Under the pieces are notes generated by a model. It was not told where the DNA came from and did no database searches. It was given only the letters and a program-made list of their open reading frames with translations. Shown here piece after piece: positions 1 through 64,000 of a stretch of 64,000 bases of DNA. How positions within the stretch are numbered: the first letter of the stretch is position 1; each line of letters opens with the position of its first letter. This DNA is from Anaerococcus vaginimassiliensis (GTDB lineage: Bacteria > Bacillota > Clostridia > Tissierellales > Peptoniphilaceae): NCBI RefSeq assembly GCF_900626155.1, contig NZ_LR130844.1, forward strand, positions 476,191-540,190, given 5' to 3'. A program made the translations under genes and the position numbers.

Positions 1-180
1 ATACCTTCTCATAAGTGAAAAAACTCTAGTAAAAGCAATAATCATTAATAGCATTATAAAAAACTGAGCAATTATGACTACAGTTTCATTTCCACCAAAG
101 AGGCTAACTAGGCTCATCACAAGGGTTGGAATTAGGATTGCAACAAGCATGAAGCTTAATAATTTCACTACCGATTTCAT
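1..180 (-). CDS. Partial membrane protein, N-terminal part only
   Basis: The reading frame enters from the left edge on the minus strand, with ATG at 180 preceded by an AGAGAG ribosome site; only the first 60 residues are in the window. They hold two hydrophobic segments (about residues 6-26 and 33-50) ending in a basic RR motif. This pattern resembles the start of CPBP-type intramembrane proteases or similar polytopic proteins, but no catalytic motif is visible here. The family is therefore a guess; that this is a real membrane-protein start is moderately supported. Confidence 0.5.
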   Translation of the reverse strand, partial: MKSVVKLLSFMLVAILIPTLVMSLVSLFGGNETVVIIAQFFIMLLMIIAFTRVFSLMRRY

Positions 181-287
181 ATATTTCTCTCTTTCTATAT
201 TTACTTTTAGGATAACACAAATAGGCGAAACTTTAAAGTTAGTTCTTTATCCATATATGAGTATAATACTAGAAAGTGAGGTGAATT

Positions 288-638
288 ATGGGACCTTTGA
301 TTGTAGCTGATACCCTACTATTGGTATTTAGTATTTATATAGGAATATTTTTGATTAAATTTTACTCCCCTTATCCGGAAATGCTGGTTGGCTTTCACAT
401 ATGGGAGGTTTGTTATTCTAAAGAAACTTGGGATTATGGAAATAAGTTAGCTGGAAAGCTTGCTATAGGACTTGGGATAATATTTTTTGCCCTTATCTAT
501 CCTATATCCCTTTATTTCGGAACAAATAGAAACTATCTTGCTGGGCTTATTTGCCTCTTAGTTGTCTTATATTTTATTTTTCTATTTGCTATAGTTAAAT
601 TTAGACTAAGGAAGAAATTCAATCTAAAAGATAAATAG
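288..638 (+). CDS. SdpI-like small membrane protein
   Basis: A 116-residue protein starting at ATG 288 after a GAGGTGAATT ribosome site. It has three hydrophobic segments (about 4-24, 56-76 and 82-102). Between the first and second lies a stretch with VGFHIW, a short polar linker, then SKETWDYGNKLAG, which resembles the conserved loop of the SdpI/YhfL family (G-[FY]-R-T, then S-x-E-x-W-x-x-A-N). SdpI of Bacillus subtilis gives immunity to the SdpC toxin, but most family members have no known role. No toxin partner is adjacent. It is a single-gene unit closed by a hairpin at 661-687. Confidence 0.55.
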   Translation: MGPLIVADTLLLVFSIYIGIFLIKFYSPYPEMLVGFHIWEVCYSKETWDYGNKLAGKLAIGLGIIFFALIYPISLYFGTNRNYLAGLICLLVVLYFIFLFAIVKFRLRKKFNLKDK

Positions 639-660
639 TTTCTTAACTTATTAAAATATA

Positions 661-687
661 AAGATCTCCCAATATTAGGGAGATCTT
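661..687. terminator. Bidirectional terminator between convergent genes
   Basis: A perfect 10-bp stem (AAGATCTCCC / GGGAGATCTT) with a 7-nt loop. It is followed by TTTT on the plus strand and by an AT-rich run on the minus strand, and lies between the convergent SdpI-like and PTS IIB genes. Confidence 0.85.
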
Positions 688-694
688 TTCGCTG

Positions 695-1177
695 TTAGTC
701 ATTTTCTTTTTTAAACATTGATGTTAGGTCGATCTTTTGAGCATAAGGACTGAGTCTAAGATAAACTTCCGATCCCTTAGTCATAAAATCTTTAAATATC
801 CTTAGGTCATCTTCATCAACCGCAACCTCTTCGGTCAAGGATTTCTTCCCTTCACTCATGTGAATTATCCCAATATTTATTGTAGGTATATCTAATCCTT
901 CAGATGCGATTATTTCTAGATCCCTTGCATTTTCTACTATCAGAAATATATCTTTATCAAGCTTTTTAACAAATTCTCCTACTTCTTTTACAGGTAGATA
1001 ATGCCTATTAATATTATCAGGAATTGTAAGATCCATGACTTTTTTCCTAAAATCATCACTACTTACCTTATCATTGGCAATTACAACAGTATCTACTCCA
1101 AGCTCTTTAGTCCAAACTTTAACGACCTTTCCATGAGACAATCTCGAATCGATTCTTACAAGTTTTATCTCTCCCAT
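695..1177 (-). CDS. PTS system mannose/fructose/sorbose-family IIB component (orphan)
   Basis: A 160-residue cytoplasmic protein of the EIIB-Man family, which passes phosphate from IIA to the incoming sugar. The N-terminal signature RIDSRLSHGKVV matches the family pattern R-[IV]-D-x-R-L-x-H-G-Q, with the phospho-acceptor His at residue 15. Length is normal for the family. No IIA, IIC or IID gene lies nearby; the only partner is the HAD phosphatase immediately upstream, whose stop overlaps this start by one base (TAATG), implying translational coupling. The orphan IIB may serve a transporter encoded elsewhere or have a regulatory role; the substrate cannot be read from sequence. Confidence 0.88.
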   Translation of the reverse strand: MGEIKLVRIDSRLSHGKVVKVWTKELGVDTVVIANDKVSSDDFRKKVMDLTIPDNINRHYLPVKEVGEFVKKLDKDIFLIVENARDLEIIASEGLDIPTINIGIIHMSEGKKSLTEEVAVDEDDLRIFKDFMTKGSEVYLRLSPYAQKIDLTSMFKKEND

Positions 1178-1827
1178 TATGCCCTCCTAATATCTTTAAT
1201 TTCCCTAGGATCATCTATAATGAGGTCAGGATTTCCTTTTTCTAAAATATCCCTAGACCTAAATCCCCAAGAGCAACCCACAGTAAATATGCCGGCGTTT
1301 TTCCCGCATTTCATATCAACTTCGCTATCGCCAAAGTAAATTATATCTGAAAAATCTACACCAAACCTTTCCCTTATGATAATTATTCCTTCAGGAGATG
1401 GCTTTCTCTCATAGCTTTCCTTATATCCTAGGATATAGTCAAAATAGCCTTCGCCAAAAACTTCTGTTATCACCTTGTTAGAGGTTGAATCTGGTTTGTT
1501 GGAAAAGCAAGTTATAATCTCACCTCTTTGTTTTATAATATCCAAGCTCTCCTTTATCCCGTCGTAGGCTTTTAATAAATAGCTTGGATCGTCATCATAA
1601 CTTTTATTATAAAAATCTAAAATTTCTTTCCTATAAACCGGATCAGAATCTGCCTTTACATAATCTAAAGATTTTTCTATTAGGACAACCGGACCATTTC
1701 CCACAAATTCTCTAACTTTTTCTTTAGGTACAGGGTCCAAATCATATTTTTTCATAGTCTTATTTATGTGATAATTAATTGAATCTATTGTGTTTAACAA
1801 GGTACCGTCTATATCAAATATATACAT
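1177..1827 (-). CDS. HAD-superfamily phosphatase (phosphoglycolate phosphatase-like)
   Basis: 216 residues with the HAD motifs in order: motif I DIDGTLL (nucleophile Asp5, acid Asp7), motif II CFSNKP near residue 108, motif III Lys in the YERKPSP stretch, and motif IV GDSEVDMKCGKNAG. The helical cap inserted after motif I fits subfamily I (Gph/PgmB type). It probably dephosphorylates a small phosphorylated metabolite; the substrate is unknown. It is the first gene of a two-gene unit with the PTS IIB. The ATG at 1827 has GGAGG seven bases upstream. Confidence 0.85.
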   Translation of the reverse strand: MYIFDIDGTLLNTIDSINYHINKTMKKYDLDPVPKEKVREFVGNGPVVLIEKSLDYVKADSDPVYRKEILDFYNKSYDDDPSYLLKAYDGIKESLDIIKQRGEIITCFSNKPDSTSNKVITEVFGEGYFDYILGYKESYERKPSPEGIIIIRERFGVDFSDIIYFGDSEVDMKCGKNAGIFTVGCSWGFRSRDILEKGNPDLIIDDPREIKDIRRA

Positions 1828-1941
1828 ATGACCTCCTTACTAGTCTTTCTACTTGTATTCTACCCTATTTGTTAAAAAAATAATAAAAAGCACTTTATTA
1901 GGGTATAATAATAGGAAGTATAAAAGAAAAAGAGGAAAATA

Positions 1942-3384
1942 ATGAACGATAAGAGAAACCTAACCATGTTAAGCGACTTCTATGAATTTAGCATGGCTAA
2001 TGCGTATTTCAACAACGGTATGAAAGATACAGTCGCAGTCTTTGATGCCTATTACAGAAAAAACCCTGATGAGGGTGGATTTTCAATATTTGCTGGTTTA
2101 CATGACATAATTGAATATGTTAAAAACCTCCATTTTGATGAAGAAGACATAGAATTTTTCAGGAAAAACGCCAATTTTAGCGAAGGATTCTTAGATTATC
2201 TAAGAGATTTTAAATTTACTGGAGATATATGGGCCTTTCCTGAAGGATCAGTTATGTTTCCTAATGAGCCAATCATTACAGTAAAAGCTCCAATCATAGA
2301 ATGTTCCATAGTAGAGACTTATCTGCTTTTATCTATGAACTTCAATTCTCTAGTAGCAACTAAGACAAATAGAATAGTTAGATCTGCTGGCGATAGACTC
2401 GTAATGGAATTTGGTGCAAGGCGTGCCCAAGGAGCAGACGCCTCTATAAATGGTGCAAGGGCAGCCTATATCGGTGGTGCTCCAATTACAAGTAACACTT
2501 ACTCAGCACAAAAATATAATTTTAAGGCAAGCGGAACTATGGCTCACTCATGGATTCAAGCTTTCCCAAGTGAATATGAGGCCTTTAAAACATATGCCAA
2601 ATCCTACCCAGACAATTGTATTTTGTTAATAGATACCTACGATACTCTAAGATCAGGTCTTCCAAATGCGATGAGAGTATTTGAAGAAGAACTTAAACCA
2701 AAGGGCCTATCAGGTGGAGTAAGGATTGATTCAGGCGATTTGGCCTATCTATCAAAAGAAATAAGAAAAATCCTTGATGAAAATGGCTTTACTGATGCAA
2801 AAATAGTCGCAAGTAACTCCCTAGACGAATTTACAATAGAATCTCTCCTATCCCAAGGAGCAAAGATTGATTCTTTCGGTATTGGAGAAAGGCTAATCAC
2901 AGCTAAATCAGATCCAGTTTTTGGTGGAGTGTATAAGCTAGTTGGAATCGAAAATAACGGAAAAATCGAAGCTAAAATCAAAGTTTCAGAAAATGTAGAA
3001 AAGATTACAACTCCAGGAGAAAAAAGAGTCTATAGACTATATGACCTAAAAACGGGCAAGGCAGAAGCAGATTATATAGCTTTGGAAAACGAAAAAATAG
3101 ATAGCTCTGAGCCACTTGTAATATTTGATCCACTCTTTACTTGGAAGATGAAGAGAATGGAAAACTACAAGGCAAGACCTATGAAAGAGCAAATCTTTAA
3201 AGATGGAAAATATGTATACGAAAACCCAAGTCTTGAAGAGATAGCAAACTACTCTAAAAAAGAAGTTGATAGTCTTTGGGAAGAGGTTAAAAGATTCGAC
3301 CAACCTCACAACTACTATGTAGATCTATCCCAAGAGTTGTGGAACTTAAAACAAAATTTGATACTGGAAGCAAAAGGAAGATAG
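1942..3384 (+). CDS. pncB: Nicotinate phosphoribosyltransferase
   Basis: 480 residues, normal length for the Firmicute NAPRTase family. It converts nicotinate and PRPP to nicotinate mononucleotide, with ATP hydrolysis, in NAD salvage. Recognisable parts are the N-terminal TMLSDFYEFSMANAYF, the central GARRAQGADASINGARAAYIGG, the GTMAHSWIQAF segment carrying the phosphorylated His, and the phosphate-binding GGVRIDSGDLAYLSKEIR and FGIGERL segments. It stands alone, with ATG at 1942 after AGAGGAAAAT and a TATAAT element about 30 bp upstream. Confidence 0.95.
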   Translation: MNDKRNLTMLSDFYEFSMANAYFNNGMKDTVAVFDAYYRKNPDEGGFSIFAGLHDIIEYVKNLHFDEEDIEFFRKNANFSEGFLDYLRDFKFTGDIWAFPEGSVMFPNEPIITVKAPIIECSIVETYLLLSMNFNSLVATKTNRIVRSAGDRLVMEFGARRAQGADASINGARAAYIGGAPITSNTYSAQKYNFKASGTMAHSWIQAFPSEYEAFKTYAKSYPDNCILLIDTYDTLRSGLPNAMRVFEEELKPKGLSGGVRIDSGDLAYLSKEIRKILDENGFTDAKIVASNSLDEFTIESLLSQGAKIDSFGIGERLITAKSDPVFGGVYKLVGIENNGKIEAKIKVSENVEKITTPGEKRVYRLYDLKTGKAEADYIALENEKIDSSEPLVIFDPLFTWKMKRMENYKARPMKEQIFKDGKYVYENPSLEEIANYSKKEVDSLWEEVKRFDQPHNYYVDLSQELWNLKQNLILEAKGR

Positions 3385-3388
3385 GAAA

Positions 3389-3414
3389 AAGGCAAGTTCA
3401 AGCTTGCCTTTTTT
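3389..3414 (+). terminator. Terminator of pncB
   Basis: Stem AAGGCAAG / CTTGCCTT followed by TTTTTT, five bases after the pncB stop. Confidence 0.88.
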
Positions 3415-3462
3415 ACATACCTAAAAATGTAATATACTCATTTTATATCAATAAAAATTTAC

Positions 3463-3492
3463 CAAAAAAGGACAGGCCTTTATCCTGTCCTT
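3463..3492 (-). terminator. Terminator of the flavoprotein gene
   Basis: On the minus strand AAGGACAGG pairs with CCTGTCCTT across a 7-nt loop and is followed by six T residues, just after the stop of the gene at 3498. Confidence 0.88.
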
Positions 3493-3497
3493 AAATT

Positions 3498-5306
3498 TTA
3501 TTTTTCTGAAATATATTCTTCTGCTGATTTTGCGGCGTTTCTACCGAATACCACTGTATCTGTCACAGCATTTCCACCTAGTCTATTTCCTCCGTGGATA
3601 CCTCCTGTAACTTCTCCAGCTGCATATAGACCTGGGATTACATTTTCATCTTTTGAGATCACTTCAGAGTTTGTATTTACCTTAACTCCTCCCATGGTGT
3701 GGTGGATTCCTGGAGCTATTTTTACTACATAGTAAGGTGCCTTGGAAAGATCTGATTTAGACTTATCCATTCCCTTTCTACCAAAGTCTGGATCTTCGTT
3801 ATTGGCACAGATTTCCTTCCACTTTTCTATAGAGTTTTTAACAGTTTCTTCGTCTGCTTCCATTATTTCAGCAAGTTTTTTAACGTCATCTGCCTTTTCT
3901 AATAGACCTTTGTCAAAATATTTTTTGATTGTAGCTGATTCATCCATCATCTTTTGGTCAACTACAAGATAAGCTGCCTTTCCTTCTTGGTCTAGGATTG
4001 TTTTTGATACGAAATCTCTTGTTTGAAGTTCATCAACAAATCTTTCACCCTTTTGATTTAAAAGAATTGCTCCTTCTCCTCTAAGCCCTTCAGAGATTAG
4101 AGATCCGTCTTTTTGAACAACTGTTGGATGGATTTGAATTTGATCCATATCAATAAAGTCTGCTCCAGCTTTTTCAAGGAAGTCTACAGCATCTCCTGTT
4201 ATTGATTTAGCATTTGTTGAAACATAACCTTCAAGCTCTGGTTTGTATTTTACAACCATATCCATGTTTGAACCAAAACCACCGCTTGCTACAATAACTG
4301 CATCAGCATTTACTGTAAGGTCACCTTTTTTTGTCTCGCAAACTACACCCTTAGCTACTCCATCTTCCATAATTATTTCGTTTACTCTTGCATCGTAGAT
4401 GAAGTTTACTCCAAGTTCTTTGGCTTTTTTAGTAAGTTTATCTACTAAGTAAGAACCAACTGGAATTGATTTTCCTTCTTCATTTACTGGAGCGTGAGTT
4501 CTCATCTCTGTTTGTCCACCAGAAAATTTAAGTTGAGTTAATGGAGCACCGAGTTCTTCTAGCCAGTCGATAGCATCTGATGATGATTCTACCATTTTTC
4601 TAACTAGGTCAGGGTTGTTAATATCATGGCCACCCTTCATTGTATCTTCGAAAAATAGGTCGTTAGTGTCAGCTATTCCTTCTTTTTCTTGAAGCTTTGT
4701 CTCTGATGCATTCATTCCACCTGAAGCAAGGGAAGAGTTACCACCAGTTATGCTTGCTTTTTCTACAACTGTTACTTCTTTTCCGTCTTGGGCAAGTTGG
4801 ATAGCAGCAGATAAACCAGCTCCGCCAGCACCGACTACGACTACTTCTGTATCTACAGGTGTTTTAAAGTCATCTTCTACATCTTTTGCCTCTAGATTTT
4901 CAGCATCAACTCCTGCTGTAAGTAGAGCTTCATTTACAGCTGACAAAAATGCTGCTGATGATATTGTAGCTCCTGTAGCTCTATCAACATCTGTAGAATT
5001 TCTCGCTATGACTTCGTCTTTTACCCTCTCGATTCCTTGTGAACCAACGGATACAGTTTCATTTTCTTCTGTTTCTATGTCTGTAATCACTCCCTTATCA
5101 AGGGTTACTTTTACATTTATGTCTCCACCGTATCCTGTTGCTTTTCCTTCATATGTACCTGAAACTTCACTAGCATCCTTAGCCTTAGATGGTTGTTCTG
5201 TCTTAGCCTCTTCTTTTGTTTCTTCTTTTGTGTCTGTTGGATTTGATCCACAAGAAGTAAGAGCAAGAGCTAGGGCTAGACCAGCGAATAAATTTTTAGC
5301 TTTCAT
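3498..5306 (-). CDS. Exported flavocytochrome-type fumarate reductase-like lipoprotein (FMN_bind + FAD domains)
   Basis: 602 residues. A lipobox signal (LALTSCGS, Cys19) predicts anchoring outside the membrane. An FMN_bind domain (about 45-130) carries the flavinylation-type motif TGATISS. It is followed by a FAD-dependent reductase domain with the dinucleotide fold VVVVGAGGAGLSAAIQLA. The catalytic pattern of soluble fumarate reductases is present: HPT, then SEGLRGEGAILLN with its acid-base Arg, HHTMGG, and GNRLGGNAVTD near the C-terminus. It likely passes electrons from a membrane carrier through covalent FMN and FAD to fumarate or a related enoate such as urocanate; the exact substrate is inferred. 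There are no heme motifs. It lies 71 bp after the FMN-binding lipoprotein, with only an attenuating hairpin between. Confidence 0.9.
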   Translation of the reverse strand: MKAKNLFAGLALALALTSCGSNPTDTKEETKEEAKTEQPSKAKDASEVSGTYEGKATGYGGDINVKVTLDKGVITDIETEENETVSVGSQGIERVKDEVIARNSTDVDRATGATISSAAFLSAVNEALLTAGVDAENLEAKDVEDDFKTPVDTEVVVVGAGGAGLSAAIQLAQDGKEVTVVEKASITGGNSSLASGGMNASETKLQEKEGIADTNDLFFEDTMKGGHDINNPDLVRKMVESSSDAIDWLEELGAPLTQLKFSGGQTEMRTHAPVNEEGKSIPVGSYLVDKLTKKAKELGVNFIYDARVNEIIMEDGVAKGVVCETKKGDLTVNADAVIVASGGFGSNMDMVVKYKPELEGYVSTNAKSITGDAVDFLEKAGADFIDMDQIQIHPTVVQKDGSLISEGLRGEGAILLNQKGERFVDELQTRDFVSKTILDQEGKAAYLVVDQKMMDESATIKKYFDKGLLEKADDVKKLAEIMEADEETVKNSIEKWKEICANNEDPDFGRKGMDKSKSDLSKAPYYVVKIAPGIHHTMGGVKVNTNSEVISKDENVIPGLYAAGEVTGGIHGGNRLGGNAVTDTVVFGRNAAKSAEEYISEK

Positions 5307-5335
5307 ATTTCCTCCTTTATATCAAAGCTTTTAAA

Positions 5336-5366
5336 AAAGCTCCAAAGGAATCTCCTCTGGAGCTTT
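5336..5366 (-). terminator. Hairpin terminator/attenuator between the two flavin lipoprotein genes
   Basis: On the minus strand AAAGCTCCA pairs with TGGAGCTTT and is followed by TTTTTT. No promoter is evident between this hairpin and the downstream gene start at 5306, so the flavocytochrome gene probably depends on read-through. Confidence 0.8.
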
Positions 5367-5377
5367 AATAAATTATA

Positions 5378-5758
5378 TTATTTTGCAGCTTTAATAGCTT
5401 CGTCAACAGCTGTCTTAAGAGCTTCACTTGTTACAGTTGCTCCTGAAACATTGTCAACACCTTCTGTTCCATTGTTCTTTTTGATATCTTCAACTAATGT
5501 TGGAACAGCATCAGCGCCTACGCCTTCTGTTTCTGTGTGGTCAACTTGGATATCTTTGATTGTTTCACCATCCATAGTTACTTTAACTTTGATATCTCCA
5601 TTGTAACCTGCTGCTGTAGCTTCACCGACTTTTTCGCCAGTTTCTGCTGTTTCAGTTTTAGCTGTATCTGTGTCTGTTGTTGTATCAGCTTTGTTTCCAC
5701 AAGCTGTTAAAGCAAGTGCAAGTAATGCAACTGCTGCATATGATTTTATATTTTTCAT
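5378..5758 (-). CDS. Stand-alone FMN-binding domain lipoprotein
   Basis: 126 residues: a lipoprotein signal ending LALTACGN (Cys20), a short Thr/Asp-rich linker, then a single FMN_bind domain with the attachment-type motif SGATVTS near residue 105. Proteins of this type receive FMN on a Thr through an ApbE transferase and act as one-electron shuttles on the outer face of the membrane. The linked reductase downstream is the likely partner. The upstream promoter is strong and a terminator follows the gene, so it is probably made in excess over the reductase. No apbE gene is in this window. Confidence 0.88.
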   Translation of the reverse strand: MKNIKSYAAVALLALALTACGNKADTTTDTDTAKTETAETGEKVGEATAAGYNGDIKVKVTMDGETIKDIQVDHTETEGVGADAVPTLVEDIKKNNGTEGVDNVSGATVTSEALKTAVDEAIKAAK

Positions 5759-5791
5759 ATATTATCTCCTTTATATTAGTAGTGTCAGATA

Positions 5792-5820
5792 ATTATACTA
5801 CATACGTTTTCTATTTTCAA
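5792..5820 (-). promoter_or_regulatory. Sigma-A promoter of the flavin lipoprotein operon
   Basis: On the minus strand: TTGAAA (5820-5815), a 17-bp spacer, TATAAT (5797-5792). It sits 34 bp upstream of the ATG at 5758, and an AAGGAGATA ribosome site follows. Confidence 0.8.
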
Positions 5821-5837
5821 ACTGGTATCTTTTAGCT

Positions 5838-7205
5838 TCAATTCAATACATCTTTTATAACTTGGCTGATATTTGCGTATTGAATAACTTCTAAATCTTT
5901 AAAGTCTTTATCATCAACTGAGTTTCTCGCTACAAAAGCTTTCTTGTAACCGAGTCTTTCGATTTCTTTTAGTCTTTGTTTGATTTGAGGGACTTTCTTA
6001 AGCTCTCCTGTCAGACCAACTTCTGCTATAAATACATACTTATCAGAAACTGGTTTTTTCATTAGGGAAGATGCAATTGATATCATTATAGCAAGGTTGA
6101 CTGAAGGTTCGCTTAGCTTAAGCCCACCTGTTGTCTTTATTATAACATTGTAGTCGAAAAGATTAAGACCTGCTCTTTCTTGTAGGATTGATATTAGCGT
6201 ATTTAGGTCATCTCTTCTTAGGCTATCTCCTATCCTCTGTGGATAGGGCATAAATGATTTAGATACCAAAGATTCAATCTCGACTTCTAATAGTCTAGAA
6301 CCTTCTTTAGTTACAGAAATAGCTGATCCTTCGATTTCTTCACTTCTTTCTGTAATAAAATACTGGCTAGGATTACTAATTTCATTTAGACCATCTTCAT
6401 CCATGGAAAATAGTCCGATTTCTCCTGTTCTACCAAACCTATTTTTGCTTGATGTTAAAACTCTTAGGTCCTCTTCGCTTTCTCCATCTAAGATTAAAAC
6501 CGTATCTACCAAGTGCTCCAAGGTCCTAAGTCCTGCCATCTCTCCCTTTTTGGTCATGTGGCCAATCATTATCACAGCTCTTTTTCTATTAAAATCTTTG
6601 GCTATTTCTACCGCTTTGTTACTTACTTCTATTGTTTGAGTAGGACTTCCTGCCTTGCTATCAAACTCAGCTAGGCTAAAGGTTTGGATGGAATCTAAAA
6701 AGACAATATCCGCATCTATTTTTTTGATTTCCTTTATTGCAAGGTCCATGGAGTTTGTAGAAAGTATCCAGACATTTTCAGGCAAAGAATCATTCATAAT
6801 CCTATCTGCCCTCGATTTTATCTGACTTTCACTCTCTTCTCCAGATATATAAATCACCTTTAGTCCCAAATCAGCATATGATTTTGATAGTTGCAAAAGA
6901 AGAGTAGACTTTCCTGCTCCAGGTCTTGCAGTAAGTATCGAAACAGAATCTCTTACTAGTCCACCGCCGACTGCTCTATCAAACTCAGCATAAGATGATT
7001 TTATCCTCTCAGAGGCATCAAGGCTTATGGATTTTAGTTTTTTAGATGTTTTATCTTCTACCACAATAGATTTACTAGCAGATGTTTTTTCAACTACTAC
7101 TTCGTGCATAGTCCCCCATTTTTTGCACTGAGGACATTGGCCCGCCCACACTCCTTGGGTGTGACCACATTCTACACATTCGTAGGCTTTTTTGACTTTC
7201 GCCAT
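5838..7205 (-). CDS. radA: DNA repair protein RadA (Sms)
   Basis: 455 residues, typical length. The N-terminal C4 zinc finger (Cys10, Cys13, Cys24, Cys27) is followed by a RecA-like ATPase with Walker A RPGAGKST near residue 94, Walker B ADIVFLDSIQ, and the RadA-specific KNRFG motif (TSSKNRFGRTGEIG). The C-terminus is the Lon-protease-like domain with SEPSVNLAIMISIASS. RadA is a DnaB-like branch-migration helicase used in recombinational repair. Its start overlaps the stop of the upstream ligase gene by one base, so the two are translated together. Confidence 0.96.
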   Translation of the reverse strand: MAKVKKAYECVECGHTQGVWAGQCPQCKKWGTMHEVVVEKTSASKSIVVEDKTSKKLKSISLDASERIKSSYAEFDRAVGGGLVRDSVSILTARPGAGKSTLLLQLSKSYADLGLKVIYISGEESESQIKSRADRIMNDSLPENVWILSTNSMDLAIKEIKKIDADIVFLDSIQTFSLAEFDSKAGSPTQTIEVSNKAVEIAKDFNRKRAVIMIGHMTKKGEMAGLRTLEHLVDTVLILDGESEEDLRVLTSSKNRFGRTGEIGLFSMDEDGLNEISNPSQYFITERSEEIEGSAISVTKEGSRLLEVEIESLVSKSFMPYPQRIGDSLRRDDLNTLISILQERAGLNLFDYNVIIKTTGGLKLSEPSVNLAIMISIASSLMKKPVSDKYVFIAEVGLTGELKKVPQIKQRLKEIERLGYKKAFVARNSVDDKDFKDLEVIQYANISQVIKDVLN

Positions 7206-8503
7206 TACATTCTCCTTAGAGATGAGTCAGCGGAAAATTCTCTTATTGCTTTCTTAGGATCTTCTTTATAGAGATTTTCATAGATATCTCTAGGACTTTT
7301 TCCTTCTTTTAGTATTTCTTCTAGTGGATCTAGGAAGTGTGCTTCGTTATCTAGTGATTTTTTCGCCATAGCTACAAAATCCAATCCCCATTTATAGACT
7401 TCTTTATCTTCGTATTTTGCCAAAAGACCGTATCTTTCTGCCCTACTTTTTAGGTTGGTAAACTTCCAAAAGTCCATATCAGAAAAAGTCTCATACATTT
7501 TATTTAAGTTCTCTTCATCATAGAAGATTCCCTTAATCAAGGCCAAACAGGCAAAGTTATATGGATAAGGAACTTCATCTGGCATCCTTATTTCTATATA
7601 TTTCTTTGCTCTAACATCTGGAAATACTATTGATAGGGCGTGAAAAATCATCTCATCGCTACTATCTTGATCCATTATCTCTGAAAATTTTACGCTACCC
7701 TTGTACTTATCCTCGCCGTCTTCATGGACAAATATAATATCTGTATCTAAAATCTTTGCCGCATATTTTTCGTAAGATAGGTCCTTGTCAAAGGCAAATT
7801 CATAAGTTCCTGTCCTTGTCCTATCGCAATTATCCCATATCATCTGACGGAGATTTCTCTTCTTGTAGACTTCTCCCTCAAAAATATAGGCATTATCAAA
7901 CATAGAATATAAAAATGGACCCATGGCACTAGCTACAAGATATTTCTTCTTAAAATCTTCTTCGCTAGAATAATCTATGGCAGCTTGAAGACTTGCTGTT
8001 CCTTTCATCATATTGTGAGCGTAGGCTGCTCCATTTACCCTAAAATACTCGTACATGTAGTCATATCTTTTCTTAGGGATTATTTTAATATCGTCAATTT
8101 TAGTCCTTGGATGATATCCTGTCATAGCTAAAACTTGACCCTTTTTTTCAAAGACTGGGACAATTTCGCCCATAGCTACTTTATAATCCTCGTACAAGTC
8201 ATTTATATTTTTCCTTGACGCTAGGGCAAGCTCAAACTGACTTGCTGGTTCTACTGATATATCAAACCTGTCCTTGCTAAGTCCTAGGATATTACCATCT
8301 TCTAAATGCTTGTCATAACCTAGTTTTGAGATTTCTTCCATGGATTCTGCTATTCCGTTTTCTCCATAATAAGAAACTGTATTTAAAGTATTTTCATCTA
8401 CAACAAAATGTTCAGATTCAAAACCTATAGCAAAATCTTCTGAGTCTTTCTCTCCGCTTTTTATATAATTAATTATTTTTTGTATTTTTTCTTTGTATTC
8501 CAT
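7205..8503 (-). CDS. Glutamate-cysteine ligase, GCS2-like family
   Basis: 432 residues resembling the carboxylate-amine/glutamate-cysteine ligase family. The early segment FAIGFESEHFVV supplies the Glu residues that bind metal and nucleotide. Later segments typical of the family are LAMTGYHPRTK, the GTASLQAAIDY loop and YIEIRMPDEVPYPY. The enzyme would join glutamate and cysteine in an ATP-dependent step toward glutathione or a related thiol. No glutathione synthetase is fused or adjacent, so the product in this organism is uncertain (gamma-glutamylcysteine alone is possible). It is the first gene of an operon with radA. Confidence 0.78.
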   Translation of the reverse strand: MEYKEKIQKIINYIKSGEKDSEDFAIGFESEHFVVDENTLNTVSYYGENGIAESMEEISKLGYDKHLEDGNILGLSKDRFDISVEPASQFELALASRKNINDLYEDYKVAMGEIVPVFEKKGQVLAMTGYHPRTKIDDIKIIPKKRYDYMYEYFRVNGAAYAHNMMKGTASLQAAIDYSSEEDFKKKYLVASAMGPFLYSMFDNAYIFEGEVYKKRNLRQMIWDNCDRTRTGTYEFAFDKDLSYEKYAAKILDTDIIFVHEDGEDKYKGSVKFSEIMDQDSSDEMIFHALSIVFPDVRAKKYIEIRMPDEVPYPYNFACLALIKGIFYDEENLNKMYETFSDMDFWKFTNLKSRAERYGLLAKYEDKEVYKWGLDFVAMAKKSLDNEAHFLDPLEEILKEGKSPRDIYENLYKEDPKKAIREFSADSSLRRM

Positions 8504-8566
8504 AATTTTCCTCTTCTTTACTTCTGCCTACACTATACGCCTTATGGAATATTTCTACCAAGCCTA

Positions 8567-8572
8567 TATAAT
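8567..8572 (+). promoter_or_regulatory. -10 element placing transcription start on the ogt ATG
   Basis: A consensus TATAAT at 8567-8572 puts the expected +1 at 8579, the A of the initiation codon. No Shine-Dalgarno sequence precedes the codon. The -35 region is poor. Confidence 0.5.
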
Positions 8573-8578
8573 ACCTGT

Positions 8579-9043
8579 ATGAAATACGCATATTACAACA
8601 CTAAAATAGGAACAATCGAAATAACATATTTAGATAAAATTCGTTCAATAAAGTTAGTGGATAATAAAATACAAAATGATACAAAAAGTGAGATGACAGA
8701 TTCAGTTTATAAGGAGATTTGCGAATATCTTGAAGGTTCTAGGAGGGAATTTTCAGTGTATGATTTACTAGAAATAAAGGGAAGCAACTTCAAACAATCT
8801 GTGATTAAAGCACTAAGAGATGTCCCTTACGGCAAAACTGCAAGTTATAAAGATATCGCCGCAAAAATAAACAATCCTAAAGCCCTTAGAGCAGTAGGAA
8901 CTGCTATTGGGAAAAATCCTTTCTTAATAATCTATCCCTGCCATAGGATAATAAAAAACGATGGAAGGATTGGATATTTCGCCTATGGAACGACCATCAA
9001 AAGATTTTTACTAGATATAGAAGAAGCTGAGTATAAAAATTGA
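8579..9043 (+). CDS. ogt: Methylated-DNA--[protein]-cysteine S-methyltransferase
   Basis: 154 residues when started at ATG 8579, where the sequence (MKYAYYNTKIGTIEI) matches the usual start of the family; an in-frame start at 8480 would add 33 unrelated residues and overlap the divergent ligase gene. The active-site motif PCHRII places the methyl-acceptor Cys at residue 121. The DNA-binding helix-turn-helix (VPYGKTASYKDIAA) and Asn/Arg finger region (KALRAVGTAIGKNP) are intact. It repairs O6-alkylguanine by irreversible self-alkylation. The transcript appears leaderless (see the -10 element at 8567). Confidence 0.93.
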   Translation: MKYAYYNTKIGTIEITYLDKIRSIKLVDNKIQNDTKSEMTDSVYKEICEYLEGSRREFSVYDLLEIKGSNFKQSVIKALRDVPYGKTASYKDIAAKINNPKALRAVGTAIGKNPFLIIYPCHRIIKNDGRIGYFAYGTTIKRFLLDIEEAEYKN

Positions 9044-9052
9044 CATAGAAAA

Positions 9053-9071
9053 ACCCTGCATCATGCAGGGT
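9053..9071 (-). terminator. Terminator of the sugar ABC operon
   Basis: A 9-bp perfect stem (ACCCTGCAT / ATGCAGGGT) with a 1-base centre. On the minus strand it is followed by TTTTTC. It lies 16 bp beyond the ATPase gene stop. Confidence 0.82.
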
Positions 9072-9087
9072 CTTAACTTTGTAAAAA

Positions 9088-10173
9088 TTAATTAATTCTT
9101 TCTGTTGTTTCACCATCAAAGAAGTGAAGCGCTTCTGGATCTAGGGTAAAGTTGTGATCTTCTCCTACTGCATATTCAAAATATCCAGGTTGGCTTACAG
9201 TAAGTTGTGTGCCATCTTTAAGTCTTGTATATAAAAGTTGTTCCTTACCTAAAGATTCTATTACTTCGATGTTGGCATTTACACAGTTGTAGTCTCTTTT
9301 TTCTGCAATAAATCTTTCTGACCTAATTCCTAGGTGGACTACTTTTCCTTCGTAGGCCTTTATTTTTTCAAGGTCTTTGTCAGCTGGTCTAACCCTAACT
9401 TCTCCTGAATCATTTACAAAAAGACCATTTTCGATTTTTCCTTTGATGATATTCATAGTAGGTGATCCGATAAATCCTGCCACAAAGAGGTTGTTTGGTC
9501 TTTGGTAGAATTCATTTGGAGGACCTACTTGTTGGATGACTCCCTTATCCAAAAGAACAATCTTGGTTGCCATAGTCATAGCCTCTGTCTGGTCGTGAGT
9601 TACATAAATACTTGTTGTATCAAGTTGGTTGTGGATTCTTACAATCTCAACTCTCATGTGCTCACGAAGCTTGGCGTCAAGGTTACTTAAAGGCTCATCC
9701 ATAAGGAAAACTTCTGGGTTTCTTGCAATAGCACGACCCAAGGCAACCCTTTGTCTTTGTCCACCAGAAATATCTGATGGTCTAGAGTAAAGGTAATCTT
9801 CTAGCTGAAGAATCTTTGCTACATCTTGGATTCTTTGGTCTATTACTTCTTTTCTTTCCTTTTTCATATTCAAGGAAAATGCCATATTATCATAAACTGT
9901 CATATGTGGATATAAGGCGTATGATTGGAAAACCATAGCTATATCCCTATCTTTTGGCTCAACTGTGTTCATGATTTTGTCATTAAACTTCAAAGTTCCT
10001 TCTGTAATTGAGTTAAGTCCTGCAATCATTCTAAGAAGAGTTGACTTACCGCAACCAGATGGGCCAAGTATTACACAAAAATCATTATCGTCTATATCGA
10101 GGTTTATATGTCTTATGGTGAAATTTTCACGTCCCTCGTATTTTTTACCTACATTATCTAATGTTACTCTCAT
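9088..10173 (-). CDS. Sugar ABC transporter ATP-binding protein, MalK/MsmK/UgpC type
   Basis: 361 residues. The nucleotide-binding domain has Walker A GPSGCGKST near residue 37, Q-loop MVFQSYALYPH, signature ISGGQRQRVALGRA, Walker B VFLMDEPLSNLDAKLR and H-loop VTHDQTEAMT. A C-terminal OB-type regulatory domain (about 240-361) is typical of MalK/UgpC proteins. It energises import of an oligosaccharide with the two permeases and the binding protein upstream. Firmicute MsmK homologues are often shared between several importers. It is the last gene of the operon, 9 bp after the MalG-type permease. Confidence 0.93.
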   Translation of the reverse strand: MRVTLDNVGKKYEGRENFTIRHINLDIDDNDFCVILGPSGCGKSTLLRMIAGLNSITEGTLKFNDKIMNTVEPKDRDIAMVFQSYALYPHMTVYDNMAFSLNMKKERKEVIDQRIQDVAKILQLEDYLYSRPSDISGGQRQRVALGRAIARNPEVFLMDEPLSNLDAKLREHMRVEIVRIHNQLDTTSIYVTHDQTEAMTMATKIVLLDKGVIQQVGPPNEFYQRPNNLFVAGFIGSPTMNIIKGKIENGLFVNDSGEVRVRPADKDLEKIKAYEGKVVHLGIRSERFIAEKRDYNCVNANIEVIESLGKEQLLYTRLKDGTQLTVSQPGYFEYAVGEDHNFTLDPEALHFFDGETTERIN

Positions 10174-10182
10174 TATTAACTC

Positions 10183-11076
10183 CTATCCCTTAACTGCACC
10201 TGATGAAAGGCCACTTACTAACTCATCTTGTAATACTAGGAAAAGTAGCATTACAGGAACTGCTGATAAAAATCCTCCCGCAGCGAAAGCAGGCTGATTC
10301 ATATTCCTAACATCTGAAATAAGGGTAAATAGTCCTGTCGCCAATGTATATTCAGATGGATTTGTTAAAAGTATTTTTGGCATCATATAGTCTAAAAATG
10401 GTCCAATAAAACATTGGAGGGCAATTATAGCTAGCATCGGACGAGCTAAAGGCATTATTATTATCCTATAAACTTGAAGGTTAGAACAACCATCGATCTT
10501 TGCTGCCTCATCTAATTCTGGTGAAATACTATCAAGATATCCTTTCAAAATAAAGGTGTTAGTTGCTATAGCTCCACCAGAATAAATTAAGATAAGCATA
10601 GCTGACCTTGAAAATACAGGAATTATTCCAGAAACTATGGAATGAATTGCATAGTAAGCTGTAATTCCAGCAAAGGCAGGGATAATTTGAACTAGCATTA
10701 TAGTAATAAGACTTGCTCTTTTACCCTTAAACCTAAATCTTGAATAAGCATAACCTGTAAAGGATACAAAGATTAGCGTTAATATTGTAGTTGCCGCTGC
10801 AATTTTTAATGTATTTAGAACCCATCTTAGAAATTGTGTTTTCTCAAATAGATACTTAAAATTATCTAGGGAGAACACAAAATCTCCTGACATAGATATA
10901 TACTGACCTTGGTTGCCATTAAATGATGAAATAACCATTATAGCAAGAGGAACAAGGATAAAAGCTGCCCATACAAGTAATATTATATATGTTATAGCTA
11001 AAAGTGTTTTTCCTCCAGCAGATAAGGGTTGAAGGTCTGATAGGTATAAGTCTTTATTTTTCTTTTTCTTAAACAT
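10183..11076 (-). CDS. Sugar ABC transporter permease, MalG type
   Basis: 297 residues from ATG 11076, which has AAGGAG eight bases upstream and lies just past the stop of the preceding permease; a TTG start at 11115 would overlap that gene by 38 bp and lacks such a site. Six hydrophobic segments are visible. The permease loop that docks to the ATPase is present as ELDEAAKIDGCSNLQVYRIIIMPLARP (EAA motif). The C-terminus GLSSGAVKG is typical of MalG homologues. It forms the membrane channel with the MalF-type partner. Confidence 0.92.
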   Translation of the reverse strand: MFKKKKNKDLYLSDLQPLSAGGKTLLAITYIILLVWAAFILVPLAIMVISSFNGNQGQYISMSGDFVFSLDNFKYLFEKTQFLRWVLNTLKIAAATTILTLIFVSFTGYAYSRFRFKGKRASLITIMLVQIIPAFAGITAYYAIHSIVSGIIPVFSRSAMLILIYSGGAIATNTFILKGYLDSISPELDEAAKIDGCSNLQVYRIIIMPLARPMLAIIALQCFIGPFLDYMMPKILLTNPSEYTLATGLFTLISDVRNMNQPAFAAGGFLSAVPVMLLFLVLQDELVSGLSSGAVKG

Positions 11077-11077
11077 A

Positions 11078-13105
11078 TTAGTACTCCTTAAACGCTGAAG
11101 AGTTTTTATATCCAAAGTAAGATATGATAATCAAAATTATAGATATAAATACTGTAACGGCTGCACCTATGGCTTGGTATTGGCTCTCCATAGTTAGCTT
11201 GTAGATGTATGATATAAGGATATCAGAACTACCTGCAAGGTTACCATAAACTTGTGGGTTAAATGGCCCACCTTGGTTGTAGAGGTAAATTATGGAGAAG
11301 TTGTTAAAGTTAAAGGTGTATTGGTTAATTAGCATTGGTGCTATTTGAAAGAGTACAAGTGGAATTGTAATCTTTAGAGTCCTTTGGAAACCTGTCGCTC
11401 CATCAATACTTGCCGCCTCATATAAATCTTTTGGAATAGCTTGGAGTACTCCTGTAGTAAGTAAGAATATATAAGAATGGCCCAGCCAACCTTGAAGTAA
11501 GATTAACATAGCTCTCGTTTGGAAGGTATTGTTTTTTATATCCAAATTTACATTAAACAAAGAGTTTAGAGCCTCTGGTATGATTCCACCACGACTTGTC
11601 ATTATTGAAAAGAACATAATCGTAATAAAGGCAGGGATTGCCCATGGCAATAGATAAACAGTTCTAAAGAACTTTTTGCCTCTAACTCTCTCGTTATTTA
11701 CTAGAAGCGCAAAGACAAATCCTAATACTATGGCAAGAGTTGAAGCAAGGAGTGTCCAAACAACAGTCCAGCCAAATATATGCCAGAAGGCTTGTCCAGC
11801 AATTCCTTGACCCTTAGCAATTGTTATATAGTTGTTTAGCCCAATCCATGTAAACTTGTTCTGGTTTTGAGGATCCATATTTGTAAATGAAATCATAATA
11901 GCAGTTACAATTGGAACTATAACTATAAAGATTATAACTAAAAGGGCAGGTGCCGTTATCAAGAATGGGAAGCCATCTGTCCTTAGCATCTTCTTAGTTT
12001 CAAAGAAATTGTTAGGTCTAATGCCTGCCATTTCTTTTTTCTCTACCTTTCTAACATCTTTGAAAGAAAATATATAAATCAAAGCTGCTAGAAATACAAA
12101 AACTAAGGAAATTATTCCTTCTATCATAAATAGGATTGACCTATCTAATCTTTTCCCACCTTGGGCAAGACTTATAAGGCCCGCTACACCTTCTCCTTGA
12201 TAGTTACCAAAACCTAGAGCATAAGGAATGGCAATGAAATAGATAAAAAGTGATCCTAGTAGAAACATAAGTCCCTTTTGCCATTGGCCATTTAAAATTT
12301 GACCTAGACCTGGAAGAGGAGCTGTTAAAATAGACCTGTAGGCAGAAGTTTTTTCAACTTCTACTGGTGTTCTTCTTCTAGCCTCTGCCTTATCTGCTTC
12401 TAGGATTTTTATCTCTTTCTTGTAGTCTTTATCGATCTTATATTTTAGTGATTCGATTTCTTCTTTGAGTGAAACCTCTGGGTTTCTGTAATCAAGTCTT
12501 TTGTTTTGGTCTTTGAACTTTTGTTTTATCTGTTCTTTTTCAGATTTGAAAGCTTTTTTAGAAATATGACCTTCACTATAGGCTTTCTTTAGAGATTTAT
12601 TATCAGCATCAAACTTTTCTGAAAGAACTTTTCTATCTTCTTCTATTAGCTTTTTGCTTTCTTCTACTTCCTCACTAGTTAGTTTTTCTAGTCTATTACT
12701 CGCTCTTTCGAGGTTACTTTTGATAAAAAGGTCATTTTCTATAATTTTTGGAATCTGTTCGTATTCGAGTTTGCACAACTTATAATCAAGCTCGCTATCA
12801 TAAGAAAGATCCTTGTTTTCTTCATAGAAGCCTAGCATTGCATTTGCCATGAACTTCCTATAGTATAAATCTCTTAGATATTTTTGATCTAAGGAATAAT
12901 TAGGGTCTTTCTTTGCCATAGCATCTGCTTTTTCTAGAAGGTCTTTCTTTTGTTTTTTGTAAGATTCAATTTGTTGATTATAAGGATGGTTTTTGGCATC
13001 AATTTTCTTGCCAGTTTCATCTGCCTTGATAGAATCTATAATATATTGGTTTTTTCTAGGTCTTTTTTCGCCAATATCATCTATCAGGTACTTTTCATAT
13101 GTCAT
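11078..13105 (-). CDS. Sugar ABC transporter permease, MalF type, with long coiled-coil and extra membrane N-terminal region
   Basis: 675 residues, more than twice a usual permease. Residues 1 to about 255 are hydrophilic, rich in Lys, Glu and Asp, and predicted helical coiled coil. Residues about 258-345 contain PGLGQILNGQWQKGLMFLLG followed by two membrane segments, resembling small TM2/DUF5683-like membrane modules. Residues about 370-675 form a standard MalF permease with EAA loop LYEAASIDGATGFQRTLKITIPLV. The core imports sugar with MalG and MalK. The extension faces the cytoplasm by the positive-inside rule; its function is unknown. Only three bases separate it from the upstream gene. 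Confidence 0.87.
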   Translation of the reverse strand: MTYEKYLIDDIGEKRPRKNQYIIDSIKADETGKKIDAKNHPYNQQIESYKKQKKDLLEKADAMAKKDPNYSLDQKYLRDLYYRKFMANAMLGFYEENKDLSYDSELDYKLCKLEYEQIPKIIENDLFIKSNLERASNRLEKLTSEEVEESKKLIEEDRKVLSEKFDADNKSLKKAYSEGHISKKAFKSEKEQIKQKFKDQNKRLDYRNPEVSLKEEIESLKYKIDKDYKKEIKILEADKAEARRRTPVEVEKTSAYRSILTAPLPGLGQILNGQWQKGLMFLLGSLFIYFIAIPYALGFGNYQGEGVAGLISLAQGGKRLDRSILFMIEGIISLVFVFLAALIYIFSFKDVRKVEKKEMAGIRPNNFFETKKMLRTDGFPFLITAPALLVIIFIVIVPIVTAIMISFTNMDPQNQNKFTWIGLNNYITIAKGQGIAGQAFWHIFGWTVVWTLLASTLAIVLGFVFALLVNNERVRGKKFFRTVYLLPWAIPAFITIMFFSIMTSRGGIIPEALNSLFNVNLDIKNNTFQTRAMLILLQGWLGHSYIFLLTTGVLQAIPKDLYEAASIDGATGFQRTLKITIPLVLFQIAPMLINQYTFNFNNFSIIYLYNQGGPFNPQVYGNLAGSSDILISYIYKLTMESQYQAIGAAVTVFISIILIIISYFGYKNSSAFKEY

Positions 13106-13108
13106 AGC

Positions 13109-13525
13109 CTACATCCTTTCTTCCCTTCCTATAATAAATAATAAAATAACGTTTAAAACTATCACCAAATAATAAAATATAGATCCAGTTCTAAACTGCA
13201 AAATAAGGTTTATAATTTCAATCAAGGTCATTCCACCAAAGAATACCTTGTAGGAAAAATTGATTCCATATTTTTTAACTGTGAAAAATGTATAAAGGGA
13301 AATAACCACAGGGCTCAATGCTCTAATAAATAAACTAAAAATAACTGAATTAATATAATCATTAAAGCTTAGCCCTGGATTTTTTTCTAAAGCCCTCCTG
13401 TATATTTCGTAATCTTTTGCCATCATCATTGCTTCTATAGATAAAAATAAGATGATGAGAGCTGAAATTATCAAAATTTTAATAAGGAACTTTTCTCTTT
13501 TCTTTTCTATTGGTAAATTTGTCAT
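13109..13525 (-). CDS. Small membrane protein of the sugar ABC operon, unknown function
   Basis: 138 residues with four hydrophobic segments (about 15-35, 58-80, 92-110 and 117-133) and basic ends. No family was recognised. It lies between the binding protein and the MalF-type permease, with only 3 bp to the permease gene, so it is translated as part of the transport operon. It may be a transporter accessory or a quality-control component; nothing in the sequence decides this. Confidence 0.7.
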   Translation of the reverse strand: MTNLPIEKKREKFLIKILIISALIILFLSIEAMMMAKDYEIYRRALEKNPGLSFNDYINSVIFSLFIRALSPVVISLYTFFTVKKYGINFSYKVFFGGMTLIEIINLILQFRTGSIFYYLVIVLNVILLFIIGREERM

Positions 13526-13535
13526 AATAGTGAAA

Positions 13536-13558
13536 GAAAGGCCAGAAACTGACCTTTC
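13536..13558 (-). terminator. Attenuating hairpin after the binding-protein gene
   Basis: GAAAGGTCAG pairs with CTGGCCTTTC (one G-U) across a 3-nt loop on the minus strand, with only a weak T run after. Such hairpins commonly lower permease expression relative to the solute-binding protein. Confidence 0.6.
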
Positions 13559-13572
13559 CTACCTTCTATTAA

Positions 13573-14880
13573 CTATTTGTTAAAGTTTGCCATCATTGAA
13601 TCAAATGATGCCTTTAGCTCTTTGTAAGCTTCCTCTTCATTTGCAGGTTTAACTGAGTTCCAAGAAAGTATTGCATTCTTGTAAGTATCCCAAACGTCTC
13701 CCCATTCTTTGAATAGAGGTCTAGCTGGTGCTATTTCATATGATTTGATTGTAGCATCTATTATCTTCTTATCAGATTCTGGTAGGTCAGAAGATTGGTA
13801 AGTTTCATTCTTAACATTTTCAAGAACCTTACCTGTTGATTTGTAAAGATCTACTGCGAATTCTGGATTTACAATCTCTTTGATCATTTCTTCTGCTATA
13901 GCTTTTTTGTTAGCGTCTTCTTCAATTCTTGCATTGATTCCAAGACCCCAACCACCTTGCCAGTGTGTTAGTGGTTTACCAGCTACAGTTAAGTGGTCTA
14001 TTGGATAAATCTCAAGGTTACCTTCGCCTGCTTGTTCAGATATTGAAGCTGCATCCCAAGCTCCACCAAGTCTAGCTACTCCGCCTTTGCCAGATTTAAA
14101 TTCTTCGTCGATATAGCCCCAACCTGCATCTGGGTCAAATAGGCTTGTTCCCTTTTCGTTGTGTTTTTTCCAATATTCATAAAGTGATTTTATAGTTGCT
14201 TGTTTTTCAGGTTCAAGGTCTTTCCATTCTTTTGTGAGATCTGAAAATAAGCTGCCATCTTCATTCATACCTAGAAGTTCGATATTTGATGAGTTTGTTG
14301 CAGCAACTCCGTACCAAGCATCAAATATTGGTAATAAGACTGTTGAAGGTTCTTTGATTTCGTCAAGTTCTATTGGTTTTGTTGCGTCGATTCCACTTGC
14401 CTCAGCATTTTTAGTATTAACATAAGTAATCAATGTTTCAATGTTATAAGGAAATGCGAAATATTCTCCATCTATGTTGAAGTTTCCGCCAATTCCCTTG
14501 TCAAAATCATCCCAACCACCGATTTCTTCGGCAAGTTTCTTAGAATCAACTGCTCCAAGGATGTCATTTCCAACAAGACCAACAAGTCTATCTGCAGGAA
14601 GTGCAAAAAGATCTGCTACGTCTTCGTTGTTAGCATCTGTTTGATCAATTATATCTAAGTGATCGAAAGCACCTAATGTTTTAAATTCGATTTCTGCATT
14701 AGGATATTTTTCCTTAACTCTTTCTGCTGCCTTTTCATAATGGTCTTGCCATTCTTCTTCAACTTGAACAGTGATTTTGCCAGATACATCTCCTGGCTCA
14801 CTAGCTTCATTCTCACTAGCCTTATCAGCTCCTTTTCCTCCACAAGCTGTAAGCACTGCTGCAAGAGATAAAGCCATCAA
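13573..14880 (-). CDS. Extracellular sugar-binding lipoprotein of ABC importer; start region frameshifted
   Basis: 435 residues if read from a TTG at 14880. It is a MalE-type solute-binding protein: lipobox LAAVLTACGG, then a binding-protein fold with LFALPADRLVGL, YFAFPYNIETL and a HWQGGWGLGINA segment. The ribosome site GGGAGG precedes an ATG at 14902, but that ATG is out of frame: ATG-AAAAAA-C reaches a stop after five codons. Removing one A from the six-A run (plus-strand T run 14894-14899) would give a normal signal peptide beginning MKNKFKALMALSLAAVLT. The TTG-started protein lacks the basic n-region. Either a homopolymer sequencing error or a slippage-prone start is present. Confidence 0.88.
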   Translation of the reverse strand: MMALSLAAVLTACGGKGADKASENEASEPGDVSGKITVQVEEEWQDHYEKAAERVKEKYPNAEIEFKTLGAFDHLDIIDQTDANNEDVADLFALPADRLVGLVGNDILGAVDSKKLAEEIGGWDDFDKGIGGNFNIDGEYFAFPYNIETLITYVNTKNAEASGIDATKPIELDEIKEPSTVLLPIFDAWYGVAATNSSNIELLGMNEDGSLFSDLTKEWKDLEPEKQATIKSLYEYWKKHNEKGTSLFDPDAGWGYIDEEFKSGKGGVARLGGAWDAASISEQAGEGNLEIYPIDHLTVAGKPLTHWQGGWGLGINARIEEDANKKAIAEEMIKEIVNPEFAVDLYKSTGKVLENVKNETYQSSDLPESDKKIIDATIKSYEIAPARPLFKEWGDVWDTYKNAILSWNSVKPANEEEAYKELKASFDSMMANFNK

Positions 14881-14917
14881 GGCTTTAAATTTGTTTTTTC
14901 ATATAAATCCTCCCTTT

Positions 14918-14934
14918 CGTTTTCTTTGAAAACG
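14918..14934. promoter_or_regulatory. LacI-family-type operator upstream of the sugar ABC operon
   Basis: Perfect inverted repeat CGTTTTC-TTT-GAAAACG between the -10 element and the binding-protein start. Its position downstream of the promoter suits a repressor such as a MalR-like protein. No regulator gene is adjacent. Confidence 0.6.
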
Positions 14935-14955
14935 TTATTTGATTCTGTAATATAT

Positions 14956-14961
14956 ATTATA
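14956..14961 (-). promoter_or_regulatory. -10 element of the sugar ABC operon
   Basis: TATAAT on the minus strand, preceded 17 bp upstream by a weak TTCCAT -35. Transcription would start near 14949, just ahead of the operator at 14918-14934. Confidence 0.55.
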
Positions 14962-15378
14962 CATTAGATCTAAATTAAATGGAAGAGGTTTATTGTGAAA
15001 ATTCCCTCAGATTGTTATTATTTATACAAATATTTTCCCTTGAAACTCCAGCATCTCTCCTAAACCTTCTTAAAAAACTTAGCACAATCTCCAACTTTTA
15101 ATATTATTTAGTCCTTATTCCTATATAAACTTCTTTGTATATCCATTGATTTTACTTATTTCCCAGACACTTCTTAAAATTTAAGCTAATTTTAAGTCTT
15201 TTGCTTTAATTTTTTATCATGGATTTTAACTCCATATTTAATTAATATAAATAAATATTTCATAATATTTGAACATAAATTTAGGGAAATCGTTTCATAT
15301 TCCGGTTTTATAATTTTCTTGTGAAATTTCACAAATTATGTGATGAGTGGTTATTTCATTACAATTTTCCCCAATAAA
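14962..15378. other. Intergenic region without a recognised gene; contains a 16-bp palindrome
   Basis: About 415 bp of very AT-rich DNA between the divergently placed ABC operon promoter and the clpC terminator. No credible reading frame with a ribosome site was found. The only clear structure is a perfect palindrome TTGTGAAATTTCACAA at 15319-15334, which looks like a transcription-factor site without an adjacent target start. Confidence 0.5.
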
Positions 15379-15409
15379 AAACTCTTCCCAAAATCCTTAG
15401 AAAGAGTTT
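15379..15409 (-). terminator. Terminator of the ctsR-clpC operon
   Basis: AAACTCTT and AAGAGTTT form a stem on the minus strand followed by TTTTT, 18 bp beyond the clpC stop. Confidence 0.78.
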
Positions 15410-15426
15410 AATTGATTTATTCTTTT

Positions 15427-17871
15427 TTAGTTTTTAGCTTCTACAAGTTCTTTGTTAGCTTGTCTTTTCTTTTTTTCCTTGCTTATATTTCTAAAGACTA
15501 GGCTATCTTTTCTAACAGATATCCTTATGGTTTCATCTCTATCGAGTTTGCCATCTAGGATATCTTCGGCTAGTCTATCGTCAATCATCTTTGTTATGTG
15601 ACGTTCGAGTGGTCTTGCCCCATATTCAGGGTCAAATCCTTCTTTTGCTAGAAGTTTTACAACCTTTTGATCATATTTTATATCAAGGTCAATCTCGTTT
15701 AGTCGAGCCTTGGTTTTTTCAAGCATTAGACCAGATATTTCCTCAATCTCCTTTTCACCTAAAGGCTTAAACATTATTACCTGATCAAGTCTATTGATAA
15801 ATTCTGGAGCGAAAGAATCTTTGACCGCCTTTTCTATAAGGTCAGCTGTTCTTTCTTCTTCTATTTTTTTCTCATCTCCAAGCTCGAAACCTATTGTTTT
15901 ACTTTGGCTTAGGCTTCTTACACCGACATTGCTGGTCATGATTATGATTGTGTTTTTAAAGTCAACTGTCCTACCTTGACCATCAGTTAGCCTTCCATCA
16001 TCTAAGATTTGAAGGAGCATGTTAAATACATCTGGGTGGGCTTTTTCTATCTCGTCAAACAATACTACAGAATAAGGATTTGTTCTTACCGCTTCTGTTA
16101 GTTGTCCTCCCTCTTCGTAGCCGACATATCCTGGAGGAGAACCAACAAGTCTTGATACGGCGAATTTTTCCATATACTCACTCATATCCATCCTTATTAG
16201 TTTATCCTCTGATCCAAACAAGTCTCTAGCCAAGGTTTTGGCAAGATAGGTCTTACCTACTCCTGTTGGTCCAACGAATATAAAGGATCCGATAGGCTTT
16301 TTAGGATCTTTTAGACCGACCCTTGCTCTTTTGATAGATCTTGCTACTGAGTCGATGGCTTCTTGTTGACCTATTACACTTAGTTTAAGATCACTATCCA
16401 AGTTAGCATATTTTTCCTTTTCATCTTCTGTTAATTTTTCAACAGGAACCTTTGACCAGCTTGCAACTATACTTGCTAGGTCATCATAGGATATGAAAAG
16501 TTCATCTTTGTTTTTATTTTCCTTATCTTTTTGTGCTTCTAGATCAAATTTAGCTTGGTTAATTTTATCCCTAAGCTCTGCTGCTCTTTCGAAGTCTTGA
16601 TCTCTTACAGCGTTTTCTTTTTCTCTAGTAAGTCTTTCCAAATTTTCTTCAAAAGAATTATCTTTGTCAGATTTTTGGAAGGCTGCAATTCTTATTTTAG
16701 AGCTTGCTTCATCTATAAGATCTATCGCCTTATCGGGAAGATACCTATCAGTGATGTATCTGTCAGATAATTCTACAGCTGCATTTATAGCCTCATCTGT
16801 GATTTTTACCCCGTGGTGGTCTTCGTACTTATCCTTAAGTCCTCTTATTATTTCTCTAGCATCTTCAAGACTTGGTTCGTCTACTTGGATTGGCTGCATG
16901 CGACGACTTAGGGCAGAATCTTTCTCCACATGTTTTCTATATTCTTCTATAGTTGTAGCTCCCATGATTTGGACGTCACCCTTGGCAAGGATTGGTTTTA
17001 GGATATTTGCTGCATCCATAGATCCTTCAGAGGCTCCAGCCCCAAGCACCATGTGAAACTCATCTATAAAGAGTATGATGTCATCCCTCTTTTCGATTTC
17101 TTCAAATAATTTCTTTAGCCTATCTTCGAAATCTCCCCTGTACTTGCTTCCTGCAATTAGGCTTGCAAGGTCTAGGCTTAGTATGGTTTTACCCTTAATA
17201 ATCTCAGGAACATTTCCTTCAACAATCCTTTGGGCAAGACCTTCTGCTATGGCAGTTTTTCCCACACCAGGTGCCCCTATCAAGATAGGATTATTTTTTC
17301 TCCTTCTCATAAGGATTTGCACCAATCTTTGGATTTCTTCATCTCTACCAATTACTGGATCTATCTTTCCACTTTTGGCAATTTCGTTTAAATCTCTGGC
17401 AAAGTTAGTTACATTTTCAGATAAACTAGAGTTAGTCATTTGCTTGTTAGGATTTTTCCCCATCAAATCATTTAGATTAGCTCTTATATTTTCCTTATCC
17501 AAACCTGACAATAAAAACATGAGGTTTGTAAAGGAGTCATCATCATCAATTATCGCCATTAGAACATCTTCTTCACGAGGAGCAGGAAGTTTCTTATTTA
17601 AAGCTATATTTCTTGCCTCTTCAAAGATTTGTCTAAGTTTTTTAGAAAACTCAGTAGCAGGCCTTTGAGAGTTGCCCCTTCCTATATTATTTATAACAAT
17701 AGATCTAAAAAGATCATAATTTGCTCCGCTTATTTTTAAAGCCTCACTTGCAAGTGAGCCTGTTTTCATAAGGGCTAGTAACAAGTGCTCGCTTCCTATA
17801 TAATCATGGTTTAGGGAATAAGACTCTCTTCTGGCTTGGGAGGTAAGTTTGTTTAGTCCTGTATTTTCCAT
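15427..17871 (-). CDS. clpC: ATP-dependent Clp protease ATPase subunit ClpC
   Basis: 814 residues, the family length. Order: N-terminal Clp_N repeats (about 1-140), first AAA+ domain with Walker A GAPGVGKT near 203, a UVR/M-domain region including NAVRDQDFERAAELRDKI, second AAA+ domain with GPTGVGKTYLAK near 545 and Walker B VVLFDEIEKAHPDVFN, then the ClpB/C D2-small domain. ClpC unfolds substrates for ClpP and works with McsA/McsB adaptor proteins. The start overlaps the mcsB stop by one base. Transcription is likely controlled by CtsR. Confidence 0.96.
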   Translation of the reverse strand: MENTGLNKLTSQARRESYSLNHDYIGSEHLLLALMKTGSLASEALKISGANYDLFRSIVINNIGRGNSQRPATEFSKKLRQIFEEARNIALNKKLPAPREEDVLMAIIDDDDSFTNLMFLLSGLDKENIRANLNDLMGKNPNKQMTNSSLSENVTNFARDLNEIAKSGKIDPVIGRDEEIQRLVQILMRRRKNNPILIGAPGVGKTAIAEGLAQRIVEGNVPEIIKGKTILSLDLASLIAGSKYRGDFEDRLKKLFEEIEKRDDIILFIDEFHMVLGAGASEGSMDAANILKPILAKGDVQIMGATTIEEYRKHVEKDSALSRRMQPIQVDEPSLEDAREIIRGLKDKYEDHHGVKITDEAINAAVELSDRYITDRYLPDKAIDLIDEASSKIRIAAFQKSDKDNSFEENLERLTREKENAVRDQDFERAAELRDKINQAKFDLEAQKDKENKNKDELFISYDDLASIVASWSKVPVEKLTEDEKEKYANLDSDLKLSVIGQQEAIDSVARSIKRARVGLKDPKKPIGSFIFVGPTGVGKTYLAKTLARDLFGSEDKLIRMDMSEYMEKFAVSRLVGSPPGYVGYEEGGQLTEAVRTNPYSVVLFDEIEKAHPDVFNMLLQILDDGRLTDGQGRTVDFKNTIIIMTSNVGVRSLSQSKTIGFELGDEKKIEEERTADLIEKAVKDSFAPEFINRLDQVIMFKPLGEKEIEEISGLMLEKTKARLNEIDLDIKYDQKVVKLLAKEGFDPEYGARPLERHITKMIDDRLAEDILDGKLDRDETIRISVRKDSLVFRNISKEKKKRQANKELVEAKN

Positions 17872-18836
17872 TATCTCTCCTTAATATATTCTCTTAGAAA
17901 GAGGTATCTATCCTCATCTCTATTTCCCTTATACTTATTCTTTGTCAAATTAAATATTAAATAATCTATTTCTTCATCTGTAAAATCAGTATCAAATCCT
18001 AAAATCCTGTATTTTTTTAATATATACAAGTTTTCTATCATAAGATCTAAGGTCTTTACAAGACCTTCCTTAAGATTTGTCAAACTAATATTTATTCTAT
18101 CTTCTATCTCTTCGCTCTTGACCTTGTTTATGTGCATATAATCTCTTCTAAATCTTCTCTCATTTCTTAGGAGAATATCTAGGCTGTGGTCAAATTTATC
18201 TACATATGATTCTATATCTTTCCTGTAATTTCCAATGTTTTTTATGAGATAAACATCATCTGAGTATGCATTGTTGTACTTCGGAGTAAATCTTGTAAGA
18301 TACATTCCTTCCCTAAGTAAACTCTGTTTTAATCCATAGTAGGCTTTTTCATCATCAACCATAGCAAACAAGAATGTTTTTACAAAAATCTCAAGACCTG
18401 AGCCTGTATTTCTCGCATCTTGAGTGTAATAGCCAAGATCTGATGAAAAAGAAAAATCTAGGATTTCATCTAACTTTTCTTCTACATCCAAAGCCTTTCT
18501 ATAAGCTTTTTTACAATCAAGGTCGAAATTTCTGACATTTATTGCCAGATGATCTCTATCATTTATTGTCAAGATGTAATCATCTTCTATAACCAGTCCA
18601 ATCTGGGCAAGTTTTTTATCAGCTTCTTCGCTTAATACAAAGGAATTTATAAGCTCATTTTTTGTATTTTCGTCAAGATCTTCCAATAAAACAAGCTTAT
18701 CAGCATATATATCTCTAAACATTTCTATGATTTTCTCGCTTGCCTCAAGTGTCATTGTCGCAGGAAAATCATATCCTTCGATGTTTCTTCTGATAGATAG
18801 GTTTGATTCTAGGATTATATTTTTGCTATAGTCCAT
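17871..18836 (-). CDS. mcsB: McsB-like protein, probable degenerate protein-arginine kinase
   Basis: 321 residues, about 40 fewer than Bacillus McsB. Position between mcsA and clpC and residual similarity (NDRDHLAIN for NEEDHIRIQ; GYYTQDARNTGSG for GYLTSCPTNVGTG) identify it. The SSRIRLARN nucleotide-binding motif is replaced by ESNLSIRRN. The catalytic Cys of CPTNxGT is absent, and the GEGSEA loop is not recognisable. A C-terminal DRYLFLREYIKER still resembles the phosphoarginine-receptor tail. It may act only as an adaptor for ClpC rather than a kinase. Overlaps neighbours by single bases on both sides. Confidence 0.8.
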   Translation of the reverse strand: MDYSKNIILESNLSIRRNIEGYDFPATMTLEASEKIIEMFRDIYADKLVLLEDLDENTKNELINSFVLSEEADKKLAQIGLVIEDDYILTINDRDHLAINVRNFDLDCKKAYRKALDVEEKLDEILDFSFSSDLGYYTQDARNTGSGLEIFVKTFLFAMVDDEKAYYGLKQSLLREGMYLTRFTPKYNNAYSDDVYLIKNIGNYRKDIESYVDKFDHSLDILLRNERRFRRDYMHINKVKSEEIEDRINISLTNLKEGLVKTLDLMIENLYILKKYRILGFDTDFTDEEIDYLIFNLTKNKYKGNRDEDRYLFLREYIKER

Positions 18837-19417
18837 TAATTTCCCACCTTGCCAGTTAACTCTTCTATTTCTTCTTTGATAGTTGCTGCTCTCTCGTAAT
18901 CTTCTATCTCAACTGAAATTTGTAATTTATCTTGAAGATTTTTAATCCTTGCCGCAAGGTCTTTTACCTCACGCTCTTTTCTAGGGAATTTCCCCTCGTA
19001 TTTACTATAATTATTATAGGTCCTAAGAATCTTACTTGTAAGTTTTTTGTCTAGCTTGTAGCAATCTGGGCATCCAAAAACACCATTGTTTATATTTGAA
19101 ACGAGGTTGCCACAAGTTGGACAAGCTTCATCTCCAAGTCTTCCTATCATGTCATAGGAGAAGTTTACCTGATTAAATTTATATTCATAATATGAATCAA
19201 TCACTTCTTCAAGGCTTGGCATAAATTGACCAATAAGATTTTCTATATTTTTACTATCAAGGCTTGTAACTCCCGGCTTTACATTTCCATCTTCATCTAC
19301 GCCTATATCTGTAAATTTCTTTACGCAGTCGTTACATAGGTGAAAATCTGTTTGTTTACCATTAATTATAGCCTTGACTGTTACCGTAGCTTCCTTATCA
19401 CATTTATCACATTTCAT
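18836..19417 (-). CDS. mcsA: McsA, zinc-binding activator of McsB/CtsR regulation
   Basis: 193 residues with four CXXC pairs: CDKC at residue 3, CNDC near 28, CPTC near 99 and CPDC near 114, which bind zinc. A C-terminal UVR motif (VEIEDYERAATIKEEIEEL) is the ClpC-interacting element. In Bacillus, McsA senses stress and activates the McsB kinase, which inactivates CtsR. Here McsB looks degenerate, so McsA may act mainly as an adaptor. The gene lies one base after ctsR and overlaps mcsB. Confidence 0.92.
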   Translation of the reverse strand: MKCDKCDKEATVTVKAIINGKQTDFHLCNDCVKKFTDIGVDEDGNVKPGVTSLDSKNIENLIGQFMPSLEEVIDSYYEYKFNQVNFSYDMIGRLGDEACPTCGNLVSNINNGVFGCPDCYKLDKKLTSKILRTYNNYSKYEGKFPRKEREVKDLAARIKNLQDKLQISVEIEDYERAATIKEEIEELTGKVGN

Positions 19418-19418
19418 A

Positions 19419-19886
19419 TTAATTACTCCTTGCCATTAGGCTCAGCAAGATATTTTTAATGATATCAGAACGAATGGCGTTTCTTTTCTTTACATCGCAT
19501 ATTCCTGCTAGGGCCTTATCGCTTGTGACATATCTTGCCATTATATATTCATTTTCTGTAAAGTATTCCCTTCTTACAAGATCTTTAAACAAACTGTCCG
19601 CATTGTTTTCGCTCATATCTTTTTTTAAGTTTTTTATAAGATAGGAAATATATGAATCTTCATCAACAACTGTAATTATCTTTATAAAGCCATTACCTCC
19701 ACGCTTACTTTCAATCAAGTAACCATTGTATGGGGTAAATCTTGTTGATAAAACATAATTTATCTGACTTGGAGCACAGTCAAAACGTGTTGCCAAGTCA
19801 TTTCTACCGATTTCAAGCATTCCGTCAACGGAATCCTCTAACATCATTTTAAGAAACTTTTCAATCTCCGAAGTAAGACCCGCCAT
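19419..19886 (-). CDS. ctsR: CtsR, transcriptional repressor of class III stress genes
   Basis: 155 residues. The N-terminal winged helix-turn-helix (IGRNDLATRFDCAPSQINYVLSTRF) and the glycine-rich wing RGGNGFIKI, which senses heat in Bacillus CtsR, are present. The C-terminal four-helix dimer domain follows. It is the first gene of its operon and has a matching heptad operator 38 bp upstream, so the operon is autoregulated. The ATG at 19886 is preceded by AGGTGGAAT. Confidence 0.95.
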   Translation of the reverse strand: MAGLTSEIEKFLKMMLEDSVDGMLEIGRNDLATRFDCAPSQINYVLSTRFTPYNGYLIESKRGGNGFIKIITVVDEDSYISYLIKNLKKDMSENNADSLFKDLVRREYFTENEYIMARYVTSDKALAGICDVKKRNAIRSDIIKNILLSLMARSN

Positions 19887-19924
19887 ATTCCACCTAACTT
19901 TCTATATTTAAAAGCCAATTTTCA

Positions 19925-19940
19925 TTGACTATCTCTGACC
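19925..19940 (-). promoter_or_regulatory. CtsR operator
   Basis: On the minus strand GGTCAGAGATAGTCAA matches the CtsR direct-repeat consensus GGTCAAA-NAN-NGGTCAAA with two to three differences. It lies between the ctsR promoter and start codon. Confidence 0.8.
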
Positions 19941-19982
19941 TTCTTCTGTTAAAAATAAGAACCATAAATGATTCCTAGTAAA

Positions 19983-20010
19983 ATTGTACTATATAGCAAA
20001 TTGAATTCAA
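19983..20010 (-). promoter_or_regulatory. Sigma-A promoter of the ctsR operon
   Basis: TTGAAT (20010-20005), 16-bp spacer, TACAAT (19988-19983) on the minus strand, just upstream of the CtsR operator. Confidence 0.65.
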
Positions 20011-20029
20011 GAAATTTAGGAAAGACTAT

Positions 20030-20746
20030 TTAGTCTCTCCTATTGTTTCTATTTCCATAAAGGATAAACAACCTCAAGAATTGAAGGGCTGTCGATAAAG
20101 TTGCTGCAACATATGTTAGGGCTGCAGCTTTTAGCATAGACCTTGCTGAATTTACTTCATCATTTACAAGCATGCCACTTTCTTCAATAACTCTTATAGC
20201 TCGTCTTGATGCATCAAACTCTACTGGAAGAGTTATTATCTGAAAAATCAAAACTAAAGAAAAAAGTATAAGCCCTATATCTAACAGGCTTTGTTTTGAT
20301 AAAAACAAACCTAGAAGAATCATAGGAAAGGATAGTTTTGACCCGAAATTAACTGCAGGTACCAACCAAGCCTTAATTCTTAGTGGAAGATATCCTTCCT
20401 TATATTGAATAACGTGCCCACATTCGTGGCAAGCAACTGCTATAGATGCTATTGACGTATCTGTAAAAGATTCATTTGATAGAGCAACCTCCTTAGTCGC
20501 AGGATTAAAATAGTCGGATAAGCTTCCACCAATCTTTTTTATAGAAATATCTTTATATGAGTTAGTATCTAGGATATATTTGGCTGCTTCATAGCCAGTT
20601 ATTCCTTTTTGAGATTTTACTTTCTTGTATTTATTAAAAGCTTTTTGGATATTTGCTTGAGCTAACATACTTATAACAAGACCTAACATAACAAGTATAT
20701 AAGTCTTGTCATAGAACATATATCCAAAATAATTTGGGTTATACAT
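20030..20746 (-). CDS. YugP-type membrane zinc metallopeptidase
   Basis: 238 residues. A first membrane segment (about 15-32) is followed by a cytoplasmic or juxtamembrane region and the zinc-binding motif HECGH near residue 112, then three to four hydrophobic segments including a paired hairpin at about 138-178. This is the Zn_peptidase_2 (YugP) family, a group of putative neutral membrane proteases of unknown substrate. It is a single-gene unit; TATAAT about 28 bp ahead of the ATG gives it its own promoter, separate from the RNA element upstream. Confidence 0.9.
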   Translation of the reverse strand: MYNPNYFGYMFYDKTYILVMLGLVISMLAQANIQKAFNKYKKVKSQKGITGYEAAKYILDTNSYKDISIKKIGGSLSDYFNPATKEVALSNESFTDTSIASIAVACHECGHVIQYKEGYLPLRIKAWLVPAVNFGSKLSFPMILLGLFLSKQSLLDIGLILFSLVLIFQIITLPVEFDASRRAIRVIEESGMLVNDEVNSARSMLKAAALTYVAATLSTALQFLRLFILYGNRNNRRD

Positions 20747-20804
20747 TTTTATTCTCTCTTTCTATTTCTTTTTTATATTATACCCATACTTTAAAAATGG
20801 ACAC

Positions 20805-20917
20805 AGAAAAAGGGCCCTCAGGCCCTTCTCCTTTATAGAAAAGAATAAGTTAGTCCTAGTTTTCTAAAGGGAAAACTATAAGGAATTAATAATGAAAAAC
20901 CTAGCTATTTAATAGCT
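20805..20917 (-). ncRNA. Candidate small RNA with three stem-loops
   Basis: A complete transcription unit without a start codon on the minus strand. The promoter at 20952-20924 predicts +1 at 20917. The RNA would start with hairpin AGCTAT-TAA-ATAGCT (20917-20903), continue with TAGTTTTC-CCTTTA-GAAAACTA (20878-20857), carry an AAAGGAGAAGG segment, and end at terminator AAGGGCC-TGAG-GGCCCTT plus TTTTCT (20827-20805). Length is about 113 nt. No known RNA family was recognised. It could instead be a terminated 3' or leader transcript, but the adjacent YugP gene has its own TATAAT. Confidence 0.6.
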
Positions 20918-20923
20918 GATTTT

Positions 20924-20952
20924 ATTATAACACCATTTTATGATTTGTGCAA
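20924..20952 (-). promoter_or_regulatory. Strong extended -10 promoter of the candidate small RNA
   Basis: TTGCAC (20952-20947), 17-bp spacer, TGTTATAAT with the -10 hexamer at 20929-20924. Confidence 0.75.
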
Positions 20953-21018
20953 ACTTTTTCTTATCCGTTGTTTTGTTTAATTTTTATCAACGTTTTAGAC
21001 TTTACCACGTTTTCCTTG

Positions 21019-21672
21019 TTATGAGTTTTCCTCAAGTTCTTTAGCGTTTTCATTATCTCCAATGAGGACTAAAACATCATCTTCTTCTATTTTTATATTT
21101 GGGTCGATGTCCATCATCATCTTTCCATCTCTTTCAAAGGCTACGACATTCATCTTGTATGATTTTCTAAAATCAAGTTCTATCAAAGTCTTGCCCACCC
21201 AATTTTTATGAGCTTTAATCTCTATTAGTGAAAAATCATTTGAAAACTGAACAAGCTCTAATAGATTTGACCCAGCAAGAGCTCTCGCTAGTCTTTCTCC
21301 TGTGTCAAGCTCTGGATAAACAATTTGATCTGCTCCAATTTTCTTTAAAATTCTTGCGTGAGATTGACTAGTTGCTTTTGCTATAACTTTCTCTACGCCA
21401 CTATCTTTACATATCAAGGTAGCCTCAATTGATGCTTCTATATCTGTTCCTGTAGCTATTATTGCAATATCATAGTTATTTATACCAAGGGATTTCATCG
21501 CTAGCTCTTCTGTCATATCCCCCTGAGCTGCATTTGATACGAAGTTTGCAATTTTTTCTACTTTTCTGTAGTTTGAATCTACAGCAGTGACATAAACACC
21601 TTTTTCAAAAAGTTTGGTTGCAACTGCTGATCCAAATCTTCCTAGTCCTAATACAATAACATTTTTTTCCAT
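21019..21672 (-). CDS. Potassium uptake regulatory subunit KtrA/TrkA type
   Basis: 217 residues: an RCK_N domain with the nucleotide motif GLGRFGSAVATKL near residue 9 and acidic Asp near residue 32, followed by an RCK_C domain (about 140-215). It forms a cytoplasmic ring that gates the membrane subunit in response to nucleotides, in many species also c-di-AMP. The gene lies 8 bp after the KtrB-type gene. Confidence 0.93.
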   Translation of the reverse strand: MEKNVIVLGLGRFGSAVATKLFEKGVYVTAVDSNYRKVEKIANFVSNAAQGDMTEELAMKSLGINNYDIAIIATGTDIEASIEATLICKDSGVEKVIAKATSQSHARILKKIGADQIVYPELDTGERLARALAGSNLLELVQFSNDFSLIEIKAHKNWVGKTLIELDFRKSYKMNVVAFERDGKMMMDIDPNIKIEEDDVLVLIGDNENAKELEENS

Positions 21673-21680
21673 AATATCTC

Positions 21681-23030
21681 CTAACCTAAACTAATAAAAC
21701 TTTCTGGATATCTAATTAATTTATCATCTGTTTCTAAACCAAAGGCAAAGGCCATAGTCATAGGACCAATCCTACCCAAATACATACAAAAACCTATGAG
21801 AATTTTGGCTATCTTTGATAACTCTCCTGTTATTCCTCTACTTGCTCCTACTGTTGCAAGTGCAGATACTGTTTCATATAAAGTATCTATGAGGTCAAAA
21901 TCATCTGTGATAGTTATTATAAAAGTTACCAAAAGAACTATAGCAAATGAAATCATAAATATAGATAGAGCTTTTTTGATTGACTCATCGCTGATATGTT
22001 TCTTGAACACTACTGGTTCTTTTTGATTTTTGATTATAGAATAAGTTGCCAAAACTAAAACACCGAAGGTAGTTGTCTTGATACCTCCAGCGGTTGATCC
22101 AGGGGAGCCACCTATAAACATAAGTCCCATCAACAGCAAAGATGTAGAATCTTTTATGTTTGAAAGATTTACTGAATAAAATCCAGCAGTTCTTGCCGAG
22201 ATTGATTGAAAGAATGATTCTGTAACAGAGCCTAATGCTCCTTCGCCTACTAAAACTCCACCTTGGATTGATTCAAGTATGAAAAATCCGATAGCTCCAA
22301 CTAATATCAAGGCAAGATTTATCACTAAAACGAGTTTTGAGTGGGTTGAAATCTTCTTTATATCTCTCTTATAAAATATTTCGCTTGTTACCATAAATCC
22401 TAATCCACCAGTAACAATAAGAGCCATTATAGTTATGTTGACCAAAAGGTCTTTTCTAAGCGGATAAATAGAATCTCCTAAGATGTCAAAACCAGCATTA
22501 CAAAAAGCTGATATTGAATGAAATACTGAATACCAAATCCCTTTTCCAAGTCCATAGCTTGGCACAAATCTAAAAGATAACAATAAGGCTCCAAGGCCCT
22601 CAGCAACGAGAGTAAAAACTAAGACATATTTAAATAGTTTTACCATGCCCGCCATGCTTTCAACATTTAACTGTTCCTTTAGAATTTGCCTTGATTTTAT
22701 TCCTATTTTCTTTCTTAGAAGAAGTGGAATAAGAGATGCTATAGTCATTATCCCAAGTCCACCTATTTGAATTAGAATAATAATCACAACTTGTCCAAGT
22801 GTATTCCAATAATGACCAGTATTTACAGGAGATAATCCTGTAACGCAAGATGCACTTGCCGCAACAAAGAACGAATCTATAATTCCCGTTCTAGTTCCTG
22901 TTTGGGTTACAAAAGGAGTTGATAATATCAGTCCTCCCAAACTTATTAAAATAAGAAAGCCCATCGACAAGATAAAAGCAGGATTTTCTGTTGCCTTGTC
23001 GAATGTTCTTTTGACAATATTTTTCTGCAT
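21681..23030 (-). CDS. Potassium uptake membrane subunit KtrB/TrkH type
   Basis: 449 residues with about eight to ten membrane segments and the four pore-loop repeats of the Trk/Ktr/HKT superfamily, visible as ASCVTGLSP, SAFCNAGFD, SARTAGFYS and ATVGASRGIT. It conducts K+ (with Na+ coupling in some members) under control of the downstream RCK subunit. It is the first gene of the operon. A near-consensus promoter with a palindrome over its -35 precedes it, and its leader can form a GC-rich hairpin. Confidence 0.94.
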   Translation of the reverse strand: MQKNIVKRTFDKATENPAFILSMGFLILISLGGLILSTPFVTQTGTRTGIIDSFFVAASASCVTGLSPVNTGHYWNTLGQVVIIILIQIGGLGIMTIASLIPLLLRKKIGIKSRQILKEQLNVESMAGMVKLFKYVLVFTLVAEGLGALLLSFRFVPSYGLGKGIWYSVFHSISAFCNAGFDILGDSIYPLRKDLLVNITIMALIVTGGLGFMVTSEIFYKRDIKKISTHSKLVLVINLALILVGAIGFFILESIQGGVLVGEGALGSVTESFFQSISARTAGFYSVNLSNIKDSTSLLLMGLMFIGGSPGSTAGGIKTTTFGVLVLATYSIIKNQKEPVVFKKHISDESIKKALSIFMISFAIVLLVTFIITITDDFDLIDTLYETVSALATVGASRGITGELSKIAKILIGFCMYLGRIGPMTMAFAFGLETDDKLIRYPESFISLG

Positions 23031-23095
23031 AAATACCTTCCTTACACAATCAAAGGGGCTGGCAAAATTAAAACGCCCTCCCCTAACTTAAGAGA

Positions 23096-23124
23096 ATTTT
23101 ACATCTTGTGACAATTATTGTCAA
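23096..23124 (-). promoter_or_regulatory. Promoter of the ktr operon with overlapping palindrome
   Basis: TTGACA (23124-23119), 17 bp, TAAAAT (23101-23096). The -35 is inside the perfect palindrome TGACAAT-T-ATTGTCA (23109-23123), a plausible repressor site. Confidence 0.75.
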
Positions 23125-23201
23125 CGATTTAATAAATAATCTATGGGGTATAAATTATATGATAAGATTAATATCAAATTTTCTAATAATTTGGAGGTAA
23201 T

Positions 23202-24902
23202 ATGAAAAGGATTTATAAAACTATAATGAAGACAATCTTTGTTATAGGCTTGATACTTATACCAAAAACATCCTTTGCAGATGATTTTAAATCAATTGAT
23301 ATGGACATTTCCATTGATAAAGATGGAATAGCAAGTGTAAGTGAAACATGGAATATAGATGAAGACAACAAAGATTATACAGAAAGATATAAACTAATAG
23401 AAAACCTAAAAGGATTAAAGATCGAAGATTTTTCTCTATCAGCTAATGGCAAAGATTTTGAAAGAATTGAGCCTTGGGATACTGATAAAAACTTTGAAGA
23501 AAAGTCCTACAAGTACGGAATGATTAATAGAAATGACGAAGTAGAACTTTGTTGGGGAATAAGCTCTTATACAGAAAATACATACACATTAAAATACAAG
23601 ATAAATCCTCTGGTTGTTGGACTAAATGATGCAGACATGGTGTTTTTCCAATTTGTAGGTAGCAATTTTGATCCTAAGCCAGAAAATGTTTCGATAAAAA
23701 TAAATGGCTATGAGAAGTTTCCTGAAGATATAAAAATGTGGGGATTTGGATTAGTTGGAGAAATAAACAATGAAAATGGAACAATAGTTTTAAAGTCAAA
23801 GGGAGAAGTCGATTACACAACTATAATGCTCAAATTTCCTAAAGGATACTTTAACACCTCCTACAGAGAAGATAAATCTTTCAAAGATTACGCAGACAAG
23901 GCGGTAGTCGATTCTAAGTGGGAAGAAAAAGAAGGCAGTGTAGATACAGAGCCAATCCCTCTTTTTGTAAAAGTTATACTTGCAATCCTTCCTATAGCTG
24001 TACTTTCCGGAATATTTGCAGGAATTAGGGGGTATAAGCTTAACTTTGATGAAAATAACATAATTAATGATAATAGACTTAAAAAAGCAAAATCCTACAA
24101 AAATGAATTTGAATCTCGCATTCCTTATGAAGGAAATATAGAAGACCTATACTTTCTTTTAAATAGAGCTTATCCTTATGAAGTCAGTCCTGAAAATTTC
24201 ATAGATGCTTTCATCTTAAAATGGATCTATGATAAAAATATTAATCTCACAGAAGATAAACATCCCAAAATAGAAATAATCTCAAGACCAAAAAACATGG
24301 GTCAAGTTGAAGAAGAATTTTTTGATATAGTTGAGGAGTCTAGGGAATATTCCAAAGACGGACTAGTAAGCGAGAAAAATATAGCCAAATACTTTAGAAA
24401 AAATAAGGAAGAAGTAGAAGATTTCTATGATAACTTTATTGATTCTTCAAAGAACGCTCTCATAGAAAATGGATATCTAAAAGAGATAAGCTACCAAAAG
24501 CAATTCCTAAATACCAAAAAATCTGGGACAGAGCTTGAAGTTACAGATAAGGGGATAAATCTATATGAAAATTTGATTAAATTTAAAAACTATCTGTTGG
24601 ACTATGAAAATGTAGAAGAAAGAAACCCAAATGAAATTGACACTTGGGATATGTTCATAATATATGCAGCAATCTTTGGCATAAGCGAAAAAGTTTTTGC
24701 TAAGTTTGAAAATACCTACCCAGAATTTTACACAAGAACTTACTTTGCTCCGTATATGATAGCAAACTCTAGGTCCTTTTCTAAGAAAACTTCTACTTCC
24801 TACTCAAACGCAACGGGCTTTTCTTCTGCTGGTGGAGGAGGAACAACTTCATTTTCCGGTGGAGGTGGAAGCTTTGGAGGTGGCGGCGGTGGCGGTCGCT
24901 AA
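23202..24902 (+). CDS. DUF2207 family membrane protein
   Basis: 566 residues. A cleavable signal sequence (about 1-26), an extracellular DUF2207 beta domain (about 27-235), a membrane segment near 252-270, a long cytoplasmic part with a repeated helical stretch (about 290-480), and a Gly/Ser-rich tail ending SFGGGGGGGR. This architecture is that of the widespread YciQ/DUF2207 family, whose function is not established. Unlike many members the second membrane pair before the Gly tail is weak. Start ATG 23202 has TTGGAGGTAAT upstream. Single-gene unit with its own terminator. Confidence 0.88.
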   Translation: MKRIYKTIMKTIFVIGLILIPKTSFADDFKSIDMDISIDKDGIASVSETWNIDEDNKDYTERYKLIENLKGLKIEDFSLSANGKDFERIEPWDTDKNFEEKSYKYGMINRNDEVELCWGISSYTENTYTLKYKINPLVVGLNDADMVFFQFVGSNFDPKPENVSIKINGYEKFPEDIKMWGFGLVGEINNENGTIVLKSKGEVDYTTIMLKFPKGYFNTSYREDKSFKDYADKAVVDSKWEEKEGSVDTEPIPLFVKVILAILPIAVLSGIFAGIRGYKLNFDENNIINDNRLKKAKSYKNEFESRIPYEGNIEDLYFLLNRAYPYEVSPENFIDAFILKWIYDKNINLTEDKHPKIEIISRPKNMGQVEEEFFDIVEESREYSKDGLVSEKNIAKYFRKNKEEVEDFYDNFIDSSKNALIENGYLKEISYQKQFLNTKKSGTELEVTDKGINLYENLIKFKNYLLDYENVEERNPNEIDTWDMFIIYAAIFGISEKVFAKFENTYPEFYTRTYFAPYMIANSRSFSKKTSTSYSNATGFSSAGGGGTTSFSGGGGSFGGGGGGGR

Positions 24903-24917
24903 AATATAAGAAAACAA

Positions 24918-24942
24918 AAATTGGAGCAATTAGCTCCAATTT
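24918..24942. terminator. Bidirectional terminator
   Basis: AAATTGGAGC / GCTCCAATTT stem with T-rich flanks on both strands, between the DUF2207 gene and the PTS remnant. Confidence 0.83.
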
Positions 24943-24946
24943 TTTC

Positions 24947-25249
24947 TTATTTCTTTTCTAGCATATCATCAGAATAGCCAAATAGATAAGTTAAAATAAA
25001 GGCTACTCCTGCTGCTATAACTAGCATCAACAAATACATAAATATATTATCAAGGTACAAGAGTGTTCCTGGAATCACAGTAACTGCCATTCCTGTTCCG
25101 GCTAGTTTAAAGATTGATGCAAAGAATCCTCCAGCTGCTCCTCCAATCATTGCCATAACAAAAGGCTTTACAAATCTTAGGTTAATGCCGAAAATCGCGG
25201 GTTCTGTTATTCCTAAAGCTGCAGATAAGGCAGAATGTTTTTCAAAAGA
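24947..25249 (-). pseudogene. C-terminal remnant of a glucose-superfamily PTS EIIC gene
   Basis: In one open frame on the minus strand, the sequence SFEKHSALSAALGITEPAIF, then NLRFVKPFVMAMIGGAAGG and two membrane segments to a stop at 24947, is the end of a sucrose/trehalose/beta-glucoside-type PTS IIC domain (GITEP motif). Everything upstream of about 25249 is unlike a PTS protein and soon meets a stop, so the first 300 or more residues are missing. The short 69-residue frame starting at ATG 25156 is therefore a decayed fragment rather than a gene. The flanking DNA is probably a deletion scar. Confidence 0.82.
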
Positions 25250-25641
25250 CTCACATAAGGAAATAGGTAAATTAATTTTTAATCTATATAATTATAACTA
25301 CTTTAATTAATAAACGTATTTTTATAAATGCAGCTGATGTCCGAATAAGGTTTAGGCAAGAGCTATCACACAGGAACACACGGCTATAAATTTCATAGCA
25401 GTAAATTCGTTGATGTTCCTTCCTGATGGTATTTCTCTAAATAAATAGATGATGAAGATAATCTTCTCCCCCGTCTTTAATTTATCTCTTTGCTCACCTG
25501 TGCCCTTATGGGTGAATATTAAGTTTAAAACATTTATATTATCGCCTCTTAAATTGAGTATAAGAAAAGCATCTACTTTTGTAGATGCTTTTATTTCATG
25601 TAAACAATAATAAGATATTTGTTCATATTATATACCATGAT
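25250..25641. other. Accessory intergenic DNA with a stop-free but startless stretch
   Basis: Between the PTS remnant and the small membrane gene. On the minus strand one frame stays open for about 90 codons (roughly 25640-25360, ending in IALA-stop) without a usable start codon. It runs through the terminator hairpin at 25565-25592, so it is unlikely to be translated as it stands. It may be the tail of a deleted gene. No transposase or tRNA was recognised. Confidence 0.4.
25565..25592. terminator. Terminator of the bacteriocin-like cassette
   Basis: Perfect 12-bp stem AAAAGCATCTAC / GTAGATGCTTTT with a TTTT loop, about 50 bp after the end of the small membrane gene. T runs lie on both sides. 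Confidence 0.82.
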
Positions 25642-25818
25642 TTAACTTTTGATATACATACTTATACATCCAATAATAATCAGTAAACAACCAAGTATTT
25701 TTTTCAACATTTTTTTGTTTTCTCCATCTGAAGATAATATAGAATATGCTAAAATATAAATACCGAAAAAAATTAGAATATACATATATTTAGATTTTAA
25801 AAAATTCAATATGCTCAT
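25642..25818 (-). CDS. Small two-helix membrane protein, candidate immunity protein
   Basis: 58 residues (starts MSILNFLKSKYMYILIFFG). Two hydrophobic segments (about 12-30 and 41-56) are joined by a short charged loop (SSDGENKKMLKK). The ATG shares its A with the TGA stop of the upstream secreted-peptide gene (TGATG), so translation is coupled. Size, topology and position match immunity proteins of small bacteriocins, but no family was recognised and the role is inferred. A terminator follows at 25592. Confidence 0.72.
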   Translation of the reverse strand: MSILNFLKSKYMYILIFFGIYILAYSILSSDGENKKMLKKILGCLLIIIGCISMYIKS

Positions 25819-26102
25819 CATACTTCTATATATCCATTATTTGGTATTCTATCATTTCCATCAATTCTTTCAGCTAACCATTGACCTGGATCTATATATG
25901 CATCGATGATTCCTTTAACTATATTTCCAGCAAAAATACCGAATGCCCCTAGCCCTATAGCTGTTAATTTATTTACTACAGCTTTTTTCACATGCTTTTC
26001 AACCCAGTCTTTTGCTAACGCATTTGACGGAATAATTGAAAGCATTATAGCAAAAACCAAAAATCCAGTGATCAATTTTTTTAGTTTATCCACAAAATTC
26101 AT
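25818..26102 (-). CDS. Small secreted peptide, bacteriocin-like
   Basis: 94 residues from ATG 26102; a GTG at 26093 (residue 4) has better spacing to the AAGG site and is an alternative start. A Sec-type signal sequence ends SNALA, giving a mature part of about 64 residues. It begins KDWVEKHVKKAVVNKL, an amphipathic basic helix, followed by a glycine-rich hydrophobic helix (IGLGAFGIFAGNIVKGII) and a polar tail. No Cys and no double-glycine leader. This resembles unmodified or helical bacteriocins secreted by Sec, but no known family was identified. It has its own promoter and an overlapping membrane-protein gene. Confidence 0.72.
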   Translation of the reverse strand: MNFVDKLKKLITGFLVFAIMLSIIPSNALAKDWVEKHVKKAVVNKLTAIGLGAFGIFAGNIVKGIIDAYIDPGQWLAERIDGNDRIPNNGYIEV

Positions 26103-26123
26103 CCTTAGTTCATTTTCGATAAA

Positions 26124-26152
26124 ATTGTACTTTAATTCAAAAATTTCTTCAA
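26124..26152 (-). promoter_or_regulatory. Promoter of the secreted-peptide cassette
   Basis: TTGAAG (26152-26147), 17 bp, TACAAT (26129-26124) on the minus strand, 22 bp ahead of the start codon. Confidence 0.72.
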
Positions 26153-26314
26153 TGATTCAAAATATTAGTACCCCCTATAATAATAAACAGATTCAATAGT
26201 AAGAAAGTTAATCTTATAGTAAAGACATAGCTTTATAAAGATCTATTTTCTAAGATAAATCATATAATCATATAAAATATAGCTTTGGGTATAATAAAAA
26301 TAAAAGGACGTTTT

Positions 26315-26821
26315 ATGAAAAAGTATTATTTCAAAGAAAAGTTTTTTAAGATAGTAGACCACTATCCAATCTTAGATGAAAATGGCAAAAAAGCCTTTTA
26401 TGTAGACCAAAAACTCAAATTAATCGGCTACAAGGTAAGAGTATCTGATGAGAATCATGATGAGATTTTCTCTATAGATAGAGCATTTAAACCATTCTTA
26501 CCCACATATAAGGTAGATTTTGCTGATAAAAATAAAGCCTCTATGAAAATAAAGGCAAATCTAAGTATCTTTAGAAAGTCAATTGATGTTATAATGGATA
26601 ATGACAGGATTAATCTTAGTGGAAATTTCTTCGATTATGAGTTTAAGATACGATATAAAGGTGAAACAATAGGTGAAGTTACGAAAAAGATTTTATCAAT
26701 GACCGACCAATACGAGCTTACAGTTTATGATGAAAATTATACCCTTGAGCTCATCAGCCTTTGTATATGCCTAAACAACATCAAAGATATGGAGCTAGAA
26801 TCTTCTAGGAACAATGATTAA
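26315..26821 (+). CDS. LURP-one-related / YxjI-like protein
   Basis: 168 residues from ATG 26315, which has AAAAGGACG upstream; an in-frame ATG at 26285 lies within the -10 region and is unlikely. The repeated short beta-strand pattern (KYYFKEKFFKIVDHYPILDENGK, F-Y-V-D-Q-K-L, Y-x-L-x-V-Y-D) suits the Tubby-C-like LOR/YxjI fold. Function of bacterial members is unknown; some are proposed to bind membrane lipids. TATAAT at 26290-26295 supplies a -10. The peptidase gene follows after 10 bp, suggesting co-transcription. Confidence 0.65.
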   Translation: MKKYYFKEKFFKIVDHYPILDENGKKAFYVDQKLKLIGYKVRVSDENHDEIFSIDRAFKPFLPTYKVDFADKNKASMKIKANLSIFRKSIDVIMDNDRINLSGNFFDYEFKIRYKGETIGEVTKKILSMTDQYELTVYDENYTLELISLCICLNNIKDMELESSRNND

Positions 26822-26831
26822 AGGAGAAAAT

Positions 26832-27854
26832 ATGGAAATTACAACAATAACTAACTACATCAAAAACTTGATAGAAACCCCATCACCTACTGGCTACACT
26901 AAACTTTGCGAAAAATACTTGATGGACGAATTTAAAAACCTAGGCTATGAACCTTACCAAACAAACAAAGGAAATGTCGTTGTCCCAATAGTCGAAGGAA
27001 ATGAAAATGGACTTTTATTATCTGCTCACATAGATACACTTGGTCTAATGGTTAGAAGTATCAAAGAAAATGGTAGACTTAAAGTTACAGGTCTTGGTGG
27101 CTATCCATTTTCCTATGCAGAGGGAGAAAATGTGACAATCCATACTAGATTTGGCAAAGAATTTAGCGGAGTATTTAGACTTAACGAACCTGCTGTTCAC
27201 GGCTCAAGAGATCCACAAGAATCTAAAAGAGACGACGAAACAATGGAAGTTGTCCTAGATGAGATAACTAGAAGTGATGAAGAAACCAAAGCTTTAGGAA
27301 TAAGTAACGGTGACTTTATTTCCCTAGATCCTAGATTTATACAAGCAAATGGCTTCATCAAATCAAGACACTTAGATGATAAGGCATCTGCAGGTGTTCT
27401 TTTGGCCCTTGCTAAGGAAATTAAAGAAAAAAATATCAAAATCAACAGACCTTTATACATGGAGTTTACAATCTATGAAGAAGTCGGTCATGGTGCAGCA
27501 AGCGGTCACCCAAAGGGAATTACTGACATGGTTGCAGTTGATATGGGCGTTGTTTACGACGATTTAACTTGTGATGAAACTATGGTTTCTATTTGTGCCA
27601 AGGATTCAACCGGTCCTTATAACTATGATTTGACAAATGAACTTGTAGATTTAGCCATAAAACTTAACATAAACTACGCACTTGATATTTATCCTTTCTA
27701 TGGATCAGATGCATCTGCAGCTATTGCAAGTGACAACGACTTCCGTCATGCCCTTGTAGGAAGTGGTGTCGCTGCAAGTCATGGCTACGAAAGAACTCAT
27801 GAATTAGGACTTATGGGACTATATAATTTGTTATTTAACTTTGTTCAAAAATAA
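26832..27854 (+). CDS. M42 family metallo-aminopeptidase
   Basis: 340 residues from ATG 26832, preceded by AAAGGAG; an ATG at 26814 would overlap the previous gene and lacks that site. The di-metal ligands of the M42/PepA family are visible: HIDTLGLMV (His), RHLDDKASAG (bridging Asp), the catalytic Glu pair YEEVGHGAASG, DMGV, and a late His in HGYERTHE. Cytosolic dodecameric enzymes of this type trim N-terminal residues from peptides, fitting a peptide-fermenting organism. The C-terminal HE(L)GLMGLYNLL is intact. Confidence 0.92.
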   Translation: MEITTITNYIKNLIETPSPTGYTKLCEKYLMDEFKNLGYEPYQTNKGNVVVPIVEGNENGLLLSAHIDTLGLMVRSIKENGRLKVTGLGGYPFSYAEGENVTIHTRFGKEFSGVFRLNEPAVHGSRDPQESKRDDETMEVVLDEITRSDEETKALGISNGDFISLDPRFIQANGFIKSRHLDDKASAGVLLALAKEIKEKNIKINRPLYMEFTIYEEVGHGAASGHPKGITDMVAVDMGVVYDDLTCDETMVSICAKDSTGPYNYDLTNELVDLAIKLNINYALDIYPFYGSDASAAIASDNDFRHALVGSGVAASHGYERTHELGLMGLYNLLFNFVQK

Positions 27855-27875
27855 ATATCATCTCCTAGCTTTATC

Positions 27876-27903
27876 TTGTAATTAATCAAATTTGTTATAT
27901 AAT
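27876..27903 (+). promoter_or_regulatory. Promoter of the Mn2+ riboswitch/ATPase transcript
   Basis: TTGTAA (27876-27881), 16 bp, TATAAT (27898-27903); +1 expected near 27910. Confidence 0.72.
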
Positions 27904-27909
27904 ATAGGT

Positions 27910-28022
27910 AAGCAAAAGGGAGTAGCCCAATTATTTAATCGTCAGAACGGAAGATTTCCCGGTTAAATAAACCCTAAAAGGTGGCAAGACTTTTGGCATG
28001 TATTTGCCAAAAGTTTTTTTTA
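27910..28022 (+). ncRNA. yybP-ykoY family (Mn2+-sensing) riboswitch with intrinsic terminator
   Basis: The leader has the family-type 5' segment AAAAGGGAGTAGCCC, a central ATCGTCAGAACGGAAGAT region, CCCGG, and ACCCTAAAAGGTGGCAAG. It ends in a 10-bp terminator stem (ACTTTTGGCA / TGCCAAAAGT, 27989-28014) followed by eight T residues. In related Firmicutes this RNA binds Mn2+ and prevents termination upstream of P-type ATPases or MntP exporters. The assignment is by pattern recognition; a covariance-model search would confirm it. Confidence 0.85.
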
Positions 28023-28051
28023 TATCTTTTGCAAATATTAATGGAGGAATT

Positions 28052-30724
28052 ATGGACTATAAAGGAAGTTTAAACGAAGTAATCAAAAAACATAATAGTG
28101 ACCCAAACCGTGGTCTTACTTCCGATGAAGCTAAACAAAGACTTGAGAAGTTCGGTCCAAACGTGATCGAGTCTTCAAACAAAAAATCTTTAGCTAAGAA
28201 AATCATCGAACAAATAGCAGACCCTATGGTTATCCTTTTGGTACTAGCATCTATTGTATCAGCCTTTACTGGAGATACTGTAGAAGCCGTTATAATTATT
28301 GCAATAGTAGTAATTAATGCTATTATGTCAATTATTCAAGAAGGTCGTGCAGAAGATTCTGTAGCTGCCCTTCAAAAAATGAGCTCGCCCGAAGCAACCA
28401 TCATTAGAGATGGAGGAAGAAAAAAGGTAAAGGCAGAAGAACTTGTACCTGGAGATATTGTAATCATAGAAACAGGAGATATTATCCCTGCTGATATGAG
28501 ACTCTTAGAATCAAGCAACCTACAAATTGATGAGTCTTCCCTAACAGGAGAATCAGTCGCTGTAGAGAAAGATTCCAGTGTAGAATTCGATAGTGAAGTA
28601 GGAATTGGAGATAGAGACAACTTTGCCTTTTCTTCATCAATAGTAACCTACGGCCATGGTAAGGGACTTGTAACAGCAACTGGAAGCGAAACTGAAATCG
28701 GTAAAATTGCAACAAGTCTTGAAAGTGTAGAGGCTAAAGATACTCCTTTACAAAAACAACTCAAAAAACTATCCAAACTATTGGCAATCCTTGTTGTAAT
28801 AGTATGTATCCTAGTATTTGTTGTAGGATACTTTAGATCTAATATGGATATGCTAGAAAACTTTATGGTTGCAGTATCTCTTGCAGTTGCAGCTATACCA
28901 GAAGGTTTGACAGCTGTTGTAACAATAGTTCTATCAATCGGTATGAACAGAATGGCAGAAAGAAAAGCCATTGTTAAAAACCTTCTTTCAGTAGAAACTC
29001 TTGGTTCTACTACAGTAATCTGCTCAGATAAAACAGGAACTCTAACTCAAAACGAAATGACTATAACAAAAGTTTATACTAATGGAGATGAGTTTGAAGT
29101 AGAAGGATCTGGCTATGAACCAAAAGGAGATATTAGAGACTCTAAGGGAGAAGTTATTAATGATCACGATCAAATAAAACTTCTAATGACCATAGCTAGT
29201 TTATGTAACGATGCCAACCTAATTAGAGAAAATGATACCTACAAGATAACAGGTGACCCTACAGAAGGGGCAATGCTAACATTTTCTGAGAAATGGAACA
29301 TCAACCAAGAAAATCTAAACGAAAAACATCCAAGACTTGAAGAAATCCCATTCGATTCTACAAGGAAAATGATGACAACCTTCCACGAAATGGATGGCAA
29401 AAATTACGGATATACAAAAGGTGCTCCAGACGTTGTAATAAACAAATGTTCAAAAACTCTTGTAAATGGAGAAATAGTAAACTTTACAGATGATCTAAAG
29501 AAAAAAGCACTAGAAGTTAATACAAGCCTTGCAAGCCAAGCTCTTCGTGTTATGGCATATTCCTTTAAACAAATGGAAACACTTGATACAGAAATAACTA
29601 GTGAAAATATCGAACATGATATGGTCTTTGTTGGTCTAACTGGAATGATCGATCCACCAAGACCAGAAGCAAAAGCTGCTGTCAAAGAATGTCACGCATC
29701 AGGTATTGATGTTGTAATGATAACAGGAGACTATTTTGAAACAGCTCTAGCTATCGCCAAAGAATTAGGCATAGCTACAAGTCGTGACCAAGCTATGCAG
29801 GGAAGCGACCTAAATGACAAAACCGAAGCAGAAATTCGTGAAATAGTTAAAACTAAGAGAATTTTTGCTAGAGTTTCCCCAGAAAATAAAGTTCAACTTG
29901 TAAAGGCCCTCCAACAAAACGGAGAAATAGTAGCCATGACAGGTGATGGAGTAAACGATGCTCCAGCTATTAAAAATGCTGACATTGGTATATCAATGGG
30001 TATAACAGGAACTGACGTTGCAAAAGATACTGCAGATATGATCCTTGTAGATGACAACTTTGCAACAATTGTAAATGCAGTAGAAGAAGGAAGAGTAATA
30101 TTTTCAAATATCAAGAAATTCGTATCCTTCCTCCTATCATGTAACATAGCCGAAGTATTGATAGTATTCTTATCAATCCTATTTGGGCTCCCTAGTCCAC
30201 TTACACCAATCCAGCTTCTATGGTTAAACCTTGTAACAGATGCCTTCCCAGCTTTAGCTTTAGGTGTTGAACCAGCAGAGCCAGGTATTATGGAAGAAGA
30301 TCCTAGAGATCCAAACTCATCTATCATTTCAGGTAGGACAAGAACAGACCTTATAGCTCAATCAATATTTATAACAGTTGCAGTTCTTGCCTCTTATATA
30401 GTTGGGCTTAAGTTTATCTTCCCTAACTCAATAGAAGGTGCTCATACAATGGTATTTGCAACACTTATAACAAGCGAACTACTAAGAGCCTTCTCAATTA
30501 GGTCAAACAAGTTCACTCTAAAAGAATTAGGATTTGGATCAAACCCACAACTAATAAAGGCAACACTTCTATCATTTGCCCTATTACTAATTGTAATGTA
30601 TGTCCCAGTCCTGAGAGACTTATTTGAAGTTGTATCTCTAACTTGGGAATGGATACCAGTACTTCTTCTTGCTCTAATTCCACTAATATTAGGAGAAGTA
30701 TCTAAGGTTATTAGAAGAAAATAA
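28052..30724 (+). CDS. P-type cation-transporting ATPase (P2A type), probable Mn2+/Ca2+ exporter
   Basis: 890 residues from ATG 28052 (GGAGG upstream; the ATG at 27998 lies inside the terminator stem). Order: cation_ATPase_N domain, actuator TGES (SSLTGESVAVEK), membrane motif AAIPEGLTAVV, phosphorylation motif CSDKTGTLTQNE, nucleotide-binding KGAPD, hinge GDGVNDAPA and a six-helix C-terminal membrane domain. The sequence is of the Ca2+ (PMR1/YloB) group. The Mn2+ riboswitch argues for manganese efflux, as for streptococcal MgtA and lactococcal YoaB; this is inferred. Confidence 0.93.
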   Translation: MDYKGSLNEVIKKHNSDPNRGLTSDEAKQRLEKFGPNVIESSNKKSLAKKIIEQIADPMVILLVLASIVSAFTGDTVEAVIIIAIVVINAIMSIIQEGRAEDSVAALQKMSSPEATIIRDGGRKKVKAEELVPGDIVIIETGDIIPADMRLLESSNLQIDESSLTGESVAVEKDSSVEFDSEVGIGDRDNFAFSSSIVTYGHGKGLVTATGSETEIGKIATSLESVEAKDTPLQKQLKKLSKLLAILVVIVCILVFVVGYFRSNMDMLENFMVAVSLAVAAIPEGLTAVVTIVLSIGMNRMAERKAIVKNLLSVETLGSTTVICSDKTGTLTQNEMTITKVYTNGDEFEVEGSGYEPKGDIRDSKGEVINDHDQIKLLMTIASLCNDANLIRENDTYKITGDPTEGAMLTFSEKWNINQENLNEKHPRLEEIPFDSTRKMMTTFHEMDGKNYGYTKGAPDVVINKCSKTLVNGEIVNFTDDLKKKALEVNTSLASQALRVMAYSFKQMETLDTEITSENIEHDMVFVGLTGMIDPPRPEAKAAVKECHASGIDVVMITGDYFETALAIAKELGIATSRDQAMQGSDLNDKTEAEIREIVKTKRIFARVSPENKVQLVKALQQNGEIVAMTGDGVNDAPAIKNADIGISMGITGTDVAKDTADMILVDDNFATIVNAVEEGRVIFSNIKKFVSFLLSCNIAEVLIVFLSILFGLPSPLTPIQLLWLNLVTDAFPALALGVEPAEPGIMEEDPRDPNSSIISGRTRTDLIAQSIFITVAVLASYIVGLKFIFPNSIEGAHTMVFATLITSELLRAFSIRSNKFTLKELGFGSNPQLIKATLLSFALLLIVMYVPVLRDLFEVVSLTWEWIPVLLLALIPLILGEVSKVIRRK

Positions 30725-30743
30725 CAATAATTTGTAGAAAAAC

Positions 30744-30774
30744 AAAAAGGAGAAGTCTAACACTTCTCCTTTTT
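30744..30774. terminator. Bidirectional terminator between convergent ATPase and corA genes
   Basis: AAAAAGGAGAAGT pairs with ACTTCTCCTTTTT across CTAAC; T runs lie on both strands. Confidence 0.9.
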
Positions 30775-30786
30775 ACTTACTAAATT

Positions 30787-31737
30787 TTATTTTTCATATC
30801 TTCTGAAGAAAAAATATCCTACAATTAAACTAATAATAGAAAGACCTATAACATACATATAACCAAAGTTCCAGTTTAATTCTGGCATATTAGTAAAGTT
30901 CATCCCATACCAACCAGTTATAATAGTAATAGGCGTAAATATAGCTGTGATAACAGTAAGTATCTTCATAGTGTTATTCATAGACAAATCCATTTTAGAT
31001 GCGTATGAATCCTTTACATTTGTTATATAATCACTCAAGTAGGATATATTGGAAGAATATCTTTCCACCCTAAAAGCAATCGACTTTAGATGTTTTATAT
31101 CATCGTCATCGAAAATATCATTATCATTTTCCATAAGAATCTCTAAAGTATCTAAAAGTCTCTCATAAGATGCATACATATTTAAAACCTTGTGTCTATT
31201 ATCAGATATTATTTCTATACTATTGCTTGGCTTTCTATTTTTTATAATAGCATCCTCAACATTTGCTGTAGATGTTTTTATTTGATCAAAAATACTATTA
31301 TGGTTTTCTATAAGGGCTGTAATAAAATATTTTAAAATCCTACCAGGAGATCTTGCATAGAACTTCTTCTTGAGCATCTTCCTAAAAGCCTCTTTGGTAG
31401 ATAAGTCTCTATCGTACATATCTACTATTATAAGTCTATTATTTTCTATATAAAATCCTATAAGATCTGAAGTTTCAAGGTTACCCATTATATCAAATAT
31501 CTCAAGGATTGCAAAAGTATAAGTATCTTCGACTGCCACATAGGACTTCTTAGAATTGTCTGTTGACAAAAGATCAATAATAGCGTGATCTAACTTATAG
31601 GTCCTAGCAAAATCTAGAAAGCTATCCCTACCCAAATACATCAGATAAAAATCATCATCTTCTAAAACATCATAAAAGCTAGACCTATCTACTATCTCAA
31701 AACCATTATCCGTATCAAACTTGTAAATAAATTCCAT
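30787..31737 (-). CDS. corA: CorA family magnesium/divalent cation transporter
   Basis: 316 residues. A long cytoplasmic alpha/beta and helical domain is followed by two C-terminal membrane segments. The first is followed by the signature YGMNF (GMN, near residue 283). A basic tail FFRRYEK ends the protein. CorA pentamers let Mg2+ (or Co2+/Ni2+) in along its gradient. It sits opposite the riboswitch-controlled ATPase. Single-gene unit with GGAGGGA before the ATG. Confidence 0.92.
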   Translation of the reverse strand: MEFIYKFDTDNGFEIVDRSSFYDVLEDDDFYLMYLGRDSFLDFARTYKLDHAIIDLLSTDNSKKSYVAVEDTYTFAILEIFDIMGNLETSDLIGFYIENNRLIIVDMYDRDLSTKEAFRKMLKKKFYARSPGRILKYFITALIENHNSIFDQIKTSTANVEDAIIKNRKPSNSIEIISDNRHKVLNMYASYERLLDTLEILMENDNDIFDDDDIKHLKSIAFRVERYSSNISYLSDYITNVKDSYASKMDLSMNNTMKILTVITAIFTPITIITGWYGMNFTNMPELNWNFGYMYVIGLSIISLIVGYFFFRRYEK

Positions 31738-31830
31738 CTTCCCTCCTAAACATTCAGGAAATTTTATATCTTTACTAATAATATAATAACTATATGAATA
31801 AGGATGGAAAATATCAAAACTACGCTATCT

Positions 31831-33936
31831 TTAGAATATATTTCTCAATTCCTTTTCAAATTCAGATATATTTTTATATGCCTTTTTTGTTTTTGCTAGA
31901 TTGTCCATGATATTATTTTTTATATCTTCTCTCTTTTCCATTGAATACAAAGCCACTTCCAGATTTTTTAGGACTTTCATAGACAGATTATTAGAATTTT
32001 TAAGCTCTGATTTTATTAGGTCTTTGGTCTTTTTAGATTTAAGAAATGCCAAGATATAATAAGGATCAGCCTTGTTCTTATCTATTCTTAAAACAAACAA
32101 ATTATCATTAACCAAATATTTATTCCCATCGTCTACTATAGCTGTATTGTAGGGAAATGTTTTGGATATAATTAAATCTCCCTCACTTGCGTAAAACAAA
32201 GAACTAACATCTCCAGCAAAACTCGAATAAGGTCCGCTAACGAATCCCTTGGCAATATTTGAATTTGATAGATATGAAAATCCATCGCAGTCATAACTAA
32301 GTCCTAAATTAAGTAGTTCAGATACAGAATACCCTCTCCTTGCTTGAACTATAAAATCTTTTAGCATATAAATTCTAGTATTGTCTTTTATGATATTTAT
32401 CTCACCAAAAGGATCTTCGCTAACTAGTGAAGCGTCAAAATATCCTTCCTTAAACAAACTATAGTTTCTATCAAAATACCTATAAAGAAGTCTATCTTCC
32501 CTTCTTCCAACCTTTAGAAAAACCTTTTTGTTATCAAAGTTAGTAAGAGAAAATAATGGAAATTTATCCTCTATTGATTTCCTAAAACTAAGGTTTCTTT
32601 CTCTCATGAAATCCTCATAGGTCATAACTAAGAGAGCTTCAGAAAAGCTATTTTCATCAAGAACTTTTTCACAAAGAGATACATCCCCTGATAAATCAAT
32701 TATCCTATCAAAATTAAGATTTTTTATACTAAAATCATCCCTCATAAAAACAAAACCCGGCACAGCCAAAGCCTTTTTCATGAGACTTAGAAGGATAAAC
32801 TCATCATAATCCCCTACTAAAAACGATGAATCAACTAATAAATTCTGCTTTAAGATCAAAGAAAGCTTCTTAATATCATCATCTAAAATTATAAGACAAT
32901 TTCTCCCAGCCTTTAGAACTTCCTTATAAAAACTTAATTCCCCTTCACTTAAATTAATTTTAGAAAATATATAAGGAAAATTTTTAATAATCTCAAGAAT
33001 AATATCCTTAGAAAAACAATAATTAAGCATTTTTATATGTCTTGGGTAGGCTAACTTTATCTTTTCCAGATAGGACCTAGTAGCGCTTGATAAATTGACG
33101 TTAGGTTCTAATGAAAGATATAAAATTGCCATAGTGTGGGCTGGATTTGTAATTTCTCTAAGATTTTCAATAACATAATAATTTTTACAAATGCTATCTA
33201 TAATAAAATTAGGGTATAAATTTTTATCTATATTCTTTAACAATAAAGAAATGAGACTACTAACATCTTTTCTAATCGCTGCTCCATATGGAGGAGGTAC
33301 ATCAACAATCTCTGCCCTATATAAATGAGGAAAGTCTTTTTCATTCAAAAATTTATCAAAAGATTCCTTAACCAAATCGTAAATACTATTTATAACAAGA
33401 AATTTTGGATCAGACACTTCCAAAAGCTCAATCTCCCTATCAAGTGCCCTTAGCTGAGTTTTTATATAGGTTTCATAAGAAAGCTCATCAAGAGATCTTA
33501 GGAAAGAAAAAACTTCTTGTCCATCTCTAGTTACAAATCCATCCAAAAACTCTCCATCAGGAGAAGTTTTGAAAAAATCTGTAACATAAGCTCCTTCAAG
33601 CATCGTATTAGAAAAAAGATTATTGAACCTTGTTATCGCAGGATCAGCCTTAGAAAAAATCCCCTCTTCTAAATTATGGAAAACCCACCAAGGAATAAGC
33701 TCAGACCTCTCAAAAATATCGTAGACATTTCCTCTAAAGTTCTTATACAATCTATAAAAATCCTCATCATCAGTTCTAAGATTCATCGCTAAATATATAT
33801 AAGAGGTTTTAAAATTCTCCTCCCTATATTTTTTATCATCAAAACAAGGAGGCAGACCATTATTAACCCTTTCATCATTCCAAATCAAAAATGAAGACAA
33901 GTGCGAAAATTCTTTTTTTAAAAGCTCATAATTCAT
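31831..33936 (-). CDS. Large orphan protein: possible UDG-like N-terminus with type I specificity-like C-terminus
   Basis: 701 residues, no full-length family recognised. Residues about 1-220 (IWNDERVNNGLPPCFDD, LAMNLR, AYVTDFFKTSP, DPKFLVINSIYDLV, VPPPYGAAIRKDV) suggest a uracil-DNA-glycosylase-superfamily fold. Residues about 530-701 (FIVQARRGYSVSELL, FYASEGDLIISKTFPY, YYILAFLKSKKTKDLI, IKNNIMDNLAKTKKAYKNISEFEKEL) look like the target-recognition half and following coiled coil of a type I HsdS or BREX-type methylase. The middle has no NPPY or DPPY motif. No restriction or methylase gene is adjacent. DNA binding is inferred; function is unknown. Confidence 0.7.
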   Translation of the reverse strand: MNYELLKKEFSHLSSFLIWNDERVNNGLPPCFDDKKYREENFKTSYIYLAMNLRTDDEDFYRLYKNFRGNVYDIFERSELIPWWVFHNLEEGIFSKADPAITRFNNLFSNTMLEGAYVTDFFKTSPDGEFLDGFVTRDGQEVFSFLRSLDELSYETYIKTQLRALDREIELLEVSDPKFLVINSIYDLVKESFDKFLNEKDFPHLYRAEIVDVPPPYGAAIRKDVSSLISLLLKNIDKNLYPNFIIDSICKNYYVIENLREITNPAHTMAILYLSLEPNVNLSSATRSYLEKIKLAYPRHIKMLNYCFSKDIILEIIKNFPYIFSKINLSEGELSFYKEVLKAGRNCLIILDDDIKKLSLILKQNLLVDSSFLVGDYDEFILLSLMKKALAVPGFVFMRDDFSIKNLNFDRIIDLSGDVSLCEKVLDENSFSEALLVMTYEDFMRERNLSFRKSIEDKFPLFSLTNFDNKKVFLKVGRREDRLLYRYFDRNYSLFKEGYFDASLVSEDPFGEINIIKDNTRIYMLKDFIVQARRGYSVSELLNLGLSYDCDGFSYLSNSNIAKGFVSGPYSSFAGDVSSLFYASEGDLIISKTFPYNTAIVDDGNKYLVNDNLFVLRIDKNKADPYYILAFLKSKKTKDLIKSELKNSNNLSMKVLKNLEVALYSMEKREDIKNNIMDNLAKTKKAYKNISEFEKELRNIF

Positions 33937-34176
33937 AGCCCCTCCTAAGTAAATCTATATTATAATTATACAATATCAATCAGAAAAATACGGGTATTCT
34001 ATTACTCTAAATATTTTGATTATTTAAATTAAAAGTCTTCAAAGACCAAAATATATAAACACAAGCACCAATTACAAGTAAAAGCACCCCTAGATAAGGG
34101 TAATTTAATACTCTGAAAAATTTGATTGGTAATGATATATTTAATTCATATAATAAATATATTTTAAGGAGAAATT
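33937..34176. other. Intergenic region before the surface-protein gene
   Basis: AT-rich 240 bp. On the minus strand a startless open stretch (about 34165-34012) encodes a hydrophobic run (GVLLLVIGACVYIFW) followed by a stop, possibly the tail of a lost membrane protein. The promoter of the surface protein probably lies in the last 60 bp; AAGGAG precedes its ATG. Confidence 0.35.
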
Positions 34177-36345
34177 ATGAAAAATTCAAGAAAAATTGTA
34201 GTTGGATCTGCTTTAATACTAGCTCTATCATTTAGTACTATAGCAAATAGTATTTCTTATGCAGAAGAAGATCCACTAAAAAATGTTGAAACTAATGAAG
34301 TCGAAACAAACGAAGAAAATAATGAAAATCTTATAGAAGCTCCTAATGAAGAGTTAAAAGAAGATGTTACTGTAGAAAATACTGAAGAAGATGAAGAAAC
34401 CGAAGATATTGATCAAAAAAATGAATCAACTGAACCTAAATCAGAAGAATCAAATGGTAAGGTTTATACAGAATCAGACTATGACGAAAATTATAGTAGA
34501 ATAGATGAATACCGCTATAAATATAGAGATCAATTTAATGATGATAAGATAATTTTTGAAGAAGAAAGCTACAACGAAGCTAAGGCTTATGAAAAATCAG
34601 AAGAATATCAAAAAAATAATCCATACAACAAAATTCAAAACATCAAAGAAATAGAAGAAAACAAGAGAGTAGAGAAATTTGACGAAAATCTGGATATCGG
34701 ATTTGGTGATGGAGTAATTGCGAAAAATTCATCAGGACTTCTAAATGATTTTATTAAGTTTAATTATAAAAATGAACAAGATCATTTAGATGATGTTAAT
34801 AATAAAAGGCACTTCTCAATCAGTTTTGATGACGAGAACTTTGATCCAAGCAAAGTTGGAGATTATGAAATAAAAGCTAGAGTTATGTCTTACTATTCTA
34901 ACGATTCAATTAACGCTACTGCATCAATTGGTGACATTGTAGAAAACTTCATTAGAATTAGAGTAGTTAATGACGGCAATGACAGGATTATGTATAATAG
35001 TGTTGAGGAAGCCAAAGATGCTGCTAAAGAAGCTATTAACTCAAGTAGTGATTTCAATAATTACACCATCTTCAAAGACGGAAATAAATACAGCTATAGT
35101 TTATCATACTATGACAGAAATGAAGATTATAAGAAACCTAAAGAAGAACTAGACAAAGACTACGAATCCTATCAAAATTATATAAAATCTGGTAAAGAAT
35201 TTCAAAACACTTTCAAAGAAGATATGCATAAGTACGATGAAGAATCTCAAAAATATATAAAATCTTATAACTATAATTCTGGTCAAATAACAGAACCTCT
35301 AAGTAGAGAAGAATTTGAAGAAAAATACCCTAGTGGTAATCCTTTCGGTGAAGGAATTATAGCTCAGAAGAACTTCGCATATGCAATTATGAATAAACTA
35401 AATCTTTTACCTCAATATGACTACAAAAACGAAAGCTTAAATGAAAAGGTAAGTATAGAAGATTTTGCTGAAATAAATATATACAACGCTGATCTAGAAG
35501 TAGGGAATAAGCTTCCTCACTTAAAGAAACTTGTAGAGTTTAACTTCTTAAAAGAAGGTCCAAGAGTAAATTATAGTTGGGACCCTGATTCTATCGATAC
35601 TAATAAATTAGGCAAACAAAATCTTGACGTCAAATTCACTTACTGGAATGCTCAAGGTCAAGAGGAAGAGTTAACTAAAACAATTGTAATAAATATAGTT
35701 GATAGTAGTAAACAAGACCCTGATACAGAAGAAGTTCTAGATAAAAAAGGTCTTGAGAAAGAAATTTCCGAAGAAACTAATATAAATCCTAATGAGTTTA
35801 CAGAAGAAAGTTACCAAAATTATAAAGCCTTGCTAGCATCAGCTAAAGATCTTTTAAACAAAAAAGATGTCAAACAAGAAGAAATAGACAAGGCATTAGA
35901 AGAACTAAAAGAATCTAGGAAAAATCTTGTTAAAGTTGATATTGGCAAAGAAGATGAAGATAACAAAAACAATGATAACAAAAAAGAAAATTCTAATTTC
36001 GATTTCCCAATTTTTGCTACTGAGTCTGAGGCAAGGAAAGCTGCTGAAGAGTATCTTGTAGATAGTAAGGATTTTGATTCTTATACCATCAAAAAAACAG
36101 ATGACGGTAAATATTATTATGAATTATCTAGAAAAGATAAGAAAATAAGCGATAATAAAGTTGCTAACAAAACTAGCAAGGAAGAGGATCAAACTAAATC
36201 TAAAGAAAAAGAAATTAAGCCAGTAAAAGTTAGCGAAATAAAAAAATCATCTAACGTAAAAACTGGTATTACTGGACTTTCTGGAGTTGTTGGTGTATTT
36301 GTAGCCGCTGTTGGTGGATATTTATTTACAAAGAAAAACAAATAA
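34177..36345 (+). CDS. Cell-wall-anchored surface protein with FIVAR domain and repeated 40-residue module
   Basis: 722 residues. Signal sequence (about 1-29), an acidic Glu/Asn-rich segment (to about 90), a Tyr-rich charged region, two copies of a short module (near 271-311: VEEAKDAAKEAI...FNNYTIFKDGNKYSYSLS; near 616-655: SEARKAAEEYL...FDSYTIKKTDDGKYYYELS), and a FIVAR three-helix domain (about 525-588). The C-terminus has NVKTG, a hydrophobic helix and TKKNK, a sortase-type anchor in which the usual LPxTG is replaced. Probably binds host or matrix components; the ligand is unknown. Confidence 0.82.
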   Translation: MKNSRKIVVGSALILALSFSTIANSISYAEEDPLKNVETNEVETNEENNENLIEAPNEELKEDVTVENTEEDEETEDIDQKNESTEPKSEESNGKVYTESDYDENYSRIDEYRYKYRDQFNDDKIIFEEESYNEAKAYEKSEEYQKNNPYNKIQNIKEIEENKRVEKFDENLDIGFGDGVIAKNSSGLLNDFIKFNYKNEQDHLDDVNNKRHFSISFDDENFDPSKVGDYEIKARVMSYYSNDSINATASIGDIVENFIRIRVVNDGNDRIMYNSVEEAKDAAKEAINSSSDFNNYTIFKDGNKYSYSLSYYDRNEDYKKPKEELDKDYESYQNYIKSGKEFQNTFKEDMHKYDEESQKYIKSYNYNSGQITEPLSREEFEEKYPSGNPFGEGIIAQKNFAYAIMNKLNLLPQYDYKNESLNEKVSIEDFAEINIYNADLEVGNKLPHLKKLVEFNFLKEGPRVNYSWDPDSIDTNKLGKQNLDVKFTYWNAQGQEEELTKTIVINIVDSSKQDPDTEEVLDKKGLEKEISEETNINPNEFTEESYQNYKALLASAKDLLNKKDVKQEEIDKALEELKESRKNLVKVDIGKEDEDNKNNDNKKENSNFDFPIFATESEARKAAEEYLVDSKDFDSYTIKKTDDGKYYYELSRKDKKISDNKVANKTSKEEDQTKSKEKEIKPVKVSEIKKSSNVKTGITGLSGVVGVFVAAVGGYLFTKKNK

Positions 36346-36370
36346 AACCCCAATCTTTATATATAATACA

Positions 36371-36396
36371 AAAACCCGAGCTAAGCTCGGGCTTTT
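36371..36396. terminator. Bidirectional terminator
   Basis: CCCGAGC-TAA-GCTCGGG with AAAA before and CTTTT after, between the convergent surface-protein and reductase genes. Confidence 0.88.
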
Positions 36397-36403
36397 GTAT
36401 TTC

Positions 36404-37327
36404 TTATTTTGCTCCCCTAATATCTTCCTTGGCGTGGATTAGTTGGGTTACTATCTTGTTATACGGAGTAGCTATATTGTGATTTTTGCCTTTTTCTACT
36501 ACTGCTCCGTTTATAAAGTCTATTTCTGTTTTTCTATTTCTTTTGATTAGGTCTTGATACATTGATGGGTAGTGGTCTTTGGCTTCTTCGGCTGATTTTA
36601 AAATGTAAGCCATCATTTCTTCATAGTCAAGCTTTATTCCTTCTGCCCTTCCTACTTCTGTAAATTCTTTTACTAATTCACCTACGATTTCTTTAGATTC
36701 TTCTGATTCGAAGAATTCTCCTATAGTGCATTCCATAAGAGATGTCATGGAGTTCATTGTTCCATTTACCATTACTTTTCTCCAGATGGCAAACATTACA
36801 TCTTCATCGTATTTGGCACCTAATCCTGCCTTGTCTAAAAGATCTGCAATTTTCTTTCCGTTTTCTTCATCACCGCCGATATTTTGAACATCTATTGTTC
36901 CCTTGCCTGTGATTTCTATTTCTCCTGGTGCATTTAGACCAGCCGCCCAAATTGTAACTCCCATGTTAATTTTATTTTTATCTACAAATTTTTCTAAGAT
37001 TCTTTCATGCCCCATTCCATTTAGTAGGCAAAGAATTTGGGTATCTTTTCCTATTATTCCTTCGATAGATTCCATCATGGATTCTAGGGCCATTGACTTG
37101 GTCATGACTACGACTAGGTCAGCCTTTTTATCTGCTTCTTCTGGCTTCATCGCTTTTATTTTTATTGTATCTTCTACTTTGCCAGAGACTTTGAGACCAT
37201 TTTCGTTGATTTTTCTAATATGATCATCCCAGTAGTCTAAAAGTATTACCTCGCTGTCTGTATTTTTTTGTATATGATAACCAATGGTAGAGCCCATAGC
37301 TCCACTTCCTGCTATATAAACTAACAT
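36404..37327 (-). CDS. Ketopantoate reductase (ApbA/PanE) family oxidoreductase
   Basis: 307 residues. The Rossmann motif is GSGAMGSTIGYHI near residue 7. The conserved NGMGHE stretch and the segment KVMVNGTMNSMTSL, containing the catalytic Lys and Asn, follow. The helical C-terminal domain is normal. The family reduces 2-dehydropantoate to pantoate with NADPH, but many paralogues act on other 2-oxo acids. No pantothenate genes are near, so the specific activity is uncertain. Monocistronic. Confidence 0.85.
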   Translation of the reverse strand: MLVYIAGSGAMGSTIGYHIQKNTDSEVILLDYWDDHIRKINENGLKVSGKVEDTIKIKAMKPEEADKKADLVVVMTKSMALESMMESIEGIIGKDTQILCLLNGMGHERILEKFVDKNKINMGVTIWAAGLNAPGEIEITGKGTIDVQNIGGDEENGKKIADLLDKAGLGAKYDEDVMFAIWRKVMVNGTMNSMTSLMECTIGEFFESEESKEIVGELVKEFTEVGRAEGIKLDYEEMMAYILKSAEEAKDHYPSMYQDLIKRNRKTEIDFINGAVVEKGKNHNIATPYNKIVTQLIHAKEDIRGAK

Positions 37328-37389
37328 ATAATCTCCTTTGTATTTCTAAAAGTTTCTACTCTTAGTTTATACCCAGAAAGTGAGATTTT

Positions 37390-37950
37390 TCAAAGTCCTA
37401 GGACAATCCCAAGTACCGCTCCTGCGATAATTATAAAAATAGGATTTATTTTCTTAAATTTTAGTAAAACAGTCAAAAATACTGCAAATATAATCATAGG
37501 TATTGGTTTTATGAGAGAAAATATATTCATACTAGCCCTAAAGGCTTCTATATTAAATAAGGTCGCAAGTAAAACAGAGCTCATTGCTCCTAAGATTAGT
37601 CCCGCAGTTGCAGGCCTTAGAGTAACAAAGGCATCTTTTACAATTTGTGATGACTTAAATTTATCCATGGCTCTCGCTATTAATAAAATGATAATAACAG
37701 GGCCTGTTATTAATGATATTGTGGCTAAGATGCCCCCCCAAAATCCATAAGCGTTGATTCCGGCATAGGTTGACATGTTTATTCCGATAGCGCCAGGTGT
37801 TGATTCAGATACAGCTATCATATCCAAAAGCTCTTCACTAGAAAAATATCCAAACTTCTCCCCTAGCTCATACAAGAAAGGAATTGTCGCCATCCCTCCT
37901 CCTACCGCAAATATCCCAACCTTAAAAAACTCCCATACTAATCTAAGCAT
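37390..37950 (-). CDS. Chromate transporter family protein, second half-unit
   Basis: 186 residues, a half-size ChrA-type protein with five to six hydrophobic segments and the N-terminal signature FFKVGIFAVGGGMATIPFLYE, then SESTPGAIGINMSTYAG. Half-size pairs work as a heterodimer equivalent to full-length ChrA, an anion exporter. The physiological anion in anaerobes is unknown. It overlaps the upstream half-unit by 8 bp. Confidence 0.9.
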   Translation of the reverse strand: MLRLVWEFFKVGIFAVGGGMATIPFLYELGEKFGYFSSEELLDMIAVSESTPGAIGINMSTYAGINAYGFWGGILATISLITGPVIIILLIARAMDKFKSSQIVKDAFVTLRPATAGLILGAMSSVLLATLFNIEAFRASMNIFSLIKPIPMIIFAVFLTVLLKFKKINPIFIIIAGAVLGIVLGL

Positions 37951-38482
37951 TAATATTTCTCCTTCCTAGTAGTATTCCAAAGATAGCCACACTTATTACG
38001 ATTATTATTGGAGAAATAGACAAGAAAGCGATAGCTATAGAAGTCAAAAGAAAAATCATAAACTTTATCTTGGTATTGGCATTTTTTTTGACCATATTTA
38101 TAACAGAATAAAAGACCAAAGCACAAACTGCAACCCTAATTCCAACAAAGGCGTGCTGAATTATGACAAGGTGGCTAAAGCTTTTTAAAAATTTGGCAAT
38201 TATATTAATAATAATTATAGATGGTGTAATAAATCCGAGACTTGCAACTATGCCTCCAATATTACCACAAACCTTGTATCCACAAAATGTAGATGTATTT
38301 ATGGCAATGATGCCTGGAGTAGATTGACCGATAGCATAATAATCTAGAATTTCTTCATGAGTTGCCCGTTTCTTATCTTCCACAACCTCTCTTTCCAAAA
38401 GAGGTAACATAGCATATCCTCCACCAAAGGTGAAAAGACCCAGTTTAGCAAAAGTTAAATAAAGTTCTAATAGTTTATTCAT
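37943..38482 (-). CDS. Chromate transporter family protein, first half-unit
   Basis: 179 residues, paralogous to its downstream partner: FAKLGLFTFGGGYAMLPLLERE and GQSTPGIIAINTSTFCG occupy the same positions. It has six predicted membrane segments. The two genes form an operon with an 8-bp overlap, the usual arrangement of short-chain ChrA pairs with opposite membrane orientation. ATG 38482 is preceded by AAGGAGTACAT. Confidence 0.9.
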   Translation of the reverse strand: MNKLLELYLTFAKLGLFTFGGGYAMLPLLEREVVEDKKRATHEEILDYYAIGQSTPGIIAINTSTFCGYKVCGNIGGIVASLGFITPSIIIINIIAKFLKSFSHLVIIQHAFVGIRVAVCALVFYSVINMVKKNANTKIKFMIFLLTSIAIAFLSISPIIIVISVAIFGILLGRRNINA

Positions 38483-38600
38483 ATGTACTCCTTAATCCTA
38501 ATTATATAATAAAACGTACTTTAGGAAAAGGAGGATCCTCCTATGGTATAATGGAGCTAACAATAGTTTCTAATAAGTAGATAAAATAGAAAGGAATGAA

Positions 38601-39266
38601 ATGAAATCCCTAATATTTGATATAGATGGAACAGTGCTTGACTCCATGCACATATGGATAGAGCCAATGGATAAGATTTTTGCAAAATATAATTTTAAAT
38701 TAAACGACTTGCCTAAAGAGAAAAAAGGTGAGATTGAGGCTCTTCCATTCGAAGCCATGTGTGAGTTTATAGCGAAAAATGTAGCTTATGATATGAGTAA
38801 GGATGAGGTTATTAAATATTTCGTAGACAATTTGGAAAATGCCTATAGAAACGACCTTCTTCCAAAAGATGGTGCGGTAGATTTTATAAAAGATTTAAAA
38901 AAAGCTGGTTACAAGATTTCTGTGGCATCATCTACTGATTATGTCTACTTGGAACCTGCTCTAAAGCGAATCGGAATATATGACTGTTTCGACTTTTTTG
39001 CAACGCCTGATATTACAAAAATGAAAAAATCAGATGATAGTTATTGGAAGTATTCTATTGATAAACACAAGAAAAATCCAGAAGATATAGTCTTATTTGA
39101 TGATGCTTTATACGCAATTAAGGCATCCAAGAAATCAGGTATAAAGACAATTGGAGTTAAAGATTTCCCTTGGAATGAAAATGAGTGGGAGCATATAAAA
39201 AATGAAGCCGATATATTCACTGATAAGATAAAAGATATTAGTATAGATGATATAGAAAATTTATAA
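38601..39266 (+). CDS. HAD-superfamily hydrolase, beta-phosphoglucomutase/phosphatase-like
   Basis: 221 residues. Motif I is FDIDGTVLDSM (Asp7, Asp9), a helical cap follows (about 18-90), motif II is VASSTDY, motif III is a Lys in TKMKKSDDSYW, and motif IV is LFDDALYAIKASKKSGIKTIGV. Subfamily IA with a cap of phosphatase or phosphomutase type. The substrate cannot be assigned. Monocistronic with AAAGGAATGAA before the ATG and a -10-like TATAAT near 38547. Confidence 0.85.
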   Translation: MKSLIFDIDGTVLDSMHIWIEPMDKIFAKYNFKLNDLPKEKKGEIEALPFEAMCEFIAKNVAYDMSKDEVIKYFVDNLENAYRNDLLPKDGAVDFIKDLKKAGYKISVASSTDYVYLEPALKRIGIYDCFDFFATPDITKMKKSDDSYWKYSIDKHKKNPEDIVLFDDALYAIKASKKSGIKTIGVKDFPWNENEWEHIKNEADIFTDKIKDISIDDIENL

Positions 39267-39271
39267 GTCAA

Positions 39272-39307
39272 AAAAATCCTAGCCCAAATTAAAGGGTTAG
39301 GATTTTT
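39272..39307. terminator. Bidirectional terminator
   Basis: AAAAATCCTAGCCC pairs with GGGTTAGGATTTTT (one G-U) between convergent HAD and MATE genes. Confidence 0.87.
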
Positions 39308-39330
39308 CTCTTGTAATGTAATTTTAGCTA

Positions 39331-40683
39331 TTAGTCCGAAGTTTTTTCTTCGAGCTTTTTGACCTTTTTTCTTAACAGAATAAGGCTTAAGATTCCCTTG
39401 AAATTTGATGTCAAGCTCATAGATATCCATACGCCGTGAACCCCTAATATCGGCATTAGAATAAGGGATATTGGAATCCTGGATGTATTCATAACAAGAC
39501 CAATGATTGCTGGAGTCTTGGTATCTGATAGTCCATTGAAGGCTCCTGCAAGTCCTATTTCTGTAGCCATCATGAGCTGACTTAGGGAAAGAATTAATAG
39601 ATAGTCTGAGCCAAGCTTAATTGCCTCGCTATCTTCTGGTGTAAAGATTGTAAATAGTCCATGTCTAAAGACAAATAAAAATAAACTTGCTACAAGACCT
39701 ATACCCATTACAAGTTTTAAACTAACTTTTATGACTTCTATAACTCTCTTAAACTTCTTTGCTCCGTAGTTTTGCCCAACCAAGGCTTGGATTCCAACTT
39801 GGATACCCTCAGTTGTATTCCATGAGATTGATTCTAGTTGCGCTCCAATAGATGCAACAGCAACCGGTACAGGTCCAAAACTTGCCATAAATCTATTAAG
39901 AATCATAGATATAGCTGCATGAAAACCACTTAGAACTCCTGCTGGTAGACCCAACTTAAATATTTCAATTTGCCAATTTTCCCTATAGTCAATTCTTGTA
40001 ATAGCCTTTTTTATCAGACCATCCTTACTTAATGTTACAAGTAAAAAAGCAATTGTAACAAGGATTTGACTTAGGATAGTAGCTATCGCAGCTCCCTTTA
40101 TGCCAAGGGCAGGCATTATCCCAAAACCGAAGATAAGCAAAGGATCTAGCACCATATTAGCGACAAGACCAATAGCATTTATCTTAAAAGGTGTTAGAGA
40201 ATCTCCAAGAGCTGTAAAAGATTGGGAGAACATTGGATTTATAAAGAAAAAGATCATCCCGCATCCTACGATAAATAAATACTCTTTGGCAAAAACTTCA
40301 GCAGCTTCTCCTAGCTTGTAGGCTTCTATGAATATATTTCTAATCAAAAGTACAAAAATAGTAAATACAAAACCTATAATAAGCGCTTGGATCATGCCGT
40401 TATTTATAACTCTAACCGTTTCCTTCTCATTCCCCTGACCAAAAGATTGAGATGCATATACTCCAGTACCAACTTTAGAAATAAGTCCCAAAGAATTAGC
40501 AATCCAAAATACAAATCCTGCAATTCCTACTCCAGCAACTGCATCTGTTCCAAGTTTTGCTATCCAAATCGTATCTACAAATCCATAAGCTATTTGAATA
40601 AAAGCAGTCAAAGCAAGGGGTATAGAAAGTTTGACCAAAGTTTGCCAAATATCTCCCTTAGTTAAATCTAATTTCTGGTTCAT
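39331..40683 (-). CDS. MATE family multidrug/cation antiporter
   Basis: 450 residues with twelve hydrophobic segments in two six-helix halves. The start (GDIWQTLVKLSIPLALTAFIQIAYGFVDTIWIAKLG) has the Pro and Asp pattern of bacterial NorM/DinF-type MATE proteins. It exports cationic drugs or metabolites using a Na+ or H+ gradient; the substrate is unknown. Monocistronic, AAGGAGGG ahead of the ATG. Confidence 0.92.
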   Translation of the reverse strand: MNQKLDLTKGDIWQTLVKLSIPLALTAFIQIAYGFVDTIWIAKLGTDAVAGVGIAGFVFWIANSLGLISKVGTGVYASQSFGQGNEKETVRVINNGMIQALIIGFVFTIFVLLIRNIFIEAYKLGEAAEVFAKEYLFIVGCGMIFFFINPMFSQSFTALGDSLTPFKINAIGLVANMVLDPLLIFGFGIMPALGIKGAAIATILSQILVTIAFLLVTLSKDGLIKKAITRIDYRENWQIEIFKLGLPAGVLSGFHAAISMILNRFMASFGPVPVAVASIGAQLESISWNTTEGIQVGIQALVGQNYGAKKFKRVIEVIKVSLKLVMGIGLVASLFLFVFRHGLFTIFTPEDSEAIKLGSDYLLILSLSQLMMATEIGLAGAFNGLSDTKTPAIIGLVMNTSRIPISLILMPILGVHGVWISMSLTSNFKGILSLILLRKKVKKLEEKTSD

Positions 40684-40811
40684 AAACCCTCCTTTCCATT
40701 TATCTATATTTCATACAAATTTCATAATATCTAACTATTGAACAACTATTTTCCCTACTTGTCAAAGTCTTTTGCCATATTTTTATGCTTTTCTCATACT
40801 TTTATAAATAG

Positions 40812-40817
40812 TATAGT
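40812..40817 (+). promoter_or_regulatory. -10-like element abutting the acetyltransferase start
   Basis: TATAGT seven bases before ATG 40825 would place +1 within a base of the initiation codon. No ribosome site is visible before that ATG, so a leaderless message is possible. The -35 is weak. Confidence 0.35.
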
Positions 40818-40824
40818 GTATTTT

Positions 40825-41442
40825 ATGAAAACACAAAGAGAAAATATGTTAGAAGAAAAACTTTATATGGTAGATGATGACCTAAAAGAAAGACTTTATA
40901 GGGCAAGAAGAATCCTTCAAAAGTTAAATAAAGCTATCACTAGAGAAGAAATCCAAGAAATTGCAAGAGAACTTTTCGCTAAATTCGGAGATTCCTCAAT
41001 CACACCTCCCTTTAGGTGCGATTATGGGTCAAATATCTATATAGGTGACAATTCCTATTTTAATTACAACACTTCCTTAGTAGATGTAGCAGAAATTAGA
41101 ATTGGCGATAATGTCTTGTTAGGGCCCGATTGTGGATTTTATACAGCAGAGCATCCTATTGATCCTTACGTTAGAAAAGTAGGAGTAGAATTTGCTAGAA
41201 AAATAATAGTAGAAGATGACGTGTGGATTGGAGGTCATTCAGTTATAACATCTGGAGTTACAATTGGCAAAGGATCAATAATAGGAGCAGGATCAGTTGT
41301 AACGAAAAATATCCCAAGTGGAGTAATAGCTTTTGGCAACCCTTGTAAGGTCTATAGAAAGATAGATAAAAAAGATCGTGATTACTGGATGAAGAAACTA
41401 AACGACTTCTGCGATTCGTACCCTGACTTAGTTTCGGAATAG
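40825..41442 (+). CDS. Maltose/galactoside O-acetyltransferase family protein
   Basis: 205 residues from ATG 40825, where MKTQRENMLEEKLYMVDDD aligns with the usual family start; ATG 40846 (after AAAGAGA) is an alternative, and 40738 adds unrelated hydrophobic residues. An N-terminal helical domain precedes a left-handed beta helix of hexapeptide repeats (IYIGDNSYF, IRIGDNVLLGPD, IIVEDDVWIGGHSVI, VTIGKGSIIGAGSVVTKNIP). The catalytic His lies in FYTAEHPIDP. It acetylates sugars from acetyl-CoA, probably as detoxification. Confidence 0.9.
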   Translation: MKTQRENMLEEKLYMVDDDLKERLYRARRILQKLNKAITREEIQEIARELFAKFGDSSITPPFRCDYGSNIYIGDNSYFNYNTSLVDVAEIRIGDNVLLGPDCGFYTAEHPIDPYVRKVGVEFARKIIVEDDVWIGGHSVITSGVTIGKGSIIGAGSVVTKNIPSGVIAFGNPCKVYRKIDKKDRDYWMKKLNDFCDSYPDLVSE

Positions 41443-41590
41443 ACTTTTAGAAACTAATTTTTATAAAATTTATTGATTAAAATCTTTGAATATACTAGAT
41501 TTTGTGATTTATATTAATAATTTTACATTTATGATAGATATTATCACTTTTCAAATTTGATTATTTGTAGTATAGTTTACTATTATATTA

Positions 41591-41633
41591 GCTAATTAAA
41601 GTTAGCGTGTAAAGGATTATATCCCTTAATCCT
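41591..41633 (+). promoter_or_regulatory. Leader with two stem-loops before the amino-acid symporter
   Basis: GCTAA-TTAAAG-TTAGC (41591-41606) and AGGATTA-TATCCCT-TAATCCT (41613-41633) lie between a TTGATT/TATTAT promoter and the AAGGAG site. They do not match a riboswitch I recognise; the second could affect message stability or translation. Confidence 0.4.
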
Positions 41634-41653
41634 GAGTAGAAAAGGAGAAAATA

Positions 41654-43060
41654 ATGGAAAAATTGAACAATATTATAGGAGGTATAAACTCGGTCTTATA
41701 CTTTCCTATTCTAGTTATTTTATTAATAGCAGTTGGTCTCTACTTTACAATAAGGACAGGTTTTATCCAAGTGAGCCTTCTTAAAGAGGCCTTTAAGGTA
41801 ATCAAGGAAAAACCAGATGATAAGTCAGATGTATCAAGCTTTCAAGCTCTGATGATTTCAACAGCATCTAGGGTTGGTACAGGTAATATTGTCGGTGTAT
41901 CTTCTGCTATATGTCTGGGCGGCTACGGTGCAGTCTTTTGGATGTGGCTAGTTGCTATAATTGGATCAGCATCTGCCTTTGCAGAATCAACTCTCGCTCA
42001 AATGTATAAGAAAAAAGGAAAACACAGTTCTTATGGTGGACCTTCATATTACATAGAGGAAGGACTTAAAAGTAGAAAGCTCGGCGTAATATTTTCTATA
42101 GCTCTTATAGTTTGTTATGCTGTTGGATTTAATATGCTTGCAAGCTACAACCTCCAACAATCTTTTAACAGTTATTCTATTTATAACCCTAATATTACTC
42201 CAAAAATTATAGGATTAATATTTGCAGTAGCTGTGGCTATTGTAATCCTCGGTGGTGGAAAGAGAATAATAAAGATTACTCAAAGTTTAGTTCCTTTTAT
42301 GGGGATAATATTTGTTTTAGTTTCTTTAATCATGATCGGTATTAATATTACAAGAATACCAGAAGTTTTTAGAAAAATTATAGAAGATGCCTTCAACTTC
42401 AAGGCTATATTTTCCGGTCTTGCAGGTTCATCCATGATTTTAGGTATGAAAAGAGGTCTGTACTCAAACGAAGCTGGTATTGGTTCTGCTCCAAATGCTG
42501 CAGCTGCAGCTAAAGTTAGCCATCCAGTAAAACAAGGACTTGTACAAATGATTTCTGTATTTATAGATACTCTTATTATTTGTTCATCAACAGCCTTTAT
42601 GGGACTAAGCTCTGGTGTTGTTCCTAGTCCCGAACTAGATGGTTCTCCTTTTATTCAAGAAGCCTTGGCAAGTGTATTTGGTAACTTTGGTTTTTACTTT
42701 ATAACTGCTTCTCTAGTTTTATTTGGATTTACAACCTTTATAGGAAACCTATATTATATAGATTCAAACTTTGATTATCTTTTAGGAAAAGAATTGGAAG
42801 AAAAACAAAGAATTCCTTATAGAGTAATTGCAGTACTTTTGATCTTTCTTGGTGCTATCCAAGAACAATCCTTCGTTTGGAACCTAGCAGACCTGTTTAT
42901 GGGAATCATGGCACTTATAAACTTGCCAACTATAGTTATCCTATCAAATAAGCTGATAGCTTGCCTAAAAGATTACAAAAAACAAATTAAAGATGGAAAA
43001 GACCCTGTATTTATCTCAAAGAATATAGGCATGACAGAAAATTTAGATTATTGGAAATAA
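41654..43060 (+). CDS. Alanine/glycine:cation symporter (AGCS family)
   Basis: 468 residues, about eleven membrane segments. Family signatures are SRVGTGNIVGVSSAICLGGYGAVFWMW, AFAESTLAQ and the GLYSNEAGIGSAPNAAA segment. It imports alanine or glycine with Na+ or H+. Next to the convergent serine dehydratase genes, it fits an amino-acid fermenting metabolism. The usual C-terminal cytoplasmic tail is present. ATG 41654 has AAAAGGAGAAAATA upstream. Confidence 0.93.
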   Translation: MEKLNNIIGGINSVLYFPILVILLIAVGLYFTIRTGFIQVSLLKEAFKVIKEKPDDKSDVSSFQALMISTASRVGTGNIVGVSSAICLGGYGAVFWMWLVAIIGSASAFAESTLAQMYKKKGKHSSYGGPSYYIEEGLKSRKLGVIFSIALIVCYAVGFNMLASYNLQQSFNSYSIYNPNITPKIIGLIFAVAVAIVILGGGKRIIKITQSLVPFMGIIFVLVSLIMIGINITRIPEVFRKIIEDAFNFKAIFSGLAGSSMILGMKRGLYSNEAGIGSAPNAAAAAKVSHPVKQGLVQMISVFIDTLIICSSTAFMGLSSGVVPSPELDGSPFIQEALASVFGNFGFYFITASLVLFGFTTFIGNLYYIDSNFDYLLGKELEEKQRIPYRVIAVLLIFLGAIQEQSFVWNLADLFMGIMALINLPTIVILSNKLIACLKDYKKQIKDGKDPVFISKNIGMTENLDYWK

Positions 43061-43063
43061 AGT

Positions 43064-43103
43064 AAAACCGGATTTTGAAGTTCAAGTCAAAATCCGGTTT
43101 TTT
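43064..43103 (+). terminator. Terminator of the AGCS symporter gene
   Basis: A 15-bp perfect stem (AAAACCGGATTTTGA / TCAAAATCCGGTTTT) followed by TT. Confidence 0.92.
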
Positions 43104-43121
43104 ACTTATAAAATTTTACAC

Positions 43122-43157
43122 AAAAAAAGGCAAGACACAAATTAGTCTTGCCTTTTT
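43122..43157 (-). terminator. Terminator of the serine catabolism operon
   Basis: On the minus strand AAAAAGGCAAGAC pairs with GTCTTGCCTTTTT and is followed by more T residues; it is back-to-back with the plus-strand terminator. Confidence 0.9.
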
Positions 43158-43163
43158 CTTCTT

Positions 43164-44048
43164 TTATTCACCATCTATATATTTAGCTTTAAGTTTTAGA
43201 GCTGATGGACAAACTGCTATACCACCATCTCCAGTTTCTCTTAGTTTAGAAGGAAGTACATCTCCAACATTCTTTAGGGCATGTACAGCTTCATCAAATG
43301 TTACTATCATTTTTACATTAGCCATAGCCATATCTGCACTTGCTAGAGCATTCATAACTCCGTTTGCATTTCTAAGGTTACATGGGAATTCTACCATTCC
43401 TCCTATTGGGTCACAAACAAGGCCTAAGATATTTAGAATTGCTGCTGTAGCTGCATTTTCTTGGATTTGAATGTCGTATCCTCTTAGGAAACATACTGCT
43501 GCTGCCGCCATTGCTGCTGCAGAACCTGTCTCTGCTTGACATCCACCCTCTGCTCCTGCAAATGTTGCATTATCAAATATAACTTGACCTATTTCACTAG
43601 TAACTAGAAGCGCTTTTTTAAGCTCTTCATCACTGTATCCATATTTGTGATACATAGTCATAAGAGTTGCTGGAAGAATACCTGAAGATCCTGCTGTTGG
43701 AGCAGCTGCTATTATTCCCATAGCTGCGTTGATTTCGGATGTCGATAGAGCCATAGCCATAGCTAAAGCTGGAGTTTCTCCAAGAACTGATTCTCCCTTT
43801 AGGAAGTAATCATGCATTGACTTGGCGTTTCCACCAGTCATTCCTGTTACTGAAGTTACTTCTGTCTCAAGAGCAGCTTGAGCAGATTTTTTCATAACGT
43901 CTAGAGTTCTTTGAAGTCTATCCCAAATCTCTTCTTCGCTTTTTCCAGAAATTTCTATTTCGTCTTCTAAAGCAAGTTGCCAAAGTTCTTTATTTTCTTC
44001 TTTGCATCTTTCCTTTAATAATTTCATTGTTGTTAACATATTATACAC
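43164..44048 (-). CDS. sdaAA: L-serine dehydratase, iron-sulfur dependent, alpha subunit
   Basis: 294 residues. The Cys ligands of the [4Fe-4S] cluster are visible in GGCQAETGS, in the later VCFLRGY segment and in VCDPIGGMVEFPC. The catalytic SGSSG-like loop appears as TAGSSGILPA. With the beta subunit it converts L-serine to pyruvate and ammonia without pyridoxal phosphate; the cluster is oxygen-labile, in keeping with anaerobic life. Overlaps the beta-subunit gene by 8 bp. Confidence 0.95.
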   Translation of the reverse strand: MYNMLTTMKLLKERCKEENKELWQLALEDEIEISGKSEEEIWDRLQRTLDVMKKSAQAALETEVTSVTGMTGGNAKSMHDYFLKGESVLGETPALAMAMALSTSEINAAMGIIAAAPTAGSSGILPATLMTMYHKYGYSDEELKKALLVTSEIGQVIFDNATFAGAEGGCQAETGSAAAMAAAAVCFLRGYDIQIQENAATAAILNILGLVCDPIGGMVEFPCNLRNANGVMNALASADMAMANVKMIVTFDEAVHALKNVGDVLPSKLRETGDGGIAVCPSALKLKAKYIDGE

Positions 44049-44703
44049 CTATATATTTAATAAAGGTAAAGTCTTTACCTTCTCTAATCTTTTGCAAAAC
44101 GTCGTCCCTTAGAGGTTCGTCGAGTTCGCAAACTAGCATCACATTATTATCTTCTTTAATTGTTTTCATTGTATTAATGTTATACCCATTATCGAAAAGT
44201 ATTCCTGATACAAAAGCGATTACTCCCTTTTGCTCACCATAAGCCATAAATAAGGTTGGCTTATTTGCCTTAAATTCTATAGGATTTCCATTGATATTTG
44301 TAATTACTATCGCTCCTCCACCTATTGAAGAACCTTGAACAGAAAGGTCGCTTCTATCTGGATATTTGAAAACAATTTTTACTGTATTTGGGTGAACGTC
44401 TCCCAAATCAGTTTCAACAAAGGTATATTTTATACCTTCTTTATCAGCATACTCGAAAGAATTGATAATTCTTTCATCTTCTGGGTCAAAGCCCAATACA
44501 CCACCAACTAGAGCCCTATTTGTTCCATGACCCTTATAAGTTTTAGCAAAGGAACCATGTAGATAGAAGATAACTTCATTGAAATTTCTATCTACCATGC
44601 GTCTAGCTGTGTGCGCTATCTTGCAAGCTCCAGCTGTGTGTGAGCTTGATGGACCGACCATGTTTGGCCCAATTATATCAAATGTAGAAACATTAACTGT
44701 CAT
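44041..44703 (-). CDS. sdaAB: L-serine dehydratase, iron-sulfur dependent, beta subunit
   Basis: 220 residues. The N-terminal motif FDIIGPNMVGPSSSHTAGACKIA is characteristic. A C-terminal ACT domain (about 148-220) may sense serine. It is the regulatory/structural partner of SdaAA. The gene lies 72 bp after the symporter gene; the gap has a hairpin but no obvious promoter, so serine uptake and breakdown are probably one transcript. AAGGAGGAATT precedes the ATG. Confidence 0.95.
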   Translation of the reverse strand: MTVNVSTFDIIGPNMVGPSSSHTAGACKIAHTARRMVDRNFNEVIFYLHGSFAKTYKGHGTNRALVGGVLGFDPEDERIINSFEYADKEGIKYTFVETDLGDVHPNTVKIVFKYPDRSDLSVQGSSIGGGAIVITNINGNPIEFKANKPTLFMAYGEQKGVIAFVSGILFDNGYNINTMKTIKEDNNVMLVCELDEPLRDDVLQKIREGKDFTFIKYIGV

Positions 44704-44723
44704 AATTCCTCCTTAATTTACAT

Positions 44724-44749
44724 AAGGGCGTACAAAAACTGTCGCCCTT
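44724..44749 (+). terminator. Hairpin in the symporter-sdaAB gap, with T run on the opposite strand
   Basis: AAGGGCG / CGCCCTT stem. The T run (TTATTTTTT) follows on the plus strand, so as a terminator it would stop antisense transcription; for the operon itself it would act as a processing or attenuation hairpin. Confidence 0.5.
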
Positions 44750-44775
44750 ATTTTTTGCAAAGGTAAGAAAACTTT

Positions 44776-46008
44776 TTAAGCTTTCGCATCCTTAACTGGC
44801 GCTGGTTGCCAGTCTTTTTTACCTAATATATTTTTATTATAGATTTTATCTACTGCAACTGCAAGTGCAGTGTCTCCAGAAATATTGGCAGCTGTACCAA
44901 ATGAATCTTGAGTTAGATATAAGGTAATCAACAAACTTGCCATTGTAGATTCTGGTGAAATTCCTACAACTGGTAGGAATGGTAGGGCACTCATAACTGC
45001 TCCACCTGGAGCTCCTGGTGCTGCAACCATTGCAATACCAAGAATTGCTATTAGTCTTAGGATAAGACCGTATGAGTGAGGCATATCGTACATTGTCAAG
45101 ATTGTAAATGTACAAGCTGTAATTGTAATCATTGATCCTGGCATATGAACTGTTGCTCCCAAAGGAATAACAAAATCTCCAATCTCACGGCTTACTCCGT
45201 TATTTTCAGCACATTGTAAGTTAACTGGAATAGTTGCTGCTGATGATTGTGTACCAACTGCTGTCAAATAACCTCTTACTTGATTTTTGATCATTGTAAA
45301 TGGATTCTTGCCTGTATATGATCCTGATATGATAAATAGCACAGATACATATAATAAGTGTAGAGCTATTACACATAGGAATATCTTCCAGAATATTGAT
45401 AATACTGCAAATACGGAACCTGATTTTGCCATTTTTGCAAAGTTACCTAAGATAAAGAATGGAAGCAATGGAACTATAGCTGTTCCCAAAACCTTTGTAA
45501 TAACTATATTAAATTCGCTAACAGCATGATATAAAACTTCGCCTTGTTTAGTTTTTCTTAACCAAGATATTGAAATACCAAGCATAAAAGCAAATATAAT
45601 AGCACTAGTAACATCAAAGAATGGTGTTATTGGAACTTCAAAATATGGTTCAAGGGTTAGTCCTTCTGAATCTTGGATAGCTGCAACTTGTTCTGGAGAA
45701 ATAAATCCAGGGAAAATTGCATTTGCCATGAAGTATGACAAAGATCCACCAATAAGAGTAGACATGTAAGCAAGACCTACTGTAACTCCCAAAAGCCTTC
45801 CTGCACCCTCACCTAAATCTGCTATACCTTTAGTAACAAATGCTAAAATCATAAGTGGGATTATGAAATTTAGAAATGCTCCAAATATAGACGAGAATGT
45901 AATTGTAATTCTAACAAACCAATCTGGTAAGTAAAGTCCTACCAATATACCGACTAGAATACCTAAAATCATTCTAGGTATTAGTCCTATTTTCTTAATC
46001 GCTTGCAT
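44776..46008 (-). CDS. Dicarboxylate/amino acid:cation symporter, probable serine/threonine transporter (SstT-like)
   Basis: 410 residues of the DAACS (SDF) family: eight membrane helices and two hairpins. The serine-rich hairpin tip is GTQSSAATIPVNLQCA; the NMDGT-type segment is replaced by IPLGATVHMPGS, and HP2 contains GAPGGAVMSALPFL. The substrates of the family are Na+ with Asp, Glu, Ser or Thr. Placement upstream of sdaAB-sdaAA argues for serine import. A consensus promoter and a cre-like site lie upstream. Confidence 0.88.
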   Translation of the reverse strand: MQAIKKIGLIPRMILGILVGILVGLYLPDWFVRITITFSSIFGAFLNFIIPLMILAFVTKGIADLGEGAGRLLGVTVGLAYMSTLIGGSLSYFMANAIFPGFISPEQVAAIQDSEGLTLEPYFEVPITPFFDVTSAIIFAFMLGISISWLRKTKQGEVLYHAVSEFNIVITKVLGTAIVPLLPFFILGNFAKMAKSGSVFAVLSIFWKIFLCVIALHLLYVSVLFIISGSYTGKNPFTMIKNQVRGYLTAVGTQSSAATIPVNLQCAENNGVSREIGDFVIPLGATVHMPGSMITITACTFTILTMYDMPHSYGLILRLIAILGIAMVAAPGAPGGAVMSALPFLPVVGISPESTMASLLITLYLTQDSFGTAANISGDTALAVAVDKIYNKNILGKKDWQPAPVKDAKA

Positions 46009-46152
46009 TTAAACTCCTTTTATTTTATTTTTTTGTAAACCTTTGCAAGTTTATAAGAAAGTGCTATGTAATAATGTCTTATGATATGTCCTAAATATTT
46101 CCTTAAATTATCTTCAAGAAATACTATTCATAAATTGCACCTTCAGTTTCAT

Positions 46153-46202
46153 ATTATACAAGTAAATTATATTATTGTCAAACATTTTTTAAAACGTTTT
46201 CT
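46153..46202 (-). promoter_or_regulatory. Consensus promoter and cre-like site of the serine operon
   Basis: TTGACA (46181-46176), 17 bp, TATAAT (46158-46153). Just upstream, at 46189-46202, TTAAAACGTTTTCT matches the CcpA cre consensus at 12 of 14 positions. A site centred near -49 would fit activation rather than roadblock. The rest of the 46009-46327 gap shows no gene. Confidence 0.7.
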
Positions 46203-46327
46203 TTGTTAGCTAAAATACAATGTTTGTTTAGTATTTCTTGAACTTACCTTTATTTAAGATTTTATCCTTATAATGTACAAAGCAAAATAAACATATTTGA
46301 TTTTTTATCGAAGCATTTTCCCAAAAA

Positions 46328-46768
46328 TTAGGACCTAAATTTTACCAAGCCTTGGGCAGTATATTCTGTTACAATCTCGCCTTCTGGATTAGATGCTGTC
46401 ATTTTAAAATCAACCAAGCCGTCTTTTCCAGGGACTCTTTCTTTCTTAGCTACTATTTCCACTTTGACCTTATATTTAGTATTAGCCAAAACAGGTTTAA
46501 TCCACTTACAAGAAACTACAGCAATTCCTGCTATAATCCCATCTCTATCTATTCCTGTCCTAACCCAAGCTCCCCACAAGACTAAGTTAGCGTAAGCTCC
46601 TGGTGCAATTATCTCGCCAAATCTACTTTCACTAGCTAATTTTTTGTCGACATGGATATCCCTAGGGTCATACTTCTTAGATACTTCTATAATCTCTTCT
46701 TCTGTAAATATTACATCTTCTATTTCTTCATCAAAAACTTGTCCAATTTCATAATCTTCAAAAAACAT
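46328..46768 (-). CDS. MaoC-like (hot-dog fold) hydratase
   Basis: 146 residues. The family motif Y-D-x-x-x-x-H appears as SKKYDPRDIHVDKKLA, with the catalytic Asp and His, followed by SRFGEIIAPGAYANL. Such proteins hydrate (R)-enoyl-CoA substrates or act in fatty-acid and acyl-CoA metabolism. The substrate is unknown. Monocistronic. ATG 46768 has AGGAGGATAT upstream. Confidence 0.88.
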   Translation of the reverse strand: MFFEDYEIGQVFDEEIEDVIFTEEEIIEVSKKYDPRDIHVDKKLASESRFGEIIAPGAYANLVLWGAWVRTGIDRDGIIAGIAVVSCKWIKPVLANTKYKVKVEIVAKKERVPGKDGLVDFKMTASNPEGEIVTEYTAQGLVKFRS

Positions 46769-46804
46769 ATATCCTCCTGCTTATTTATTACCCCAAATAG
46801 AAAA

Positions 46805-46831
46805 AATCTCGCAAGATTCTCTCGCGAGATT
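46805..46831 (-). terminator. Terminator of the aspA-fumC-HAD operon
   Basis: AATCTCGC / GCGAGATT stem on the minus strand followed by TTTTTTC, 23 bp after the stop of the HAD gene. Confidence 0.85.
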
Positions 46832-46853
46832 ATAAACATTACAAAATATTTTC

Positions 46854-47987
46854 TTATGATTTTTCTAAGGAAACAAATCTCCCCTCGTTTACATTTCTTC
46901 CTTGCAAGAAATACTTACTTGACCCTTGTAAAGCTTTTTTCCTTAAACTCTCGATAGATCCAGAATTTTTTCTATTAATTATGAGAGAAATTTCTGTTTC
47001 ATCAAAAAAAGTAAGCATTTCAAAGTCGCCGTCGCTATCTCCTCCAACCATTATAGGTCCATAGTTCCTGTCATTTTTGATAAATTCATTTATAGTTTGA
47101 ACTTTGCCTTCTCTGATAGTTATAGGGAAATTCCTATCAAACTTAGGAAGGATTCTCCCCTCGTCATCTTTCATAAGTCTTAGTCCTAAAACTTTTTTCT
47201 TATCCATCCTATAGTTATTGTCTTTATCTGTAGCAAAGGCTCTCACTATATCTATAAAAGAAGCTGAAGCTATGTAACAATCTATACCATTTTCCTCAAA
47301 GCTCTTGTATAGATCAACCATTTCATCCAAAACTCTTATCCCTACAAAATATTTTATAGCTACTCTCCCTGCCTTGGATTTGATATCTGGCGATATGAGT
47401 TCTTCTACTCTTATTTTTTCCTTTTTCATAAATGTGAAGGCTCTCTTACAAAGAGAATAAACTTCCTCGCTTTTATAGTTTTTTAATAAAAAACTCATCC
47501 AACAATAAGGATCTTCTGCATTTTTATCATAGACACTTGCCCTGTACCTATAAAGCATCTTTGTCACAAATTCCTTGTAATAATCCGTATCTTTGATTTT
47601 ATCTAAGCTCATCTTACCTTCAAAAGTATTGAGATTGTTATAAAGTTTTTCATAAGACGATTTTATATCTTCGGAAATAAGATCTATATTAACTCTTTGA
47701 TTGCAAATATTGTTAAATCTACTGTCGTAGTCTTTCTTATCAACATTTTTCCTAATCAAATCATAAAACTCATCTGGATTCATCTTAAAGGTTACATTCG
47801 TAACCATATAGTATAAAAGAGCTTCTTCGACATCTCCTATTATAGATGTATTATCCCAATCAAAAACAGCAAAAGGTTTGTAGTTTTTGTTATAAGTCTT
47901 GCTATCCTTTCCATGCTTTTCTATTAGTTTATTAATAGCCTGGAAGTTTCTATCCTCCCAGGCCAATTTCTTAATATAAGTCTTCAT
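46854..47987 (-). CDS. HAD-family phosphatase, SerB-like, large cap
   Basis: 377 residues. Motif I is FAVFDWDNTSI (DxDxT form seen in SerB-like HADs), motif II YIASASF, and motif IV MVGGDSDGDFEML. A long helical insertion (about 65-200) forms the cap. Related proteins act on phosphoserine, phosphocholine or similar. It is the last gene of the operon with fumarase and aspartase, 8 bp downstream of fumC; phosphoserine phosphatase activity would fit amino-acid metabolism but is not shown. Confidence 0.82.
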   Translation of the reverse strand: MKTYIKKLAWEDRNFQAINKLIEKHGKDSKTYNKNYKPFAVFDWDNTSIIGDVEEALLYYMVTNVTFKMNPDEFYDLIRKNVDKKDYDSRFNNICNQRVNIDLISEDIKSSYEKLYNNLNTFEGKMSLDKIKDTDYYKEFVTKMLYRYRASVYDKNAEDPYCWMSFLLKNYKSEEVYSLCKRAFTFMKKEKIRVEELISPDIKSKAGRVAIKYFVGIRVLDEMVDLYKSFEENGIDCYIASASFIDIVRAFATDKDNNYRMDKKKVLGLRLMKDDEGRILPKFDRNFPITIREGKVQTINEFIKNDRNYGPIMVGGDSDGDFEMLTFFDETEISLIINRKNSGSIESLRKKALQGSSKYFLQGRNVNEGRFVSLEKS

Positions 47988-47995
47988 TTTTTATA

Positions 47996-49360
47996 TTAGA
48001 CCATCTTTCTTGGGTCTACTATTTTTTCAAAGTCGCTATCTTTAACAAATTCTAATTCCTTGTTGGCATCTCTTAGGCTAAGTCCATTTTTGTGGGCATA
48101 TTTTGCAAGTTCTGCTGCTTTATCATATCCTATGTGTGGACTTAGAGATGTTACAAGCATGAGGGATTTTTCGAGATTTTCTTCTATCTTTTCATCATTT
48201 ATACGCAAATCTTCTATCAAGTGAATCCTAAATGATTTCATAGCCTTTGTTAGAAGTTTGATTGATTTTACCATATTATAGATTATTAGTGGCATGTAGG
48301 TGTTAAGTTCTAGCTGTCCACTAGCATTAGCGAGGCTTATAGCTGTGTCATTTGCCATGACTTGGATAGCTACCATAGTTAGCATTTCAACTTGGGTCGG
48401 ATTTACCTTGCCCGGCATTATAGATGATCCAGGCTCGTTAGCTGGTAGAATCAATTCTCCAATTCCAGTTCTTGGCCCACATGATAAAAATCTTAGGTCA
48501 TTTCCGATTTTATTTAAATCTTCTGCCAAGACTTTAAGAGCTGAGTGACTTCTGGCAACCGCTTGTTTAGAAGAAAGCCCTACAAATTTATTGCTATCAG
48601 ATACAAGTTTCAAACCAGTAAGCTCACTTAGCTTTTCAACCATAAGTTTGTCATAACCTTCTGGTGCATTTAGACCAGAACCAACTGCCGTTCCTCCTAT
48701 TGGAATAAAACGCAAATCTTCTATTAAATTTTCTAAATAAGCCTTATCTCTTCTAACAAGCTCGGCATAAGTTTTTATTTCATCTGATAAATATAGAGGA
48801 GTCGCATCTTGCAAGTGAGTCCTTCCGGTTTTGATTACTCCTTCAAACTCCTTTGCTTTTTTATCTATTGCTTCGATAAACCTATCTATCTCTGGAAGGA
48901 GGTCTTCGCAAATTAATCCTAAACTTGCTAGATGAATCGCTGTTGGGAATGTGTCATTTGAACTTTGGGATTTATTTACATGATCATTTGGGTGAATTAG
49001 ATTTTCTCCTGCTTTCTCATTCGCAATATGAGCTATGACTTCGTTTACGTTCATGTTTGATTGAGTTCCCGAACCTGTTTGCCAAACTGTTAGAGGAAAA
49101 TTGTCAGCAAAATCCCCTGCCAAAATTCTATCTGCAGCATATACTATGAGATCTTTTCTATTGTCGTCAATTTTACCCAACTTATTATTTACAAGAGCTG
49201 CTGCTTTCTTTATCAAAACTAGAGCATGAATTTGCTCTTTAGGCATTTGATCTAAACCCTTTGGGAAATTTTGGTAGGATCTTTGAGTTTGTGCACCCCA
49301 ATATTTCTCCTCTGGAACTTCTATTTCTCCTAAAGAATCTTTTTCTATTCTCATTGTCAT
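47996..49360 (-). CDS. fumC: Class II fumarate hydratase
   Basis: 454 residues. The fumarase/aspartase signature GSSIMPGKVNPTQVEM, the SGTQSNMNVNEVIA loop and the HPNDHVNKSQSSND active-site segment distinguish fumarase C from aspartase. It interconverts fumarate and malate without an Fe-S cluster. It lies 2 bp after aspA, so both are expressed together: aspartate to fumarate to malate. Confidence 0.95.
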   Translation of the reverse strand: MTMRIEKDSLGEIEVPEEKYWGAQTQRSYQNFPKGLDQMPKEQIHALVLIKKAAALVNNKLGKIDDNRKDLIVYAADRILAGDFADNFPLTVWQTGSGTQSNMNVNEVIAHIANEKAGENLIHPNDHVNKSQSSNDTFPTAIHLASLGLICEDLLPEIDRFIEAIDKKAKEFEGVIKTGRTHLQDATPLYLSDEIKTYAELVRRDKAYLENLIEDLRFIPIGGTAVGSGLNAPEGYDKLMVEKLSELTGLKLVSDSNKFVGLSSKQAVARSHSALKVLAEDLNKIGNDLRFLSCGPRTGIGELILPANEPGSSIMPGKVNPTQVEMLTMVAIQVMANDTAISLANASGQLELNTYMPLIIYNMVKSIKLLTKAMKSFRIHLIEDLRINDEKIEENLEKSLMLVTSLSPHIGYDKAAELAKYAHKNGLSLRDANKELEFVKDSDFEKIVDPRKMV

Positions 49361-49362
49361 AA

Positions 49363-50781
49363 TTAGTCCTTGTTTATATGATCTTCATCCAGTATGCCTG
49401 GCTTGGTCATCTTTTCGTAATTTAGGATTTTATCTATCTCTTCTGTTGTCATTATTCCATCACGAATTAGGATTTCTCTTATAGGGGTTCCTGTTCTAAG
49501 AGATTCTTTGGCTACCCTGCTTGACTTATCGTAACCTATATGTGGAGCAAATGGTGTGATGATGGCGATAGAATTTTCCACTCTTTTTTCAAGTTTTTCC
49601 TTATCACTTGTAATTCCATCTATACAATTTGTATAAAGAGTATTTATAGCTCCCTTCAAACTCTTAATTGATTCAAATATGCTATAGAAGATTATCGGCT
49701 CAAATGCGTTTAGTTCAAGTTGCCCGCCTTCAACTGCCATAGTTACAGTCATATCATTTCCAATAACTAAAAAAGCAACTTGGTTTACTACTTCTGGAAT
49801 TACAGGATTTACCTTGCCAGGCATGATTGATGATCCTGCTTGCTTGGCTGGAAGATTGTAATCGCTAATTCCTGTAGTAGGTCCTGATGATAAGAGCCTT
49901 AGGTCGTTGGCTATCTTTGAAAGGTTGCTTGCAAGAGTCTTTAGAACTGAAGATGCAAATAGGAAACAATCAAGGTTTTGAGTTGCATCTACCAAGTCAT
50001 CTGCTTGGCTTAAATCAAGATCACAAATCTCCTTTAGGGTTGGAACAACTTCCTTTATGTAACTACCATCTGCATTTAGACCTGTACCTATTGCTGTTCC
50101 TCCAAGGTTTAGATAAGAAAGTTGTTTTATGGCAGCATCAAGCCTTTCATAATCTCTTGAAATAACTTTTGAATAAGCTGTGAATTCTTGACCAAGTTTG
50201 ATTGGAACTGCGTCTTGAAGTTGAGTTCTACCCATTTTTACATAAGAATCAAATTCTTTTGCTTTTTTATCGAAAGATGCTATTAAGTTTTTAACTTCTA
50301 TCTTAAGCTCATTTATATACCTAATTATAGCTATTTTTCCTGCTGAAGGAATTACGTCGTTAGTAGATTGACCCTTGTTTACATGATCATTTGGATGAAT
50401 ATGTTCATAAGTTCCAAGTCCACCACCCAAACTTTCATTGGCAATATTAGCTATAACTTCATTTACATTCATATTAAACGAAGTTCCAGCTCCCCCTTGG
50501 ATTGGATCAACCACAAAATTATCCAAGAATTCTCCAGCTAGAATCTTGTCACAGGCACTAACTATGGCATCCTTTTTCTTGTCTGATAATATTCCTACCT
50601 TATTATTTTCTATAGCACAAGCTTTTTTTACCTCAACTATAGCCTCTACCAAAAATGGATCCATATCCTTTCCTGTAATGTGGAAGTTATCAAGGGCTCT
50701 TTGGGAATTAGCACCATAATAAGCGTCCTTTTTTACCTCAATCTCTCCCAGAGAGTCTCTTTCTATTCTAATATTTTCCAT
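49363..50781 (-). CDS. aspA: Aspartate ammonia-lyase
   Basis: 472 residues from ATG 50781, which has AAGGAGG seven bases upstream (an in-frame start at 50811 would add ten residues with no site). Aspartase features are GGAGTSFNMNVNEVIANIA, the HPNDHVNKGQSTND segment and GSSIMPGKVNPVIPEV. It releases ammonia from L-aspartate to give fumarate. First gene of the aspA-fumC-HAD operon. Fumarate could be used by FumC or as an electron acceptor. Confidence 0.95.
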   Translation of the reverse strand: MENIRIERDSLGEIEVKKDAYYGANSQRALDNFHITGKDMDPFLVEAIVEVKKACAIENNKVGILSDKKKDAIVSACDKILAGEFLDNFVVDPIQGGAGTSFNMNVNEVIANIANESLGGGLGTYEHIHPNDHVNKGQSTNDVIPSAGKIAIIRYINELKIEVKNLIASFDKKAKEFDSYVKMGRTQLQDAVPIKLGQEFTAYSKVISRDYERLDAAIKQLSYLNLGGTAIGTGLNADGSYIKEVVPTLKEICDLDLSQADDLVDATQNLDCFLFASSVLKTLASNLSKIANDLRLLSSGPTTGISDYNLPAKQAGSSIMPGKVNPVIPEVVNQVAFLVIGNDMTVTMAVEGGQLELNAFEPIIFYSIFESIKSLKGAINTLYTNCIDGITSDKEKLEKRVENSIAIITPFAPHIGYDKSSRVAKESLRTGTPIREILIRDGIMTTEEIDKILNYEKMTKPGILDEDHINKD

Positions 50782-51141
50782 AATATCCTCCTTACTTCTA
50801 TTATAACCCAAGCAAAGGTTTTTTTGAATACTATTCAGATTTTAACGCATAAAAAAGACGCTAGATTATATATAACATCTACTGGTATTATCTTCCTTTG
50901 GTCAGACTAATAGTATTTACTTTATAATTAATACATTATTTTCTTCTTATTGATTGTATATTTCTCCTTTTAAAAACAATTAAAAAGCACCCTAAAGGTG
51001 CTTAAATATTTGTAAAATTTGTAAAGGTTTATGGTTAAGGGAAGGTTTTAGATAAATGGATCATTGTAAATAAAGTATTGTAGAGAAATTAGGTTTACAA
51101 TTTAATCGAAAAACCTTCCTTTACCAGCTTATTTGTTTAAT
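50782..51141. other. Intergenic region with a long 3' untranslated segment and terminator
   Basis: About 360 bp. On the aspA side an AT-rich promoter region is expected. On the other side, 140 bp separate the thioredoxin-like gene stop from a terminator (AAGCACC / GGTGCTT, 50985-51003, T run on the minus strand). This segment contains a 13-bp inverted repeat, AAGGGAAGGTTTT (51037-51049) with AAAACCTTCCTTT (51110-51122). It may fold as a long 3' UTR or hide a small RNA. No protein-coding frame was found. Confidence 0.5.
50985..51003 (-). terminator. Terminator of the redox operon
   Basis: AAGCACC-TTTAG-GGTGCTT followed by TTT on the minus strand. Confidence 0.75.
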
Positions 51142-51837
51142 CTATTTGGATGCCTTAGAGCTTTCTATGGCTTTGTTGATATTTTCTTGTAGTTTTTCTT
51201 GTTGTTCAGGGATTGTTAGCGCTCCTTCGATAGGATCTCCTATTACGTTTCCATTTTTGTCTACAACTATTGTTGTTGGATAAACAAATATGTTTTCTAG
51301 GAATTCTTTCATAGCTCCCTCATATTCAACTCCTAAAGCTTGATATGTTGGCTTTTTCTCTTTCATTATTCTTTCGTAAGCTTCTTTAGTTGAGTCATCA
51401 TAGTCTTTGTCTGTACACATAGATACAAAGTCTACGCCTTCTTGACCTTTGATTTCTGTTGCTAGGTCATTTAAGGCTTCCATTTCTTCTATACATGCAG
51501 AACATCCTGTAAACCAAAGGTTGATTACTGTAGCGTCATTTTTAGCTATATCTTCTTTGCTATAGCCATTTCCTTCTTGGTCAGTTGCTTTGAAGTCTGG
51601 TAGCATCTTAGATCCTGCCTTTGAAGCGTCCACTGATTCAGTTTCTTCTTTTTTCATTTCTTGTGATTCAGCTTCTTTAGATTCATCTTTCTTGCCTTCT
51701 TCTTTGTTTGCTTCATCCTTTTTAACTTCTTCTTGTTTAGTTTCTGGTTTTTCTTCAACTTTCGCTTCATCTTTTGTATTGCCACAAGCTGTTAGGGTTA
51801 AGGCAAATAACATAGCTATAAGTATTTTGTTTTTCAT
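51142..51837 (-). CDS. Thioredoxin-like lipoprotein (TlpA/ResA type)
   Basis: 231 residues. Lipobox LTLTACGN (Cys19) is followed by a Lys/Glu-rich linker (about 20-75) and a thioredoxin fold with active site WFTGCSACIEEM (CSAC) and cis-Pro segment VYPTTIVV. It is predicted to sit outside the membrane, reducing disulfides or peroxides or delivering electrons. It overlaps the upstream membrane Fe-S protein by 4 bp and is the last gene of the redox operon. Confidence 0.9.
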   Translation of the reverse strand: MKNKILIAMLFALTLTACGNTKDEAKVEEKPETKQEEVKKDEANKEEGKKDESKEAESQEMKKEETESVDASKAGSKMLPDFKATDQEGNGYSKEDIAKNDATVINLWFTGCSACIEEMEALNDLATEIKGQEGVDFVSMCTDKDYDDSTKEAYERIMKEKKPTYQALGVEYEGAMKEFLENIFVYPTTIVVDKNGNVIGDPIEGALTIPEQQEKLQENINKAIESSKASK

Positions 51838-52691
51838 AAACTCTCCTTTTGTCTGAATGAGGAAGATATGGCTTTAGTTGGACAAGCCTTCTTACAATCA
51901 TTACATCTAATACATTCTAAATCGCAAGCATTTTTTCTTATATCTACATCCATCCTACAAACCCTAGCGCATTTGCCACAGTTTATGCATTTATTCTCGT
52001 CTACCTTCATTTGGTAGAGGGAGTACTTGTTAAACAAAGAATAAAATGCCCCCAGTGGACAAATCCACTTGCAGAAAGGTCTGTAGAATATTATAGATAG
52101 GATAATTGTTATGATTAATATCGTAAGTTTTAAGTTAAATAAGCTTCCAAGTCCTAATCTCAAAGATGGATTCTTGATAGCAAGAGGGATTGCTCCTTCT
52201 AGGATTCCTTGTGGGCATATGTACTTGCAAAATATGGGAGGAACCACTTCGTACTTATCGCCTAGTACGAGAGTCATCGCAAGCATTAGCCCAAATAGTA
52301 TCACATATTTTATGTATCTTAAAGGCTTTAGTTTTTTTGTACTTAATTTTTTGGAGGGAATCTTTGCCAACAGATCTTGGAAAAATCCGAAAGGACAAAG
52401 AAAACCACAGATAAGCCTTGCAAATACAACTCCAAAAAACATCATTGTTCCTATAACATAATATGAGAACTTGTATTTTTTGGCGCCCATTACAGCCTGC
52501 ATAGATCCTATGGGACAAGATCCTGCCGCTCCTGGACATGAATAGCAATTAAGCCCCGGTACACAAGCTCTTTTGGTAGGGCCCGTGTATATTTTTCCTG
52601 TAAAGAAGTTTGGTATATGGATATTAGTAAAAAGAGTCGCAAGTGCTTGAATCGCAGTACGATTTATTTTCTTTATCTTATCCAATGCCAA
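51834..52691 (-). CDS. Membrane 4Fe-4S ferredoxin-type protein (NapH/YccM-like)
   Basis: 285 residues starting at a TTG at 52691 that lies 4-5 bases after a GGAG inside the preceding small gene. Cys-rich loops CYSCPGAAGSCPIG, CGFLCPFG, CKYICPQG and CKWICPLG alternate with four to five membrane segments. Two C-terminal 4Fe-4S motifs follow: CINCGKCARVC and CIRCNDCKKACP. Related proteins move electrons from ferredoxin or quinol across the membrane to exported redox partners, here probably the thioredoxin-like lipoprotein. The initiation codon is unusual. Confidence 0.9.
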   Translation of the reverse strand: MALDKIKKINRTAIQALATLFTNIHIPNFFTGKIYTGPTKRACVPGLNCYSCPGAAGSCPIGSMQAVMGAKKYKFSYYVIGTMMFFGVVFARLICGFLCPFGFFQDLLAKIPSKKLSTKKLKPLRYIKYVILFGLMLAMTLVLGDKYEVVPPIFCKYICPQGILEGAIPLAIKNPSLRLGLGSLFNLKLTILIITIILSIIFYRPFCKWICPLGAFYSLFNKYSLYQMKVDENKCINCGKCARVCRMDVDIRKNACDLECIRCNDCKKACPTKAISSSFRQKESL

Positions 52692-52824
52692 TACACTCCA
52701 AACATAATTTGACAGCCTTAGCTAAGACTGTATCCATCTCTCCTCTCATCGCTCCATATATTATGAAGGCAATGGAGATTAGTAAAAGTAACTTTCCAAC
52801 ATTTCTTCTTTTTTCATATATCAT
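52678..52824 (-). CDS. CD1871A-like CXXC-motif microprotein
   Basis: 48 residues, MIYEKRRNVGKLLLLISIAF followed by a short RGEMDTVLAKAVKLCLECIGIG tail. One membrane segment is followed by an RGE...KA...CxxCIGIG motif that I recognise from small Clostridia proteins annotated CD1871A family CXXC-containing. The ribosome site GAGG lies seven bases before ATG 52824. It overlaps the start of the Fe-S protein by 14 bp. Probably a small membrane thiol carrier or assembly factor of the redox operon. Confidence 0.8.
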   Translation of the reverse strand: MIYEKRRNVGKLLLLISIAFIIYGAMRGEMDTVLAKAVKLCLECIGIG

Positions 52825-52836
52825 ATCCTTACCTCG

Positions 52837-52874
52837 ATTATATATTAACATTGTGCTTGTTAAATTTATGTTAA
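52837..52874 (-). promoter_or_regulatory. OmpR/PhoP-type direct-repeat box and -10 of the redox operon
   Basis: On the minus strand TTAACA-N5-TTAACA (52874-52858) is followed after 15 bp by TATAAT (52842-52837). This is the B. subtilis PhoP-box layout and replaces a normal -35. It overlaps the end of the histidine kinase gene. Confidence 0.65.
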
Positions 52875-53980
52875 ATATTTCTAAATTTAATCACAAATAT
52901 AGATCCGCAAGGATTGTTGTCGTAAACTTCAATCTTTGCACCGAGATTTTCTGCTATATCCTTTGATAAGGATAAGCCAATACCAAATCCTTCTTTAGAT
53001 CTTGAGTCATCTACTTGGTAGAACAGGTCAAATATTTCTTCCTTTTTCTCATCACTTATGCCAATACCGGTATCAGCTACTTTCACAACAACATCATTTT
53101 TATCTTTATTAACACTGATATCTACACTTCCATTTTCTTTATTGTATTTAATTGCATTTTCAACAATATTAAATATTAGCCTTTGGACAAGCACATCATC
53201 TGAGTTTATGTCTATATTATTATAGGAATAATTTATAGCTATATTTTTTTCACTAGCCCTATCTTCCAAGTCAAAGATAATCTCATCAATCATATCATCG
53301 AGACTTATTTTAGTAATATCGAGTTTATTTTTCTTGCTCAAAAGAAGAACGGAATCTATAAGTTTTTTAAGTCTCTTAAGATTCGAATCCATAGTATCCA
53401 GGAATTCTTCATAATTTGAGTCTAATTTTTTTCTCCTAAAAACATCAACCTGAGCTTGCATTATAGCTATCGGGGTTCTAAGCTCGTGAGCTACATTTGA
53501 TGAAAAGTCTTTTTGTTTCCTATAATCTTTATAGATTCTTTGGATCAAATCATCAAATTTCTCAGCCAATTCTTTTATTTCGCTAGGACCTTCTTCCATT
53601 AGAAAACTCTCTTCAAAGGTGGCTGGATTTTCTATATCTACTTCAGATATTTTCTCTTCAAGATCCTTTAAAGGTTTTAGTGTTCTATTTATAATGTAGG
53701 CAAAGGTCAAGGAACCAAACAGCAAAGCTCCTGCCATAACCATTCCAGAATATATTCTAAAATCACTAGTCGATTGAACCTGAGTGCTATCTACTAAAAG
53801 CACCATTGCCTTGTTATTTGCTGGAAGTCTTTCAGAAAATCTCTCAAAAACAGTTTCCATTACCATAATTTGTTTTCTATTTATAAGATAATTTGAAACT
53901 ACAATCATTAATAAGAAAATTATAACTACCGATATGATTAGCCTTGTAACTATGGAATCGTAAGATTTTTTATTCTTCAT
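52871..53980 (-). CDS. Sensor histidine kinase
   Basis: 369 residues. Two membrane segments (about 11-30 and 80-100) enclose a short extracellular loop. A HAMP-like linker, H-box FSSNVAHELRTPIA (phospho-His near residue 165), N-box NIVENAIKYNK, and ATPase boxes ADTGIGIS and GFGIGLSLSK follow. It is the partner of the response regulator, whose gene it overlaps by 11 bp. The small sensor loop gives no clear ligand. Confidence 0.93.
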   Translation of the reverse strand: MKNKKSYDSIVTRLIISVVIIFLLMIVVSNYLINRKQIMVMETVFERFSERLPANNKAMVLLVDSTQVQSTSDFRIYSGMVMAGALLFGSLTFAYIINRTLKPLKDLEEKISEVDIENPATFEESFLMEEGPSEIKELAEKFDDLIQRIYKDYRKQKDFSSNVAHELRTPIAIMQAQVDVFRRKKLDSNYEEFLDTMDSNLKRLKKLIDSVLLLSKKNKLDITKISLDDMIDEIIFDLEDRASEKNIAINYSYNNIDINSDDVLVQRLIFNIVENAIKYNKENGSVDISVNKDKNDVVVKVADTGIGISDEKKEEIFDLFYQVDDSRSKEGFGIGLSLSKDIAENLGAKIEVYDNNPCGSIFVIKFRNI

Positions 53981-54641
53981 AAATCTTGTAGCCTTTACCT
54001 ATTGCATTTTCTATATAATTTTCACCCGTTACCTTTTTAATCTTTTTTCTTAGAGATGACATGTGAACCCTAACAGTATTTGAAAAATCATCCGCATTTG
54101 AATCCCACACATGATCCATTAGCTCTTCTACGCTTACATACCTATCTCTATTTAAGAAAAGATATTCTATAATACCAGTTTCCTTTGCAGTTAGTCCCAA
54201 ATCTTCCCCTTTAAATGTAGCTATCCTTTTAACTGTATCAAAAGTTATGCCATTTATGGTTATTTCTGTTTCTTCTTGAATAGATTTTCTCCTTAAGAGA
54301 GATCTCATTCTCGCATCTAGCTCTTTAAGGTCAAAGGGTTTAGTCATATAATCATTTGCACCGTAATCTAATCCCTTAACCCTATCATCTATATCAGATC
54401 TAGCAGTTAGCATTATGATATTTACTTCTTTATTAAACTGTCTAATATCTCTTAAAACTTCAAAACCATCTTTTTTAGGCAAGTTTATATCCAAAATAAT
54501 AATGTCATAAGCTTCGACATAGGCAAAGTCCAAAGCCTCTTCTCCATCTTTAGCTACATCTGTCACATAACCTAATAAATCAAGCCCTTCTTTTAAAAGC
54601 CTTAGAAGCTTTCTCTCATCTTCAACTATAAGTACCTTCAT
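53970..54641 (-). CDS. OmpR-family response regulator
   Basis: 223 residues. Receiver domain with acidic pocket VEDERKL, phosphoacceptor Asp near residue 51 (IIILDINLPKKDG), Thr in MLTARSD and Lys in MTKPFDLKEL. A C-terminal winged-helix DNA-binding domain (VSVEELMDHVWDSN, NTVRVHMSSLRKKIKK). It probably binds the TTAACA direct repeat 52874-52858 and controls the redox genes downstream. AGGAGGATAAA precedes ATG 54641. Confidence 0.93.
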   Translation of the reverse strand: MKVLIVEDERKLLRLLKEGLDLLGYVTDVAKDGEEALDFAYVEAYDIIILDINLPKKDGFEVLRDIRQFNKEVNIIMLTARSDIDDRVKGLDYGANDYMTKPFDLKELDARMRSLLRRKSIQEETEITINGITFDTVKRIATFKGEDLGLTAKETGIIEYLFLNRDRYVSVEELMDHVWDSNADDFSNTVRVHMSSLRKKIKKVTGENYIENAIGKGYKIYEE

Positions 54642-54729
54642 TTTATCCTCCTATTATTAAAAAATTATATCATAAATGTATTAAATTCTTATAAATATAG
54701 GAAAAACTAGCCTTTTTTATTAAAAATGT

Positions 54730-54757
54730 TTTACAAATTATGATTTGGGTATATAAT
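54730..54757 (+). promoter_or_regulatory. Promoter of the 11-mer-repeat lipoprotein
   Basis: TTTACA (54730-54735), 16 bp, TATAAT (54752-54757). The same TTTACA-N16-TATAAT arrangement precedes the next lipoprotein gene. Confidence 0.7.
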
Positions 54758-54801
54758 TAATACGTAACAAGAAACTTGTTAAATATAAAGGAGAGATTAA
54801 A

Positions 54802-55110
54802 ATGAAAACAAATAAAATTGCAGCACTATTACTAGTTGCATCATTCGCACTTGCAGGTTGTGGAAACAACGCTGACACAACAAAACCAGCAGATACATCT
54901 GCAGAAACAAAAGTAGAAGAAAAAGCAGACGACGCTAAAGCTACTACAGACGAAAAAGCTGAAGATGCTAAAGAAGATATTGATCAAAAAGCTGAAGATG
55001 CTAAAGAATCAGTAGACGAAAAAGCTGAAGATACAAAAGATTCTGTAGATCAAAAAGCTGACGATGCTAAAAACGCAGTAGAAGAAGATAAAGCTGACGA
55101 AAACAAATAA
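54802..55110 (+). CDS. Small lipoprotein with 11-residue coiled repeats
   Basis: 102 residues. Lipobox LALAGCGN (Cys20), then a tail rich in Ala, Lys, Glu and Asp with five tandem 11-mers (KADDAKATTDE, KAEDAKEDIDQ, KAEDAKESVDE, KAEDTKDSVDQ, KADDAKNAVEE). The periodicity resembles LEA/apolipoprotein amphipathic helices. It would extend as an amphipathic rod from the cell surface. Function is unknown; a protective or envelope-spacing role is possible. No Cys besides the lipid anchor. Confidence 0.85.
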   Translation: MKTNKIAALLLVASFALAGCGNNADTTKPADTSAETKVEEKADDAKATTDEKAEDAKEDIDQKAEDAKESVDEKAEDTKDSVDQKADDAKNAVEEDKADENK

Positions 55111-55123
55111 TTAAACTAAACTT

Positions 55124-55150
55124 AGAGCTGGTATATGCCAGCTCTTTTTA
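55124..55150 (+). terminator. Terminator of the 11-mer-repeat lipoprotein gene
   Basis: AGAGCTGG / CCAGCTCT stem followed by TTTTTATTT. Confidence 0.9.
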
Positions 55151-55196
55151 TTTATTAATTTTATGTTGTCTTTTTATTAATTTTCTTAATATAAAC

Positions 55197-55224
55197 TTTA
55201 CATTTCTTAAATAAGAGTTATAAT
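55197..55224 (+). promoter_or_regulatory. Promoter of the PepSY lipoprotein
   Basis: TTTACA (55197-55202), 16 bp, TATAAT (55219-55224). Confidence 0.72.
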
Positions 55225-55256
55225 ATATGTGAAATCGAAATGAAAAAGGAGATTTT

Positions 55257-55892
55257 ATGAACAAAAAATTATTAGCTGTTGCTCTTTCAGCAGGAATCGT
55301 TCTTGCAGGATGTGGCAACTCAACAGAAAACAAAACAGATGATACAGCAAGTACAGATACAAAGGTAGAAGAAAAAGTAGAAGATGCTAAAGATAGCGCC
55401 AAAGAAGTAAAAGATGACGCAAAAGACGCAAAAGATAATGCAGAAACTGCTGTAAAAACTGCAACTTCTGACATTAACGAAGTAAAAATCGACCTAGATG
55501 GAGCTATAGCTAAATTCAAAGAAACTTTCGGCGACGAAGGAATCGAAATCGAAGATATATCTCTTGAGCTTGAAAACGGAGAATATGAATACGAAATCGA
55601 CGGAAAGAAAGAAAATACTGAATACAAACTTGTTTTAGATGCAAACACAGGTGATATCAAAGAACAAAAAGAAGAGGAAGATAGCGATAACGAACCTATA
55701 GAAGCAATCGACTTTGCATCAATCATCAGCCTAGATGAAGCAATGGATAAAGCTCTAACAGGTCAAGAAGATGCAAAAGTTCTTGGATGGAGCCTATCTA
55801 CAGATGACGGTAAAACAAAATATGAATTCGATATAGATAATGGTGATGACAAAGAAGTTGACGCTCTTACAGGAGATATCCTAGCTGACTAG
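55257..55892 (+). CDS. PepSY-domain lipoprotein
   Basis: 211 residues. Lipobox IVLAGCGN (Cys19), an Asp/Lys-rich linker with imperfect 11-mers (VEDAKDSAKEV, KDDAKDAKDNA), then two PepSY-type units: about 79-133 (LDGAIAKFKETF...EYKLVLDANTGDI) and about 160-211 (LDEAMDKALTG...YEFDIDNGDDKEVDALTGDIL). PepSY domains are thought to modulate proteases or bind peptides outside the cell. The linker shares composition with the neighbouring small lipoprotein, suggesting a common origin. Confidence 0.88.
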   Translation: MNKKLLAVALSAGIVLAGCGNSTENKTDDTASTDTKVEEKVEDAKDSAKEVKDDAKDAKDNAETAVKTATSDINEVKIDLDGAIAKFKETFGDEGIEIEDISLELENGEYEYEIDGKKENTEYKLVLDANTGDIKEQKEEEDSDNEPIEAIDFASIISLDEAMDKALTGQEDAKVLGWSLSTDDGKTKYEFDIDNGDDKEVDALTGDILAD

Positions 55893-55929
55893 TACTATCT
55901 TTCAAATTACAATATAATTACGCAAAAGG

Positions 55930-55953
55930 GCAGGATTTTATTCCTGCTTTTTT
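55930..55953 (+). terminator. Terminator of the PepSY lipoprotein gene
   Basis: GCAGGA / TCCTGC stem followed by TTTTTT. Confidence 0.85.
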
Positions 55954-56031
55954 GTTTGTTTAAAAGTAAATTTATATTTCTTAAATAATTTCTATTAATG
56001 TTTGAAAATGTAATCTTTTTATCGCAAATGC

Positions 56032-56080
56032 TTGCTTTGTATCTTGATAATGTGTTAAAATAAAGCTGTAAACGTTTTAT
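56032..56080 (+). promoter_or_regulatory. Promoter and cre-like site of the PTS gene
   Basis: TTGCTT (56032-56037), 18 bp, TAAAAT (56056-56061). Overlapping the expected +1 near 56068 is TGTAAACGTTTTAT (56067-56080), which matches the cre consensus at 12 of 14 positions. This position fits CcpA repression. Confidence 0.65.
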
Positions 56081-56099
56081 GAAATTATAGGAGGTAGTT

Positions 56100-57611
56100 A
56101 TGAAAGAAAAACTACAAAGATTGGGGCAATCCCTAATGCAACCAGTCGCTGTAATGCCTCTAGCAGCCTTACTTTTAGGTATAGGCTATGCAATTGACCC
56201 TGAGTTATGGGGAGCTGGATCACCTATCGCAGCATTTTTAATATCTGCTGGTGGATCAGTTCTTGATAACCTTGGTATAATCTTTGCTGTAGGTATTGCA
56301 TTTGGAATGGCTCGCGACAACCACGGTGCGTCTGCACTTGCTGGTCTTGTGTCATTTCTAACAATTATCAAGTTACTAAGCCCTGCTACAGTGGCAATGC
56401 TTTCTGGAATGGAGCTTGAAGCATGGACTGCTGCCGATGAATTTAGGGCAACAGCTTTTGGAACTATGGGCAACGGAAATGTTTTTGTCGGAATCTTATC
56501 AGGTATTATAGGTGGATTTGCCTATGATAAGTTCTACTCAACAAAACTTCCTGACTTCTTGGCTTTCTTCTCTGGTAGAAGACTCGTTCCAATCATGGCA
56601 TCATTTATGGCTATGGTATCTTCAGGAATTTTATTTATCGTTTGGCCAATCATCTATGTTGGTTTAGTTAACTTTGGTCAATTCTTATTAGGATTAGGTC
56701 CAATAGGAGCTGGTATATACGCCTTCTTTAACAGACTTCTAATACCAACAGGTCTTCACCACGCTTTAAACCAAGTATTTTGGTTTAACCTTGTTGGAAT
56801 TAACGATATTCCAAACTTCTTGGGTAATGTTCAAGAATCAATCACAAATGTATACCACCCAGGTATGTACCAAGCAGGATTCTTCCCAATTATGATGTTC
56901 GGTCTACCAGGCGCCGCTCTTGCTATTGCAAAAAAAGCTGACGAGAAGAATAAAAAAGCTACAAAGGCAATCATGCTTGCAGGCGCTCTTGCATCTTTTG
57001 CAACAGGAGTTACAGAACCACTCGAGTTCTCATTCATGTTTGCTGCACCACAACTTTATCTAATCCATGCGGCTTTCACAGGAATTTCTGCATTTCTTGC
57101 AGCAACACTAAAGGCCTACGCAGGGTTTGGATTCTCAGCAGGACTTGTTGATTTCGTTCTTTCAATTAAAAACCCAATGCACGCAAATATTCTTATCCTT
57201 GTAGTAATGGGACTTGTTTATTTCTGCTTATATTACTTTGTATTTAGTACTTTGATTGAGAAATTAGATATCGCTACTCCAGGTAGAAATACAAAAGATA
57301 TGGGAAAAGTTGGCGCAACTGATAAATCACAAGCTGAAGAAGAAAGAGAAGAAAAACTTACAATTTCTAACTCTTACGAAGAAACAGCTAGAAAAATCTT
57401 GGCTGGTCTTGGCGGAGCAGAAAATATAGATACAACAGGTTATTGTACAACTAGACTTAGACTAACAGTCAAAGATTCAGAAAAGGTTAACGATGATATG
57501 ATAAAATCAGCTGGAGTTGCTGGTGTTATGAAACCAGGCCCTAAGGCTGTTCAAGTAATCATAGGCCCACAAGTTCAAGCAGTCTATGACGAATTCGTTA
57601 AACTAGTCTAG
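56100..57611 (+). CDS. PTS EIICB, glucose/N-acetylglucosamine type
   Basis: 503 residues. IIC domain of about 395 residues with the GlcNAc-type segment PTGLHHALNQVFWFNL and sugar-binding GVTEPLEFSFMF, then a charged linker (about 395-425) and a IIB domain with phospho-Cys motif GYCTTRLRL. No IIA domain, so phosphate must come from a separate IIA-Glc. The LHHALN segment favours N-acetylglucosamine (NagE type) over glucose; this is an inference. GGAGGTAGTT precedes ATG 56100. Confidence 0.92.
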   Translation: MKEKLQRLGQSLMQPVAVMPLAALLLGIGYAIDPELWGAGSPIAAFLISAGGSVLDNLGIIFAVGIAFGMARDNHGASALAGLVSFLTIIKLLSPATVAMLSGMELEAWTAADEFRATAFGTMGNGNVFVGILSGIIGGFAYDKFYSTKLPDFLAFFSGRRLVPIMASFMAMVSSGILFIVWPIIYVGLVNFGQFLLGLGPIGAGIYAFFNRLLIPTGLHHALNQVFWFNLVGINDIPNFLGNVQESITNVYHPGMYQAGFFPIMMFGLPGAALAIAKKADEKNKKATKAIMLAGALASFATGVTEPLEFSFMFAAPQLYLIHAAFTGISAFLAATLKAYAGFGFSAGLVDFVLSIKNPMHANILILVVMGLVYFCLYYFVFSTLIEKLDIATPGRNTKDMGKVGATDKSQAEEEREEKLTISNSYEETARKILAGLGGAENIDTTGYCTTRLRLTVKDSEKVNDDMIKSAGVAGVMKPGPKAVQVIIGPQVQAVYDEFVKLV

Positions 57612-57618
57612 AATAAAG

Positions 57619-57647
57619 ATCAGCAAGTTAAGGCTTGCTGATTTTTT
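57619..57647 (+). terminator. Terminator of the PTS gene
   Basis: ATCAGCAAG / CTTGCTGAT stem followed by TTTTTT. Confidence 0.9.
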
Positions 57648-57689
57648 ATTGGCTTATTTTAATATTACAGCTTATCTATTTAACCTAAG

Positions 57690-57712
57690 TTATCATATAT
57701 AATTAATGATAA
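57690..57712. repeat. Inverted repeat between convergent genes
   Basis: TTATCAT-N9-ATGATAA in AT-rich DNA between the PTS gene and fprA, both of which end here. It encloses a TATAAT. Function unclear. Confidence 0.4.
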
Positions 57713-57791
57713 GATAGTAGGTTTATTTATAATGTAGAGGGCTATATATTTTAATAAAACTTTCTTATATCTTAATAAATTTATAAAAGCA

Positions 57792-57815
57792 AAAACCTCC
57801 CATTTGGGAGGTTTT
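57792..57815. terminator. Terminator of the fprA operon
   Basis: AAAACCTCCCA / TGGGAGGTTTT stem; on the minus strand it continues TTGC. Confidence 0.85.
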
Positions 57816-57847
57816 CTAAGTTAAACAGTATATCTATGATACTATTA

Positions 57848-59092
57848 TTATTTCTTTTGTGAAGCAGCTTTTTCTTTTTCTTCTCTACGTTTTTTCATAG
57901 AGTCTTTGATTCCTTCAACTATAGCGTCCATGTCACCTTCTTTTTGTGATTTCAGACTTGATACTATGTCTAGTCCTTCTGGAAGAACATCCATTAGTCT
58001 CATCTCTTCGTCAAGGAATTTTTCCATTTTTTCTGCTGCTTGTGGTGCCCATGTACCATTTCCGATGATTGATACAGCTCTATTTTGTAAGTTTAGAGCA
58101 GCCATATCGTTTAGGAAGTCTTTCATCTTTGGATAGATACCTAGGTTGTAGGTTACAGATGCTAAAACTAAGTTAGAGTATTTAAATGTTTCAGCTATTA
58201 ATGTAGAAACATCTGTGTTTGATACGTCTCTTAGGGATATATCTGTAATACCTGCTTCACAAAGTTTGCTTGCAAGAGCTTGAGCTGCAAATTCTGTATT
58301 ACCATACATTGATGCATATACAATTAATACACCTTCTTTTTCAGGTTCATAGGTTGCCCAGTGTACATATTTGTCGATGATATAACCAAGGTTATCTCTC
58401 CAAACTAGTCCGTGAAGTGGGCAAATATATTTTATGTCAAGTCCGCCAGCTTTTTCTAGGGCTTTTTGTACAAATGTACCGTACTTACCAACTATATTTG
58501 TGTAATATCTACGTCCTTCATCAAGATAATCTCTATCCCAATCAACTTCGTCAGCAAATAGTCTACCGTTGTTTGCGATAAATGAACCGAAAGCGTCAGC
58601 TGAGAATAAAACTTTGTCTGTGCTATCATAGCTCATTAGAACTTCTGGCCAGTGAACCATTGGAGCTTCAACAAAAGTAAATTCGTGTTTACCAAAGCTA
58701 ATTGTATCGCCTTCTTTTACTTCGATATATCTATCATCTACATGATAACCAAATTGTCTCATGAACATTACTCCCTTTTCAGAAGAGATTATCTTCATGT
58801 TTGGATATCTTTGTAGCATTAGTTCTATAGCTGAGCAGTGGTCTGGTTCCATGTGGTGAACTATCATATAGTCTAGGTCACGACCATCTAGAACTCTTGC
58901 TATGTTTACCATATATTCTCTTGTTACTGCCCAATCTATTGAGTCGACTAGTACTGTTTTTTCGTCCATTAGTAGGTATGAGTTGTAAGAAACTCCTTCA
59001 GGAATAGGAAATATATTCTCAAATAAGGCAAGTCTTCTATCGTCCCCACCTACATAATATAAATCGTCTGTTACTTTTCTAACTGTATACAT
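57848..59092 (-). CDS. fprA: FprA-family A-type flavodiiron protein
   Basis: 414 residues. A metallo-beta-lactamase-like di-iron domain with HMEPDH (His80, Glu82, Asp84, His85), a further His in MVHWPEV, Asp in SADAFGSF and His in CPLHGLVW. A C-terminal flavodoxin domain begins VYASMYGNTEFAAQ. It reduces O2 (or NO) to water using electrons from rubredoxin or a similar donor, protecting anaerobes. It lies 12 bp after the acyl-CoA dehydrogenase fusion and is co-transcribed with it. Confidence 0.94.
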   Translation of the reverse strand: MYTVRKVTDDLYYVGGDDRRLALFENIFPIPEGVSYNSYLLMDEKTVLVDSIDWAVTREYMVNIARVLDGRDLDYMIVHHMEPDHCSAIELMLQRYPNMKIISSEKGVMFMRQFGYHVDDRYIEVKEGDTISFGKHEFTFVEAPMVHWPEVLMSYDSTDKVLFSADAFGSFIANNGRLFADEVDWDRDYLDEGRRYYTNIVGKYGTFVQKALEKAGGLDIKYICPLHGLVWRDNLGYIIDKYVHWATYEPEKEGVLIVYASMYGNTEFAAQALASKLCEAGITDISLRDVSNTDVSTLIAETFKYSNLVLASVTYNLGIYPKMKDFLNDMAALNLQNRAVSIIGNGTWAPQAAEKMEKFLDEEMRLMDVLPEGLDIVSSLKSQKEGDMDAIVEGIKDSMKKRREEKEKAASQKK

Positions 59093-59104
59093 TAAATCCT
59101 CCTA

Positions 59105-61033
59105 CTATTTTCTATCATCTGGGAATTCTACTTTTACGAATTCTTCTTTAGCTTCTCCAGAAACTGGACTTACCCATTCGTCTGGCAACTTGTCAAATGG
59201 TGTGCCTGGTTCGATTCCTTGAGTTGGATCGCCTACTTCTGGGTCATATTCGTAACCAGATCCCAAATCCACGTAAATATCTTCTTTGGGAGCCATCTTT
59301 CTTGGTTTAGATCTTTTGATTTTTTTCATAGGTGGAGCTGGTTTCTTTTCTTCTCCATTATCAAGTTCTTTGATAAGAAGTGGAAGAACTTCCATAGCAT
59401 CTCCTACGATACCGTAGTCACAGTTATTAAACATTGGAGCATTTTTGCTGTTGTTAATTGCAACGATTGTTGATGCGTCTTTCATTCCCTTTAGGTGTTG
59501 TCCTGCGCCTGATACGCCGACACCAATATATAGGTTACCCTTGAATGATTGACCACTCATACCGATGTATCTATCTAACGGAATATACTTTAATGTTTCA
59601 GCAACTGGTCTAGATGAAGAAATAGCTGCACCTGCTTGGTAAGCAAGTTCTTCTATTAGTTTCATGTTTTTCTTTTCACCTATACCACGTCCTGCAACAA
59701 CTACTCTTTGTGCTTCAGGAATTGGTGTATTTGGATCGATACCTACTGTAAAGTCATATCCGTCTTTCTTTAGTGATTGAACAAGCTTTTTAACAGCTTC
59801 TTTAGGGTCTCCTTCGTAGATTTCTTTTTTACGAACTCCTGCGATGGGACCAGCACCTTTGCCTTTACCTCCTGCTCTTTTCATTTTTGGAGCACGTCCT
59901 ACAGTGTTTGCACCAACTACAACTCTCATGATTTCGTTAGTACCTTCATAGATTTGTGTAATCTTAGCGTCTCTGAAGAATCTTTCAACATCAACACCCT
60001 TGATAAATCCAGAACCGCCGTAAACTTGTACAGCTTCTGTAGCAATCTTCATAGCAAGATCTGATGCAACTTGTTTAGCCATAGCAGCTTCTGCAGAATA
60101 TCTTTCGTGATTTTCTTTAAGTTCTGCTGCATGGTAAATCATAAGTCTTGCACCGTGTAGGTGAGTTGCCATATCAGCAAGTTTAAATGTATTTGCTTGT
60201 AAGTGAGCTATTGGAAGACCAAATTGTTCACGTTCTTTAGCATAAGCAAGAGCAGATTCATAAGCACCTTGTCCAATACCAAGAGCTTGTGAAGCTATAC
60301 CAATTCTACCACCGTCAAGTGTTGCCATAGCAATCTTAAATCCTTGACCTTCTTTACCGAGTAGGTTTTCTTTTGGAACTTTAACATTATCAAAATGAAG
60401 TTCAGCAGTAGATGATGATCTAATACCTAGTTTGTCATAGTGGTCTGAGAATGTAAATCCTTCAAAATCTTTTTCTACGATGAAGGCAGATATACCGTGT
60501 GTTCCAATACCTGGTGTAGTTACAGCAAATACAACATATGTATCAGCTTTTGGAGCGTTAGTTATAAATATCTTCTTACCATTTAAGATATAATTATCGC
60601 CATCAAGTTCAGCAGTTGTTTCTGTTCCACCTGCATCTGAACCTGCGTTTTCTTCTGTAAGTCCAAAGCCGCCTAATTTTTCACCCTTAGCAAGTGGTGT
60701 TAGGTATTTTTTCTTTTGTTCTTCTGTACCGAATGCAAATATTGGCCATGAACCAAGTGATGTATGAGCTGAGCATATTACACCAACTCCACCGTCTACT
60801 CTAGATAGTTCTTCTACAACGATTGCATAAGAAATAACATCAAGACCTTGGCCACCATATTCTTTAGGATAAGGTATTCCTAGAAAGCCCAATTCTCCCA
60901 TTTCTTTCACTATATCATCTGGGAATTCATTCTTTTGATCTAAGTCGAAAGCTATTGGTTTTACCTTTTCTTCAGCAAAAGCTCTAACTTTTTTACGTAG
61001 GGCCTCATGTTGATCTGTTGTCTTAAAAAGCAT
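59105..61033 (-). CDS. Acyl-CoA dehydrogenase / EtfA / rubredoxin-like fusion with cysteine-free rubredoxin domain
   Basis: 642 residues. Residues about 1-380 are an acyl-CoA dehydrogenase with catalytic Glu in [11 protein letters not shown]. About 410-560 resemble the FAD-binding domain of EtfA ([47 protein letters not shown]). Residues about 586-642 align with rubredoxin ([18 protein letters not shown], then [14 protein letters not shown]), but the four Cys ligands are replaced by Asp589, Ser592, Ser622 and Ser625. The fusion should move electrons from acyl-CoA or reduced ETF toward FprA, but the usual iron site is lost. Co-transcribed with fprA. Confidence 0.9.
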
Positions 61034-61066
61034 AAAATCCTCCTTTAATAATTGTCATCTAATTAA

Positions 61067-61095
61067 ATTGTAAACCGAATAAAAATTTTTGTCAA
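61067..61095 (-). promoter_or_regulatory. Promoter of the dehydrogenase-fprA operon
   Basis: TTGACA (61095-61090), 17 bp, TACAAT (61072-61067). The remaining AT-rich DNA to 61334 shows no gene. Confidence 0.8.
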
Positions 61096-61334
61096 ATATA
61101 TTTACCTGTCACAATATTTATAAAATTTTTACTAATATACCTAAAAATTTAATGAAATTGCTTGCTATTTTTCTTTATTTTCATACATTTAATTAGATTC
61201 TTAGAAAACTTTTTGAAAAAGCTTTTCCTAATCATATATTTACCCAACTTTATAAAATAAATAACTAAAATTAAATAATTATACTAGATGATAGAATATA
61301 CTTTGGGGTAGAATATATATCAAAGGAGAGATAT

Positions 61335-62018
61335 ATGAAAAACAATTTTAAAAAAGTATTTGCCCTTGTTTTAGTTGCCTTAGCCCTAAGTGCTTGTTCA
61401 CAAAATAAAGAAAGTGAGGATAAGGAAGATAAGAAGGTTGAAGTAAAAATAAATAAAGATAATAAAAAAGAAACTTCTGGTAAGGATAAAAAAGATTTAG
61501 AAAACGAAGATAACGAAAGCTCCGATACCAAAGAGGAATCAAATATTTCTAACAATCCTACACAGGAAAATCCTGAGGGTGATATAAAGAATATTGAAAG
61601 TTTAGAAAATACTGAAAATAATGACAAGGATAATTCTTCCCTTGATAAAGACGGCAAGTATCTAACTTCTATTATAGCAAGTCAAAATGGTGATTTTAAT
61701 GATTTAGGATATGCTAGCACCTATGAGTTTTATGTAGATGGCGAAACTAATACTCTTATAGTAAAGGGATCTTTAAATTATAATGAAGATATAGATGACC
61801 GTGACTTTTTAGAAGGATCCACTCAAATGGATAATTCAACCTATACTTTTAAGCTAGATGAAAATTCTATTCTAAGAAGCACTGGGGGTATAAATGAGCC
61901 ACATCCTTATACGATAGAAGAGTTTAACAATATCGCAAATGATGTGAAAGACTCTGGTCTAGGACTAATTATAATCGTGGAAAATGGTGTAGTTAAAAGC
62001 GCAAGCATAGCCTCATAA
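61335..62018 (+). CDS. Lipoprotein of unknown function
   Basis: 227 residues. Lipobox LALSACSQ (Cys21), then a very polar Lys/Glu/Asn-rich linker (about 24-105), and a C-terminal globular domain of about 120 residues (YLTSIIASQNGDF, YEFYVDGETNTLIVKGSL, YTFKLDENSI, YTIEEFNNIAND, LGLIIIVENGVVKSASIAS) with beta-rich pattern. No family recognised; the fold may be a small beta-sandwich. AAAGGAGAGATAT precedes the ATG. Single-gene unit. Confidence 0.8.
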   Translation: MKNNFKKVFALVLVALALSACSQNKESEDKEDKKVEVKINKDNKKETSGKDKKDLENEDNESSDTKEESNISNNPTQENPEGDIKNIESLENTENNDKDNSSLDKDGKYLTSIIASQNGDFNDLGYASTYEFYVDGETNTLIVKGSLNYNEDIDDRDFLEGSTQMDNSTYTFKLDENSILRSTGGINEPHPYTIEEFNNIANDVKDSGLGLIIIVENGVVKSASIAS

Positions 62019-62029
62019 TTTAAAAAGCT

Positions 62030-62067
62030 AAAAGACGGAAACAATTTAACTCGTTCCCGTCTTTTTA
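62030..62067. terminator. Bidirectional terminator
   Basis: AAAAGACGG / CCGTCTTTTT stem between the lipoprotein gene and lacD. Confidence 0.82.
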
Positions 62068-62073
62068 TTTGTC

Positions 62074-63057
62074 TTAGTCTTCTATTTTTTCAAAAACAGA
62101 GTGTGCTGTTTCTTTTAGAACTTCATTTAATTTTTCTATGTTTTCTTTTCCTGTTGATTCTAGCCATTTTTTAGCTTCGTCTTGGTCTTTACCGAATATA
62201 TCTACTGAATCTTTCCATGTAGCTCTACCACATAAAACTCCGTTGAAGTTTGAATCAGCTTCTTTAGCAAGTCTTAGAGTTTCTTGGAAGATTTCTGCAC
62301 TTACTCCACCTGATAAGAATATAAATGGCAAGTTTGTTGATTCAGATTGTTCTTTGAAGTATCCTATAGCTTCATCTCTTGTATAAACTGGATTTTCTTT
62401 GCCAATTCCTTCTACAAAGTTCATGTTTGTTGGTGTTTCTACCTTTAGAACATCTACCTTGTATCTAGGATCAGAGAATTCTTTCATAGCTGTGTTTACC
62501 TTGTTTGGTCTAACCTTAGCGTATTCTTCTCCCTTTTCAGAATCCATATTTCTATCGTAAGTGATGATTTCTAAGAAATGTGGTAAACCTAATCCTTCAC
62601 ATTCATAGCCAACTCTTTCTACCCAAGCTCTCTTGATGTCGTTTGTTTTTTCATCATCGTCGCAATCATAATAAAGAAGTGTTTTAATTGCGTTAGCTCC
62701 CATTTCTTTAGCTCTTAACACACTCATAAAGTCGATTAGACGTGGAAGTCTGCCTTCGTCATATTCGTCATATCCTGTTTGCTCATAGCTTAGGATAAGT
62801 CCAACATTTTTTGCCTTAGCTGTAATTCCTTTTTCTCCATAAATTGGGTCAAGTAGGATTGATGAAGCATATGGTGTAAGTTCTTTAGAAACTAACTCCT
62901 TGTAAGCTCCAATTCCTTCTACATTGTTTAGGTCAGGGTTAGCCTTATCCATCATTTTTTCCATAGATCCTCTTTGATCTATTGCAAGAGCTGCTATAGC
63001 TCCATCTTCGTTTACTAATTGTTTAAGGTTTTCTAGTTTTTCTTGTGAAATTTTCAT
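62074..63057 (-). CDS. lacD: Tagatose 1,6-diphosphate aldolase
   Basis: 327 residues of the LacD family (class I aldolase). The start LAIDQRGSMEKMM, the EQTGYDEYDEGRLPRLIDF segment and the Lys-containing VDVLKVETPTN, with a later GGVSAEIFQETL, are characteristic. It cleaves tagatose-1,6-bisphosphate to glyceraldehyde-3-P and DHAP. It overlaps lacC by 4 bp. No lacA/lacB or lactose transporter is in the window; they may lie beyond the right edge. Confidence 0.93.
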   Translation of the reverse strand: MKISQEKLENLKQLVNEDGAIAALAIDQRGSMEKMMDKANPDLNNVEGIGAYKELVSKELTPYASSILLDPIYGEKGITAKAKNVGLILSYEQTGYDEYDEGRLPRLIDFMSVLRAKEMGANAIKTLLYYDCDDDEKTNDIKRAWVERVGYECEGLGLPHFLEIITYDRNMDSEKGEEYAKVRPNKVNTAMKEFSDPRYKVDVLKVETPTNMNFVEGIGKENPVYTRDEAIGYFKEQSESTNLPFIFLSGGVSAEIFQETLRLAKEADSNFNGVLCGRATWKDSVDIFGKDQDEAKKWLESTGKENIEKLNEVLKETAHSVFEKIED

Positions 63058-63983
63058 TTGTATTCCTCTACTTTTATTTTCTCAAAATATTCGTCAAACT
63101 TATCCATTTCAATGTGGGCAATCTCTTCTGTTAAAACATTCAAAAGTCCACATGTCATTGATGTTTTTATAGCATCTACATCTTCTTCGTTCTTATCTAT
63201 AGCAAATAAAGCTCCAGCAAGGGAAGAATCTCCACTTCCTACAGGATTAATTGCATCAACCTTTGGAACAATCGCATTGTAGATTCTATCATCTACCTTT
63301 ACTATGGCTCCATCTTTTCCCATTGATACAATTATATACTTAATATCCTTGAAAGGTTCTTCTAATAGAATATCTTTAAGTTCACTTTTTTCTATCTTCC
63401 TTCCAAGAACATCTCCTATTTCTGTCTCGTTAGGTTTGATTAAGTCAGGCTTTACATCTGCATTAATCATATCTTTTAGGGTTTGTCCAGATGTATCTAC
63501 TGATACAAACTTGTTATTGTCCTTGGCAAACTTTATTATTTTCTTGTAAAATTCACTAGTAAGTCCCTTTGGCAAAGATCCAGAGATATTTATCACAGAG
63601 CAGCCTTCACTAATTTTTGAAAGACTATCTAAGAATTTCTCTTCTTCTTTGGCACTTATACTAGGACCTGCTTCCAAAATTTCAGTTTGCTTTCCTTCAT
63701 GAATGATTGCTATACAATTTCTTGTTTCGCCATCAACTTTTACAAATCTTGCTTGATGACCTCTTTTTTCAAGGTCTTCTTCTATATATTCTCCGAGTTT
63801 ACCGCCGACAAATCCAGAATGAACCGGACTTGCTCCCAACTCTTTTAGGACATATCCAACATGGATGCCCTTGCCTCCTGCGTGTTTGTTAACGTCAGAT
63901 GTTCTTGTAACATCGTCTATATTTAGTTTATCCAGCTGATAAGCTACATCTACAGAAGGATTTGCTGTAATTGTTAATATCAT
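63054..63983 (-). CDS. lacC: Tagatose-6-phosphate kinase (PfkB family)
   Basis: 309 residues. The N-terminal ITANPSVDVAYQLDKL, GGKGIHVGYVLKELGA, and the C-terminal anion hole NPVGSGDSSLAGALFA (catalytic Asp in GSGD) mark a PfkB kinase close to LacC/FruK. Linkage with lacD supports tagatose-6-phosphate as substrate over fructose-1-phosphate. Upstream genes of the operon, if any, lie past 64000; the ATG at 63983 has AAGAGAG upstream. Confidence 0.88.
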   Translation of the reverse strand: MILTITANPSVDVAYQLDKLNIDDVTRTSDVNKHAGGKGIHVGYVLKELGASPVHSGFVGGKLGEYIEEDLEKRGHQARFVKVDGETRNCIAIIHEGKQTEILEAGPSISAKEEEKFLDSLSKISEGCSVINISGSLPKGLTSEFYKKIIKFAKDNNKFVSVDTSGQTLKDMINADVKPDLIKPNETEIGDVLGRKIEKSELKDILLEEPFKDIKYIIVSMGKDGAIVKVDDRIYNAIVPKVDAINPVGSGDSSLAGALFAIDKNEEDVDAIKTSMTCGLLNVLTEEIAHIEMDKFDEYFEKIKVEEYK

Positions 63984-64000
63984 CCAAAAACTCTCTTCCC

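Follow-up and report, generated by a model that had tools for sequence, protein, structure and literature searches.

The window analysed here is a stretch of 64,000 nucleotides from the genome of Anaerococcus vaginimassiliensis, and positions are counted from its first letter. On the minus strand, at 59105..61033, lies a gene for a fusion protein of 642 residues which, according to the list of open reading frames and its translation, starts with an ATG at 61033 and ends with a stop codon at 59107..59105. The protein begins with an acyl-CoA dehydrogenase (ACAD) part (residues 1-378, 59900..61033; Pfam PF02771, PF02770 and PF00441), continues with an EtfA C-terminal FAD-binding domain (residues 435-556, 59366..59731; PF00766 at 438-518) and a basic linker (residues 557-585, 59279..59365), and ends in a rubredoxin-type tail without cysteines (residues 586-637, 59123..59278), which is seen by Pfam, by alignment and in an AlphaFold2 model. 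E363 of the YEGTN motif in the ACAD part, which we take to be the catalytic base, is invariant in our alignment (A1). The original prediction had called this an ACAD/EtfA fusion; this holds for the ACAD and for the FAD domain of EtfA, but a whole EtfA is absent, only the C-terminal PF00766 domain being there.

Twelve bases past the stop codon of the fusion gene, on the same strand and with a Shine-Dalgarno-like AGGAGG, follows fprA (57848..59092), which encodes a flavodiiron protein (FDP) of 414 residues. A metallo-beta-lactamase domain, a flavodoxin domain and the diiron ligands place it among the two-domain (class A) FDPs; H80, E82, D84, H85, H147, D166 and H227, presumably the diiron-ligand positions, are conserved in all aligned rows. 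Upstream of the pair there is a sigma-70-like promoter, TTGACA-17-TACAAT (61067..61095, minus strand, 11 of 12 matches), and after fprA a terminator-like hairpin (57791..57816, minus strand). Both are consensus matches only, from a scan of the region that gave 21 promoter-like sites against 14.3 expected and three terminator-like sites against 2.3 expected, so that co-transcription with fprA, which had been predicted outright, is better described as likely.

Bystrom and Wolthers are said to have described, in 2024, a system of this kind, BOOR, in Fusobacterium nucleatum. In the available text of PMC12288474, the BCR subunit of BOOR oxidises butyryl-CoA, electrons pass to an FDP, and O2 is reduced to water; both a butyryl-CoA:O2 oxidoreductase activity and an alpha4beta4 complex are given there for F. 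nucleatum, where the two proteins are BCR FN1424 and FDP FN1423 (PMC12288474, PMC12630350 and PMC13404960, as far as their text is available). The window pair resembles BOOR in the domain order of ACAD, EtfA C-terminal part and rubredoxin, in the two-domain FDP gene adjoining on the same strand, and in the retained active-site residues of ACAD and FDP. It differs in the C-terminal domain, which matches the rubredoxin profile but has none of the four cysteines of an [Fe(SCys)4] site, and in four altered EtfA positions, 446, 472, 504 and 507. Since a fusion of ACAD, EtfA and rubredoxin beside an FDP has already been described as an oxygen-reducing pair, it is the loss of the cysteines alone that is new. 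Among the listings and passages covered by our literature searches there was no report of a cysteine-less rubredoxin domain in such a fusion; no paper joined Anaerococcus with flavodiiron, and one (PMC9160270) joined it with rubredoxin. A PDB search returned no full-length fusion structure among the best 60 of 77 matches.

The Pfam rubredoxin profile (PF00301) matches residues 593-632 with an E value of 9.8e-14 and 51.6 bits against a cut-off of 23 (56.1 bits in a genome-wide search), a likeness far beyond chance. This match and the alignment bear out the predicted rubredoxin-like tail with Asp, Ser, Ser and Ser at the ligand positions: of the four cysteines in the two CxxC-type motifs of a rubredoxin none is left, and in their places stand Asp589 (59267..59269), Ser592 (59258..59260), Ser622 (59168..59170) and Ser625 (59159..59161), all on the minus strand. 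The remainder of the domain is conserved, as had also been predicted. The aromatic core (Y587, Y594, Y596, F613, W620 and F632), the linker residues K573, R574, S575, K576, P577, R578 and K579, and most Gly/Pro turns are the same in 28/28 distinct Anaerococcus sequences; by our own position matching, this core corresponds to the aromatic cluster of rubredoxin, given as W3, Y10, Y12, F29, W36 and F48 in the available text of PMC3945938. Two positions beside the old ligands have turned hydrophobic: Leu590 (26/28 sequences) replaces Asn, Pro, Gly, Gln or Ser of the relatives, and Val624 (28/28) mostly Glu, Lys or Asp.

In the AlphaFold2 model the tail has block-mean pLDDT values of 81-84 over residues 591-630 and the same short strands as a four-Cys relative (L050), whose blocks are at 78-86. 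The input alignments of both proteins held the same 40 sequences, of which 34 have four cysteines, so that the folded tail indicates a sequence compatible with the fold and is not independent evidence. A rubredoxin lacking its cysteines still folds (PMC3945938, available text; PDB 1QCV). That protein, the engineered Pyrococcus furiosus variant PFRD-XC4, is likewise a rubredoxin fold without ligands; it is stated in PMC3945938, which cites Strop and Mayo 1999, to have all Cys replaced by Ser, unlike the sequence of PDB 1QCV, which has Thr, Ala and Thr at ligand positions 2-4. PFRD-XC4 is designed and free-standing, while the Anaerococcus tail is natural, fused and found throughout the genus.

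Among 31 Anaerococcus genomes searched, 29 carry the full-length fusion protein at 88-100% identity, and all 29 (28 distinct sequences) have Asp, Ser, Ser and Ser at the ligand positions. Outside the genus, four cysteines are present in 117/117 distinct complete homologues with a rubredoxin domain, drawn from 58 loci within the same family and 59 in other groups; one sequence truncated after two cysteines and two paralogues without a rubredoxin tail were set aside from this count. The nearest outside relatives (L036 and L050), at ~80% identity, have all four. So do 27/27 readable loci of a class-level search, in part the same genes as the 117, and both rubredoxin-bearing loci of a phylum search, one of which (L274) lies on a contig as long as that of a locus already counted (L096) and may be the same. 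The original prediction had asked whether homologues share the loss; the answer is that the other genera keep their cysteines and that the loss is common to every gene-bearing Anaerococcus genome, which makes it improbable that resequencing would restore them. An error of sequencing or assembly, or a recent decay confined to one strain, is accordingly refuted by the genus-wide pattern and has practically no probability left, the more so as different codons are used at the former ligand positions among the 29 genomes. When the tail is left out, a quick maximum-likelihood tree places the Anaerococcus proteins in a single clade (SH-aLRT 100) among four-Cys sequences, and the simplest history is thus a single loss on the branch to Anaerococcus. 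This FDP is likewise missing from the two genomes that have no BCR; the closest FDP in each is only 46-47% identical to it, like a second type described below.

Within Anaerococcus, dN/dS is 0.115 for the tail, 0.107 for the EtfA domain, 0.057 for the ACAD part, while the two linkers reach 0.161 and 0.124, as computed from the 193 of 378 sequence pairs with 5-55% synonymous difference, which are neither too close nor saturated. Such values indicate that the tail is under purifying selection. The ACAD part has about half this dN/dS, and the tails of those four-Cys groups that offered at least two usable pairs stand at 0.039 (g2, 15 pairs) and 0.081 (g36, 78 pairs), so that constraint on the Anaerococcus tail may be somewhat relaxed. 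The serines have nonetheless been kept through codon changes: Ser622 is encoded by AGY in 10 and by TCN in 18 sequences, with at least two switches of codon family on the tree, and Ser592 needs at least one. Fixation throughout the genus together with purifying selection argue against simple decay of the tail, as the original prediction had reasoned from the conserved fold.

The cysteines are not the only conserved residues that changed on this branch. Of 256 BCR positions that are near-invariant (at least 97%) outside Anaerococcus, eight are changed and fixed within it: the four ligands (C589D, C592S, C622S and C625S), T398A, S446V, A504G and I507V, of which T398A also occurs in a four-Cys sister group (g17). 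No new cysteine appears elsewhere among the fixed BCR changes. Control groups of 2-14 sequences, counted with the Anaerococcus rows left out of the comparison set, show 0 to 3 such changes, and two groups of a single sequence show 5 and 6. In the EtfA domain, residue 446 (59696..59698) is Val in 28/28 distinct Anaerococcus sequences and Ser in 117/118 other rubredoxin-bearing homologues, one four-Cys sequence having Ala; residue 472 (59618..59620) is Ser in 28/28 against Gly in 109/118 and Ser in nine; residue 504 (59522..59524) is Gly in 28/28 against Ala in 118/118; and residue 507 (59513..59515) is Val in 28/28 against Ile in 115/118 and Val in three (codons on the minus strand throughout). 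From an alignment to human ETF we take these four positions to lie close to the FAD-binding motifs GRG, SR and SGAIQH. The genome's canonical EtfA has the residues Ser, Gly, Ala and Ile at the equivalent positions.

A co-change of the FDP with the loss of the cysteines was considered and rejected: out of 120 near-invariant positions only one is altered in Anaerococcus (H307N), and one relative (g14) shares this change. At seven less conserved FDP positions (17, 91, 122, 174, 177, 206 and 402) Anaerococcus has a fixed residue that other groups rarely show. The FDP gene lies on the same strand in 160/167 loci of rubredoxin-bearing BCRs, some genomes being counted in two collections, and the other seven loci end within 853 bases of the BCR, which leaves no room for an FDP gene. 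A link of the fusion protein to the neighbouring FprA seems very likely.

For comparison, there are fusions that lack a rubredoxin tail altogether. The same genome encodes a second ACAD-EtfA fusion of this kind, of 561 residues (L002, G000:C1:1176656-1181320), divergent from a second flavodiiron gene; the two are possibly an all-flavin relative of BOOR. Many Anaerococcus genomes carry such a second fusion. Among 19 copies that were fetched (L188-L206), 15 have the second-type FDP within the stretch and on the opposite strand, some 1.5 kb away in L190, while the fetched stretches of the other four (L192 and L198-L200) hold no FDP. The FDPs of the tail-less fusions are just 43-49% identical to the window FDP. 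Two further genomes of the family have tail-less fusions (L265 and L266 in G067, L267 in G058) and, at the cut-off used, no full-length rubredoxin-bearing BCR.

The tail-less fusions differ from the window BCR in having no rubredoxin domain and resemble it in the FAD states of EtfA, with Ala or Val at 446 and mostly Gly at 504. This was compared across 27 of them, 19 with and eight without an FDP in the locus. The 19 comprise 17 Anaerococcus paralogues, several of them near-identical, and include one fragment (L206) and one locus (L137) whose FDP adjoins a four-Cys BCR; position 446 is Ala in 11, Val in six, Gly in two and Ser in none of the 19, and Gly504 is found in 15 of the 18 that are readable. 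Of the eight without an FDP, one of which (L269) starts at a contig end, five have Ala446, two Ser (L192 and L265) and one Thr, and a phylum-level sequence (L272) combines Ala446, Ser472 and Gly504, likewise with no FDP in its locus. The change at 446 does not, therefore, need an FDP next door, and the protein with Asp, Ser, Ser and Ser has the FAD-domain pattern of many fusions that have no rubredoxin at all. That the EtfA changes came by gene conversion from the tail-less paralogue is unsupported for large tracts, since the EtfA domain of L002 is 56.6% identical to that of the window protein and 58.2% to that of the four-Cys sister L050. In a test that takes kinship into account (76 chosen rows; L191, L205, L206 and L236 left out), four independent pairs were available: 446 changed in the same way in 3.9 of them on average and in the opposite way in none (p 0.125), 504 in the same way in 1.9, and 472 in the same way in 1.7 with 1.0 opposite. 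With four pairs the link between 446 and the lost iron site cannot reach significance; relatedness counted, it is suggestive.

Based on these comparisons, we suggest that the fusion protein and FprA are the BCR and FDP of BOOR as it occurs in Anaerococcus, and that on the branch to this genus the iron site was lost while core, linker and operon partner were retained. The tail, free of iron, would then serve for docking or assembly and keep the BCR attached to the FDP; we consider such a variant of BOOR reasonably probable. Electrons from butyryl-CoA would move from the FAD of the dehydrogenase to the FAD of the EtfA domain and, the fused iron site being gone, onward to the FMN of the FDP directly or by way of the cell's own free four-Cys rubredoxin, with O2 as the presumed final acceptor; the relatives probably use a different electron route. 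The direct route would make an all-flavin chain up to the diiron site, in which the tail is an iron-free clamp and the EtfA FAD has been retuned at 446, 472, 504 and 507; taken by itself, we regard this version as a tentative one, and the pairs of a tail-less fusion and an FDP may pass their electrons from FAD to FMN in the same way. The carrier route, in which the tail merely holds the complex and a takeover by free rubredoxin led to the loss of the iron site, is a sub-case whose probability is included in that of the docking reading, and we find it rather doubtful as a specific claim. Free rubredoxin is present in 31/31 Anaerococcus genomes searched, in this one as two tandem four-Cys proteins (C1:895231 and C1:895538; L005, G000:C1:895231-895681) that belong to the same family as the tail at 51-52% identity but are separate and keep their cysteines, and a match to an NROR-type C-terminal domain is likewise found in 31/31 genomes, above the cut-off in 29. 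In the sister genera g14 and g17, however, genomes with a free rubredoxin still keep the fused iron site; having one is therefore not enough to account for the loss, and the FAD-domain changes fit a changed acceptor without telling which. An expansion of free rubredoxin special to Anaerococcus was rejected, given that, by numbers of matches, 26/31 genomes show a single copy, as do the sister-genus genomes G065 and G069, and 5/31 show two.

The same free rubredoxin and NROR-type domain could instead supply the FDP from NADH, through NROR and free rubredoxin, while the BCR no longer feeds it and the tail serves only the solubility or stability of the dehydrogenase. Loss of all four ligands, an alternative supply that may exist and the somewhat weaker constraint than in g2 and g36 would be in keeping with such a relict; but the FDP has been retained next door, BCR and this FDP are missing together, and linker and core are invariant under purifying selection, so that we judge it unlikely. 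Still less probable, in our view, is the suggestion of the original prediction that the domain binds another ligand, for instance a hard metal ion at an oxygen-ligand site made of Asp589 and Ser592, Ser622 and Ser625. All that speaks for it is that the four residues are invariant in 28/28 sequences, with Ser622 retained through its codon-family switches, but this invariance would follow just as well from hydrogen bonds at a capped site; our searches, which were not aimed at oxygen-ligand sites, brought up no such site in a rubredoxin fold. If the docking reading is right, a conserved and selected redox domain that has no metal ligand in a whole genus would be an unusual natural split of docking from electron carrying. 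With a naturally cysteine-less BCR and four-Cys sisters at ~80% identity, the role of the rubredoxin step becomes directly testable. Anaerococcus species are butyrate-forming anaerobes of the human body, and the question bears on how FDPs are fed and how O2 is handled by such organisms.

Other genes of the window may be mentioned as well. Short, highly charged lipoprotein-like proteins, with a Cys lipobox and many Asp, Glu and Lys residues, are encoded two in a row at 54802..55892 (plus strand), and a similar one lies upstream of the BCR gene at 61335..62018 (plus strand). At 17871..18836 (minus strand), adjoining McsA-like and Clp-ATPase genes, there is a gene for an McsB-like protein arginine kinase whose NCBIfam score is very weak (80.4 bits against a cut-off of 385), perhaps a diverged form.
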